Source: Mytilus galloprovincialis
Lineage: Eukaryota; Mollusca; Bivalvia; Mytilida; Mytilidae
Direction of reading: 5' to 3'
Assembly (NCBI RefSeq): GCF_965363235.1
Contig: NC_134842.1
Span: 33,108,958 to 33,172,957 of the forward strand
DNA: 64,000 nucleotides
Below, one piece after another: positions 1 through 64,000 of the stretch. Numbering within the stretch: position 1 is the stretch's first letter; each line of letters opens with the position of its first letter. The notes under the pieces are model-generated. The model did no database searches and was not told the origin of the DNA. It saw only the letters and a program-made list of their open reading frames with translations. Both the position numbers and the translations under genes were made by a program.

Positions 1-257
1 TATCATAGCTACAAAGGAAAACAATGAGGCTGCATACCAAATGCATCATGCACAGTAAAAACCTGCAGAGCTGACTACATGTACATGTTTTCCAATACAA
101 ACATATTTCAGCTAAGGCTATCAAAATTTCAGGGGTGCCAGAGGATTTGCTTCTATTAACATTTTATATATAAAAACTTTGTTAGCGCTTAAAGTTCTCG
201 ATCTGTAACGATCACTAAAAAGGTCAGCAATGAGGAAACACCAAAATATATTATATA
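1..257. other. Unassigned AT-rich sequence
   Basis: I see no gene, tRNA or recognisable repeat here. The stretch precedes the inverted-end composite element that begins at 258. Confidence 0.5.
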
Positions 258-433
258 TGAGGCTCCCGCAGGGTCAAAAACGACCTGCGACCTAAGGGCT
301 TTTTAGAGTCGACTTCCGACCTGAGGGCCTTCTAGAAACGACCTGCGACCTGTAAAATTTGGATAGAACAACCTTTGACTTTGTCCCCATTTTAATTATC
401 TGACAGATCGGCAAAACGGCGTACAGTTTACCA

Positions 434-565
434 GGGTTGAGTTCAATATCGTAGCAGCTACGTAGCTTTTATCAATATCTATTTAACAACTAGTCTATAG
501 CTACACGTTCAATAGTCAAAATCTACGTAACACTATACGTAGCTGCTACGATATTGACTCAACCC
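434..565. repeat. Short fold-back MITE
   Basis: The first and last about 30 bases are inverted copies: GGGTTGAGTTCAATATCGTA at the left and TACGATATTGACTCAACCC at the right, with the internal core TAGCAGCTACGTAG mirrored. The 132-bp unit could form a long hairpin. It carries no coding sequence and lies inside the composite element. Confidence 0.65.
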
Positions 566-1092
566 ACTTTTCTGTTTCAGCCTATTTCCTCCGAGTTGTT
601 CCTCAGAGAGTTGTGTGAAAACTACATTCTTCCAACCAGTAGAACAAGGTCGGGAAGAATAATCAGCTGGCGTCATGACCGATTATCATGGTAGATCTGA
701 TAAAATAAAATGCCCAAATAACATGTCTGTTATTAAACATAAACTGCTAACTGTTGGTCAGCCATTCAGTTTTTCCAGCCATTTGTCACACTTTTGTCTA
801 CTTCATTATACTTCACTACACGCAGTAGAGAAGTATAACATGGTTGGGTATCCGTCCGTACTTCCATCTGTCTGACCGTCCCATGGGGGTATCCAGATGA
901 AGACTTGAGAACAGATCAAAGATCTAAGGGCACTAACTAAGCTACTAGCGTCTCTGTGTGTGCTCCAAAGAGACAAATGTATCCAGGTATTAATCTGTGT
1001 GGTTGCATCGTAGCTACCAATTCTGGCTTTTGTACAACTGGGTGAAGGCGCCGTCGATTTACTGATGTCTCGGGAGAGCAGCTTTAAAGCTC

Positions 1093-1700
1093 TCAACACT
1101 TGTTTTGCACACAATAGTGTGACAGATCCTCAGGATGGTTCAAGTTAATAACTGTGGACACAAAGAATGAGTTTGAGTATTGCTGAGTTTTACTGGTGGG
1201 AATGTCAAAGCACCCAGTATAGTTCCTCACTTGTTTTTCCACTTTATTTGTTGCCTGGTAATTTTCAAACTTTTTCCCTGTGATGGTTCTTCTTGGTCTG
1301 GCTGATTTTAAAAAGTCGTCTGGATCGATAGCAGGTACTAATCCCGCAACCACCTTGTACAAAAATATAAGTTTTTAGTTAGTGCGTCTGGCCTTTAGTT
1401 CTTTAAGTTCCAGTGTGTTGAGTATGTCTGTTATGCAGCCATCTTCTCTTGTTTTGTAGTCGCCTGTTATAAAGCATGCTGCTAGTCGTTGTATTCGCTC
1501 TAGTTTGTTTGAATCTACTATACTGTAGGGGTCCCATACTGTTGCTGTCTATTCCATTGTTGGTCTAACTAAGGAAATGTAAGGGGTTTTCTTACATTCC
1601 TGTGGGCAGTATCTTAAATTCCTTCTAAGGTAGCCAAGGGTTGAACTTGCCTTCTTTGCAACGTTTGTTATGCGGTGCTCTACTTCAGGTCTTCTGATAT
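1093..1700 (-). mobile_element. LINE fragment, C-terminal part of reverse transcriptase ORF (degraded)
   Basis: Minus-strand translation gives typical non-LTR retrotransposon C-terminal text: KKASSTLGYLRRNLRYCPQ followed by SLVRP (1549-1690), then LERIQRLAACFITGDY, then LYKVVAGLVPA and NSFFVSTVINLN (1093-1362). The pieces are spread over different frames, so the copy is 5'-truncated and frameshifted and makes no protein. The pattern 'LGFLRRNL...SLVRP..EYA..VWDP' is that of endonuclease/RT LINEs common in molluscs; the clade was not resolved. Confidence 0.65.
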
Positions 1701-1815
1701 CTGCACTCCTAGGTATGGGTTGTTCTGTTGTTGGAGTAATAATCTTGCCATTTATTGTGTAGAATCTCTGGCTTTTGTTTTTGATGCTTGAGTGTGTAGA
1801 ATATCTGGCTTTTGT

Positions 1816-2060
1816 TTTTGACAGAGAGGCCAGACTTGCAATGATGTACAAGATCGTCAACGACAAAATAGCCATCAGCAAAGACATGTACCTTCAAAGA
1901 CCAACTAGAATATACAGACATACACAACAGCATGGATACAAGGTACAAACAGGAACCAAAGACTGTAGGAAATGATCCTTCTTTGTTAACACCACCAAAA
2001 ACTGGAACAAACTGAATCCCCCATTGATCGCCACAGCAGTCATTTGAGACTTTCAAATCT
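1816..2060 (+). mobile_element. LINE fragment, extreme C-terminus, opposite orientation
   Basis: Plus-strand translation reads REARLAMMYKIVNDKIAISK and, after a stop, SFFVNTTKNWNKLNPPLIAT. This matches the C-terminal module (ARL.MMYKI.N....FFP.....WN.LP) of the same kind of LINE as the minus-strand fragment to its left, so two tail pieces lie in opposite orientation. The copy is dead and only about 80 codons remain. Confidence 0.6.
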
Positions 2061-2678
2061 CAAATGACCAACCGTACAAACTAAAGATGAACATTTTTTT
2101 ATCCTGTTTTTAACCATGCAGAACCAATTTGACAGTATATTCCGAAAGTTGAATGTGGGCAGTATATAGAAAAAGAAGAAGATATTGTGTTGGATTAGTA
2201 AAATACTGAATGTTTGGTTGAAACTACTGTTCTGAAAAAACGAATCTCAATATGCAAAAGAACAGATATGGATTAATGGCATGAAGACATCACGTATTGA
2301 TCATTAAATGTCACACAAAAATAAATCTAGAGCTGACGACACGAACTTCAATAGAGCAGGAACTTCCCAAGTTACAGACAGCCATCTCTGGATGGCCCCA
2401 ATTAAAACAAAAACAACTGAACCAAAAGACACAGCAAAATGTCCAAATATCTAATTTTAAACAAAAAGGTTTATCCAGGAACATATATGTCACTGGGTTA
2501 ATAACACAAGAATCGACACAACAATGACTTGAATGGATCTTTTAAATACAAAAATGACATTTGTCCTTTATGTTTGAAAAAACGACCTGCGACCTATACA
2601 TTTTTCTAAAAAACGACCCCTCGCGACGAAATTTAAAAGCGACCTTCCGACCTGAGGGGGTACCCTGTGGGAGCCTCA

Positions 2679-5214
2679 TTTATAATTAAGTTTCAATTTT
2701 TATTCTAAACAAATCAATGGTTATAAATGCTTTGTGTTATCATGAAGTTACAAAATTCTTATTGGTTTATTTTACATGAAAATAAAAAGCATGACTGATA
2801 ATATTTTTTCTTTATTTCCTTTGATAAATGACCTTCATTCTCTAAGTGAACTGTTTTTATTTATATTTTTTACTATCTAAAAATTCCTCTTAAAGTTTAT
2901 GATGAATTTCATTTGATAACAAAAATAAAGCTCTTCTTAATATAAAGTCATATATTCATATTCATGTACAATAATGAAATTCACAAAATAATTTTAAAAA
3001 CTATATCTTACTTTTTTGTTGCAGACTACAGATATCTATGTCCAGAAGTCTTTTATTAAAATTACATATGTTACATGCTCGTTACATGTCGATATGTTTA
3101 TAGGGCTATCAAAGCAGAATGTTATAAAGATTAAAAGATCTGAAATCCTAATTTTAATGAAGACGTACTCTACCTCTTCTAGATGTACCTTAGCTATTAA
3201 ACATTTGTATATTAAAGTCTTTAAATTCTCTTTTGAAGTATGAAATTAAAGGGTTTATGCAGACACATATTAAACCAGGAAGAAAAGAAAATACATTTTA
3301 ACTATTTAAACTTGTAAAATACTGACATTTGAACTAACAGTAATTAATCAGAAACTTGTTAAACAAATGTATGACACATAGCCCGATCCCAAGGTTTAAA
3401 TTGCATACAATTCACTTTCACTGTGCACATGGTGCATATTACAAAAAAACACTTTTTTGTCTTATTCCTAAGAATCCTAGCCAAATGATCTTCATGATGT
3501 TGATATAATCCTTTCATCTTATTTTTTTTATAACAAATTATTCTTTTTTCTTTATACAAAACTGTCATGACTGTGTTCAAATAAAATCTTAAACGCAATA
3601 CATGCATATCATAGCCTTAACTTCAAAAATCCATTTTATCATATTATATTTCACCTTAAACATTGTTAAAAGATAACAACATACTTGACATAAAGAATGA
3701 ATGAAACATGCCATGCACTTTACTTTAATGAGTAATTTTTATATCAGTGCCTAGATTGTTCAATATGGGTGGTGAAAAAGGAATTAAATCATAAGCATTT
3801 TGCTGTTGCTTAAGAATTGTGATCAATGGCATGCCAATCAATTTTAATCAAAATAGTAAACACTGACCCTGTTGTAATATTAACTTATTTTTTTATTCAA
3901 ATTTAAATAGCTATTTATCAAGGATACAAGAAAGTCTACTACGGTAGTAATGCTCTATAAATTTATTTTACTTTTAAAAATCTAGATCTTAACATATCCT
4001 TTTGACACTGATTTTATTTTTTTTTGTAAATGTAATAATGTTTTAAATGTACTGGCAAATATGGAAATAAAATAACAATTACAGAAAAAAAACATAATGT
4101 ATATTTTGTATATATCATATATATGTAAAGGCTTACCTGAAGTCAGCTATCAGTCTGATTTCCAGGTAAACCTGTCATAGACTGTTACCTGCGCAGGTAG
4201 ACATTATGGGTGAGACCAAAACAAATTCCTTGATAGTCCCCATAAACCAATAAACACTTCCTTCCTCTTATCAATTAATCCTACTTTTATGAGAAGCTCA
4301 AGTTTGTTTTATCAGGATTAAGTGCTTTACGGCTATCATTAAAATGTTTGATTTCACTTTTAAAAATGTTACAAACAAAATGTTTTGTGATGATGTAAAA
4401 GCTTTGCTACTGACTTTATACAGAATTTATATAATGTAATTTATGTACTGTTAAACAGTATAATGCTTTGTTTAGAGGTTTTTATATTTTAAGGTGTTCC
4501 GATGTCAATATTAGCTGTAAACCATGTAAACAGACATGAAAGATATTTTCAAGGGTCAACTTGAATTCACAATTTTTCAAAGCTATTTGTAACAACGTCA
4601 TGAAAATTGGCAGCTTCAAGTTAACTGTTATTAATTTTTTTATCCTGTTTATTACAAGTCAACATTGCAATCAAGGGGAAAATATACAGTCAGGCATTAG
4701 TTGTCACTCCATCTTTAAGGAATCTGGATTATAGGTAATAAAATATATATCAAAATCATTTTTTTTTTAATTGATGTAAATTTCTTGGTGACAAATAATC
4801 TTCTCTTTTTAATGACTTCATCGTGAACTAGACATCATTGAGATAAGAGTCATCTCTTTGGGTCCCCCTGTAAACAAATATAGTAGAAAATTTGTTTGGA
4901 TAAGCTGATGTAAAGCATTTTTTTTAGTTAGTACATAGTCTTGTTATGTGCTGAGAGTGATTTCTCAAGAGCGGACACAACCTTTACCACAGGGCATGTG
5001 GTTTTCAACTGGAACCAGTTTTTGAACTTGACCTTTGACCTAAGAAGTTGAACATACATTTTTTTGACACACCCAATATATACATGTGAAGTATAATATA
5101 TGAAATATAACGGTTCACTAGCTATAGAGCAGACCCAATTCTATATGGACAGACAGACTGATTCCTTTGTTAGATAAGGAAGCATCATAGTATTCTACCT
5201 TTTGAAATATGAAG
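2679..5214. other. Intergenic AT-rich sequence, no gene found
   Basis: No conserved reading frame or RNA gene could be recognised in 2.5 kb. On the minus strand CTTCAG|GTAAGC near 4135-4140 is a good splice-donor match behind a short GC-richer tract (about 4140-4215). It could be a noncoding first exon of a gene lying off the left edge, but nothing else supports this. Confidence 0.4.
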
Positions 5215-5221
5215 CTCTAAA

Positions 5222-5414
5222 GGGGGTCTCATTGGGGGTACTGATCCCGGATCACGCTTACCCTATATACGTAAGCAATTCTCATTTTTTTGTAATTTCC
5301 CGTGTCCCGTTAGATTCATTCCCCGTTTTCACGGCACAATACTTTGACTTTCATGTGTCACGCTTACAAAAAATCTGCAATCCCGTGTTACGCTTAGACC
5401 CCAAATGAGACCCA
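5222..5414. mobile_element. MITE with inverted ends GGGTCTCATTGGGG
   Basis: The left end GGGGGTCTCATTGGGG and right end CCCCAAATGAGACCC are inverted copies. The direct repeat CTCTAAA flanks the element on both sides (5215-5221 and 5415-5421), a 7-bp (perhaps 8-bp) target duplication consistent with a hAT-like element. It is 193 bp long and noncoding. Confidence 0.7.
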
Positions 5415-5847
5415 CTCTAAACACATAGTTTCCACAGTTCCTACCACATCTAAATTGCTATCCCCATGACCTTCTCTAAAAAGTCAAGACCATAAACAAA
5501 TCCATGGTTTTGTAATCACATTCACAGAAATTAATCAAATTTGTGACATTCCATGATTTGCGTACTTGGACTAAGTGTATTACTCTTAAACAGAATATTT
5601 CATGCCTTTCTCACAATCAATCCCTGTTCCCAGTAGATGATGTTGTAATCATAGAGCAGCAGAATATGTCAGCTTCATCTATTAGGTTATATTTTTTAGA
5701 TTACTTTGAGAAATCGAAAACCCATATTTGAAACAGAAAGTTTTGTGGAAGGTTAGCAGTAACGAAAATGAACGAAATCCAGAAATTGTTTATACATTTT
5801 ACATGTATTAACTGTCAATGAAACACAAAAATGTCATGCAGGGATCA

Positions 5848-7434
5848 TAGTCCAAATAATTATGGCGCTTTGGAAAGCTATTATATTATATGCTTTTATT
5901 TATTGTTTTTATGCTTTAAGTTTGTTATTATTTTATGATTTTCAAGTGATTTGCTGACTCCCTCATTGCACATAGAGGCGCTTGCCACATGAACTTTGAC
6001 TCTGGAGGCTCACAGATCAAATAGATTTGCTTTCATTATATATATACTTGCATAGTGTTGGATAATCGGTTGAAAATACCAACCGATTATCTATTACAAT
6101 CGGATGACAGCAACCAACCGACTATCGGTTATAATCGCTTCATAATACCTTGCCCTTTTGTTTTTTAAATGAAATCATGCATTTAGTCTCATTGTACATG
6201 TCTAATGTGTATATTCCATATCATTGCAGAGTTTATATATTCATATTTATGATCTTTTATTTCCCTTTCATATTCTGGCGTACTAAATTATAATCCTGGT
6301 ACCTTTGATAATTATTTATTTAGCAGTTAAAACAATGAATTAATAAGAATCAAGATTCATATTAAAGATATTTTATCTCATAATTACAACATTAATTACC
6401 AACAGTGACACTAACATTTCTAAATTTCAATGGTGTCAATAAAATTTCAATAACATAGCTGTGTAAACATTTGAATGCTTCTAATTAGGAAAAGATATAT
6501 TAAGTTTTTAACTTTAAAAAATTTAAAATTAACAGAAAAAAATAAAAAATGCATTTGCATTATAATATTTACAGTAAACAAAAGGGATTAAGCCAAAGTC
6601 TGTTAATTCGTGTAGAATGCTTTTTTTTTCATTTTTGTGATCATTATTTTCTGTCAATTGTGTCATTTGTGCGTCTGAACTTATAATTGCAAGAATGCGG
6701 AATTAAAACATAGTTAAACCGTATCCGATTCGCGATTCTTATATTTATTAATGGCGGACAAATTTCGGAAAATTTACAAAAATAAACGATGTTTGGCAAG
6801 CAATTTGGAAAGGAATATGACGTTTTTTATGCTACAAATGGATAAAACATTAATAAAAGGCAATTTGCAATACGTTTTAATGAAGCAAAGAAATTATTTT
6901 GTCTAAAATCAGAATGATTTGTACGCTCTCAAGTATAAACAAGAACCAGTATTGAAAGAAAGTCTTTCATTCAAAGTTATTAATCTTAAATAACATTCCT
7001 TCAATCTGCAAATATGTATAGTCAATGCTTTTGTCACGTTTATAGAGAAGGAAATTGGTTATTGGTAATTATAGGATGTTTGACATTGTTATTGTCATCG
7101 ACTGGTATTTTTGTTATTATTTGTTTGACTGCGCATGTAAAATGCAAACCGTAAACGGACCGGAAGTTGACAAGCTAAAAGTCCGGAAACTTTAACGACA
7201 ATCGATTGAACAAAATCCCAATCGATTATCGACATCGCCAGGCCCAACCAACTGATTTCCGACTTATTCCGATCATCGGAACAACACTATACTTGCATGC
7301 TTTTTTCATTTTTGTTTGATAGTATTTGCATGATATTGCATGATTTTTCTATGTGATAGTCGATTAAAGAGCTCACTAGAGCTCATGTTTTGTCTGTTTA
7401 CTTACTTACTTTGACGTCATAATTATTTGGACTA
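5848..7434. mobile_element. Mutator-like MITE (TAGTCCAAATAATTATG ends), split by a nested insertion
   Basis: The ends are TAGTCCAAATAATTATG and CATAATTATTTGGACTA, a perfect inverted pair. The 10-bp direct repeat GCAGGGATCA flanks the element (5838-5847 and 7435-7444), the 9-11-bp target duplication typical of Mutator-like elements. Without the nested element at 6053-7289 and its 8-bp duplication it would be about 342 bp. Further copies of the family lie at 21610-21953 and 37746-37921. Confidence 0.75.
6053..7289. mobile_element. Non-autonomous hAT-like transposon nested in a MITE
   Basis: The termini are TAGTGTTG and CAACACTA. The perfect 8-bp direct repeat TACTTGCA flanks the element at 6045-6052 and 7290-7297, the target-duplication length of hAT transposons. 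Subterminal regions carry repeated ATCGGTT/AACCGAT and AATCGATT motifs on both sides. At 1237 bp with no transposase frame it must be mobilised in trans, if at all. It sits wholly inside the Mutator-like MITE and is therefore the younger insertion. Confidence 0.78.
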
Positions 7435-7444
7435 GCAGGGATCA

Positions 7445-8264
7445 TAGGAAGTTATATAAACTATTTTTTTTTTTATATTTTTTTTAAACATGTTAAAACA
7501 GACAAACATTTTGTATCATTGTTAATTTAGCTGATACATGCTATTGTTTTGCTATTCTATTAATAAATAATAACTTCATAATTGATATAAATGTTATATT
7601 TTTACATTGCACTATTTTTTACATCTTTTTTTATTTCCTGACTTAAGCGGTTTCCTTAAACATATTATTACTGAAGTATGTCAGCTGTAGTTATTACTCA
7701 TGTGAAGATTGCATTGTTACAAACGTGTGTTACTCATGCATTGTCACACATGACATGTATCTACAGGATATAGATAAAAGGGGGGTATGCCTGCATCCAA
7801 ATACGTAAATAGTCAAGCTAGGAGTAAAAATTATTTACTCGATGGGATTAATCAGGTAATTCAACAGAACATGAGTATAAAACCTGCACACTATACAAAA
7901 AATGTTATTATGCATTGCATGAAACTGGCAAATTTACCTTTCTAACCTGTCTTCTCTGTTTACTTGCAATATCCCGCCAGTCAGTTTGTAAATAAATCAT
8001 AACACGTGATTAATGACATTTTGGCGCGAAAATAAAACAATACGGAAAGAATGTGTATACATTCCGGATTAAGACAATTCTGTGTCACAGCTGGTACATT
8101 ATAATCTTAGATAGTGTTTTGTTTTTTCTCTGACCAAAGGCACATATTGGTATAAAAAAAATGTATTTATCAGTATCAATACTTTAATTTATTTTAATAC
8201 AGGCTAAGGGAGGTTACAAAAAGGAGATGATCATTTAGGTCAAAATTATTGCATTTTTAATAGA
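7445..8264. other. Unassigned AT-rich sequence
   Basis: No gene, inverted-end element or structured RNA was recognised. Only homopolymer runs and scattered ATG-initiated frames shorter than 60 codons are visible. Confidence 0.4.
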
Positions 8265-8665
8265 AAATTTTCAGGACATCCGACTGCAGAATTAGATTTC
8301 AGGATTAATCTTCAAATCATCGAGGACTTTTAGGCTCTCAGTAATTCGATTTTATGATATTCTAAAAAAATAATTCAGGAATCGCGGCCTAAAAAACAAT
8401 TTGTCAACATAATTTTATCATGGTTTATGAGGTCATGAAAAATTTTCAATGATATCCTTTATATTTATTCAGCTCCATGATTATATATTCCTAGATCTCC
8501 ATAATTCAATTTCAGGATATCTTTCAATATTCAAGGATGTCCATGATTTTATATCCAAGGACCTGCACTCGGAGGTCCTGAATTAAAGGATTGAGGACAT
8601 TCATGAGTATTTAAGGATTAACCTGAAATTGATTTATGGTGGTCCTTTAAATATTTCCGGAGTTC
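8265..8665. repeat. Imperfect fold-back repeat
   Basis: The left arm (for example ATTTCAGGATTAATCTTCAAA at about 8297) is mirrored in the right arm (TTTAAGGATTAACCTGAAAT at about 8610), with further imperfect matches outward and inward. The unit is probably an old palindromic MITE. No target duplication was found. Confidence 0.4.
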
Positions 8666-9735
8666 CTACAAAATACAATACTATTGACTGAATCTGCGCC
8701 TCATATATATGTAGGTATAAATGTTAAAGAAGCCAAAGTAAAAGAAGTCATGAAGACGAAGTCCGGATTAAAACAGCTAACTATTCAATTAAGGTATGAA
8801 GTGATTTACCCTCTGTCCTCATCTCTAATTTTGAGCAAAAGTCATGGTATTTCTATAATATTGCACATAGTAGTATGGCTAAAACACAGACAGACTGTCA
8901 AAACCATATTATGGAATGACGATGCATACTATGTTAGTTCCATTAACTTAAACACACAGCATTTATCTACACTTGTACATTTCTAACTGTCTTGTACTTA
9001 GGACTTGTTAACAAAATAAGCTTACAAAGCTTAGATATGTAAAATCCTTCAGAATCTCTATTGATTCGAGCTCGAGACTTCACATCCTTGCAGTATCAAA
9101 GCTGATGCACAATCTGCTAGTATCTTGATCAACTGTCGCGCCTTTATTAGAAACTTTTTAAATTACTTTCACTTTAGACAAAATGAATATTAAGCAGATG
9201 ATAACTACATGTAAATGATATCACACTTCATCTCAAGACATGGTTATTTGTCTGACAGTTCAATTTTGTCTGCAGAAAATAAAACTAGTCATTTGTCAAA
9301 TTATAACCAGGGTGTGTGTTTTCTTGTTTTTGTTCAAATATCTTTTTGATCGAGTTAAGCCGTTTCAATTAATATTTTAATTTTCCTAGTGTGTGTGTTT
9401 TTTTTTTTCATGTTGTATTGTTGCACTATTGTCTCAGGTTATGGTGAAGGTTGGCGTCTGTTAAAACTTTAAAACTCGTTGAATTGTTATGCACCTGTTC
9501 CAAGTCATAAACCAGTTGTTTAGTGCTTGTTGTTGTGGTTCATACGTGTTTCTTTTTTTCTCGTTATTTTATATAGATAAGACCGCTTGTTTCTCTGTTT
9601 TAATTGTTCTACACTATTGATTTAGGGACCTTTATAGCGTGCTGTTTACTGTGCGCCACGGCTTTGTAATGAAGGTCATACTTTGACCTATAATTGTTAA
9701 CTTTTTATAAAATGTGACTTGTTATTTTGTAAATA
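8666..9735. other. Unassigned AT-rich sequence
   Basis: A 100-codon plus-strand frame (8684-8986) has no recognisable family features and starts within the tail of the fold-back repeat, so I do not call it a gene. Nothing else stands out. Confidence 0.4.
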
Positions 9736-9740
9736 GTCGG

Positions 9741-9910
9741 CAGAGGCGGATTTAGAGGGGGGCCCAGGGGGCCCAGGGGGCCCGGGCCCCCCCTTTTTGG
9801 GAAAAAATTTGGTTGCTTATATAGGGAATCACTGAAGCATGACTGGAGCGGGCCCCCTCTTAGGTCAGTCAGTGGGCCCCCACTTATGAAAATTTCTGGA
9901 TCCGCCACTG
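9741..9910 (-). mobile_element. MITE with CAGTGGCGGATCC ends, copy 1
   Basis: The element starts CAGAGGCGGATTTAG and ends CTGGATCCGCCACTG, with a G/C-rich core (GGGCCC runs). The 5-bp direct repeat GTCGG flanks it (9736-9740 and 9911-9915). The same sequence in the opposite orientation lies at 50114-50270, an older relative at 22579-22695, and a third form with the same ends at 25111-25258. Confidence 0.8.
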
Positions 9911-10224
9911 GTCGGATGACTGTATTACTAGTATGTTAACCAAGAATTTGAGTTGGGATCCCGAATGTTGCTTGTGAGGTCTATTCTACTCTTAATTGAC
10001 TGGAATTTTCAGTTTCAAACCAAAGTTTGGTGCATGGTTCTCTCCGGCTTCCTTCGCCAATAAAACCGGATCGCCACGAAACAGTATAAAAGTGCTGACA
10101 ATGGCGTTTATTTAATATTGCGTCTTTGATTTTAGAAATTGTGTATATACTGCTCACTGTTTGATATCTTTAGCGCAAAGACAGTATGTAATTATATAAT
10201 ATCACAAACAAACCAAACACTATC

Positions 10225-10730
10225 AATAACATCATATTGCAAGTTCAAAGTCGAAAATAAACTGACAATACCATTGATAAAAAAGAAAAAAAGACCAATA
10301 GACACACAATAGTACACAATACACAATATAGGAAACTAAAGACTGAGGAAAACGAACCCCACCAAAACATTGGTGTGATTTTCTGTGTTCCGGAAGGGAA
10401 AGCAGATTATGCTTCACGTGTGGCACCTGTCGTGTTGCTCATGTAAGTACACACCCGGTAATAAGTCAGATTGGGTAAGTCAAATGCATGAAAAGGGAAC
10501 GAAATCGTAGTTACGACATTAGGAACACAATGACATCCGCTATCATCTGCGATACAGATATTCCAAAACTGTCGACCAACTCGTCATGCCGTCGGTCAAA
10601 TTTTAACTTACCTTTTGAAACTCTTGGTTAAATAGCTTCCTTGGGAGCAGCAACCCTTATCGAGGAAATCATGATAGGAAATGCAAGCAAGGAAAATCGT
10701 ATGGATGCGTTCAACATAGTCACAAAATTT
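10225..10730. repeat. Dispersed bivalve repeat
   Basis: From recall, the tract beginning near AACTGACAATACCATTGATA, through GAACCCCACCAAAAC and GGCACCTGTCGTGTTGCT, to AATCATGATAGGAAATGCAA is a widely dispersed repeat in Mytilus and other bivalves. No coding capacity or ends are visible here, so the family is not assigned to a class. Confidence 0.5.
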
Positions 10731-11199
10731 TGATTGTTTAGTGCGAGAACGTCATGATATCTATATAGAGCAGAAAGTAAAGACGTTTGTGTATGAAATC
10801 AGCCTCATAAACATAAAATTAATAAGTCGACAAGAAGAGAAACACGGTTGGTTCCCATGGGAGTGCCGATTGTTTGCTGTAAACAACTCCTACAAACTTA
10901 ATACATGTGTTGTCAAACAAGAAATCAAGCATGTTGATAATGTCAAATTCAGAGAATTTTTTTTTTTAATCAGAGTGTTTTTTACAAAATAGGAGTTATC
11001 CCTCCCTTAGACAAAATACTCGTATATACGTTGGTCATTATTTTTATGAAACAAATCAAGACCAACTCTTTCAATTTGGTTTTTTTTTTTTTTTAGTTTG
11101 GAATGGGAATACCTGTGTAAAGTGAAGAGAGATCAAATGTGATATTTTTGTACTCGTAGGAAGCAGAATTCATTCAGAACCTTCTAAAAGACAAAAAAA

Positions 11200-11945
11200 A
11201 AAAAGCACCTTCCGAAATTCTTTAATTTTACTTCCGATATATTGATGATGTCCTATCATTGAATAACCGATATTTCAGCCAATACTTACATCTCATATAT
11301 ACCAGTAGACTTGAAATTAAGGATACTACTGATACTAGAAGGACTGCTTCATACCTAGATCTGTTCTCAATATTGACACAGATGAACGACTTCACACGAA
11401 AATCACTGATAAACGAGACGATTTTAACTTCCCAATTATCAATTTCCCATTTCTCAGCAGTAACATACCCTCTGTCCCTTCGTATGGTGACATATCTCAA
11501 TTAATACGTTATTATCGTGCATGTTCACACTATACGGACTTCATATACAGGGGTGTGCTCCTAACGCAGAAACTGCTCCAACAAAGTTTTGAGGACAGAT
11601 TAAAAATGACACTCCGTAAATTTTTACGGACACCATCACGAATTGCTTGATCCATACGAAGTGTCTTTGTCCAAACTCTCTAAGGACATTTTAACCACGT
11701 GTTAGATTGAGGTTTGTCAATATCGTCGTCTGATCTTTTTTAACTACCGAACATGACTTATTCCCAATTGTTTTGCTGAGTGTGAATTCGCATTGCTATA
11801 AGACGTGTCACGGTACTTTTCTATCTCAAATTTATGTATTTAGTTTTGATGTTAGATTTGTTATGCTCATTGGATTTTGTCAAATGTTTTAACGTTTGTA
11901 GTTTTATTTTTTTTTTCTGTCGTATTCGTGTGTTATGGTAAAGAT
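11200..11945 (+). mobile_element. Reverse-transcriptase fossil, family unresolved
   Basis: Plus-strand reading contains an RT palm signature (YIDDV with SLNN after it) near 11225-11260, then LEIKDTTDT and ASYLDL, and later text resembling the RT C-terminus up to about 11700. A T-rich tail-like region follows. The element is old and broken in several places. I recognise the arrangement from mussel genomes but cannot place it in a clade. Confidence 0.5.
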
Positions 11946-12439
11946 AATTAATCATCCAGTTAGTTCATTTATTAGATTTAAGTTTGGATCAACGAAATTT
12001 ATACGATATATTTGGTTTACAGTTTGATTCATAAGAAACGCCGACATAGCTAGATAATACTATTAGTTATCTAATAACCTCCACAATTTGATATTAATTA
12101 GTATTGTAATTTTCATTGTTATTAATAAATGTAAAACCAGTCTTACAAATCTAATCTTGAATTCTATCCTAATTCTATCTTATTTTGGGTAATCTTTTTT
12201 AGAAATTCAAATGTGACGTCACTTTGTGCGTTGACGGCTTTGGATAACTCGACTGCTGGTTTAGGGTATTGTAATGTATCCGTTTTTATTCTGTAGTTAT
12301 TCACCACTTCGGTTTTATCATGTATATCTGTTATATAGTCATTTTAAACAATTTTAATACTGTTTGCAAAAGTATGAATTATTTTAAATAATGAGGATGT
12401 CCTTATCCCAGGCAGATAACCCTAGCCGTATTGGTCACA

Positions 12440-12595
12440 ACGTTTTGCAACATTTGATCCTCAGTGCTCTTCAATTTTGTAATTATTTTGGCTTTCGGAC
12501 TTTTTTTCATCTGGGCGTCGCTGGTTGGTCTTGTGTGGACGAAACGCACGTCTGGCGTATTAAAATTTAAACCTGGTACCTTTTGTTAGCTATTA
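12440..12595 (+). repeat. Half copy of the 'GACGAAACGCGCGTCTGGCG' repeat family
   Basis: GACGAAACGCACGTCTGGCG followed by TAAACCTGGTACCTT matches the right arm of the fold-back element at 40309-40811 (GACGAAATCCGCGTCTAGCG, then AAGTCCTGGTATCTATGATG). Only one arm is present here. Confidence 0.55.
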
Positions 12596-12782
12596 TTCGT
12601 GTGTTTCTCTGTCCTATATGTTCTCCCATTTATTGATATTGTAGTCCTGTCATGTAATGTTATATTTAACATTGCCATAAAATCGGGAAGTTTTGCATGC
12701 CAAAAAACCAGATTCAACCCATCCTTTTGTTCTTAAAATGTCTTATTCAAATTCAGGAAAATGGCCATTGTTATATCATAGT

Positions 12783-12945
12783 TCGTTTCTGTGTGTCTTA
12801 CATTCTAATGTTGTGTTTCTGTTGTGTCGTAGTTATCGTTTTATATTTGATGCGTTTTCCTCAGCTTTAGTTTTAACCCGGATTTGTTTTTTTCACAATC
12901 GATTTATGAATTTCGAACAACAGTATACCACTGTTGCCTTTATAA
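12783..12945 (+). repeat. Tail repeat of a dispersed element, copy 1
   Basis: TGTTGTGTTTCTGTTGTGTC, then AACCCGGATTTGTTTTT, CGATTTATGAATTTC and ACTGTTGCCTTTAT occur here and again, in the same order and orientation, at 14738-14880. It probably represents the 3' end of the retroelement whose RT fossil lies upstream. Confidence 0.55.
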
Positions 12946-14049
12946 ATTACTATTGCAAGATAAAAGAGTCTTAGAATAGTTGAATGTACTTGGAAATATC
13001 TTTGGATTTTTGTAATATCCACATCTGATTCAGGCCACCTCTGGAATAGATAGTTCCGCAATAACTTATCCGTCTTTGATAGCTGATGAAATTGATGTTA
13101 ACAATTTAGAGAGAGGTTTGTGGAGCATTTGGAAGACCCAGCAATGTACCGTTGTTTGTAAACACACTTATGTATTTGGAAATCAAATACAGTGATGGAA
13201 GATCCAATTCTTCATCTTTGGTTGGAATTCCAAAGGAACATATTTTTTTTAGTAAGTGTCGTGGTGGTACATGTGACGTATATTTTGAGTGAATTTTGAA
13301 TACCGAATCTATTTATCAAGTAAAAATTATGAAGTAGGTTGCTGGTTGTGGATTCATCTGCTGAGACAACAACATATTTGTCATGGAGGAGGAACGAGTT
13401 TTCTGTAACATATGAGTCTTGAAAGATTGATGAACCATGAGTATTGATACTGATTCAGTTTCTTTATTCTGATTTGCATCAACGACCACATTGTTGAAGG
13501 CCATATAGTTGCATATAATTACTTAAGGTCCCTCCATTTGAAATTTGGTAGATACTGGCAATCACACCGAATCTCCTTATTTTTATATATAGAGTGAGGA
13601 AATTTGTAAAAGCACTGTACCCTTAATTAACTTTTTGTAATATTGTGTCGGTCAGAAAGCATGTTTTGCTTTTAGTTATTTTTAGTTGGAAATTACTTTT
13701 CGGCTTTCATTTATTGAGGAACTAACTGTCTGGCTCCTTTTCGAAATGTCAAGACCAAGATACCAGGCATATATCACTTCAGGTTAAGCAAAATGGCATT
13801 CACTGGGGTTGATGATACGCCTATAAACTAGCTTTAACAGCCAACTAAAAAGTTTCAATTTTTGCTAAAAGGACAAGATAAAGGTAAGAATATCATCAAC
13901 AATAAAAGCTTTTGTGTAGTAGGTAAGTTTTCATAGAAATTAAGTCAGCACCCGACAGCTTAGGCTGAACAAGAATTACACAGAAATCAAACAAAATCAA
14001 ACTACAAACGCCTACACTGATACATCTTAATTTGAGTAACAAGATAATC
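12946..14049. other. Repeat-derived sequence without a gene
   Basis: No host exon could be recognised. Short frames are interrupted and the base composition is like that of the neighbouring transposon remains. Some of it may belong to the old retroelements on either side. Confidence 0.35.
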
Positions 14050-14290
14050 TGCACGTGCTGTTTTAAAGTCAAGGCTGTATTGCCAAGATCCTAACTGTTC
14101 TAAATATCTTGGCTTCTCTATTACCATAAGCATCATGTACGTCCTTTAGCCTTGGTAACGGAAAATAAGTTGACCTATTAGTAGTATTCACGGTTCTGTG
14201 GTCTACACCGAATCATAATCTCCAGGAGTTTTCTTACGCATCACCACGGGATTTTCCTTTTGTTGCCGGTTTCCTCTTCACTACCATACT
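14050..14290 (-). mobile_element. Ty3/Gypsy-type retroelement fossil (RT fragment)
   Basis: Minus-strand translation contains remnants of the Ty3/Gypsy RT block: a 'VVVRKK.PGDY' start, 'GVDHRTVN', 'STYFPLPRL.DVHDA' and an 'AK.F' region. Only a short part of the polymerase region remains. It is clearly broken and old, with no LTR recognised nearby. Confidence 0.55.
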
Positions 14291-14737
14291 TTAAGCATTT
14301 GTACTAGTAATGTATGTCAAGGAAGTCAAAGTCAAATTACAATCATTTTGTCGAGCTATAATTAACTTTTTAGGATGTATTTTGACTTTGTTTAGATTCT
14401 ACATATTAATTACAAATGATAAATTACGCAGGCGAAGCATCATTATCACAATCTTTACTTATACGTTAATTTACAGAGCAACTGAGAAATTTAGATAAGT
14501 ACGAACAACTTATTTTGATAAATAAAACATGAACATGAAGCCGATATTATTCGTGTTTACGAATCGATAAAAACTGTGGTTTTCATGTATTCGGCCACTA
14601 ATGAAACGATACGTACACATCAGAAAAGCGCTTCTTTAAATAAAATGATTTTACTTTAAAACTCGTATAGTATACTTGCATGAAAAACTCACGAAATTGA
14701 GAAAACGTTATAATGAACAACCAGGAAAGTGTTGTCA

Positions 14738-14880
14738 TGTCAATGTTGTGTTTCTGTTGTGTCGTAGTTCTCCTCTTAAATTTGATGCGTTTCCCATAGT
14801 TTATAACCCGGATTTGTTTTTTTTTTTCTCAAACGATTTATGAATTTCTAACAGCGGTATACTACTGTTGCCTTTACTTA
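14738..14880 (+). repeat. Tail repeat of a dispersed element, copy 2
   Basis: This is a second copy of the 12783-12945 repeat (TGTTGTGTTTCTGTTGTGTC ... CTACTGTTGCCTTTAC). It ends about 140 bp downstream of the SELENOO stop codon, on the opposite strand to that gene. Confidence 0.55.
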
Positions 14881-15019
14881 GACTTTGTTAGTGCAACAAG
14901 ATCGGGGTTATGATGCATATCAATTATTTTGATATAACACCAGTTGTAAACAGACTGATGGAAAATGTAACAAATACTAAGATACATGGCAAATTAAATA
15001 AAAAAAAAAACAATATGTA

Positions 15020-17042
15020 TTATGACGAACAGCTGACTTTTAATTGTTTTGACCATTCTGGAGGAGGTGATGCAAATCCTAAAGCCTCAGCTTCATCTTG
15101 GTATTCATATGGTCTCTCTAGTATCTTCGAAACTCGGTTTAAATATGTAAAATCGTTTTTCTCAACCTTTTCTATTACACTTTGTGCTATCCAGTTTCTA
15201 AGTATATATCGTGGGTTTGTATTAAGCATTATTTCTTTTCGTTCGTCTTCAGATTTTTGTTCTTTAAAAAATCGTTCTTTGTACATGGATATCCATTCTG
15301 TGTACCATTTATGCTTTGATAACTTTTCCAATGCCCAATAGAACCTAGTGATTCCGTAATCATTCAATTTTTTGATAGGTAACTCTCCAAGTTGTCTAAA
15401 TGTCATAGTGAAATCAGACTTATTTTCCGACATAATTTTTAACAAAATAGCTATCAGTTGCTCATCGTCTGCAACATTTTTAATATCAAACGTCAGACCT
15501 AACTTTTTAAGAAACACTTTCAAAAACTTTGTTTTATAAATATCAATATACCCGTTTAGAATTTGGCCAGCTTGTTTCTTTTGCTTCTGTGTTAATAATG
15601 GTTCCAAAGCTGCTCTAAGTTTATTAAGATTAAAGTAACCAACATCGGGTTGCTTCTCGTAACTATAGCGACCTTCGTCGTCTGAAGTATTAGGGACAAA
15701 GTCTGGATTATATTCTTCCAAAAATCCGAAAGGACCGTAATCTATGGTTATAGATAGAAGGCTGAAATTATCGGTATTACATACGCCGTGGGTGAATCCC
15801 ACTGATTGCCATAGAACAATCATTTGAGCAGTTTCTTCAACTACTGTAGAAAAAAACTCAAGGTATCGATCAGCGCTACTTACATTTATCGTTTTAAAAT
15901 AATGTGAAATAACAAAATCTGTGAGATTCTTCAAGAGTTCATACTCTTTAGAATCGGCGAGTATCTCTAATGACCCGATTCTAAACCACGATTCAGCTAA
16001 TCTCAGAACAATTGCGCCGCGTTCAGTGCGACGATGACCATCATAAAACATGTCACGTACTACTGGATCATCGCTCACCAACAAAGATGCAGCTCTGCTT
16101 GTTGGAATTCCTAAAAAAAAAATAAACAAAAGGACAATTTAATATCATTTTAACAGCACAATGATTAATTAAAAGAAATGACTTTTTGATAGTTCATATG
16201 TACGAATATCATCCAATGCAAACATATTAAGTTCTAATTATAATTGCAACTAAATGTTTTCGGACGACTGTGACATAAACTTCTACATCTGCAATCATAT
16301 CTCTTTGTGTTGTGAATTCAAAATTCCTTATTCCATAAAAAAAACCAATTTATACTCTAAACCAAACCTATAACTTGATCTGTTACTCACAATTAGAAAA
16401 CAGCACATTATTATAAATTACAGTTCAGAAGTTATGAATGATGAACCGGACGGACGGACATGGTAACTGAACAGCCCGAAAAACTTTGAAGCATGATATA
16501 CATAAAAAGTATATTTCAATAGTATCTCAATAAACATTGATTTTAATAAGATTGCACATCAAGATGCATTTGTACAATGAAACATTTCCAAAGACCTTTG
16601 GCATTACTAGAATACGGAAACTTAAATTCTGCTATCAACTAAAATAAAGGGGTGCCTATGCACCAGCAAACCATATGTCAACCGTTACTGTTTAAAAAAC
16701 AGAACATCTTCACAAACACATCTAATAAGGAAAACTTTGCTTTCATAGATGAAAAATGTCAGATTCTCCTTACAAACTGAAAAGCGGAAAGTATGGTTTT
16801 TAATGTAACTATAGAAAAAACAATAGTCTAGAAATAAACATGTTTAAAATTGACATTTAAACACCGTAAACATGCAAATCCACTGAAGCATTAAATTATT
16901 GATTATATATATATGATAAAACGGTACACGTGCATATAACAGGAACTTCAAAGACACCTGGCACTTAGTCATAGTTACTAAACTTTATGAACAACATATA
17001 AATATAACATTCTAATTAGTCACAGGAAGTTGAAAAACAACA

Positions 17043-17093
<51 letters not shown>

Positions 17094-17354
17094 ACTCGTC
17101 TAAACATCAACCCAACAATGTTAGATCTGTAAATTTGCTTTCGCAAATTTTTGGTTCTTCCCTCGCCGGGATTCGAACCCATGCTACTGTGATATCGTGA
17201 CACCAAATCGCCTGCACTGCAGCCGTCCCGCTAGACCACACGACCACCTGGGCTCTCAAAAAAGAGCTTTCGCTGGCCGTGTGTTACCTTTCCTCATCAT
17301 TGATGGCGATCCGATGGATACATCTGTTGTAGAGTTGTCACTGACTCAGACGTA

Positions 17355-17432
<78 letters not shown>

Positions 17433-20400
17433 TCTAAAGATTTGCACAACGGTACTGATATAAGATGTTATAATACGAAAATGTTGTTATTAAATCGTGC
17501 TGACAAATATTTCGGCTCAACAAATGGCCTTCTTCAAGTGTCACAAGTTTTAACAATACTGATACATAATGTATAAGGTGTAAAAATAGATCAGTAATAA
17601 TACAGGTAATTTATTGATAACTTTAAGTCGGACATTATTAGAAATACTAAAAATAACAATAAACCTTTTGACAATCTTACCAATGAAGAACGGACTGCAC
17701 TAAAAAACTTACGATCTAACAACAATATCGTCATTAAAACTGCAGACAAAGGCAGTGCAGTGGTTGTCATGGATAAATCTGCCTATATTCAAGAGGCTGA
17801 ACGACAACTTGGCGATGCAAGGTTCTACCAAAAACTAGACTGATCCTACAACATCTTTTAGCAGAGAAATTACTGATAGTTTGGTAGAAATGCATGACGA
17901 TGGTTTCATCGATGACAAAACTCTTGAATATTTGAAACCAGAAAATCCAAAACCGGGCAGATTTTATCTTTTACCTAAAATTCATAAGGCCAATAACCCA
18001 GGAAGACCTATAGTTTCAGCGAACGGTCATCCAACGGAAAAAATATCGGAATTTGTTGACTTCCATCTTCGTCAACATGTTGAAGACTTACCATCTCACA
18101 TCAAAGATACAACCGATTATCTAAGAAAAATGCAGGCCTTAAATCCACTCCCCTCCGACACGACTCTTGTTTCCATGGATGTCACCTCCCTCTACACTAA
18201 TATTCCACATGCAGATGGCATCGATGCATGTAAAGAAGTTTGGAATTCCAGACCAGTGAAATATCCACCTACCGAATGCCTTGTCAAAATGCTCACGCTG
18301 GTACTTAAGAAAAACAACTTCACTTTTGATGGAGATCATTATTTGCAAGTAAATGGAACTGCCATGGGCACCAAAATGGCTCCGTCATATGCCAACATAT
18401 TTATGGGCAAATTAGAGAAACAACTCCTTGAAACTTCCATCGAAAAACCGCTTTCCTGGTTTAGATTTATAGATGATGTGGATATGAAATGGAATAAAAG
18501 CGACGAGGATTTAGATACTTTTATCACTCATGCCAACAACATACATCCTAGTATCAAATTTACTCATGAGGAGTCTAAATCCAAAATCGCCTTCCTCGAT
18601 ACTTCAAGTTCGCTCACAGAGGGCATCATATCTACAGATTTATATTCTAAACCCACTGACACTCATCAATATTTGTCCCCTAAAAGTTGCCATCCTGCTC
18701 ATCTTACAAAGAGCATTCCATACAGTCAGGCACTTAGAGTCAAGCGAATATGTTCCAACACAGAAACAACTAAAAGACAACTACGTCAACTTGAAACTCG
18801 CTTGAAGAAAAGGGGCTACAAACACAGAAATATCAAAAAAAGCTTTCAGAAAGCGGAATCAATTCCCAGGAGTGAACTATTGGAATACAAAGTTAAAAAG
18901 AAAAATAAAAGGACTCCATGTGTTCTTACTTACCACCCATCTCTCAAAAACAGCTTTGGTGTCATTCGTGAGCATTGGAAATCAGTTGAAAAGAATTCCA
19001 AACTATCCAAGATTTTTCCCGAGCCTCCAATGATAGCTTTTAGGCAACCTAGTAGTCTGCGGAACCTGCTGGTGCGGGCTGAAGTGTCTGATAATAGAAG
19101 TACTTCTGGAGAATGTCGTTCGTGTGAAGAAAAACGCTGCAAATGCTGCCTACAGATGCAGCATTCATCAACATTTCACAGTAAGGCAACCGAAAACAAC
19201 TATAAGATATTTTGCAATGTTACCTGCAAAAGTATGAATGTTATTTACATACTAGAATGTTCGGTTTGTGGCCTCCAATATGTTGGTGAGTCAAAGCAGC
19301 CTTTCCACAAACGCCTCAATGGCCATAGGAGTGATATCTCTAAGAAGCCACTTCTCCCAGTTTCTCAGCACTTCAGACAGTCGGGTCACAAACCTGATGA
19401 CTTTAACCGCATGAAAATTCTAGTGATTGAACAGAATATTCACTGGAGTGATGCCCAGCGACAGGTTCGGGAAAGCTTTTGGATAAAGGAACTTAATGTA
19501 CATCATCCAAACGGCATCAATAAGAAATACTAGCGTTTTTGTTTTTTCACTCATTTTTATTGTTAATATACACAGTCACGTATATTGATTTATAGTGTTT
19601 TGTTTATATTATGATATTCAGGCTTTTGGATTAAAATCAATCGACCAAAATTTACCTGTATTATTACTGATCTATTTTTACACCTTATACATTATGTATC
19701 AGTATTGTTAAAACTTGTGACACTTGAAGAAGGCCATTTGTTGAGCCGAAATATTTGTCAGCACGATTTAATAACAACATTTTCGTATTATAACATCTTA
19801 TATCAGTACCGTTGTGCAAATCTTTAGACTGATATAATTTTTTCCTTATCTGCATAGTATCGCCTATTCTAGACGATCCGGTACATAGTAAATTTGCTGG
19901 TTGGTCGTTTTTATAGACTTTTATATATATATATATGTGTTTTTCTGACACAAAAAAAAATGTATGATTGATCAGCATGCTTACTGTTGTGTGCTTAACC
20001 TACAGTTCCAAATATTTAAGCATATTTATGACGAGCACCAATGAGAACATTATACAATAAGTAGGCACGAATCTGGCCTGCAAATATAAAATGAGGATAT
20101 TTGGATGGAGAGTTGTCTCATTGGCACTCACACCACATCTTCCTATATTTATATTGGATATGCATGATAGGGCAGAAATGTTGCCTTGCAACAGGTCATC
20201 TATAGCGATCCCACATAGCTTGCATGAACATGCAAGCTGAATTGGCACTCCCCTACACGGGACATCAAATTTAACATCTAAATTCCAACTAGATGCCGTG
20301 TCACCAATTAAATATATACATATAAATGAGGCATGGGGCAGGATTGCATTTGGGTTTTGTATGAGAAAAAATATGATGGGATGATATTATAATAGGCAAA

Positions 20401-21115
20401 TGATGACAGCTATAGACCCTTCATTTTGACGTTTGAAATGCATTCCATATAGTTATCTAAGAATTACCACAATATATCATTGTCACTTACCAAGATAAAA
20501 CATAGCCTCACTGCAGAGAAATTCTCTCACAGATGATCGTATCACAGCCCGGCCATCACCACGTCTTGAATATGGAGTCAAACCAGACCCTTTCAGTTGA
20601 AGTTCGTATCGCTCTCCACGTTGGTTGACATATTCTCCGATCATTACAGCACGACCATCCCCTAGTTGTCCAGACCAATATCCAAACTGATGACCTCCAT
20701 ATCTATGGGACAGCGAGGTTGTGAGCAATTTTTTACCTCCTGCAAAGGCCACAAATTCACCTGTCAATGCAACGGTTGGGTCCAAGTCCAAAATATTACT
20801 TAAAACATAATTTGACACTGCTGCTAATTGAACATTAGACTTCAAAGGAATCGGTCTTACTGCTGAAAATACACAATCGGAAACTCTTCTTACATAGTTC
20901 CTAGTCTCCTTTTCTATAGGAAATGATTGTTGTAGAAGTTGATTCTTTGCAAGATTCCAGTCAGCAAAGTTCGCGTGTACTTTTAAATGTAAATGACAAG
21001 TGTCATACTTTATAAACTTTTCGAGCAGGCTGATGTAGTCACACGTCAACTTGTTGCTTGTTTTAATGGTATTTGAAAGAGTTAGTAGTGTTATCAACTT
21101 GAACACGTATTTCAT
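15020..21115 (-). CDS. SELENOO: Selenoprotein O homologue (protein AMPylase), cysteine form
   Basis: SelO has a pseudokinase fold with inverted ATP binding; it transfers AMP to Ser/Thr/Tyr of redox proteins and is mitochondrial in animals. Coding exons: 21115-20491 (donor GTAAGT) and 16110-15020 (acceptor TTTTTTTTAG). The phase-1 junction rebuilds [11 protein letters not shown], giving 571 aa (human 669). K175 (LQLKGSG) and E198 (VREFLCSE) match the nucleotide-binding Lys/Glu pair; D322 and N323 (NTDN) and D332 (TIDYGPFGF) match the catalytic Asp and metal-binding residues, with family spacing kept (23 and 10 residues). Motifs YGGHQFG and SRRGDGRAV are intact. The hydrophobic start [13 protein letters not shown] may act in targeting. 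The C-terminus is ...KVSCSS: Cys (TGT) replaces the vertebrate Sec, and Lys the partner Cys. The 4.4-kb intron holds a SINE and a Penelope-like element. Confidence 0.93.
17043..17091. repeat. (TA)n microsatellite, tail of the SINE
   Basis: This is an uninterrupted TA run of about 48 bp. It directly follows the 3' end of the minus-strand tRNA-SINE and is probably its simple-repeat tail. Confidence 0.8.
17092..17354 (-). mobile_element. tRNA-derived SINE
   Basis: On the minus strand, TGGTCTAGCGGG (17227-17238) is an A box and GGGTTCGAATCCC (17168-17180) a B box, spaced as in a tRNA gene; the head resembles a tRNA but is not a clean cloverleaf. A body (ATTTGCGAAAGCAAATTTAC, then TTGGGTTGATGTTTAGACG) and a (TA)n tail follow. 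About 110 bp precede the A box and include ATCGGATCGCCATCAATGAT. It lies in the SELENOO intron in the same orientation as the gene. Confidence 0.75.
17355..17425. repeat. (TA)n microsatellite between SINE and Penelope-like element
   Basis: About 70 bp of pure TA directly abut the left inverted end of the Penelope-like element. Insertion of the latter into an existing TA tract is the simplest reading. Confidence 0.8.
17426..17610. repeat. Left inverted terminal repeat of the Penelope-like element
   Basis: This 185-bp segment is repeated in inverted orientation at 19652-19836. On its minus strand it carries the hammerhead-like string GAAGAAGGCC...GAGCCGAAAT at about 17502-17539. Confidence 0.85.
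17881..19533 (+). CDS. Penelope-like element protein: reverse transcriptase plus GIY-YIG endonuclease
   Basis: The open frame encodes about 550 aa. RT motifs: FYLLPKIHK (28-36), GRPIVS (41-46), [11 protein letters not shown] (99-109, first catalytic Asp D100), [17 protein letters not shown] (159-175), and FIDD (196-199, catalytic pair). A Cys-rich linker [12 protein letters not shown] (412-423) precedes the GIY-YIG nuclease: VIYILEC..CGLQYVG (454-469), the R479/H482 region, and E531 in ESFWIKEL. The first codons are not a true start, because homologous coding text continues upstream to about 17640. The element replicates by target-primed reverse transcription; the enzyme acts on its own RNA and on chromosomal DNA. 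Confidence 0.85.
19652..19836. repeat. Right inverted terminal repeat of the Penelope-like element
   Basis: This is the inverted copy of 17426-17610. The string TTGAAGAAGGCC...GAGCCGAAAT at 19724-19752 resembles the two conserved boxes of a hammerhead ribozyme, a motif known from terminal repeats of Penelope-like elements, but the first box deviates from CUGANGA. Confidence 0.85.
20086..20145 (-). repeat. Fragment of the 'AAGATGTGGTATGAGTGCC' dispersed repeat
   Basis: The minus strand reads AGGAAGATGTGGTGTGAGTG followed by CCAATGAGACAACTCTCCAT. The same text occurs at 23086, 58590, 62287 and 63257 among others. Confidence 0.65.
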
Positions 21116-21405
21116 AGCTACATGTATGTTTGTTTATAGTTGAGTTTTACTTAAAATTCTACCATCATGGAAATGCCCTTAAGCGATCTGCTAAAAATAT
21201 GTCAGATCATGCCACTTTGCTATTTTCGAATTAGTTTTTAAAAATAAAAAATGATTGTGTGGCAGACTATTGGATTCAAATAATAGCAAACATCCCCATA
21301 TTTGTTGACATAAAATGCCAAACAACGAAAGACAGTATTCTTAAATAATTCAGTCAATACAAGAGAGATAACTCTACAGGAAAATTAAAATTAACATGGT
21401 TAAAA
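21116..21405. promoter_or_regulatory. Probable bidirectional promoter between SELENOO and BOLA2
   Basis: The start codons of the two divergent genes are 290 bp apart, so both 5' UTRs and promoters must lie here unless upstream noncoding exons exist. I see no TATA box at a convincing position and no CpG-rich core. Confidence 0.55.
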
Positions 21406-23849
21406 ATGGCAATTACTTGTAGTCAGCTTGAAGACAAATTTAGATCCCAGCTTGGCGCCACACATGTTGTGAGTATTGTACAGTAAATATATGTAACAGC
21501 TAAAATCACAAACACTTGTCATTGCAGAAATGTTTTTAAAATATCCACTATTTAAAGTCAAAATCTAGAACAAGGCAAACATTTGCAATGAGCATGACGA
21601 GCCAAGCACTAGTCCAAATAATTATTACAATGGAACCTTCTCCCAGTAGCTGCAGTTCAATGTACTACTCTTGAAAGCTTCCGAGAACAGATTCCAATAT
21701 CTGTATAGTACAAAAACAGAAGAAAAAGAAATTATGTTGAAATTTTTATTTTTATTTTTTTTTTTTTGTATATTATTCACTGTAAATGAAAATTAGATTC
21801 CACACAAGCGCGGCATAGTAAAATCAGTGCCCGGCACGTTATCATCAGTATGTTGATGGAGTGCTGAATTATAAAGAAGAAGAAGACGTTGTAGGAAGGC
21901 GTCCCAGAAAAAAATTAAAATAGCCTTGCCAGACGTCATAATTATTTGGACTAGCCAAGCCCTATGAATATACCTATATTTCTGCTTTGCAATATATTTT
22001 TTTTTAATTCAATAAAATAAAAAATAACGTTACTATAGTCTGAGACAGTACTATAACACAGTACCTCTATACAAATCCTTAAATTTTGTTTATCCCTTTT
22101 TGTCCCAAATACATGAAATATTGTGGTCACATTTAAAAAAGTTTTATATTTATGGTACTCCAAATAATTATGACGTCTCGAAAGGCTATTATAATTTTTT
22201 TCTTTGACGCCTTACTTCCCCCTACGACCTTTTGACCTGCGCCGCCATATTGAAAATGACGTTAAAGTGTTGATACAAGTATTGTGGTCACATTAAAAAA
22301 GTTTTATATTTATGGTAGATCATAGGCATAAGTTTCCCCCGAGATATATTTTTTTAATGTATAATAAAAAGGATGGGTCACCGTGTTATTTTTTAAGCTA
22401 TGAGTTGTTGAAATTTTTTTTAATTTGCTTAGAATGTTCATGCAAATTTAACTCATCTTGCTCATTTTTATGCATGAGATAGAATTTTGAAATTTTATAA
22501 ACATGATAAAATGTGACAATATATGTTCATATAACAGTTTTGACCCTGATTTTGTGGATCACTAAACATAGACGCATCAAAGTGGGGATCCAGAACTTTT
22601 CATAAGGGAGGACCGCTCCCGTTATGCTTCATTGATTTCCTATATAATCAACCAAAATTTTCCAAGGAAATCCTCCCGCTCCTTGATCCGCCTATGCATC
22701 ATGATATTCAAGATAGTGTGTGCAAGGCATTATGATGTTCTGGGACATGTATTCTTGTTTAAACTGATGTATTTGGTCTTATTGCTATGCATCAAATATT
22801 CCATAATGTTGTGAAGTATGTTATAGATAAGTTTGATATTACTGAATACACTGAAAAGTTACTAGTTTCCTTTCACTTTGCAGGATGTTGTGGACATGTC
22901 TAATGGTTGTGGGTCAAAGTTCAAAGCTATAATTGTATCACCTCAATTTGAAGGCAAACCATTATTACAAAGACACAGGTAATTGATCATGTTGAAATTG
23001 ATATAAAGTAAAGAGATATCGAATGGGATGTAATAACCATATATTTATTATGTTTATTATTTACATGTATATTTATTTAGATATAGGAAGATGTGGAATG
23101 AGTGTAAATGAGACAACTCTCCATCCAAGTCACAATTTATAAAAGTAAACCATTATATGGGTCAAGGTACGGTCTTCATCACAGAGCCTTGTATTGAAAA
23201 GCTTGATGCTAACATTTTGCATTTAATTGCCATGTAGTTAACTTGAGCAAAAATAGAAAGAAAATGCAGGATTTTGATGAGTTAATTAGAAAGTTATAAA
23301 AAGTGTTTGTGACTAATGGCCTTTGAATTGCACTTGTGTGAAGAAAAATGCAAGTTTGAACATTTCACTTCTTTAGCTGTTATAAGGTTTATTTCCTATA
23401 CAAAAATAGGCAGGAGTTTATATTCGAAATATTTTTTGCTATATATATTTTGAAGATATGCACCTCAAACACAAGTGTTATTATCATAAATATGGCCTTT
23501 CATACTACAAATCATCACTTAGTGTTTACTGTAGGAAATCAAATATCAGTGAGAAATAAAAAATGTTTGCCCTAAAAAAAAATTAGTTAAACAATAATAA
23601 TAATAAAAAAATTCACAGTTATGCAGTTATTATTCCATGGTGTAGTTTTATTGATCTAGATATTGGTAAGGCTGACTTAAATCTTTCTGAAGTGTCTGAC
23701 CACAGTGTATTATACATAAATAAAATCTTGTTTTTATTTCCAGGTTAGTGAACTCTACCATTGAAGAAGAAATGAAAATCATACATGCATTTGAAATGAA
23801 AACTTGGACACCTGATCAGTATGAAAAACAGAAGAATAATGCTGGATGA
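21406..23849 (+). CDS. BOLA2: BolA-like protein 2
   Basis: BOLA2 pairs with monothiol glutaredoxin 3 to bind a [2Fe-2S] cluster and deliver Fe-S to cytosolic targets. There are three coding exons: 21406-21468 (donor GTGAGT), 22884-22978 (donor GTAATT) and 23744-23849, all with AG acceptors and matching phases, giving 87 aa (human 86). Conserved text includes [14 protein letters not shown] across the second junction and IIHAFEMKT with the cluster-ligand His67; Cys30 in NGCGSKF sits where human BOLA2 has its loop cysteine. The first exon ([12 protein letters not shown]...) was chosen by phase and by fit to the BOLA2 N-terminus; an ATG at 21396 in another frame ends after 8 codons. AATAAA at 23932 is a likely poly(A) signal 83 nt past the stop. 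Intron 1 contains several MITEs. Confidence 0.92.
21610..21953. mobile_element. Mutator-like MITE (TAGTCCAAATAATTATT ends) in BOLA2 intron 1
   Basis: The ends are TAGTCCAAATAATTATT and CATAATTATTTGGACTA. Flanking 9-bp duplications are GCCAAGCAC (21601-21609) and GCCAAGCCC (21954-21962), 8 of 9 identical. The right interior (GGAAGGCGTCCCAGAAAAAA) recurs in the copy at 37746-37921. Part of the interior resembles a LINE tail ending in AAGAAGAAGAAG. Confidence 0.75.
22118..22317. repeat. 39-bp direct repeats around a MITE-end fragment
   Basis: TATTGTGGTCACATTTAAAA with the following AAGTTTTATATTTATGGTA occurs at about 22118-22156 and, with one T deleted, at about 22279-22317. Between them lies CTCCAAATAATTATGACGTC, the left end of the Mutator-like MITE family. 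This is either a local tandem duplication that included a MITE end or a repair scar. Confidence 0.6.
22579..22695 (+). mobile_element. MITE with CAGTGGCGGATCC ends, degenerate copy
   Basis: AGTGGGGATCCAGAA at the left and GATCCGCCTAT at the right match the ends of the copies at 9741 and 50114, as does internal CCTATATAATCAACCAAAAT. The 5-bp repeat GCATC flanks it (22574-22578 and 22696-22700). It lies in BOLA2 intron 1. Confidence 0.65.
23086..23200 (+). repeat. 'AAGATGTGGAATGAGTGTAA' dispersed repeat in BOLA2 intron 2
   Basis: The unit AAGATGTGGAATGAGTG, AATGAGACAACTCTCCATCC, GTAAACCATTATA and CACAGAGCCTTGTAT also occurs in nearly the same order at 58590-58705. Confidence 0.65.
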
Positions 23850-23931
23850 GAGAACATTTAATATCACTGACTCCTGTGCTATGACAGCTCCAAGATTGAC
23901 ATTTATTGGATGGCAGTTACGACTACTTAGA

Positions 23932-23937
23932 AATAAA
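23932..23937 (+). terminator. BOLA2 poly(A) signal AATAAA
   Basis: A canonical AATAAA lies 83 nt downstream of the BOLA2 stop codon. It is followed within 25 bases by T/G-rich sequence. Confidence 0.55.
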
Positions 23938-24289
23938 TAATCATTTACAAATGTTTTACTTTTTGTCATTTCGGTCATAATCATCAATATGAATAGTTAG
24001 AGATAATGTGCAGTAAATTTAATTTTCCTTTTCTAAAACTTGAATTTGAACCAAAGGTCCATAGTGGTTTTAAATTTTGGTGACTAACAAAGAGTACTCT
24101 ACAGTACTCTAAGTCATGTTAGAGAGGGTTTTGAACTTCTTAGATTGGATGTTAATAATTAAGCTATAAGATGTAGTAACTTTACACATGAAGAACAATA
24201 ATACGATTCATACTCCCATTTCAGAGTGAAGGATGGTGGTACTTATTGGTAATTTTATACAATTGTAGTCAAACAATCGACAAAGTCAA

Positions 24290-24720
24290 AAGGTACACTA
24301 GGTTTGCACTCTGTTCACCAGCCAGTCTGGAAACAATTTTCCACTTTTTTCTTTGTGCTTGACAATATTGATTTGTATATAATTTTATCATGACAAGATA
24401 CAGATCAAGTTCAAATTTGGTTCTGGTTTGATGATTTTGGGCAGAGTTATGGTCCTTGGACTTGGAAAGTTCAGTTTTCCACATTTTTTTTTCATCATGC
24501 TTGAAGATATTGATCGGATATTTGGTATATAGTTTTATCATGACCAGTAACAGATAAATTTCCAATTTTGTTGGGTTCAAATGATTTTTGCAGAGTTTAA
24601 ATGGTACTTGGACTAAGAAAATTCATGCAAATAATCAGTTTTCCACATTTTTTTGTTGTCTTGATTGAAGATATTGATTATAAAATTGTTAAATAGTTAC
24701 ACCATGAAAGTAATAGATCA
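24290..24720 (+). repeat. Degenerate tandem repeat, about 140-160-bp units
   Basis: TTTTCCAC followed by T-runs and a GAAGATATTGAT block recurs at about 24338, 24475 and 24638, with ATCATGAC..GTAACAGAT between. This makes roughly three units in the spacer between BOLA2 and IQCD. No coding capacity is seen. Confidence 0.55.
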
Positions 24721-25110
24721 AGTTAGTATTTTAATCTAGTACAATGCCATGTATTCCCTTGAATAGTTGTTCAACTATATCTTTTTTATACTCAACAGGT
24801 TGCAGGTCAGGGTCATCTCCCTTTAATCACAGGTAATAGCACTTGACCACAGAGAATCACTATTTGCAACAGATGTGCCTTTCAAACACTTAGTCACATG
24901 TGACCAATAAAAAGAATGTGCACAACATTAAAAATGGTTGGTAGACAATTGGAATATTGTTGCATGAAGATCTACCAATGTTTTTGCCCAACTGAAACAT
25001 ACTTGCATTTATTTTGGTGATCATCTGACAAGGTCATTTATTTATGTAAAGGAAGTTTAGGTCTTGCGAATATGTATTCTCTGCAAGGATTCTATATACA
25101 AAACATAGTA

Positions 25111-25258
25111 CAGTGGCGGATCTAGCCATTTAAAAAAGGGGGGGTTCCCATCCCAGAGTAAAGGGGGGTTCCAACTATATGCTCCCATTCAAATGCATTG
25201 ATCGGCCAAAAAAAAAGGCGGGTTCCAACCCCCGGAACCCCCCCTGGATCCGCCACTG
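25111..25258. mobile_element. MITE with CAGTGGCGGATCTAG ends
   Basis: The ends are CAGTGGCGGATCTAG and CTGGATCCGCCACTG, and the core contains GGGGGTTCC runs. The flanking pentamers TAGTA and TAATA agree at 4 of 5 positions. It shares its ends with the copies at 9741, 22579 and 50114 but has a different interior. Confidence 0.72.
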
Positions 25259-26881
25259 TAATAATCATATCACTCAAAACAAGTAAATATTTCACATGAA
25301 AGTTATATTTGTATCACCTCAATTTGAAAAAGACCAAACAAACAAAAAATATTTTCAAGTAATATCTTAACTTTTTTTTTGGCTGATGCAACATATAGCA
25401 ATCACCTACCAATCAATTTGAACCATGAAAATGAAAATAGACATGTGACATATTGGATCTTTGTATTATAAGGTAGCTGCATCAGAGATAAAGGGAGACA
25501 AATAATAGAAGAAATTGCCAAAAAATATCCATTTCTAGGGCAATAGCTTATAAACCGGTTGAAAGATTGTTTTGTTATTTTCAGGGTTAACAGATCTTGT
25601 GCTGATCAATATTATAATTTATTTTTTTTATTTTAGCTACAATATTTTTTACAAAAACGACCAAAAACTGCAAAAAAAAATATGTTTCAGGGAAAATAAT
25701 TAAATAGCTCTAAAACAGAAAAAAAACATTTCTATCCAATTTTCAGGGTAGATACTTCTTGTTGAGAAAGGGATCCATTCCCCATAAGCATCTAAAAAAA
25801 TTTATGCATACAATGTATGAGATAAGATAAAGTTTTAGGGGGAGATATATGTTAATTCAAGCATTCAATTGTTTCTATTTTTTGTTTATGAGGGGTAAGC
25901 ATTTCCAAGACTTTCTACAATTTTCTCTTTAAAAAGAATAGAAACACATGCTTTCCATGTTTTTATTTCCAAATGCATGATAGAAGAAAAATTACAGTAT
26001 CAGAACTTGTAAATCTTCTCATTACAGGTTGGTAAATTGGAAAATTTTGTCAAGTGAACTTTAAAATGAAGTTTTTAAAATGATACAATACTGCAGACAT
26101 GTACATGTATTATTTTTTTTCCCAAATGCATTTCATTTTTAAGTAACATCAAATAAAGTTAGGTTGTTCTCTCATGATTTTAAAATAATACAAATTTTCT
26201 TCTTCAACCTTTTAAAAATTTAAGTTTTATAAAAATTGTACACTTAAAGTAAATGATATTAACCCATATTTTAGAGGATAGATAAGAAACATGAGTAAGT
26301 ATTATATTGCCATATGAATACAGGTTATTTTTGGAACAAAGCTCAAATTAAACCCATGAATTTCCAAACATTAATAAATAAAATTGAGAATAAAAATGAT
26401 GAATAAGTCAAAGAGATATATATATCAACCTGACCGAAGAGCAGAAACCATACTATCACTTCTTTAGTTTTAATGATGCAGTAGCAAATATTAAATGGTG
26501 TAAAATTAAAATATATTCAAACAATATATATATATATTTCATCAATCTATAAGCATTATGGGTTATAAGAACAGGTCTCCTAAGACTTTGATAAATGAGA
26601 TTTGGAAGAGAAATAACAACTAATTTAATTATTACAAATTTATGTGTTCATCACATTTCATAAGGGTACACAAAAAGCTCCCATAGATATATTTACAGAT
26701 TTGAAGAGCACTGATTCTCAGTAGAAAGTAAATGTCATAAAATCAAGGTATACAAATACTGGGACAATAAATATTCATTAGGTAGCTGTTCTCTATCAAT
26801 GAAATTGTAATGTTACTCTTTCAATCAATTTATAATTCTTGAAAAGTCTTCAAAAACATAAACATTCTCTTTTTTTTCAGT
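25259..26881. other. Spacer before the IQCD 3' end, no gene found
   Basis: No host exon or recognisable transposon ends are seen. The right-hand part should include the IQCD 3' UTR, since that gene is read leftward and stops at 26882. Confidence 0.4.
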
Positions 26882-29800
26882 CTATTTCTTTCCTTTCTTG
26901 CCACCACCTTTCTTCTTCCTTGCTTTAAGTGCTTTACGGACTTTGAATGATCTCCAGAAAGCTTGGACTGTTGTAGCAGCTTTGACCATGAGAGCCATCT
27001 CACGCTCAGCAGCTTCACGTTTCTCACGGGCCAGTCTCCTCTCTTCCTGAATCTGGTCGTACTCAGCTGACATAGTTTTAAATCTTTCTTCTACTTCATC
27101 TAACTGTTTCTTCTGAGCATTATATGCAGCTTCTATTTCTTCATATTCCTCCTGAAATATAAGGATAACACAAGATTATTAGTTGAATCCTCCAATTTTA
27201 CTGTTTACAAAGATTTAGGATGTAAATGTTTGACATAACAAACAGTTAGTTCTGAATGATGATAATATTCTAAATGTACAGTTGGTTTTTATTGTGCTTT
27301 TGACCTACTTTCAAATTGTAATATAAGATTTATTTATTCTATAGTAAGAATTTGGTCATGAAAATTAAATGTTGTCACTTATTAATATAGCAGTGAATCT
27401 GTAATGAAATACCCAATACTAACTAGATAATGTTGAAATCTGATTAAAATACAGATTTGAGCCCAAGCTAAGCTTTCAAGGATCTGACAACACTGTGTTT
27501 TACTTTCAGTTCTGATAATCAGCCTTCTAATTTTTAGAACAGACTTGATAAAAAAAATCACCAATTTACCAATGAGAAAGTCTAGTGTAGTTAAGTTAAC
27601 TTTTCATTTAGAACTTAAGTCTATTCTGATAAAAAATTATTTGAGATTTCATATCCATTTATAACTTTGCATTGCTTTGAAATGCTTTCAACCTTTTGGC
27701 TTTTCTATGCAGTCTTCAACACCCTGCTTAGTAGCAGTTGTAGGTGAATTCAAAGTGTAAAATTGAGAATGGAAATGGGGAATGTGACAAAGAGACAACA
27801 ACCCAACCATAGAGCAGACAACAGCCAAAAGCCATCAATGGGTCTTCTATGTAGCAAGAAACTCCTGCAACCTGAAGGTGTCCTCCAGCTGGCTTCTAAA
27901 CAAATATGTATACTACTACTACGTAGTTCAGTGATAATTGACGTCATACTAAAACTACTTATTTCATATATGACTGAAATTACCTGTCTCTCATTCATTT
28001 CGCCATCATATTTCTGAATTAAACCTTCAACTTGTGACTCCACCTTAAACTTCATCTGTAAAATATAAATAATATTACTGTAATTTAAGAAATTTGTGAT
28101 ATACATGTACATATGTACAAGCTATGCAATCAGGAGCTAATAAGTTGTTCTCTGTCTGCCAATTTTTGGTTCATACATGTATCTTTTAACGGGCTGATAT
28201 TTTTTCCTTCATGTCATGCTTTAATTATGTTAACCATTCTGGTAGATAATAACTATATAAATCTTAAATTACTACAGTATTTGATTTACAGTGGCCTTTG
28301 TTTACATCCACTGTCTTTGTTTTCGAATGGATTGTAATTGTCTCATAATTATACATTGTAACTTGTATTAAGTAATCATATACCACATCTTAATATTTTT
28401 AAATCAGAATTCAACATCATGTGAAATCTGAATATATGTAAATTTTCAATGATAATAATCATGCTAATGTCATCTTTGAATTTGGTACCAAAAAATTGAA
28501 TAAATAGCAGTTTGAAATGATAAATGTCATTCTATTGGTTATTTTTATAGGCCAGTAATTATATTATTAATACTACAATAGAACTTTTTTGACTTTGTTC
28601 AACAAGATTTAATATATCTTGTAACATAATACGGCATTTTTCCTTTAAAGTTTTTATGCGATAATCTGCTTAATAGTTCGGTTTCTGAAAAACCATGGTT
28701 TAATAGAAAGATTGATATGTTATTACATTAAAAAAAGTCATGACGTACTTTGTGCTTGCAAGTTCATGTAGATAGGTGGAGTTTAGAGTCTTTAGACTAT
28801 GGTTTAATCTGATATTTTTCATGTTAAACCATGATTTAAACCCTGCCTCTTTGTTACGACTCTGTTTTGAATGAACCGGATGATTTTCGAAAAATTGACT
28901 TGATTGATTTTCTCGTGCACAAGTAGGGGGCTAGAACGACATTCCCACTGGGTTTTTATTGGATAAAAAATCACCAGGCCACTTTTGAATGATGTTACAA
29001 AACATATACACCACGCCTTACTCATTAACATATTTATAGAACTCATCCTGTGGATTCGTCGTTTAATTATGCTAACTCTTAAATAGCATTGTATATATTA
29101 TACTAATGCTACATGTATGTATTTGAGATGATGTCTCGCTTACATTTTCCTGTCACAAACGATATTTTGAGATATTTACAGCATCAAAATGTATCTTACC
29201 CTTCTTAGATCTTGTTCCTTTTCTCTATGCTCCAATACAAGGTTTTGAAGCTGGGTTTTAAGTTGTACTATTTCATTCTGCAGCCTTTGTACTTTGCCTT
29301 CATGGTTCTTTTTATCAGCTGATTCTTGTTTGTCCTGTTCATTCTTAATCCTTCCTATATTTTCTTTGGAAAAGTTTATAATCTGTTGTAACTCTGTCTG
29401 TAGCTTTTTTATTACATCATTTTTCTTCTTCATCTATAAAAGAAAGAATCTTTATACACACATGTTTAAAAGAAATAATCTAGCTGGTATCTATGACATG
29501 TATGATATGAAATAATGTGTCATATCATTATACAATTTATATTATTATAATGTGTTTTAAATTCATACATACATGTATACATTTTGAACTTAAATAAAAT
29601 AATGTGATGTGCAATAAATAGAACTTCTTGTCAACCCCTATTACTATAACACAAACTGGTCAGACTATAAACATCACTAGGCGCTGTTAATTATGTGTAT
29701 TGTCATATCTTCTATAATTTTCTGTATAACTATTACTGTTGACAATAACTCTTTTACAATAATTTGTTTCTGCTGTTTGTGCTACATGTACATGATGATT

Positions 29801-31191
29801 GTGAGTATATATTGCTAATTTATTCACACAATTTTGTGGTGGCAACATATACATGTACATGTATCTGTAGTTGAAAGTCATTAAAATTTTAAAATGTTTC
29901 TCTTTTACAATACAGGTTCTCTTTGCAAAAGTCAGACATCATTGTAAACCAAGTAAGGCAAATTATAGTATTCTTTTTAAATTTTAGGAGACATGTTTGA
30001 TTATATATAGTTTTACATGTTTTTGAGTTTAAAATATTGATTCAAGAATCTTAAAAATTTTTCAACTTCTGTAACTTTATAACTAAAAATGGAGAACATT
30101 TTATCATTGAGAATGCCAGTATGATTTGAAATACAATAATTCAGTGCTCTTAATAAATGCATATATCATCCACAATGTATCAATAAACATGATGCATGTA
30201 GACTGACATGTTGGAGTCAAAAAATTTGCCAAGTATTTTTAAATCCATCTAAATATACCTCTTCTTCCTTATCAGCAACTGCAGCATCAAGTTCTTCTTC
30301 CATCTTTGCAATGATAGTAGCATTGTTTCTCTCTCTTTCTGAAACTTCCTGGATGTAAGCCATTCTCTCTTTTTCTTCCTCAGGTGTTGTTAACAGTTTA
30401 TTCAGTAAGATATCTCTCAAATCATTCATGTAAGATAAAAGCTGGGTACTCTCTTTAGGTCGTGCATGAAAGTGGGTCTTAACAGAATTAAATGCACTAC
30501 CGTTTATTTGAAATTGTCTGAGAATGTTTTTGCATGAGGAACTAAGTTGCTGAGCTACCAGACTCAAATTCCGCATTGTACGTTCTGTTTGGCTGTCAAA
30601 ACTAGCAACAGAAGGATTAGATCTTCGACTGCTAGCACTACTACCTCTAGATGGAGGCTTATTAACAGGACTCTGTGGGGGACTTTGGCCTCCATCAACA
30701 GAATCTTCATCCTCGTCATCTTCAGCAGTAGGTTGAGTTTCATTCATATCATTTTGTTGCTCCTGTGATGCATCACTTCTGACAGAACTGGCTGATCGTA
30801 TTCTATTCCTTTGCATTTGCCTGTCAAGCTGTTCTTTTATCTCATTATAACTACCGATTATAATACTGTGGTTCTCTAGCAAGCTGCAAAGTTCTACCCC
30901 AAAGCTTATTCGAAATCTGTCCAAATTTTCAAGAATGTATGGGATCATTGAGGAAATTTCTATTCTTTGTATTGTGTCCTCAAATACTGACATAACACGC
31001 TGTGCTTCAACTGTGGCTATTTTTTTTCTTGCAGGTTCTAATGCCCTCGCTGGATCTAAACGGAGTCTGTTTCTTATTTTCCCTGGTCCTCCTTTTTGAG
31101 GGGGTACGGGAACTGTTAGTTTCATGTTTAAAATTGGCTCTGTGGCAATTGAACCTGTTAATGTCTGTGTTCGCATTGCTGTGGTGGCCAT
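26882..31191 (-). CDS. IQCD: Dynein regulatory complex subunit 10 (IQ domain-containing protein D)
   Basis: DRC10 belongs to the nexin-dynein regulatory complex linking outer doublets of motile cilia. There are four coding exons: 31191-30259, 29433-29200, 28055-27984 and 27151-26882, all phase 0 with GT-AG borders, giving 502 aa (human 449). Matches to the remembered human protein run throughout: ATVEAQRVMSVFEDTIQRIE near residue 60, LLTTPEEEKERMAYIQEVSE, exon 2 coiled coil (KLQTELQQIINFSKEN), KVESQVEGLIQKYDGEMNE in exon 3, and an IQ motif VQAFWRSFKVR (475-485) before a Lys/Gly-rich tail KKKGGGKKGKK. An acidic and Ser-rich low-complexity insert (about 150-200) explains the extra length. An in-frame ATG nine codons upstream (31218) is the alternative start. 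TPCN1 lies divergently 427 bp away. Confidence 0.9.
27761..27895 (+). repeat. 'AAATTGAGAATGGAAATGGG' dispersed repeat in IQCD intron 3
   Basis: AATTGAGAATGGAAATGGGG, AATGTGACAAAGAGACAAC and CATCAATGGGTCTTC recur at 57464-57570 (plus) and, as short minus-strand pieces, at about 59590 and 60131. Confidence 0.65.
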
Positions 31192-31618
31192 TTTCGCACA
31201 ATATAACGGCGATAACAACGTTTACAATAGGCTTATATGTATATAATTCCTAATTTACATCGTCAACATTACCAATTCACTGTTTATCGGTCTTGCAGCC
31301 GCATTACATTGAATTTGTTTAATACGCATTCCCTAGCAACAAATAGTACTTCTACAATTTCTGTGTCTCTCTTTTTTGAATAGCATAAATCTACAAAATA
31401 GTTCGATGAAATGAAAAATACAGTTTAAAAAAAAAGAAAAAAAAAGAAGATATTAGTCTCCTAAGGGAATAAAGCAAAAAATGTTGCTCATGATTTTATT
31501 AAGTTGTCATGGAACTACTTTTAAGCGGAAATAACCTTTGTTCGGAATATTTTTAGAATACACATGATACATTCGCAATCCTCTATACTTATCCTTGATT
31601 ATCAAAAATGAAAACAAT
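31192..31618. promoter_or_regulatory. Probable bidirectional promoter between IQCD and TPCN1
   Basis: Two divergent start codons are 427 bp apart. An X-box match lies on the IQCD-proximal side. I see no TATA box. Confidence 0.55.
31328..31340 (+). promoter_or_regulatory. Candidate RFX X-box (ATTCCCTAGCAAC)
   Basis: The 13-mer fits the X-box consensus RYYNYYN(1-3)RRNRAC at every position. It lies 137 bp upstream of the IQCD start codon, within the distance typical of ciliary gene X-boxes. RFX factors drive motile-cilium genes, matching the DRC10 product. A poorer candidate (GTTGTCATGGAAC, 31503-31515) lies nearer TPCN1. Confidence 0.5.
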
Positions 31619-34600
31619 ATGGCGGGTAATATTGAAAGTCCCCTATTAATCAGAAATGAAAATGGATTTTCACCCTCAGGTATTTATTATTAATGTGCAT
31701 CTCTTTTTGAAACACTTAAGATTGACTATTTATACTGGCTAGTGACATTGCATTTTAATTGCTACATTGAAAAAATAGTGTTGTGGAAAGTCAGTGAGAT
31801 AATACTAATAGTTTATTTTTGAGTAGATAACAAGGGTTCAATTAGTCCAAATGTACCAGTGATAAATAAAACCTGACAAGTTTGAAAATACACAGTCACT
31901 TCTATGATCCAAAGAAAGAGACGCACAGCCTGTCAACTGTCACAATATACCACACTAGTCACTTATGCTTAAGCATGAAAGCAAATTTACAAAATTTTGA
32001 GAAATTTGATTTGGCAGGTAAGATTCAATTAATACAGGGTGTGTTTTTATTGGTTAGTTTAATGCCCTGATGTCAGTGTCGTTTCCTAAGACACATTAAT
32101 TTGGTTTCCAGACAATAACTTTAGTTTAAGTGAATAGATCTGTATGAAATGTATTCAGAAGGTTCAATACCACAAAAAGGAAGGTTGGGATTTATTATGG
32201 GGATGATGGTCCCAACCGTTTAGATAAAAGGGGCCCAAAACAAGCATTTTTGGTATCCGGTCGTTCCGGCCCCAAACCGATCCGGCCCCAAGTCAATCCG
32301 GCCCAAAGTCGATCCGGCCCAAGTCGATCCGGCCCACGTCGATCCGTCCCCACGTCGATCCGGCCCCATAATAAAATATGAATTGACTATATTGATTTTG
32401 GAGGAATTTGTCACACAAACTTTAACAGTATAAATGAAATTTGAAAAAAGTATCCGATCGATCATGGATGACAACAGGTCAGTGAAGTATTGGAGTACCA
32501 GTTAAAGAACTATTTTAAAACGATATGAAAATTAGTGTTATTGTGTCTGTTTGTATCACAGTTTCTACATTTTTAAATTATGAAGTTATTTTCCATGATA
32601 ATTTTTACTTTGAATTTCATGGCGATTTTTATTTTATTCAGTTCACAAACAGAATAGCTAAATAAATATTTACAGTCCAATGGACCTATAAAATTTAACG
32701 CATCATTATGACTTATTTAATCAAATCATTAGTCTATAATTGGTTTGTTTATTCAACAATTGTCTGATGATTGTGAACTAAGGTAATGCCACTCGTAATC
32801 ACTTAATTCAATCCAATGCTGATTAATTAAAGTTACGTAATCTGTTTTTCAACAAGGTCTTTATAGTTTGATCTTCTGGTTGGTGTATATCTTAATAATT
32901 ATTTGTATTTTTTTAGGTTACATCATAGGCTTCTATAACATATAAAAATATTCTATTCTATTCTATAACACTTTTTTTTGTAACATCGGATATGGCCGTC
33001 AATTTATTTTTCTTATTTTGACAATATTTTGAATAGTTGTGTGTAGATAAAAAAAAAAAAAAGTCAAAGAAAACAACAAAACAATGACATTGAATGCACG
33101 TTTTCACTCTCTAAAATATAATATCAGCACTCTTTTATAGAAAGGATTCGGCAAATCAAACAACATTTCTCAATTTTAGAAATTTTAAGAACTTAAAAAG
33201 AAAAACAAAGTTTATATGTATCAGCTTGGGGATCGGCTTGTACCGTTCATGTATGTAACTATTTGTTATTACATGTTACACAAGATGAAAGACTTGTTAG
33301 GATCACAGTCAATTGAAAGAAAATGCTAATTACTGCTGATTAATGTTGATGTCTGAATTCTTTTATATACGTTTTAATATAATTATACCAAATAATCTTG
33401 AAAACTTGTAATAAAGACATAATCAACCTAGTTGTTTTATACTCATCTAAAGAAAATATTTTTCAAAGGCCTTTTTTACTTTTTTTTTACCGTACACCTT
33501 TAGCATTATAATAAAAATAATAAACATTTATGAATTACAATTAATATATATTTATTTTTATTCCTTAGAAATTATTTTTTTTATTGGGGCCGGATCGACT
33601 TTACATATGGGCCGGATCGACGTGGGGCCGGATCGACGTGGGCCGGATCGACTTGGGCCGGATCGACCCGAAAGCGCATTTTTCTAGTTTCAAAATAATT
33701 TCTAGTGTATTAAGTATTTTGATTGCTCTGAAATTGTACCACAATGTTTAATACCACAAGTAGAAGGTTGGAATTTATTTTGCACGGTTTTGGTGCCAAC
33801 AGTTTAGAAACCTAAGGGCCAAAAACAAGTATTTTTGTAGTTAAATCAAATCCAGGCAATAACTTGTGTTTAAGTGAATGGATCTCTCTGAAATTGTACT
33901 ACAAGGTTTCATACTACAAAGGAAAGGCTAGGATTGAGTTTGGGGGTAATTGCACCATTGTGAATTCTAAAAGATAGAGGGGGGGGGTTCTCTATTTTTT
34001 TTAGTTCATATTTTTTTCAAAATTTTTCAAATTTTAAATTTTTTGAAAAGTTTCAAGAAGAAATCTTCAATTGCACAGGGTTGCACGATAAATTTATCCT
34101 TGTCAGACCAATTCTATTTTTGTGTCAGAAACGTTATTATGTAAAAAAAAAATTATCAAAATTCAAATTCAGACATTCTCAAGCTTGAATTTTGTGTCTA
34201 AATTTGCTAACTGTTCAGGAATCGACATTTGGGGTCGTTTCAGGTTTATATAGAAACCTTTGATCAATTTTAATGAAATAAAACTATACATATCAATAAG
34301 ATGTAAAATGCTCTTCATTGTTCAGTAATAAAAAGTATGATGCCCGAGGAACAACAGAAAAAAGGAACAGGCGTCAATAAAAAAGGGCGGAAGCTGCCCT
34401 CTTCAAAGGTTGTAGCTAGAACACTGTTTATTTTGGTTTTTAATGTCTATTTCAGATGAAGACCAATATGATGTTCCATCAAACAGAATACACAGTAATG
34501 GTGACTCTATTTATGATGTAAACAATGGTTTTGGATCTAACCATCAGATTTTGGAGGGCCAGGGCACTCCATACCATGCCATCACTAGACGACATAAACA

Positions 34601-37600
34601 GTATAAAACTTGGGAACTGAATTACCAAGAGGCAGCTATATATCTGCAGGAAGGGGAAAACAATGATAAATATAGTACACATCCCAGAGACTTTAATGCT
34701 TTGCCAGCGTATAAAATTGCTCACAAGAAAATTTTCTATGCTTTAGACTTATTTGCAGCACTGCTGGTAATGGGATTAGCTGCCTGTGAACGACCAGCAG
34801 TGCCATTTTTAACTCTCCCTGTAGGGGTAAGTTACCATGTAATTGTTAATTGTTATTGTCTTTTTAATTATTGACTGGTAAATTCAACAAGCATTTTCAG
34901 AAAGCTCAAGTCTTTTGATTATAAAAATTTCCAGCAAATTTAAACTGAGTCTTTTATGAAGGAAAGGAAAATACAGTATCATTTTCATTGTATGTTTTTC
35001 ATTGCCTTTGTAAGATGTGCTAGTCTTATTCTTTAAAAAAATATTGTTAGTGGTCAGATATCAACTTTTTACCATAAATAATTCAAATCATGACAGAATC
35101 ATGAAAATCAGACTGAATAAGCAGAAAGCAAGCATAAACATGTATATATATATAAAGCCATTTATTAGTTTTCTCACTTTAAATTAAAGTTTAATTTATG
35201 AAATACCTTTGTGCAACAATAATATAGATTATGGCTCCTGGAAAATGTACAGTTAAGTCAGGTATAAAATGTGTCTTTGTATTAGATGTATTATACAGGT
35301 TCATGGATCACTGGAATTGTTTGGACTTTTGATATTAGCCTTAGAGTTAGGAATACGCATGAAGTGGTTAGGATTCAGAACATTCATCAAACATAAAAGA
35401 ACTCTTATAAAGGTATGTAGATTTATTAATGATTTTTGTCGAGCCTGCAACTTTTGTTGCAGAAAGCTCGACATAGGGATAGTGATCCGGCGGCGGCGGC
35501 GGTGTTAGCTCACTTCTTAAAAGCTATATATTTTAGAAGGTGGAAGACCTGGATGCTTCATGTTTTGTATATAGATGCCTCATGTTACGAAGTTTCCGTC
35601 AGTCACATGTCCAATGTCCTTGACCTCATTTTCATGGTTCAGTGACCACTTGAAAAAAAAGTTCAGAATTTTTGTAACGTTGAATTCTCTCTTATTATAA
35701 GTAATAGGATAACTATATTTGGTATGTGCGTACCTTGCAAGGTCCTCATGCCCGTCAGACAGTTTTCACTTGACCTCGACCTCATTTCATGGATCAGTGA
35801 ACAAGGTTAAGTTTTGGTGGTCAAGTCCATATCTCAGATACTATAAGCAATAGGGCTAGTATATTTGGTGTATGGAAGGACTGGAAGGTGTACATGTCCA
35901 ACTGGCAGGTGTCATCTGACCTTGACCTCATTTTCATGGTTCAGTGGTTATAGTTAAGTTTTTGTGTTTTGGTCTGTTTTTCTCATAATTTATGCAATAG
36001 GTCTACTATATTTGTTGTATGGAATGATTGTAAGGTGTACATGTCTAGCGGGCAGATGTCATCTGACCTTGACCTCATTTTCATTGTTCAGTGGTCAAAG
36101 TTAAGTTTTTAAGTTTTGATCTTTTTATTTAATATTATAAGCCAAAGGTCAACTATATTTGGTGTATGGAAATATATTATGATCTATATGTCAGTCCCGC
36201 AGGTTTTATTTGACCATGACCTCAATTGCACGGTTCATTGGACAGTGTTAAGTTTTTGTGTTTTGGTCTATTTTTCTTAAACTATAAGTAATAGGTCAAC
36301 TATAATTGTTGTATGGAAGCATTGTTAGCTGTACATGTCTACCTGGCATGGTTCATCTGACCTTGACCTCATTTTCATGGTTCATTGGTCTTTGTTTAAC
36401 TATCTTGGTTAAAGTTAAGTTTATGTGACAGTTGTAATAACGCTTTATACTTAGGACTATCAACATAATATCAATGATTAGTAAAGAAGGCGAGACATTT
36501 CAGTGTGTGCACTCTTGTTTTTTGTATCAATAGAAATAATTATTTATAGACAAATGATTATTTTTATGCCCCAGTTTTTCGGTGTTTGTGCGTCTGTTCG
36601 TTTGTTACTCCTTTCCTTTGTCTGTCATGCTTCAGGTTACAGTTTTTGGTCAAGGTAGTTTTTGGAAAATGACGCAGTCATTGTTCCATTACTGGCGACC
36701 TGAACTTCATTACATTTCTCTGCCTACCGCGCTTGGTTTCGTATTTACTATTTTCTATACAAACTGGAATCTGCTTGTGTTATCATTAATTATGCATGAG
36801 AGGTCATTGTGTAGTAATCAGAACCAGTTTACAAACTAACTGGTTTCTGCTTGTATTCCACTACACTCGGACAAAGTGTTGTAGTTTGACGGGAACCAGT
36901 TTAGAATTTGTAAACTACAAAACGTAATCGGTTATTGTTCATTCCGTTTTGGTGTTTCATACCGACTTTTATGGTTTGAATAAGCTTAAGACCCTTCAAA
37001 CATTAATGTGATAGGTATATTAAAGACTGTTTTACAAAAGGATGGAACTGTTTTGCTTTCAAAGTCGTACTATAGTGATATCTGTTATGTACGGATTTCC
37101 ACTCTCACCGGTTAATTTCTTTTTTTACACGTGCTTTTGAAACTTCCTGTTTAAACATCGCAAGTTTTAAAATTGTTTTTTGAGTGAATTTAACTTATTT
37201 TAACAATCATGAAGCGTTCCAGAATCATTTTCAAGCCGTTTCTTTTTCTCTTTGATGATGGAAAATAGGTTTTTCTCAAGAAAATACTGCAAACGATCGC
37301 AGGGGAATTGAAACGTACAAGTCAAGTCGGCACCTGGTTAAATTGGCATCTAGTCAAATCGGCACCTATTTGACGTCAATTCGGCATCCAATAATATTTG
37401 TTATAATATTTTCTATTCAATTAATTAATAACTGTTACCAAGTACATAGTGAATATGTTGTTGTGTATTTAGGTAAACAACGAAACCAAAGTGAAATTAT
37501 GTTGTTGTGTATAAAGGTAAACAACGAAGCCCTTACCCAAGCTGTTGTTTTAACAATTAGACAATTATTAAAAAAAAAATGGAAAACTATGAGTCCCTTT

Positions 37601-40600
37601 CAATAAATCAAACTTTCATGCCAAATAGTAAGCAAATTTAAGGTGTTTTTTTTTTCAGTAAAGTTTAAAAAGCATTAAACAAACAATCCTGTAAAATGCT
37701 CAACTGGTTTAAATAATGCATAAAAATATCCAATATCTCATGTATTAGTCCAAATAATTATGACGTCTGGCAAGGCTATTTTATTTTTTTTCTGTGACGT
37801 CTTCCTACGAAGTTCTTAGGAAGGCGTCCCAGAAAAAAATTAACATAGCCTTGCGGTCATAGAAAGGTGTCCCAGAATAAAATTAAAAAAGCCTTGTCAG
37901 ACGTAATAATTATTTTGACTACTCATATATATATCATTAAAAATACACCAAAAATGTCATTTAGTTGAGAAAAATAAATTTATACAAAATGTACAATGAA
38001 CACCCAAAAATGTGAAAGTTAGTATTTAACTCTTTTTGCTTAAATACTGAAAAAAATTCTGGCAACCCCTTACTTATTTTTACTCTTTTTGCTTAAAATA
38101 CTGTTAAAATATATATTTAACATGGATGACGAATTGACTAGATCAGGTGTCGATTTAACCAGGTGCTGATTTGTCCAGGTGCCGGTTTGACTAGAATTCT
38201 TTGACAAATGTTTGAAATTACCTGAGTTTCATTAGACCTTTGATAACAGTAACAAAAAGATTATTTACTTAATATTTTGTGGTATCAGGTCTGTTTGCGT
38301 CCAATACACTTTCGCACCTTGCAGGTTTGCACCTCGCACGTTCGCACCCAAGGTCCGTTCGCACTCTACTCATTCGCGCTCAATTTTAATTCAAATTCAA
38401 GTTGAATAATTGGAAAATCATGATTGTTGTTTTAAATTGCTTTGGTGTAAATACTGAATGTATTTATAGCTTGGTATGAGTAAAACATTGAAGATTTTAA
38501 AGGAAAAACACAAAAGATAATTGTTTTTAACAGCTTGGTCCCTTTGATCTGAAACAACGAAACAATAAAATATAGGAACCAAAATATAGCAATCCACTAT
38601 TATAACCAAAACATGATAAAATCTATTCAACACACAGAAAAAAACATAGTCAGAATCTCACTTCATTTTGAAAGAAGTCAATGAAACAAAGTTATAGCAA
38701 CCAAAACATGATTAAGAGTTATTCAACACAAAATAAAACGTTGACAAAATACCACTTTTATTAGAAAGGATTATTATTATTTTTAACAATACGCTATCCA
38801 AAACATGATTAAGATTTATTCAACACAAATAAAAATGCTGTCTCACTTTATTTTGAGACAATGACAACAATTATACTTATAAGAAAACACTTGCTTACAG
38901 AGTTATTAAACACAAAACCAATTAAGATTGGGTACGAACATTTAGGGTGTGAAAGTGAAAGGGGGCGAACATGAGTGGGCGCGAACGACCCGGATTCAGA
39001 CTATGTACCAGTGAGAAATATACAAGCCTTTCTACGGTATTTATTTGTACAATTCAGGTAGTCTTGACCTATTCATTTGTCTTAAAAAAACAGCCAGTTG
39101 TCACCTTCACTTCACACACACACATATATACGAATATCAATTATATGCTTACGAGACATGTTGCATTGTTAAACTAATTACGGTATGTGAAAATCAAGAC
39201 TTGCATAAAAACTATCCCAATATTAGAGACAGTGGCGTCATTTTTCTTCAGAGCTTTCAGCTCTTTGATTAATGAAGTTGAAGTCCAATCAACTTGAAAC
39301 TAAGTATACCTGTACCCTATGGTATGATCTTTCTAATTTTAATGCAAAATTAGAGTAAGTTTGATGCAAAATTTCAAGGTCCACTGAACATAGAAAAGGA
39401 TAATGCGAGTGGGGCATCTGTGTAATATGGACACATTCTAGTTTTAATGATAGTACAAATTTAACTGAAAGTTAATAATAAAATTATTTTTCAGAGTTGT
39501 ACTTTGATCATCGTATTTATAGAGACTATAGTTGTGATAATACGACAGCATAACCATTTTAGAGTCACAAGATCACTGAGGCCATTGTTTCTCATAGATA
39601 CATACTACTGCAGAGGGGTCAGAAGGTATGTTTGTTAATATTAAATTTTACCAAATTGTTGAAGCGATAATTTCTAATCATGCTGATAGAGGGGTCATTG
39701 AATATTCAGCAGTATAATATTGTGTGCTATGGAATTTTGGAGAGACTAACTACTTGCAATACTCTATTATGGTCAAGGTACCCATATTTCATGGTTCACT
39801 GATTTGACACATTGTGTATATTTAAGTTTTACATCAATCAGAGTTCAGGTTTTAGACACAAACTGACTTACAATCATATAACTTGTTTTTAAGAATGCAT
39901 TATTTCACTGTTTCACAGATTCAACATAATTATGGAAATGGATTAAAATAGAGTTTTCTTGTCCTTCTATATATAGCTAGATCTTCTTAAAGAACAGTTA
40001 TTTTAAAGAGTTCACATCAATCTTAAGTGTTTATAATTTCCCTCTTAAGAAACACTTTAGAATTTAGATTACTTTAGTTTCTCTGAGTGACAGGAAGCAA
40101 CCAGTTCAAATAAATATTGATTAAATTTTATCCTTATTTTCAAAATTCCAATTAAATTTTAACTGAACTAAAATGATGTACTAGCTAAGTGTTTTATAAA
40201 TAAAGTTCAAGGATTTTCATTTCAATCTAGAGCTTTTATTATTTAATATTTTAAAATATTCCAACAGAATTTACAGTATGTGTCTAATGTTATTAGCTCA
40301 CATGGCCCAAATAAACTCATCATAGATACCAGGACTAAATTTTCTATATACGCCAGACGCGCATTTCGTCTACAAAAGACTCATCAGTGACGCTTGAATC
40401 CAAAAAAGTTAAAAAAAAGAGTAAAATAAAGTACGAAGTTGAGCATTGAGATCCAAAATTCCTAAAAGTGTTGCCAAATACAGCTGGGCTATTTTAATCA
40501 CACGCTGTCTGTTAACATTTACCAAGATTTCCTTTGAAACTACCAGTCTAATTGGAACCAAACTTTGTAACATTCATGCCAAAATATGTTGTATAAGGCT

Positions 40601-43600
40601 TTACCATCTGTTTTACCTTTTGTCATGTGTATATTAGCTGTATTTGGCAGAACTTTTAGGAATTTTTGTCTTTAATGCTCTTCAACTTCGTACTTTATTT
40701 GGCCTTTTTAACTTTTTTGGATTCAAGCGTCACTGATGAGTCTTTTGTAGACGAAATCCGCGTCTAGCGTATATACAAAATTAAGTCCTGGTATCTATGA
40801 TGAGTTTATTTTCTACATTTAAAAGCTGAAATTGTTTTGTTTTGTATTTATTTCAGAACATTCCGACAGATTTTACAGTCCATGCCACCTATTATAGACA
40901 TGTTGTTGTTGTTATTGTTTTTCATGTTGATATTTTCTATATTAGGTAAGCTCTATATTACATCTGTAAGTAAGCCTATTGAACCCTAAAACTTTTATCT
41001 TATTGAGAGTGAAAAACATCACCTGATTGAAATTTCAAACTGAGACAGTATTACAGAAGCAAAAACAACATAAAAGCAATGAACAAACAATTGAAGATCA
41101 AATTAAGATGTGGTATTATTGCCAATGAGACAACATTTTGCCAGAGACCAAATGAAGTATTAGAAGCTGAAGTATGTTAATAGGTCAAATTTAGACAAGT
41201 AAATTCTATGTGGTATAAACTAATAACATTTCCAATTTTCAGTTAATTTTCATAGATAAAATCATAATTCTTGCATGTACATTTCATAGCATGGAAGTTT
41301 ATGTATCAAATATTAATTTAAGGAGGCTCGAGGGTATAAAAATTTCAGAAAAAAATCAAACATTTGTTTTTCATTACAAATTTTATTTATTTCCTTTTGT
41401 AGTTGCTACTTTATCATATGGTACAAAAATCATTCAAAACAATCACTTCGTGTTGGCCCCAGATGACTTTCAAAATGTATACATCAGTGAAAAAGTTCCA
41501 AATTATCTCCCTTTGGTGTAAAAATGCCATTTTTTGGCTCTAAAATTGAAATATCTTTTTCAACTCATCGGTGACCTATCTTTTTTAATATAATTTCCAT
41601 ATAAGCTGTACTTAAACTAAATTATTGTAAAATTTTAGCGATTTCTGTAATAAATTTCCCTTTTTTTATTTCGATATTACCTTTATTTCTCCTATTACTT
41701 CAACAGAAAAAAACCACCTTTACAAAAATGTATGCTTCTTTCGAAGGCAGATTGTGAGCAAAAATGAACGGTGACCCCACTTTTTTATTTTATTTTTCTA
41801 TTAACTATAAGATAAAGTTCATTTATAGAAAAATATAGAGAAATCCTATATAAATGATTTAGACCCGCGAACCCCCTTAAAGTTAACTAGAGCCTGTGAG
41901 GTGATGGTTTAGGTAAACTAGGATGACAGCTAGAAATAAGATAAAAGTTAATGTGTTGCTGTAATGTACAGATTTATAGTGCCTATCATTTTTGACAATG
42001 AAATCACTTCCAGAAAATTTTACTGTAAAAATATAATTAAAAGTCTTAAAAAAAGAAATCTTACATATTGCTTTGTACAGTAGCGAAAAAAACTGGAAAC
42101 CATTATAATATGAAATAAATAAAATATTATTCATTCTTTAAAAAAATAATATGAAAATCAATGTTAATGTTAATATTATATACACATGGTTTAATTGTAG
42201 GGTTTTATTTATTTTCTGGGATTCATGGGGATGCAGTAAGTATGAATATTTGTTATAAAATATAAAAACAACAAGTTCCTGTTATAAATTTCAAACGTTC
42301 AAAGCTTTTTTTCTGGATTTATTATCTCCAGGTATGCTCAAAGGCGAAAATTTACAAGCCAAGGGTATATATAAACATCATAGATACCAGGATTGAAATT
42401 TTGTATTTGCCCCGGACCAGACACGAGTTTCGTCTACAAAAGACTATCAGTGACGCTCGAATTTAAAAAAAACAAAAAACATTTGTAGACCTATATAAAC
42501 AAAAAGGACATCAAATAAATAGCCAAATCACTATCTCAAAGTTCAACTTTGCCTGACACTTTTATGTATATAGGTATTCAAGTATTTCTGTTCATTTTAA
42601 TTGTGTAGACCAATTTAGTTTAAAGTTGTAGAGTTATTCATTGAAAATATAAATGAATTTTATTTCTCATAAAGTACAAATTACATAGTTACAGAGAATA
42701 TATAAACAATACATTAAATATTGAAGCACATGTGAACAATACAATCATAAACATTAAATTACAAACTAACCAGAAGGAGTGACCCTCACATTTATAATTT
42801 TTATAAATCTACAAAGTTTTTCAAGAACAATATAATTATTAGAGCTCATCAATTGTTGATATTTATAAATATTTGGACGATGAGTACAATAGTATGGTAA
42901 CAACATCTTTCTTTCTTGATTCAGAGCATTACATGACGTAACATAATGATATTCATCACCTACGTCTCTTGATTCGCAAAGATGGCACAACCTATCATTT
43001 CTTGATATGTTATTCCACCTTCCCGTCTCGATAGGTAATTGGTGACTCCCAAATCTAAATTTACACAATATAAATTGATTATATATTGATAATTTGGAAA
43101 AATAGCTTTCTAATTTAATATCAGTTTTAAAAATTCTATAACATAAGCGTTTAGGAGTAGTGTTAATTTCGCTTAGGCAATTCTGCAAAAACTGGTCTTT
43201 AAGTTTCAACTCAATACTTTTAATTACCCATGTATCTAACATTTGGTTCAACCAGATATTTGACATTCCACAGGTATCAAAAACACTTTTTACAAATGAT
43301 ATCCATTTACAGTTAAGACCATAGTTATGAAAATACAATAGTTTATATAAAAGACATGAAATTTTACTTTCTTTACCACATAGTAATCTACATAAGAAAC
43401 TAACCATACGAACTTTGACATTAACAATTACAGGATAATTACCCAATTCCGCATAAACAATACAGCTAGGTTTACTCTGTTTTAAATGAAGAACAAGCTT
43501 ACAAAATTTTAAATGTACACGTTCTATCAATTCAAAATTTTCAAATCCCCAAATTTCAGAACCATAAAGAAGAATAGGTAAAACTATCTTATCAAACATG

Positions 43601-46600
43601 TCTTTAAAAAAGAACCACTTCTAGCAAAAAATATACCGAGGTATTTATACTCTGACAATTACAATTTCTAATTCTCTTATTCTGTATAACAAATCTAATA
43701 TTCTTGGGTTGTCTCCCTTTGGAGAATATAAGAACTTTTGTCTTGTTTACATTTATTTTAAGTTGCCATTTTTAGTGGAAGAGGACGTCAAGTCTTCTGA
43801 AGACCTATGGGACCGACTTTAACTCATTGAGCCTCCGTATGCCGCATTCGTTTCTGTGTATTACAATTTCATAACAACTTAAGATTCCTGACACCGATTT
43901 TTACACATGATTAAGCATCTGAATCATTTAATTTGTAAATTAGTATTGAAAAACAATCACTAAATTCGTAAATATGACCTTTTTATTTATGTAAATTAAT
44001 AGATTTCATCTCATCCACATGAAATCCATGAACGTTATTTGTTTACTTGTAACCGGATGTTTTTACTGTAGATATTTGTAGTACGCATGCGTGAATTTGG
44101 TATCGGGACAACTCACCCTGTTTACAAGTTCGCCCTTGAAGTTACAAATTTGCAATCTTGCAGACAAGAAGATTTTGTTTTTAATAAATAAAAAGGATCT
44201 ATTTCTTATTAAATTGGTGTCTTTATTCATTGTTTTCCTTGTCATGTGAATTAGATGCCTTTCTACTTCAAATGGTTTGAATCTATTTATAAAATTATTC
44301 AAGACTCAGTTGACAAGAGCAGTACGTTACTATTGGGAGAATTTGATTAAACTCTAAATGCTCAAAGAATAAGAAATATAATTGTAACTGAATGTACCTC
44401 CTTCTGAATAATTTATTGCAATATAAATATAAATCCCTTTTGACAAGAGACATTTGACTTTTGTCAGAAATATTTTTTTCACATGTGCAAAGGTAATCAC
44501 GTGTGCGGCCATATTGGTTTGTTTACAAATATGTGAAGAAGCCTGTAGAACCATGACCTAAACATAAATAGTCTCTGAAAGCGTAAACTTTATGCAATAC
44601 TATTTTATCAATCATGATTATTTTCATAAATTTAAATTTGATTATTTAAAGAAATAAAATTATAACAATTACGATTTTAGATAAGAGATTCTACTCAGAC
44701 ATGCTTTGATCTATTTATAGCCAAATTAGTTTACCTGTGTGAAAATGTAAATAATTTGTTTACTAAACAAATAAAGACAAACTATGGATGGAAGATAATA
44801 ATTTACATAAATATTTCAGGACATTTGATTGATTTTAATAAATATAGGATTTAAAAACTGCAAGTGGAAGTTAACAAATTTAATCATTAGCTACATAATC
44901 AGCTGATAATTTTTCTCGCAAACATCGTGGTGATCTGATGTAACTGATAACAATCACTCCATCAATCCTCCAGCCCTTTCACATATTAAGCAATAGATCT
45001 ACTTATTATTGTAGAATATTCACTGAATATACATTCATCGTCTAATTGAATATATCGGGTAATCGGATATTTTTAGCTGACATTTTGGGTATCCGATTGT
45101 CCGGAGTCTACTGTACTACCATAAACATGATAAAGATAGTAAATAGTATTTTTTTCACTAATTTATTGACATAATACTGGTTGTAACATATTTTATTTTT
45201 GTATTCAGGTTGGGACCCCCCCCCCCAATTATGAGTGGTGTCCCTTAAATAAGGGACTGTTCCTAAAACACGGGGTCATTTTACTGTTGAAGAAAAAGAA
45301 AGAACATTTTTAAGATTTTTATTAAACTCAAAAGTGGGAAAATTCTTATATTTGGAACAACTTTTCTAAATGAGGGGTCAAGTTAATAAAGAAGATAGAA
45401 AGTGTGGCTGTGGCCATTGATTGACACATTAAATTCATCCATTGACTGGGACAATTTACGTGAACGTTTGTCTGTAACGACCACTGTTCACGACGTACCT
45501 ACGATAGACATTTAAACTGTGGGGTCACCAAAGGTTTCTTAACGCTTTTAATTATAAAATAATTCGAAAAATCAATCAGGAATAACCTTTATGTTTTGAT
45601 TTATATAATTGATATAAATCAAAACATCGTGTTATTTCTGATTAATTTTTCGAATTACTTTATTAAGGTGTTGAGAACCTTTGGTGACCCCATAGTTTAA
45701 GTGTCTTTAAAAAGTACATAGTGAGCAGTGGTTTTTACATACAAACGTTCACCTAAATTGTCCCAGTCAATGAATGAATTTAATGTGTCAATCAATGGCC
45801 ACAGCCACACTGTTTTGAATTTCATTCTATAAGTTTAGAAACAACAGAAAATTCTTCTGACATATTTTGACCATTTAGTACTTAATAGATGCATAGTTCT
45901 TGGGGGAAAGTTTCATCAAGTAATATGAATAAAAATGTGCTCATTTTTTACAGTGGGTTATAATGTTCTTCCAATAAGGTTACCCCTCATTTGGAGTGTT
46001 GTTTCCGACCTGTTAAATGCCCATCTTTGTGTGCATAATTCAAAATTGGAACTTTCAACAAGCATCTAATATTCTTACGCAAGAAAATAAACACTGATCT
46101 GCTAGCTTCATCTCTTCTACCGATTTAATAACTAGAATCATGCAAACAGACTTAAGAAAAAGGCATGTAAGTTCATCATACAAATATGACACTATTTCTA
46201 GACAATCCAGATTGTGCAAAATACTTCACTTAAAATTGTAACTTTAAAATTGTTGTTGTGCACTAAAAACCCCTATGGGAACTTTCAAAAGTTGGCGGGT
46301 ATGTAACAAGCCTTACTATTTTTATGCTCCATTTATGGGCATTATGTTTTCTGGTCTGTCCGTTCGTCCTGCTTCTGGTTATAAAGTTTATGGTCGAGGT
46401 ACTTTTTGATGAAGTTGAAATCCAATCAACTTGAAACTTAGTGCACATGTGTTCCTTATGATATGATCTTCTTAATTTTACTGCCAATTTAAAGATTTTA
46501 CCTAATTTTCACAGTCCACTGAACATAGAAAATGATTCTACGGATGGGAAATCCATGTACTTATGACCTTTTCTTGTTTGAAGAAAAAAAAATTACATCA

Positions 46601-49600
46601 TAACGATAATGGAACAAAGCAGCCTTGGTAAGTGGGGCTGCTTTTGTGGTAATTCAGGTTACCTTTTATTCACCTTCTTTCACCTCAGAGCTATCAGCTC
46701 TTTGATTCACAATAATCATCAAATTCACTACTCCCGGAAAATACATGTTATCACACATCAGCAGGGCTTTGTATCTACAATTAAAATACAAATTGTCAAA
46801 TTTAAAATAATTACTTGTACACATTCAACAATGAGCAAAATAATTAATATTTGTATTTTTGCCAAATTTCAATGAACCTTTTCAGATAAAGAATATATCA
46901 AATTTAATATCAGAAACAAAAACATGAAAGGCAATGGTAATAAAATGTATTGATTTAAAATCTTTATTCAGTTTATGTCAAATGACAAAATTGTTTGTTA
47001 TTTTTTTATTTCAGTATTTTGCCACACTTCAAGACAGTTTTATAAGTCTGTTTGTTCTTTTGACTACAGCAAAGTAAGTTTGTTAGAGATAGAAAAGTAT
47101 GGCGGTTAAAAGTTATACTGTTTTGAATTGTTTAGTATTTTAGAATAGTAGTCCAATGACAATCTGGGGCGTAGCTCCATATACGCTGTCACGCCATGGC
47201 GTGCACATCGCAGGGTCTAAAAAAATAATTTATGCCGAAAAATAAAATAAAAATACAAACGAGTAAAAAATATTAAATCTAACTTAACCAAGCAAAGTAG
47301 AAAACGATACAGTATAACTATTTTAATAACGTCACAATAATATTTCCGTCTGTAAAATCAACCCTGACCGAAATCGTTTTTAATTTATTTGCGAGAATTT
47401 TCTTCTGGTACTCGACGTAAAAAGCAGCTATAAAACATGAACAGTTCAAAGCGTGACAAGCCTAAAGGGCAAACGTAAGACATTTTTTTCTCTCACAAAA
47501 ACGCCTACCAACAGTGATAGTCATGCAGAAACACACCCAGCAACAAATCAGGACAATTTAGACCCCTGAAACGTCAAAAATTGACGATGATTGAACTTAG
47601 CTTAAGTGCCACATCCGTGTAATGTCATTGAAGCCAGTACAAAAAAATCCGGGACCATCTTATCCAGATATTTCTTTGTTGAAAGATTCGAAATCCTTAG
47701 GAAAAGATGTAAAGTGACAACTTTTGCCCGACAAATGGAAAGATGTCCACACCTTCAAATTTCCGACAATTAAGGGCATATCCAACAGTTTCAGGGGAGG
47801 TAATAACAAACGTAACCGTCGTCTATAGTTTCCCGTAATTTCACTGTGTTTCAACGACGTCATAATGGCCGTCTGGAAAGGGCGGTTTCTTTCCTCAAAG
47901 GAAAGGGCACGGCGGGAATCGGGAAAAAACTCATACAGAATATTACCAGAACTAGAACTCAAAATTAAAAGATATCTTTGTCCTTTTGGTCTATTTATAT
48001 AAAAGAACTGCAATTATCTTAATCATAATTACTAGACCATACTCACTTAAGTTTCCGTTTTCTTAAAATTATCTTCAATACAGTAGAAAACAACGACAGC
48101 AAATGATTTATTATTGCAGTAGAATGTAACACAAATTGTCAGTATAGTTCTTTACCAAACTTTTCCGAGATCATTGTCATTCAGGATAGAAAACTCAAAG
48201 TTTAGTTTTTCTTGAGAAAGATGAAAAAAATGGTTTCTTGAGAAAAATAAAATACGGCGTAAACTAACATTTATCATGCATCTAGCTTTGCGTTGAAGTG
48301 CTAATATGTATACAGTAGCTCTTTAAATGAATACGACCTTTAACCGGTAAACACAATGTAAAACAAAAGATGACACAGTAATAAAAAAATATTGAAATAG
48401 GAAAACATTGTAATATACTGACATACAAGTAAAAATATCTGACGATGTTAGTGTTTACTTATGTATGAGGAAACAAATATAATTTAACAAAAAAAAAACA
48501 GTGTAGGTCTTGACTAATTAGGCACGCCCTCTTAAGTCAGCGGGTCCATAACAGGATAGGAAAAAAAAACAGCCATCGAAGTACCATAATTCAAAATTTG
48601 GGGGGGGGGTTGCTAATAGCTTATCTCAAGATTTTGATCATTATTCAACTTTATCTAGTACGGCATACGTTTTACCACTAGTACACTCTTTATATCTTGA
48701 TAATGTATCAATCATTTACTTCAGATCCACTCTCACCTCGTTGTAAATATGCGTGATATATTTGCCACTGGAGGACGGGAGCAATCAATTCATCAGTTTC
48801 ATATAGTGATGCATAATCATTAGTTCTCAACTGATAATTGTCTCAAACAGTATTCCAGTTTTGGTATTTTATTTTTATTTTATATCTTATTTCTAAACGA
48901 AAATTTTAGAATTTCTTTCCGCATCTTTCTCTTTGAATTCATTTGTTTGAATAATCAAAATAATATAGTAGTCTACATCAGTGGTTACTTTGTATGCAGC
49001 CAAACTATGTAGAGGGCAGTAGAACAGAAAACAATTTCCATTGTGTATATATGCAATAACTCATAATATTGAAGCGTAAAACCACGGCAGTCAGGCTCGT
49101 TTAGGTGGAAAAATTACTGTGTCAATTTCATATACTTATATATTGTAAATATGTCATAAAAGCAAAAACACACGAAAAAAATGGCCACAATTTATAATAA
49201 CATTCAACATTTTTCGGCTGTTTCGTTTATTCTCAAGTTAATGTCTTACTGATCTGTTTTGTTAATCAAATTATTATATTTTTCATCTACAACTGCAAAA
49301 GGCGCAACAGATGCGACTTATTTGAAGATTAATGTAACCTTTGTTGTTGTTTATAGATTTTATTCGAAGTTCGTATATCCCTTCAACCATTTATTTAGAT
49401 GGTATTTTAACGTATAGATAGCGCGAAACTCTCCTTACTCTATGCATCTGATATAACGAAATTTTTATTTCGACTAAACGAGGCTGCAAATTTATACATC
49501 CGAGCAGCTAAACGGCCGCACCCAATTTTAGCAAATATATACACGTAACTGTCGGACTGGAGCAGTCCAGAATGTGAATATTTCTATACCCAATCAATAC

Positions 49601-52600
49601 TTTTTTTATGAAAAAGATTTTAAAGGTATACATTAATACGACAGCAACCCAACGACACATATGATTCAAAACACTAAGAGTCAACATACAGATTTTTGTT
49701 ATAGCTAGAAGCCTGTAAAGAAAAAAAACAAACAAACTGCAACATGAATATATAATACGGAGTCGGTGAGATTTTAGACAAGTGTTTGGTTGCAAAATTT
49801 CACGTGCTCTTTATTGATTTCGTTAAATGTGAAATTATATAGACAGTGTAATATAAATCAGTGTAAGAAAACCACTTCTTTGTAAAGTAACAATAAAATA
49901 AATAATGATTATGGATGACGGACGTCAAGTGGCATATTAAATGAATAATCAGAACAAAAACATTAAATGTAAATATAATATGAAAATTAACCCTGCTTTG
50001 TACTTTAGACCAACACACAGAAACGGATTTCTAACGTGTAATTCGTTTGTTTTAAAAGAGGGATGAAATACCGTATACCAGAGCCGGGGACTATTTTAAT
50101 AGTTTGTAATTCCCAGTGGCGGATCCAGAAATTTCCATAAGTGGGGGCCCACTGACTGACCTAAGAGGGGGCCCGCTCCAGTCACGCTTCAGTGATTCCT
50201 ATATAAGCAACCAAATTTTTCCCCAAAAAGGGGGGGCCCGGGCCCCCTGGCCCCCCTAAATCCGCCTCTGATTCCATGGTTTGCTAACCCGAACAATTCA
50301 GTTCCTCCCCGTAATCGATCTCTCCTACTTGCGAGGTAGTAATCGTAGATCAGCGGAATATAACGACTGAATTATTCGGGTTAATGATTTGCATGTAACT
50401 GAATTATTATCTCGTACAGATACTGGTCCATTATAAATAAGAAGATGCGATATGAGTGCTATCGAGACAACTATCCAACAAACTCACAGTGTAAAAATAC
50501 ATTTGTCTGCAACTCCGTCGCACTGCCTTTGAAAAATTAGCGGGGAAATATAACGTTACGTCCCGAAACGTCTTAATTTTTGGCGCAATTTGTGAGGCTT
50601 ACGGAAGGGATTGAGTAAACAATATTATATTACTCGATTTTTCTCAAAAACGAGTATGGTGACAAATATTTTTCAAAACGTTATGACGTTCCATTTTTTT
50701 CAAAGAATAACATATCTTACTTTGGTCAAATCGACACCGTTAGAAATATTTAAAAAAATCTAAAATGTGCATTTCAAACGTTCATTTCTTGCCGTTTTGG
50801 GGGGTAACCATAACGTTTTTGGCTTTATTTGAGTAAGAATTAATTCTTTAAATGGTAAAGTTAGATTTTTCTAACCATCTTTAACTATTTTGCTTCAATT
50901 TGAGCCCCATTATATAAGTATATGTTGATTAAAAAATCATATTTAATTTTTTTAAATAAAAAACGTTTGTTTCTTCAAAATTGCAAAAATGTTCAATTTT
51001 CAGCAGTATTTTTAGCAAAAACGAAATCGACAACAAATATTTTTTTTGGCAAAATTTTATTCTCTGTCTATTGAAGAATGAAATATCTTTACGGGAAAAA
51101 ATTCTCACCGTCAAAAATAAACTGTTGGATATGCCCTTAAGGTATATTAACTCCATTTCAATTAAAAAAATATATAATGCGCGTCGTTGAACTAACAGGG
51201 CTGCAGGGGTTGTAAACCCACGTTTTTGTTTAGATAAGGGTTGTAAATTTCGTACTTTATTTTGGTAAAAAAAAATGACCAAATGACTTTTGTTCCATTT
51301 TTATCTCTCAACTTTGGTTCCGATCCTGAACAATTTAATGAATTACAGTAAACTTTATATGAGTTTGACTGTCCCTTTGGTATCTTTCGCCCCTCTTTTA
51401 TATGTAAATTACGATAACGGTAAATACAAATCTGAATTCCCTCTTTAAATTATTGTTTTGAAGGGCTACTTCATATTGTTCTGTTTTGACACCTTCCTGT
51501 CGAAATATTAAGGCGTCAACGCATTAAAAATAAAATAAAATAGCCTTTCAAGACTTCATCAAGTTCCGCAGTACTAGTCCGTTACTGAAATGTTGCGTTC
51601 CGAGCAAAATGATGAAAATGTTTGGAACGAGCTATACCAAACCACTCTAGATATAGCAGAGCTTTTTGGTATAGTTGAAAATGATCCTAGGTGGGGTGGA
51701 AGACAAACCTCGAGAGCTATAACCATCCAACCGTAACACCTAAGGATTACTGGCGAATTTCTCTCTACTATCCGTTTCTGGATCATATGATCACAGAACT
51801 TGATTCTTGACTTCTAAATTCAGAAAACCGTTTTCATGCACAATATCTTCTTCCGTGTGTGGTCGAACAAATAACTAATGACCAATTGACCAATACTGTG
51901 TGTTCTCCTAACAATGCCCTTTATTAGTGCTACAGCTGAAAGGTCGTTTAGCGTACTGAAACGTTTGAAAACGTACATCCGTTTCACAATGAGAAATGAC
52001 AGATTATCGGCTTTGGGTTCCACTGTGATTTTGAGGTCAATTTAGACAAGGCCATGGACGTTTTTGTTGCAGCTAAAAATACGAAGGGCAGATTTTTGAA
52101 AAATATTCAGGATGTTTCTCAATAAAAAATGATCAAATACAGTCTTAATAATTTGCTAATCAAACCAATTTCAGGCCGTCAGAGCGCACCATTTTGCGTC
52201 CAGCCAAACCACCACCCCCCCCCCCCCCCCCCCCCCCCCTGGTTGGCGTGCACTTCAAAGGGACCCAGCTACGTCCCAGACAATTACTTTAAAAATAGTT
52301 CTCAAGTATCCAACTAAGTGCAAAAGAAATATCCTATGATAATACAATACATACTTATACATTATACCAAACAAAGCATGCTTGTAATTGTTTTCATTTT
52401 TATTTCACAATGTTTTTGCAGGAAGTTAATAAGTGTTCTTGATGGTGGATCACCATTGTTCTATTTTTCTCTTATATTTCCGACACATAACCTAATGATG
52501 TTACACATTTAAATGTGATTATTTTGCAAACTAAAGCTTCAAAGACTTAGTCCTACCAAGAAATATTTTCCTCATACTTTCTCAAATACTACTTAATAAA

Positions 52601-55600
52601 ATTACTTCATAATAGGTCAGCAGCTTAACACTGATGATTTTTAACCCTTGAACTTGTTTTTAATCTGTCAGACCCCCTTATTTCTGTTCAAGGGCCTAGC
52701 TAAACACAACAATGTGTTTGATTTTTTACCACAGATAACAATTAAGTTTTAATGAAAGTAGCTATCTGGTAATCTTTGTACATGTACTACTAATTTTTTT
52801 CTTCAGTTATCCAGATGTAATGATGCCAGCCTATGCCAGTTCCAGATACTACAGTATTTTCTACATTATATACCTGTCTCTAGAACTTTATTTTATAATG
52901 AATCTGGTGAGTTATACAACAAGGGGAGATAATTTACACAATTTTTCAATCTTCCATGGTTAACATATTGGCACTAGAATGCTCCACTATAAATAAATAT
53001 GTTTAAACTAAACTAGAATGCTCTTCCATGAAAATGGATGTTGGTGTGTAGAAGGGATTACAAAAATTTCCCAACAACAAAGTCACTTTAATTGGCAATT
53101 TTTCCAACAACTTATAGGTACATGACCATAAATGACACCTGCCATAATTATATCATTAAAAAAATCCCAACTCTTTCCTATCCTTCCACATTCATTTAAA
53201 TAATGTTATCAAAATGGTACAAAGATGAATACTAATCTGAATAAAATTAATTAAAATAATAATAAATCTTCGAAAATACAAAAATTGGGTGATATAACAA
53301 GAATTTCAATAGTATTTTATTATAAGAAGAAAAAAGTAGGTTATTATCAATGTTACTGAAAGTGACTTTAGTAAACATTTATTTTAATTCAGAATGCTTT
53401 TTTTTGAAATTTTATTGTGGTGTAAGGAGTTAACATAAGCAAATTTTGTATCAAGCACAAAAGCATAATATTGTAACTTTGAACAATATTGAACTTTTGA
53501 AACAAAAATTATTATTTTATTATGACATTCTTCAAACACACCAATGCATTTTAGGGTGAAAATGTCATACCTGTTATATGTTCCTACATACAATAAAGGA
53601 AAAGGGAAAGAAAAGGGGATATTGATTAGAAATAATGTACACATTTCAATGAAAGTACATTTACGTATATTTTTATTTTTCAGTTTCTTGCCGTAGTATA
53701 TGATACATTTTCAAATTTAGAAAAGACAAAAGTAAAGAAATTATTTTTTCACAAGCGACTTGGTTGTCAACATGCCTTCAGATTATTGGTTACTAAGGAG
53801 GTAAGTCCAAAATTCTAACCAGGCCTCAGTGGCCAAGTGGTATCAGTAACTCATCAGTATCCTGTCAAGAATCAGTTTGTGATTTTCAAATCCCACATGT
53901 TGCATGCATGTTTTACTACAATCCTAATTGACTATACTACAATCCTAATTGACTATACTACAATCCTAATTGACTATACTACAATCCTAATTGACTATAC
54001 TACAATCCTAATTGACTATACTACAATCCTAATTGACTATACTACAATCCTAATTGACTATACTACAATCCTAATTGACTATACTACAATCCTAATTGAC
54101 TAGGATTGTTAGTTATCCTTTCTAAGGTAATGGTTCTCTCAGTCTTCATCAATCATACAACACTGGCAGATATGTTATAAGAAATAGTGCTAAAAGTGGC
54201 ATTAAACACAAAAAAAAAACAATCTAGAAGTCTTACTACCAGAGATATTTGTGACTGGGGAATAATTATTTATAAGATTCTAACTTTTTGTGGATTTTAT
54301 TGTGGGTAAATGTAAACCACAAATTAAAATGTTTAAAGAAATAAAAAATGCTTTTTGCATGTATTCAGACTTTGGCAAAACCACAAAATCAAATGTCCAA
54401 GAAAATTGAATTTACCTCCATCCTCAAAAAAATTGTATTCTTAAAAAAAAATTAATAGTTATCAGTTTTTTGGCAAAAATGTACCCATTTGTTTCTGCAG
54501 AAAATTAATTAGTGATGGAAATATATATACATGTATAATATCCAGAAAAGATTTATTGTAAAGAATCCAGACTTTGATATTGATGTTTTTTTGTTGCAGG
54601 ATAACAAGTCTATAAAATTAAAACATTTTCTTGGGATGATGAAACATCTAAGACCAAAGAAAAGTAAGTAAAATATAATGAACATTTTAGTTATTGTATT
54701 CTAAATGAATGGAATATAAAAGTAAAGTTAATTGTTTATATCATGTGAAATGTGCTATGAGTCAGGCTGTTAATTTTCTTTTCTGAATTGTTTTACATTT
54801 TGTAATCTTATTGCTGATGACATAACCATGATTGAATTTTCAGCATAAGTTCAGTGGCCTGGTTCAAATTTTAGTAGCCTGTGCCTCTTGGTCTTTGCTT
54901 ATCTTTTCCTTTGTATTGACAGGTAGAAGAGATGGTTATCTAGTTTTTAAGATGTTAAACATGAGTACATCAGGAAAATTATCTTTGGAAGAATTTCATA
55001 AGATATATGAAGCAATTGACTTGCAGTGGATGGTAAGTAAGATAGATCATACACTTTGTTATTATTATTTCAACTGTAATACTATCTTTTTCGTGTTATT
55101 AATATTTCAACTGTAATACTATCTTTTTCACATAAAGGTTGGCATAAAAATCTAAATGCACACCAACATTTCGTCAGTATTTACAATGTGAGATAAACAT
55201 GAATGATACAACAACCAAACACAAACAAACAAAAACAAACAAAAACATCTGAAGATTTCGTGCTATTATTGTGTCTAATTTTGTTAAATATTTTATTGCA
55301 TGTTCTCACATTGTGAGAACAAAGAAAACTATGTTTTGATTGACTACTAAGTCACTTTCCCATCAATAGAGAAATATGAATCCTTGAAAGTGTTTTTTCT
55401 TTTCAGTTAAAATCGGATGAAAACATTATCTGGTCATCACATTTCAAATATCCTTTCAACAGAATTTTTAGATGTAAGTATTTGTGTGTGTATTAAATCT
55501 TTTTGAGCTCAACAGATAATTGCCAAGTATCTCAAAGTAATTTCTTTGGTCAACAGCTGCATTTATAGAATATTTTGACAACTTATTACATAAATGTCAT

Positions 55601-58600
55601 TGCTTTATTTTAAATGGTATATTACACATTATTACTTTATCAACATACAAGACATTGGTTTATAAAACATATTACACATTCTTTATAGCACCATTGTTTT
55701 ATTTCTACATACATACATACCCTCATGGTTTTATTTCTATATACATACTACCCATTGTTTTATTTTTAGAAAATTTTAAACACACAGTCACTGACAAAAT
55801 TTACAATCTATATTATTATTATTTATATCTGTAAATTTCTTAAAATTATTGATTGAATCTATTATTGCAAGAATCAACAAAATGCAAGTATATTTTTTGC
55901 GATTTAAAAAAAAAACTGCATACAGATCTATGTTTCAGTTATCAGAATGGGAGTTCTTATTATCACAATTCCAATCCAGTCTCGTTATATGCGTTAATAA
56001 AAAACCTCACAATAATTTCTGAATTTACAGTACCTATATTTAGCATTGTAAGGAGAAAGTACCAACAAATCAATGTAAAAAAATTTAATTTGACTATTTA
56101 TTACAGGTATACACAGTTTTGTAAAATGGAAATGGTTTAAAAGATTTATTTGTAAGTGTCTTGTATAGATTCAACAAGGTCAATTCCAGCCATCAACCTT
56201 TGGGGTCTAGTGGGTGGTTCTATGGATCTGAGATCTCATTTAAATGTACATGTGACTTTTAAAAATGTTAAAAAAATCAAGCTTTTATTAATTTCTTTAT
56301 GAGAGACCTTGTGGTCTGATGGAATGGGGTACCATACTGGAGCCCAATTGAATTGTTAATTATTTTTTTTTTAAACCTGTTATTATATTTGGTGTCATTT
56401 TTAGATTTAAAAAAAAGAAAACTTTGAATCATGGAAAAAAAATAATTGACATTTATACATCTGTATCAAAATTTGATAAAGTGCAGGAAAATGATACTGG
56501 AATTATGATCAAATAAATGATAGATTTATAACATTGTTTAGTCAGTAGTGAATAAAATATTGAATAAGTAAAAATGTAAATTTAGATTTTTGTGATCACT
56601 TTCTATTTTTTTATGTTGATGCAAGTTATCTATTTTAAAATACATATGTTTTCCTCTTTTAGATTTTGCAATAGCTAGCAACTTCCTGATTATTTTGGTA
56701 GAAACTATACAGATTTCAGGTAGGTATCATTGTTTGTACGAGTGTTGATATGTGAGTCGGGGAAAAAACTTTGTTTGACAATAAACCAACTCATGAAGCT
56801 GAAATGCATGTAAAGTTCTTTGAAATTTGAATCCAACATGAAAAATGAGATTAAGAAAAAAAATGAACTTGAACCAACCAGAGACCAATATAGAGGATGC
56901 AATCACCTATATAATCACTATAATCACTGTATTGAGAAACATCTATAATCTGTTGTAAGCTTCTAAGTGCACCAGCAAGACAAAATATAAGGCAATTTAA
57001 ATAGGAAAACTTTCAGTCTGATTTATTATACGACAAATAAACAAAAAATCTCCTGTCAAGACAACTTTAAACCAATTCAAATAAGAAAATAAAAGGCTGA
57101 ATTTATGCTATTAGCAATAACTGCAGTGGCATAACAAATGTCTAACAATTTGAAAGAGAAAACCAACCTCTAAAATTTATTTTATTTACAGTAACAATAG
57201 AAGCAGATAGACATAAGATAACAGACAGGGAGAACTGGGCCTCTGTTGCTTCAACAGTGTATGTTTGTAGTAAGTATATGTATCAGTAATTGTTGACAAG
57301 TCAAATTATCCTGAAGTTGAAATCAGAAGGGTCATGTTTTTATTAAAATTTACTAAACAACAATAACAAACCCAGAGATTTTTATTGTAAAATTATATAC
57401 CAAGAATTAGCTTACATGTGTAACAACAAGAGAAAAGAAGTAAGATAATTTTTTTTTACTTTTTGTAAAATTGAGAATGGCAATGGGGAATGCGTCAAAG
57501 AAACAACATCCCAAGCAAACACTTGAAGGCCACCAATGGGTCTTCAAAACAGAGAAAAAATCCTGCACACAGAGGCATACTAAACTCCAAAGCATATAAA
57601 TGCACTAAAATCATACAAGATTAACAAGGGCCAGAGGCTCCTGACTTTGGAGAGGTGTAAAAATGTGTCCGTGTTATATATGTTTTTTGAGCTCAACTCT
57701 ACCTTATACCTCTAGCCAATGTAGAAAAAACAAACACACAGCAATAGGTACAGTAAAACTCAGTTTAAAAAAAACTAAGCAAAATGACAATGATAAATAA
57801 AAATAACAAAGGACTACTAGCAGTTACTGAAATGCCGGCTCTAGACCTCAATTAGACTGATTGAAAGATAATGTCTTCATCATATAAAAATTGAGCACAA
57901 GGTACGATTGTTTCTACAAATAATGGTTAACCAAAATAACAAACTATTATTATAATTGATTACTACAACAAATTGAGCTCAGAGTCTGTATTAAGCAGTT
58001 TTGTAAAGATTTTTTTTGTTATAGCCATTGAATTTCATAATAGCAGTCAGATAAAATGGATAAATATTAAAGCAATTTTTTATTTGTTTTCAGTATATAT
58101 AGTAGAAGCAATATTGAAGATTTTAGGAAAGGGACCAGCAGTTTATTTCACCAGTGGCTGGGATTTGTAAGTAATACACTTATATTGTTCTTCAGAGTGT
58201 GGTTGAATATTCTCATCTGGATTGTAAATGGACAATAAATTAAAAAATATATTTGATCTCAGATTTCAGCCAAAAAGTGATGAAAAAACACAAGTGGATA
58301 CTTTGTGGATTTATTATTGCTGTTGTTGATATATTTAAATTCTGTGTTTGTCTTTATATGTCATTTAATTTAAAGAATGATAAAGTACAAAATGCAAAAA
58401 AAACCTATTATTTTTTCAAATTGCACTGGCTAACTGTTGTTTCAACATTGTTGACAACAGTTTTGATTGTCAAAAGAAATTCAGAACCCTCAAAAAACCA
58501 CTATCTGCAGGCAAGTAAACGGTGTGAAATACAATTTATAAATATGCCTTTCTTGAGAGCTATTTTCTAGTTTGACCCTGTTTATTAGAAGATGTGGTAT

Positions 58601-61600
58601 ACCTTTATGAGTGCCAATGAGACAACTCTACAACCAAGTCTCAATTTGTATAGGAAACCATAATAGGTCAAAGAACTGTCTTAATCACAGAGCCTTGTAT
58701 TTTTCATGACTCCTATAATTTTGTATTTTCAGATTTGATTTTGTGGTAACAGGCACATCTGTGATAGGACTTCTGGGAGAATTTTTTGATGACTCATTTT
58801 ATTTCATTATAGTCCTGAGACCATTCAAACTGTTGAGGTTAGCTCAAACAAAACATATACACTTACAAACTTTCTCACATTTTGGTTCATTATCATCAAC
58901 CGTTTTGATTAACATGCATGATGATAAGAATATAGATGTCTTCATTGATACATAATTAAAACCTGATTTTTTTTCTGTCATTCAATTAAAATGTTACACA
59001 AAGTTAAGATTTACAACAAATTTAAATGTATGTCTGAAGTTCAGCAAATTTTTTTTCACTATTTGTCACAGTCTCTAAACTGGAATCCTTCTTGGTTTAG
59101 AACTTTCTGGTACTCTTTCAGGTATGAGCAACATAAAGAAGTAAAACCATGCTTACAACCATTTCAGAATATATAGGATTATGGGTAGTTTTCATTGTTT
59201 GTAAGCTAAAATGAAAATTACGTCAAGTCATTGGTTGCATTTCAATTAAAGTTTAGGACGTTTTTAACAAATCAGGACCCTTGGGTGTACACTTTTAAAA
59301 AGATTTACCAGGATGCAATCGATTGTGAAACAGCGAATTGGTGAACTAACTTAACTGTTTTTGCTTTCCATACGCTACAAAATCATTGGAAAACAGTAAA
59401 ACTGTTTTACCACTAATTACACTTTTTGTAAGCTTGAACTTACTTCTTTTAGCTGCTTTTACTTGACCGAGTATCAGAATGTCCTACCACAGAGTAGGTA
59501 ACCTGTGAAAAAGTTCTCTAGAGTCAATAGTTGGTGATCTAAAAATAGTCTATTGGTGGCCTTCAGCTGTTTTCTTCTATTTGGTTGGGTTGTTGACTTT
59601 TGACACATTCCCCATTTCCATTCTCAATTTTATTGACACAAAGTTCTGTGGGGGTGTAAAAAGGGGGGGTATCTGCAAAGAAGAACGCAAAATAAATTTG
59701 CCATTTTACTTAATGAACGAACAGTTAAAAATGTTGTGCACGTTGATCTTTTAACTAGTTTCATGAAACACAGTGAATAACTAACCTTTTTCATGGCTGC
59801 ATGTGAAATAAAAATGGCAAAACATGTTGCACGAAAATAACCCTTTTCCACCCTCTTCTACAGGTTGTAAGGAAAACGCGACAAAACTGTACAAGCCTGA
59901 AAAGCCAAATACATTGGTCTGTTTCCAAGGGCTGATAAATAATTGTATCAACCTCATCAAAAGTCAATAATTCTTCTATATTTGCCACAGAAATTCATGA
60001 AGATTTAATATTGCATCATCATTTGCTGTGCAGGAAAACATTCACAAAAATTGCTTAGTTGTGTACAGTAATTTGTCAATGACATAAAAGTACCCATTAC
60101 CTCCTTCATAAAAATAAATTGCCTCTTGCTCAGGTTGTTGTCTCTTTGACAGATTCCCCATTTCCATTCTCCATTTTATTCAAAACATTACAAGAAATAG
60201 AAATACATACACACTGCTTGTTCAATTATGTAGTTAAATGATTTGATTTTGTTTGTAGATTATTTAAAGTAAAGGAGAGATACAGAGATGTACTTGGTAC
60301 TTTATTTGTTTTATTTACCAGATTGATAAGGTATACAGTTTGATGAATTTAACTTATTACTTAAAAACTCTTATTTGAAAATATTTTCTCTATTCTTGTC
60401 ATTTATTGATGGAAATAAAATGTATCCTTTTCAGGTGAAATTCAAATTAGAAAAGTCTGTTTGCTCATCTTCATACTTTAAGAACTAGTACTACATGTCA
60501 AAGTATGTAGTTCATGTGAATAGGTTCTATCAAACTATTATCAAATATTCTTTTACATCATTGACTAAATTTAAGCAAGTCCTCTTAAATGATGATTAAG
60601 GGCATCAAGTAGATATAGTTTAACTTAAAAGATACATATACACACACACACTCACAAATTTAATAGTTCAAACTTTGATCTGGTGTATAACAAATATTGG
60701 ATGTGTTTTGTTTCTTTCAGTCTTGCAATTGTGATAATTCTAGTGTATTATTTCTTTGCCATTATTGGAATGGAGATGTTTCTACACACAAATCTACGTA
60801 ACTGCTGCAAGTAAGTCAATAATGTATTGGAGAATGTGTAACTTTTTCTATTTTATTTTGAAGGTGTCTTTTTGTGCACTATAAATTGGCAATGTCAGGA
60901 AACTTGTATACTTTTTCTACGTTTTTCCCCACTGCACTTTAAACAGCCATCCATTATCTGCTTTTTCATACCTGTCAACTGACCCGGATTCTGCGGGTGT
61001 GACCCGAGATTTTCACAATTCTGAGGGATCACCCGGATCACCCGCCGGATCATTGAAATAACCCGGAAATTCCGAAAATGACCCGATTTCACCCGTATTT
61101 CTTAGCCTTGAGATTGATTTTCATAAGTAATATTCCTTTGAAATACCGGCAAATTCGTAATTCTTCCATGAACATGCAGTTCAAATAGCTATGTAAACTG
61201 TCAAATTAAGTGACCCATTAAGTGCATGGCTTCACTTGACAGCTTTGGTGTCAAACACACTGTTGATTAACACCAATTACCTTAGCTTTAGGTCGTAAAT
61301 AAATTGCCCTGTTGTTTTACAAAGATATTTCAACTAAGAGTTACTTCCCCTTATTTGTCACCATTCAAAATTATTCCTTATATTTACGTTTTATGGGTGA
61401 AAAAGATTAAATCATAATAATATAAAATTCAAATACATATTGAAAAATAACTTTTCATTATTTTTATACCTTTATACAATTTAAAAAAAAAAGTTGAAAA
61501 TTATTTTTTACATTTATACTTCCTTTAACTGTATTACTATATTTTATCTTCTTCCTCTTCTTCTTCTGGAAGTTCACCCTATCTGCAGGGTCACCGCATT

Positions 61601-63218
61601 TAAAAATTTTGTTCATTTTTAAAATTGCGTTATTTAAAATTCTATCAACTGATAGTCTAATATCCTTGTCAAATATTCATACATGTAATACCTCTACATG
61701 GTATGTATAAAGGCTAGTAGTCTCATTTTAAAATTACATTTGAAAAATAAATTTTAGATGATGACAAAAAGTAAAGGACATAAGACTGTGATACACAAGT
61801 TTATAATAATCTTTAAAAGTGTAATGAAATAATAATAAATAAGATTTAAAATGACTTAACCAAGTGAACATGCATTGATGTTTTGGTATCTTTGATATAC
61901 ATTATAAGAAAATGTACCATAAATACTGAAATTCAGCTCGAAAAAGTTCGTACGCGTTATTACCTGAGATTTGATTCTTCAATGCAGGTCATGACCTGCA
62001 TTTTCATCGTCACAGGTTGACAGGTATGCTTTTTTTCGTTTGTTGCTTCCTTCATCTGTCTGTCCCGCTTCAGGTTAAAGTTTTTATTCAAGGTAGTTTT
62101 TTATGAAGTTGAAGTCCGATCAACTTGAAACTTAGAACACATGTTCCCTATATATATGATATGATCAATCTAATTTTTATGCCAAATTAGAGTTTTGTCC
62201 CTAATTTCAGGGTCCACCGAACATAGAAATTGATAGTGCGATTGGGGCATCCATGTACTATGGACACATTCTTGTTTAATTATGATAAGATAAGAAGATG
62301 TGGTATAAATGCTAATGAGACAACTCTTCACCAGGGACCAAATGATGAGGAATTTAGATTCTGGTTTAGAAACAGTGTATTTTTTTAAGTACACAATTTT
62401 GCTTTATGTTTTGACCATGTTGACATTCCAATATATGTGCATTAGACTTAAAACAAATATTCACATTTATTACAGAAATACAAGTGTAGAAGCTTATTAC
62501 AAATATACACTTATATTACAGAAATACAAGTGTAGAAGCTTATTACAAATATACACTTATATTACAGAAATACAAGTGTAGAAGCTTATTACAAATATAC
62601 ACTTATATTACAGAAATACAAGTGTAGAAGCTTATTACAAATATACACTTATATTACAGAAATACAAGTGTGGAAGCTTATTACAAATATAGTAATGACT
62701 CAACGAATCAGATGTATTATTACCTCAACAACTTTGACAATATTTTAGAATCAGGAGGTATGTACTTACATTTAGGCATATAGAAATTATTAGGGGGATG
62801 ACAGATTTTCGCATGTGGGATATGGGGTGGAGAAAATATAAAAACAATGCGTGATTTTGGAAATATGAAATACCTCACCTACCTCAGGCATATATATATG
62901 CAGCAAAATTGTCTGCACATCAAAACTCACAGTATAAACTAGAATTAAAGGGTTGATTAAAGAGAAGCTTATAAATGTTTTTAAAGTTTTAAGCCACACT
63001 CTTATTACTGTATGTAATGAAAGATTTATCCTTTACTTCATGTGGCTTCTTCTAAATGGTTTTGCAAATAAATGTACATAAACACTACATAAACACTAAA
63101 CATAACATAAGATAAATAGCAAAGAGAGTACAAATATTTGATAATGTGACTTAAATATCTATTATTTTCAGTAACTTTGTTCGAACTGACTGTTGTCAAT
63201 AACTGGTTTATAATAATG
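31619..63218 (+). CDS. TPCN1: Two-pore channel 1 (endolysosomal cation channel), 3' end beyond window
   Basis: Coding exons: 31619-31679, 34456-34826, 35299-35412, 39495-39625, 40857-40945, 42201-42235, 47015-47073, 52807-52906, 53684-53800, 54600-54663, 54923-55032, 55407-55473, 56663-56719, 57192-57269, 58094-58166, 58733-58837, 60259-60330, 60721-60810, 62660-62757, 63172-63218. All borders are GT-AG with agreeing phases; 646 codons are present (human 816 aa). The N-terminus has [17 protein letters not shown], almost identical to human TPC1. Domain I S4-S5 has RRTFR (225-229), the PI(3,5)P2-binding Arg pattern; filter I is TAN (285-287), its Asn codon split by intron 7; an EF-hand-like loop spans N393-E404; IIS4 has [11 protein letters not shown]; filter II is VNN (639-641), the pair typical of sodium-selective animal TPCs. 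NTS and NDS sequons precede filter II. The final membrane segment and tail lie outside the window. Confidence 0.92.
32090..32251 (+). repeat. Mussel satellite-like unit, left of an insertion
   Basis: TTCAATACCACAAAAAGGAA, GGTTGGGATTTATTATGGGG, TCCCAACCGTTTAGA and GGCCCAAAACAAGCATTTTT recur with divergence at about 33720-33840 and 33870-33990, with a unit length near 160 bp. The 32252-33675 transposon is inserted at the end of this unit. Confidence 0.6.
32252..33675. mobile_element. Element A: transposon with inverted arrays of GTCGATCCGGCC units (TPCN1 intron 1)
   Basis: Seven units with the core GTCGATCCGGCC stand at 32260, 32276, 32292, 32308, 32323, 32338 and 32354 (steps of 15-16 bp). 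Five inverted units (GGCCGGATCGAC) stand at 33588, 33610, 33626, 33641 and 33656 (steps 22, 16, 15, 15). The 8-bp repeat GCATTTTT flanks the element (32244-32251 and 33676-33683). The AT-rich interior has no transposase frame. Outer ends (GGTATCCGGTCGTT against GCTTTCGGGTCGAT) are only loosely alike. It is a non-autonomous DNA transposon of unassigned superfamily. Confidence 0.72.
33684..33995 (+). repeat. Two diverged units of the satellite-like repeat
   Basis: CTCTGAAATTGTACCACAA, TAATACCACAAGTAGAAGG, GCCAACAGTTTAGAAACC and CAAAAACAAGTATTTTTG match the 32090-32251 unit, and a second diverged unit follows from about 33860. Together they show that element A split a short tandem array. Confidence 0.6.
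35438..36520 (+). mobile_element. Tandem-repeat-bearing element (pearl/HINE-like) in TPCN1 intron 3
   Basis: The left end has a strong hairpin, GTCGAGCCTGCAAC against GTTGCAGAAAGCTCGAC (35438-35472), followed by (CGG)n. The core repeats TTGACCTCATTTTCATGG six times, near 35619, 35770, 35921, 36068, 36215 and 36361, a period of about 146-150 bp. The right end is AAGGCGAGACATTTCAGTG. This layout, with short unique ends around bivalve satellite-like monomers, is that of pearl/HINE elements; the class is inferred from layout. Confidence 0.65.
36567..36665 (+). repeat. 'CTTCAGGTTAAAGTTTTTGG' dispersed repeat, left half
   Basis: TTTTTATGCCCCAG, GTTCGTTTGTTACTCCTTTC and CTTCAGGTTACAGTTTTTGG match the start of the copies at 46321 and 62030. 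Confidence 0.55.
37321..38191. mobile_element. Element B: transposon with inverted arrays of GTCAAATCGGCACCT units (TPCN1 intron 3)
   Basis: Units with the core GTCAA(A/G)TCGGCACCT start at 37321, 37337, 37353 and 37375 (steps 16, 16, 22). On the right, inverted units end at 38138, 38159, 38175 and 38191 (steps 21, 16, 16). The wide step lies innermost on both sides. The interior is AT-rich, has no transposase, and holds a nested Mutator-like MITE at 37746-37921. No target duplication was identified. Confidence 0.68.
37746..37921. mobile_element. Mutator-like MITE nested in element B
   Basis: The ends TAGTCCAAATAATTATGACG and AATAATTATTTTGACTA are near-perfect inverted copies. The 9-bp flanks CTCATGTAT and CTCATATAT (37737-37745 and 37922-37930) agree at 8 of 9 positions. 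The interior contains its own hairpin (CGTCTTCCTACGAAG region). It is the third family member in the window. Confidence 0.75.
38288..39000. mobile_element. Element C: transposon with inverted arrays of GTTCGCACC units (TPCN1 intron 3)
   Basis: Six left units with the core TTCGCACC/TTTGCACC start at 38294, 38311, 38326, 38341, 38358 and 38373 (steps 15-17). Four inverted units, (C/T)GAA cores, stand at 38935, 38950, 38966 and 38982 (steps 15, 16, 16). The outer left end GGTATCAGGTCTGTT resembles that of element A (GGTATCCGGTCGTT). The 550-bp interior is AT-rich and noncoding. No target duplication was identified. Confidence 0.62.
39268..39440 (+). repeat. 'GAAGTTGAAGTCCAATCAAC' dispersed repeat, right half
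   Basis: GAAGTTGAAGTCCAATCAAC, CTTGAAACTAAGTATACCTG, GGTCCACTGAACATAG and GAGTGGGGCATC match the second half of the copies at 46321 and 62030. Confidence 0.6.
40256..40296 (+). other. Exon-like duplicate of the start of TPCN1 exon 5
   Basis: AATATTCCAACAGAATTTACAG differs at three positions from the first 22 bases of exon 5 (AACATTCCGACAGATTTTACAG, 40857 on). It lacks an AG acceptor and the match fades after about 24 bases. It lies immediately left of the fold-back element. It could be a decayed partial duplicate or chance. Confidence 0.35.
40309..40811. mobile_element. Fold-back element of the 'CATAGATACCAGGA' family in TPCN1 intron 4
   Basis: The arms are about 190 bp and inverted: AAATAAACTCATCATAGATA and ACCAGGACTAAATTTT at the left against the complement ending TATGATGAGTTTATTT at the right, also GACGCGCATTTCGTCTACAA mirrored by TTGTAGACGAAATCCGCGTC, and CTAAAAGTGTTGCCAAATAC by GTATTTGGCAGAACTTTTAG. 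The spacer is short. The family is dispersed in Mytilus by recall; partial copies lie at 12440 and 42375. Confidence 0.75.
41103..41165 (+). repeat. 'AAGATGTGGTATTATTGCCA' dispersed repeat in TPCN1 intron 5
   Basis: AAGATGTGGTATTATTGCCA, ATGAGACAACA and AGAGACCAAATGA correspond to the family also present at 62287 and 63257. Confidence 0.6.
41318..41880. mobile_element. TTAA-flanked MITE (GGAGGCTCGAGGGT ends) in TPCN1 intron 5
   Basis: TTAAGGAGGCTCGAGGGT at the left and ACCCGCGAACCCCCTTAA at the right are inverted copies with three mismatches, each bounded by TTAA. TTAA target sites point to piggyBac-like or Kolobok-like transposition. The 563-bp element has no transposase frame. Confidence 0.68.
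42375..42480 (+). repeat. Single arm of the 'CATAGATACCAGGA' family
   Basis: CATCATAGATACCAGGATTG, ACGAGTTTCGTCTACAAAAG and TATCAGTGACGCTCGAAT match the left arm of the fold-back at 40309, about 2 kb upstream. Confidence 0.65.
42640..43790 (-). mobile_element. 5'-truncated LINE in TPCN1 intron 6
   Basis: A 277-codon minus-strand frame (43599-42766) starts with the RT C-terminal signature [15 protein letters not shown] and ends with a zinc-knuckle-like [19 protein letters not shown]. The preceding RT text ([19 protein letters not shown], then [14 protein letters not shown]) continues to about 43780 in another frame, so a small shift in a T-run near 43605 separates the two. The 5' end of the element is missing. 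About 120 bp after the stop may be its 3' UTR. The insertion is antisense to TPCN1. Confidence 0.75.
43791..45400. other. TPCN1 intron 6 sequence without recognisable elements
   Basis: No exon, repeat end or conserved frame was recognised in 1.6 kb. Short minus-strand frames of 66-79 codons show no family features. Confidence 0.35.
45401..45811. mobile_element. Long fold-back palindrome, about 195-bp arms (TPCN1 intron 6)
   Basis: The left arm AGTGTGGCTGTGGCCATTGA is mirrored by TCAATGGCCACAGCCACACT at the right end, and the match continues almost to the centre (TTGATTTATATAATTGATAT, about 45598-45617). CTGTGGGGTCACCAAAGGTT is matched by AACCTTTGGTGACCCCATAG. The 411-bp unit is a near-complete hairpin. 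No target duplication was identified. Confidence 0.75.
46321..46580 (+). repeat. 'GAAGTTGAAATCCAATCAAC' dispersed repeat, full copy
   Basis: TTTTTATGCTCCATTTATGG, GGTCTGTCCGTTCGTCCTGC, GAAGTTGAAATCCAATCAAC, GTCCACTGAACATAG and CATGTACTTATGACC are in the order of the copy at 62030. It lies in TPCN1 intron 6. Confidence 0.6.
50114..50270 (+). mobile_element. MITE with CAGTGGCGGATCC ends, copy 4
   Basis: The element begins CAGTGGCGGATCCAGAA and ends TAAATCCGCCTCTG, with GGGGGCCC-rich core. The 5-bp direct repeat ATTCC flanks it (50109-50113 and 50271-50275). It is nearly the reverse complement of 9741-9910. Confidence 0.82.
50440..50475 (+). repeat. Short 'AAGATGCGATATGAGTGCTA' repeat fragment
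   Basis: AAGATGCGATATGAGTGCTA, then TCGAGACAACTATCCAAC, is a short diverged piece of the family at 23086 and 58590. Confidence 0.5.
51590..52110 (+). pseudogene. hAT transposase C-terminal remnant
   Basis: Plus-strand reading gives [48 protein letters not shown], then [20 protein letters not shown] and [12 protein letters not shown]. The last two blocks are the hAT dimerisation region (S..CERSFS.L.R.K.YLR..M...RL..L). Several frame changes and stops break it. It resembles transposase-derived ZMYM1/P52rIPK-type proteins but is clearly part of the transposon. Confidence 0.7.
52214..52240. repeat. Poly(C) run
   Basis: About 27 consecutive C lie close to the right end of the hAT element. Its length is likely to be unreliable in any assembly. 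Confidence 0.8.
53914..54102 (+). repeat. 21-bp minisatellite, nine units (TPCN1 intron 9)
   Basis: The unit TACTACAATCCTAATTGACT plus A is repeated nine times, apparently without a mismatch. Because 21 is a multiple of three it creates an artificial open frame (TTILIDY repeated), which is not a gene. Confidence 0.9.
57464..57570 (+). repeat. 'AAATTGAGAATGGCAATGGG' dispersed repeat in TPCN1 intron 14
   Basis: TGTAAAATTGAGAATGGCAA, GGGGAATGCGTCAAAGAAAC and CCACCAATGGGTCTTC match the copy at 27761 in the IQCD intron. Confidence 0.6.
58590..58705 (+). repeat. 'AAGATGTGGTATACCTTTAT' dispersed repeat in TPCN1 intron 15
   Basis: GAAGATGTGGTATACCTTTA, GAGTGCCAATGAGACAACTC, AAACCATAATAGGTC and CACAGAGCCTTGTAT correspond to the copy at 23086. 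It ends about 28 bp before the exon 16 acceptor. Confidence 0.65.
59590..59632 (-). repeat. Short minus-strand repeat fragment
   Basis: TTGACACATTCCCCATTTCC, then ATTCTCAATTTTATT, is the complement of the family start at 27761. A second such piece lies at 60131-60180. Confidence 0.5.
60131..60180 (-). repeat. Short minus-strand repeat fragment
   Basis: GTTGTTGTCTCTTTGACAGA, then TTCCCCATTTCCATTCTCC, is the complement of the family start at 27761. It ends about 80 bp before the acceptor of TPCN1 exon 17. Confidence 0.5.
60968..62027. mobile_element. hAT-like non-autonomous element (ATACCTGTCAAC ends) in TPCN1 intron 18
   Basis: ATACCTGTCAAC at the left and GTTGACAGGTAT at the right are perfect 12-bp inverted ends. 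The 8-bp flanks GCTTTTTC (60960-60967) and GCTTTTTT (62028-62035) agree at 7 of 8 positions. Left-subterminal DNA carries at least eight ACCCG motifs within 130 bp, with no such array on the right. There is no transposase frame in 1060 bp. Confidence 0.68.
62030..62280 (+). repeat. 'GAAGTTGAAGTCCGATCAAC' dispersed repeat, full copy
   Basis: GTCCCGCTTCAGGTTAAAGT, GAAGTTGAAGTCCGATCAAC, GGTCCACCGAACATAG and GGGGCATCCATGTACTATGG are in the same order as the copy at 46321. It directly follows the target duplication of the element at 60968. Confidence 0.6.
62287..62345 (+). repeat. 'AAGATGTGGTATAAATGCTA' dispersed repeat
   Basis: AAGATGTGGTATAAATGCTA, ATGAGACAACTCTTCACCAG and GGACCAAATGATG are close to the copy at 63257. 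Confidence 0.6.
62472..62700 (+). repeat. 46-bp tandem array containing five splice acceptors of TPCN1 exon 19
   Basis: ATTACAG|AAATACAAGTGTA followed by GAAGCTTATTACAAATATA and CACTTAT is repeated every 46 bp; the acceptor G stands at 62475, 62521, 62567, 62613 and 62659. Copies 1-4 are the same; copy 5 has GTGTGG and runs on into the unique part of exon 19. Only the last acceptor keeps the TPCN1 frame, joining exon 18 in phase and giving [16 protein letters not shown]. Use of any upstream acceptor leads to a stop codon. Confidence 0.85.
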
Positions 63219-64000
63219 GTGAGTAGATAGTCTAATGTTGGATTATTATATTACAAAAAAGAACATGTGGTGTGATTGCCAATGATACAACTCTTCACAA
63301 GAGACCAAATGACACAGAAATTTAAAACAACTAAAAGGTCACCGTAGAATATTTATTTGTCTGAATTCAATTATGTACCATGAATAGACCACTTTCGAGT
63401 TCATCCTTCTCCGGAAAAAACTCTTTAATTATAAGTGCCTTTATGACGTCATTAACCAGATAGAGGGGGTCGCCTGTATCCCTGCACTATTTACGTTCAT
63501 CAAGCGTCTTAGTGATCGTCATTATGAAGGATAAACTAGAAATAATGGTTGTTCTGTAGGTACTTAATGACAATTCCCTAATGACAGCAATGCTGATTGT
63601 CAATTTTGAGAATTCAATTTGCCGAAGAATTCGTACAATATAGAATTATAGTTTTCCAACCACTTGCTCAACATTGGAATGGAAGTGATGACGCCCCTAA
63701 ACGCACAAATGACGTTCACTCAAACCAGTGTTTTTGACTGAAATGCAACGAACTCGAAAGTTGTCTATTAAATTAAGATGTTTTACAATACAATGGAATA
63801 TTAAGTATGTCATCAATTTAATCTTACTTTGAAAATTACATTATTAGTATGCAGCTTTTTATTCTTTAGATGAATTTTATTCATAGTTTTGTTCATTTAT
63901 AAAATTAACAGTAAAACGAAAAACTAAATATATTTTGAAGGTAATTCATATCAAACTAGAGTTGAGTTTTACTTTTTGTTCAGTTGACCCTTTCATTAAT
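63219..64000 (+). other. TPCN1 intron 20 (partial), with a MITE and a dispersed repeat
   Basis: The donor GTGAGT at 63219 opens an intron that continues past the window edge. It holds a repeat fragment (AACATGTGGTGTGATTGCCA, 63257-63325) and the MITE at 63384-63768. No further exon was recognised. Confidence 0.6.
63384..63768. mobile_element. MITE with ATAGACMACTTTCGAGTTC ends
   Basis: ATAGACCACTTTCGAGTTC at the left and GAACTCGAAAGTTGTCTAT at the right are inverted with one mismatch. A TA dinucleotide could be the target duplication, which would fit a Tc1/mariner-like origin, but this is uncertain. The 385-bp element is noncoding. Confidence 0.65.

What the first reader, a model, noticed from the sequence alone, without database searches (positions are those of the whole stretch)
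32252..39000. Three neighbouring elements with different sequences but the same 16-bp inverted-array end architecture
Elements A (32252-33675), B (37321-38191) and C (38288-39000) end in inverted arrays of 4-7 units spaced 15-17 bp, with unit cores GTCGATCCGGCC, GTCAAATCGGCACCT and GTTCGCACC. Units align loosely as GTC-NN-(A/T)TC-(C)GGC-(A)CC. In A (right side) and B (both sides) the innermost step is widened to 21-22 bp. Outer ends of A and C share GGTATC(C/A)GGTC. The pattern suggests one transposon lineage whose transposase-binding arrays diverge quickly in sequence while phasing is kept at about 1.5 helical turns. Three such elements in 7 kb of one gene's introns is striking.
Basis: partly seen in the sequence, partly recalled or inferred. 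Interest (0 to 1): 0.8.

Follow-up and report, generated by a model that had tools for sequence, protein, structure and literature searches.

The report
Mobile DNA with phased repeat ends
Three short pieces of apparently mobile DNA sit in the introns of a calcium-channel gene of an animal, probably a mussel; each ends in mirrored rows of short repeats spaced about 16 bases apart that may serve as docking sites for a cutting enzyme, and one of them is shown by its footprint to be an insertion.

Summary
A scan of the 64 kb for phased arrays with an inverted partner returns A, B, C and one TA microsatellite, against 0 loci in 400 dinucleotide shuffles. Element A is an insertion: 32252-33675 is flanked by a perfect 8-bp duplication (GCATTTTT), and a 72%-identical copy of the flanking host repeat at 33729-33942 aligns without a gap at the point where A sits. 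B and C have the same end layout but no target duplication above chance, so they are probably older, decayed elements. The interiors show no match better than E 0.57. Ends of A-B and A-C resemble each other modestly (p 0.001-0.013 against random sites); B-C hardly (p 0.10-0.15; 0.04 by the weakest control). "One lineage with fast-changing arrays" is therefore only partly supported. Best reading: non-autonomous cut-and-paste transposons whose inverted arrays bind a multimeric transposase. The 8-bp duplication and CGG/CGC unit cores make hAT the best single lead, but A's tips and target site do not fit it cleanly; Zisupton/Dileera, MULE and others stay open. No animal genome could be searched, so copies, an autonomous partner and family membership are untested.

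The parts
32252..33675 (.). Element A, non-autonomous DNA transposon with both ends
   Evidence: 8-bp TSD and related empty site; inverted arrays
32244..32251 (+). Left target-site duplication of A, GCATTTTT
   Evidence: identical to 33676-33683
33676..33683 (+). Right target-site duplication of A, GCATTTTT
32252..32368 (+). A left end: tip GGTATCCG plus 7 units of GTCGATCCGGCC, steps 15-16
33588..33675 (-). A right end: 5 inverted units, innermost step 22, tip GCTTTCGG read inwards
33729..33942 (+). Neighbouring copy of the host repeat that flanks A, without an insert at the corresponding point (related empty site)
   Evidence: 72% alignment over 217 columns, 14 gap positions, none at the junction of the joined flanks
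37313..38199 (.). Element B, inferred limits; no TSD found
   Evidence: inverted arrays; limits by alignment of tips; TSD test negative
37321..37389 (+). B left array, 4 units GTCAAATCGGCACCT, steps 16,16,22
38124..38191 (-). B right array, 4 inverted units, steps 16,16,21
37747..37921 (.). Palindromic MITE-like element nested in B
   Evidence: inverted self-match and similar stretches elsewhere in the window; ends judged by eye
38281..38997 (.). Element C, inferred limits; no TSD found
   Evidence: inverted arrays; tips; TSD test negative
38293..38380 (+). C left array, 6 units of GTTCGCACC, steps 15-17
38931..38986 (-). C right array, 4 inverted units, steps 15-16

Best explanation
A, B and C are non-autonomous cut-and-paste DNA transposons (0.7-1.4 kb) with AT-rich interiors without a recognised protein domain and GC-richer ends. 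Each end is a short tip (about 8 bp, loosely G-N-N-T-N-C-N-R) followed at once by a row of 4-7 direct units of 9-15 bp at steps of about 16 bp (1.5 helical turns); the two ends are inverted. Shown: A inserted with an 8-bp duplication. Inferred: a transposase made by an autonomous relative elsewhere in the genome binds the units as a multimer, lines up the two ends, cuts at the tips and inserts across 8 bp. The number of units is flexible: in A, left units 4-7 match right units 1-4, so the left end carries three extra outer units. Units have a CGG core (A, B) or CGC core (C), triplets often preferred by one group of hAT-derived BED/Hermes DNA-binding domains whose specificity differs from protein to protein; such a switch would explain unlike units on a like spacing. 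Rough odds: A is a transposon 0.97; B and C are too 0.85; arrays bind transposase 0.65; A, B and C share a transposase lineage 0.5; that lineage is hAT 0.3.
For: TSD and related empty site for A (identical flush 8-mers in 16 of 200,000 random position pairs; 8/8 reached in 3 of 400 random trials that were allowed 528 boundary choices each). Inverted phased arrays: 0 of 400 shuffles. A's arms match over 59 nt at 98%. In B the innermost left and right units agree 14/15, while each agrees only 10-11/15 with the other units of the opposite end, and both follow the widened step, so the two ends probably descend from one array. Outer 22-mers: A-B p 0.003-0.004, A-C p 0.001-0.013 against random or GC-matched GTC sites. 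GC of ends 0.46-0.68 against 0.25-0.27 inside. Four reading frames overlapping A and B gave no Pfam match at E up to 1. Hermes (hAT): 8-bp TSD, subterminal repeats mostly in one direction at each end (PMC10368747, passages). hAT-derived CGGBP domains usually prefer CGG or CGC, most differ in specificity, and the motifs of the four hAT proteins match subterminal regions of their own elements (PMC8097297, passages). hAT is present in all mollusc genomes analysed in PMC10294476 (passages).
Against: No TSD for B or C: best match 6/8 over 529 and 572 boundary choices, the commonest null result (225 of 400; 95 of 400 did better). B-C end similarity is weak (p 0.10-0.15 against random sites, 0.044 against composition shuffles). 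Interiors: no match between elements better than E 0.57. A's tips (GGTATC, GCTTTC) do not look like usual hAT tips (CAGGG or TAGGG, recalled), and A's TSD has C at position 2 and T at position 7, where Hermes prefers T and A (PMC8721813, passages). Even in Hermes only three left-end repeats were seen bound, right-end repeats were not, and mutating inner left repeats left about 70% activity, so rows of repeats need not all be binding sites. In PMC8097297 two insect hAT proteins preferred AT-rich motifs. No transposase was found, and the source genome is not held.
Confidence: 0.65

Rival explanations
1. Three unrelated DNA transposon families, each with its own subterminal array; similar spacing reflects a common solution (stacking protein at 1.5 turns) rather than shared ancestry.
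For: Interiors without a match better than E 0.57, unlike units, B-C ends hardly similar, TSD length known only for A.
Against: A-B and A-C outer ends resemble each other; the A and C left tips share 10 of 11 bases; A (right) and B share the widened innermost step.
Confidence: 0.4
2. The arrays are by-products of replication slippage at inverted repeats (foldback or satellite-like growth) without a binding role.
For: Unit number differs between the two ends of A and outer left units lack right partners; Tetris is an example of a foldback transposon feeding a satellite (PMC4079207, seen in search listing only); in Hermes not all repeats are bound.
Against: Arrays start right at the tips of A, occur at both ends of all three elements, and A's unit cores are kept (5 changes in 144 bases) while its spacers vary in letters and length. 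Slippage would also homogenise units, so this is not decisive.
Confidence: 0.2
3. A Mutator-like (MULE), Zisupton/Dileera, Merlin, P or Novosib transposase moves them, not hAT.
For: MULE TSDs are 8-11 bp and Spectre has 8 bp (PMC6446971, passages); Zisupton and Dileera give 8 bp (PMC12730594, passages). The G-starting tips do not suit hAT. Mussels are named among the best hits of Zisupton-like proteins in PMC9297572 (passages). Merlin, P and Novosib are named from memory.
Against: No coding evidence for any of them; contiguous 16-bp arrays are not described for them in the passages read; PMC10294476 reports Zisupton, Novosib and Merlin types almost only in cephalopods among the molluscs it analysed, though its curated bivalve library holds three Merlin elements (passages).
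Confidence: 0.45

Closest known systems
hAT transposons with subterminal repeats (Hermes; Ac/Ds and Tol2 by mention)
   Same: 8-bp TSD (A); many short repeats near each end, mostly one direction per end; CGG/CGC cores preferred by one group of hAT-derived domains
   Different: Hermes repeats are 4-bp motifs that mostly do not align between the ends; here 9-15 bp units run contiguously and phased from the tip; tips and TSD of A do not match the hAT pattern; no transposase seen
MULE / Spectre / Rehavkus
   Same: 8-bp TSD in Spectre, 8-11 bp in MULEs; Rehavkus has a minisatellite before its 3' TIR
   Different: Rehavkus TSD is 9 bp and the minisatellite is described at one end; no transposase seen here
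Zisupton / Dileera (KDZ)
   Same: 8-bp TSD
   Different: No array ends described in the passages read; no transposase seen here
ATon elements of Aedes aegypti
   Same: Non-autonomous families with similar tips and unrelated interiors, autonomous partner unknown
   Different: AT target, TIRs of 15-17 bp in the two first families, no phased arrays described in the passages read
CACTA/En-Spm and Tn7 ends (recalled)
   Same: Inverted sets of several transposase-binding sites at both ends
   Different: TSD 2-4 or 5 bp; comparison from memory, not tested

Membership tests
Non-autonomous cut-and-paste DNA transposon | Target-site duplication flush with the ends | tested here: met
   A: 8/8. B and C tested and not found
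Non-autonomous cut-and-paste DNA transposon | Empty site without the element | tested here: met
   A only: 33729-33942 aligns through the junction at 72%. B and C: no empty site found in the window
Non-autonomous cut-and-paste DNA transposon | Inverted ends | tested here: met
   A, B, C
Non-autonomous cut-and-paste DNA transposon | Multiple copies in the genome | not testable with these tools
   No genome held; no further copy seen in the 64 kb window
hAT | 8-bp TSD | tested here: met
   A only
hAT | TSD bias T at 2 and A at 7 (Hermes) | tested here: not met
   GCATTTTT has C at 2 and T at 7; one site only, and hATx-6 shows less bias
hAT | CAGGG/TAGGG-like tips (recalled) | tested here: not met
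   A tips GGTATC and GCTTTC
hAT | hAT transposase in an autonomous relative | not testable with these tools
   no animal genome collection
MULE (Mutator-like) | 8-11 bp TSD | tested here: met
   A only
MULE (Mutator-like) | MULE transposase in an autonomous relative | not testable with these tools
   no animal genome collection
Zisupton/Dileera | 8-bp TSD | tested here: met
   A only
Zisupton/Dileera | KDZ transposase in an autonomous relative | not testable with these tools
   no animal genome collection

The most novel reading that the evidence does not exclude
A, B and C are members of one undescribed transposon lineage whose transposase reads a fixed ruler of sites about 1.5 turns apart starting at the tip, while the site sequence itself is free to change, so that new families arise by switching unit sequence together with the DNA-binding domain.
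Probability: 0.25. Interest if true: 0.65.

Novelty: new variant of a known kind. Interest (0 to 1): 0.42.

Why it matters
If confirmed on genome copies, the array ends give a spacing-based signature for finding transposon families that sequence similarity misses, and a natural series in which transposase-binding sites changed while their layout stayed. That would let one test how transposases and their ends co-evolve. If A, B and C are instead unrelated, they are ordinary intronic transposon relics with a convergent end design.

Tried and rejected
Searching the source genome: none is held. Array patterns of A in viral contigs and of B: 0 hits. Pattern of A in genome contigs: 30 stretches listed (possibly a listing limit), titles all bacterial or archaeal, GC 0.58-0.77. 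Pattern of C in viral contigs: 30 stretches listed (same caution), in steps of 15 bp; a 16/17-bp variant gave one contig, L061. Of these 61 loci, 48 hold a chain of 3 or more phased units at the tolerance used, and in all 48 the longest chain lies in an open reading frame reaching up to 60 bases beyond it, as coding repeats would (in GC-rich DNA open frames are common anyway). 2 of 61, L003 and L021 (GC 0.77 and 0.68), hold a convergent pair of chains with 3 mismatches in 12 allowed; I take these for chance in GC-rich bacteria and did not look further.

CpG decay as the reason why B and C units differ: not supported; CpG transitions are no commoner than other changes (B 2 at 16 CpG sites against 14 at 104 other sites; C 3 at 20 against 11 at 70). 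The C figures came from misaligned units and are replaced.

TSDs for B and C: best 6/8 over all boundary choices; random trials gave 4, 5, 6, 7, 8 matches in 1, 79, 225, 92, 3 of 400; not claimed. Joined flanks of B and C found no empty site in the window. Arm-against-arm alignments used shuffles that destroy the period, so they are only supporting; shuffles out of 300 reaching the score: A-B 0, 4, 0, 27; A-C 43, 8, 286, 8; B-C 10, 255, 3, 107; within elements 0 for A, B and C.

Literature: ten counted searches. Only the listed rows were seen (for example 20 of 114, 20 of 83, 20 of 48, 15 of 138). In these listings and in passages of ten papers I saw no description of such contiguous phased array ends; no paper of the library prints any of six typed unit strings. 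Repbase, Dfam and supplements were not searchable. No paper was read whole. The novelty label therefore rests on a limited search.
Full report
What is there. The three elements exist at the stated places. A has 7 left and 5 right units (core GTCGATCCGGCC), B 4 and 4 (GTCAAATCGGCACCT), C 6 and 4 counting weaker ones (GTTCGCACC), in inverted orientation at the two ends. Steps are 15-17 bp, except for the innermost step of A right (22) and of B left and right (22, 21); C has no widened step. A scan for phased arrays with an inverted partner within 6 kb, with the step range taken from the finding, returned 4 loci in 64 kb: A (7+5), B (4+4), C (3+4) and a TA microsatellite; 0 of 400 dinucleotide shuffles returned any. 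With one more mismatch allowed the scan loses power (16 loci, shuffle mean 9.05).

A is an insertion. GCATTTTT stands on both sides of 32252-33675. Joining the flanks and removing one copy gives a sequence that aligns at 72% (217 columns, 14 gap positions, none at the junction) to the next copy of the host repeat at 33729-33942, a related empty site. Identical 8-mers at two random positions occur in 16 of 200,000 draws.

B and C are probable insertions. Their ends have the same layout, but over all boundary choices the best 8-mer match is 6/8, the commonest result for random places (225 of 400, with 95 of 400 better), and I found no empty site for them in the window. B contains a nested palindromic element with similar stretches elsewhere in the window, and C contains roughly 97-bp tandem copies, so both interiors have been reworked. 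B's and C's units are more diverged (16 of 120 core bases; 14 of 90) than A's (5 of 144), which fits greater age but does not prove it.

Are they one lineage? Aligned on the outermost GTC, the six ends read GGTATCCGGTC, GCTTTCGGGTC (A), ACGTACAAGTC, GAATTCTAGTC (B), GGTATCAGGTC, GAATCCGGGTC (C). Against random or GC-matched GTC sites of the window, A-B gives p 0.003-0.004, A-C p 0.001-0.013, B-C p 0.10-0.15; against shuffles that keep only composition, 0.00005, 0.00005 (the floor of 20,000 trials) and 0.044. The alignment was chosen after looking, so these values flatter the claim. Between the interiors no match is better than E 0.57. I put shared transposase ancestry at about one half.

How it probably works. 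In A, left units 4-7 match right units 1-4 over 59 nt at 98%, while three outer left units have no partner: unit number can change. In B, the innermost left and right units agree 14 of 15, but only 10-11 of 15 with the other units of the opposite end, and both follow the widened step, so both ends probably descend from one array. In A, cores are kept while spacers change letter and length. This suits sites for a multimeric transposase stacked at about 1.5 turns, with the tip as cutting point; this step is inferred, and Hermes shows that not every repeat of such a row need be bound. CpG decay does not explain the differences among units.

Which transposase? Eight base pairs fit hAT (Hermes, PMC10368747, passages), Zisupton and Dileera (PMC12730594, passages) and MULEs such as Spectre (PMC6446971, passages); Merlin, P and Novosib are further candidates from memory. 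For hAT speak the CGG/CGC cores: hAT-derived CGGBP domains usually prefer these triplets, most differ in specificity, and the motifs of the four hAT proteins occur in subterminal regions of their own elements, though two insect hAT proteins preferred AT-rich motifs (PMC8097297, passages). Against hAT speak the tips and the TSD letters. Four reading frames overlapping A and B gave no Pfam match. hAT is a lead, not a classification.

Setting. Exon 2 of the host gene matches two-pore channel 1 (6c96, E 5.8e-23; no Pfam match for this exon alone); a predicted first exon 31619-31679 joins it in frame, so A lies in intron 1 of the predicted gene. B and C lie in the intron after the exon ending near 35413 (by eye).

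Limits. No animal genome, Repbase or Dfam was available. Pattern scans of viral and prokaryote collections gave nothing or 61 loci of bacteria, archaea and virus-collection contigs. In these, 48 of 61 hold a phased chain, all 48 in an open frame, and 2 of 61, both GC-rich bacteria, hold a loose convergent pair that I take for chance. Copy number, TSD length of B and C, and an autonomous partner therefore remain open.

Noticed in passing
37747-37921: Palindromic MITE-like element nested inside B, seemingly TA-flanked, with similar stretches at 21891-21953, 22145-22216, 7413-7434 and 5848-5885.
   Followed up: partly
38604-38917: About 97-bp tandem copies inside C.
   Followed up: no
32107-32251 and 33684-33945: Host repeat of about 160 bp in tandem-like copies, interrupted by A.
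   Followed up: partly
35691-36390: 147-bp tandem repeat, about four copies, in the intron of the TPC1-like gene that also holds B and C.
   Followed up: no
40309-40811: Inverted repeat with 107-nt arms, 96% complementary, with further similar stretches near 42369-42479.
   Followed up: no
17839-19533: Long ORF with reverse transcriptase and GIY-YIG domains (Penelope-like by recall), lying between two SelO-matching ORFs of the opposite strand at 15020-16138 and 20483-21133.
   Followed up: no
L061:3101-3140: Contig of the virus collection with GGTGTTCGCACC units 17 bp apart between two ORFs; each unit could form a small TTCG hairpin (by eye).
   Followed up: partly
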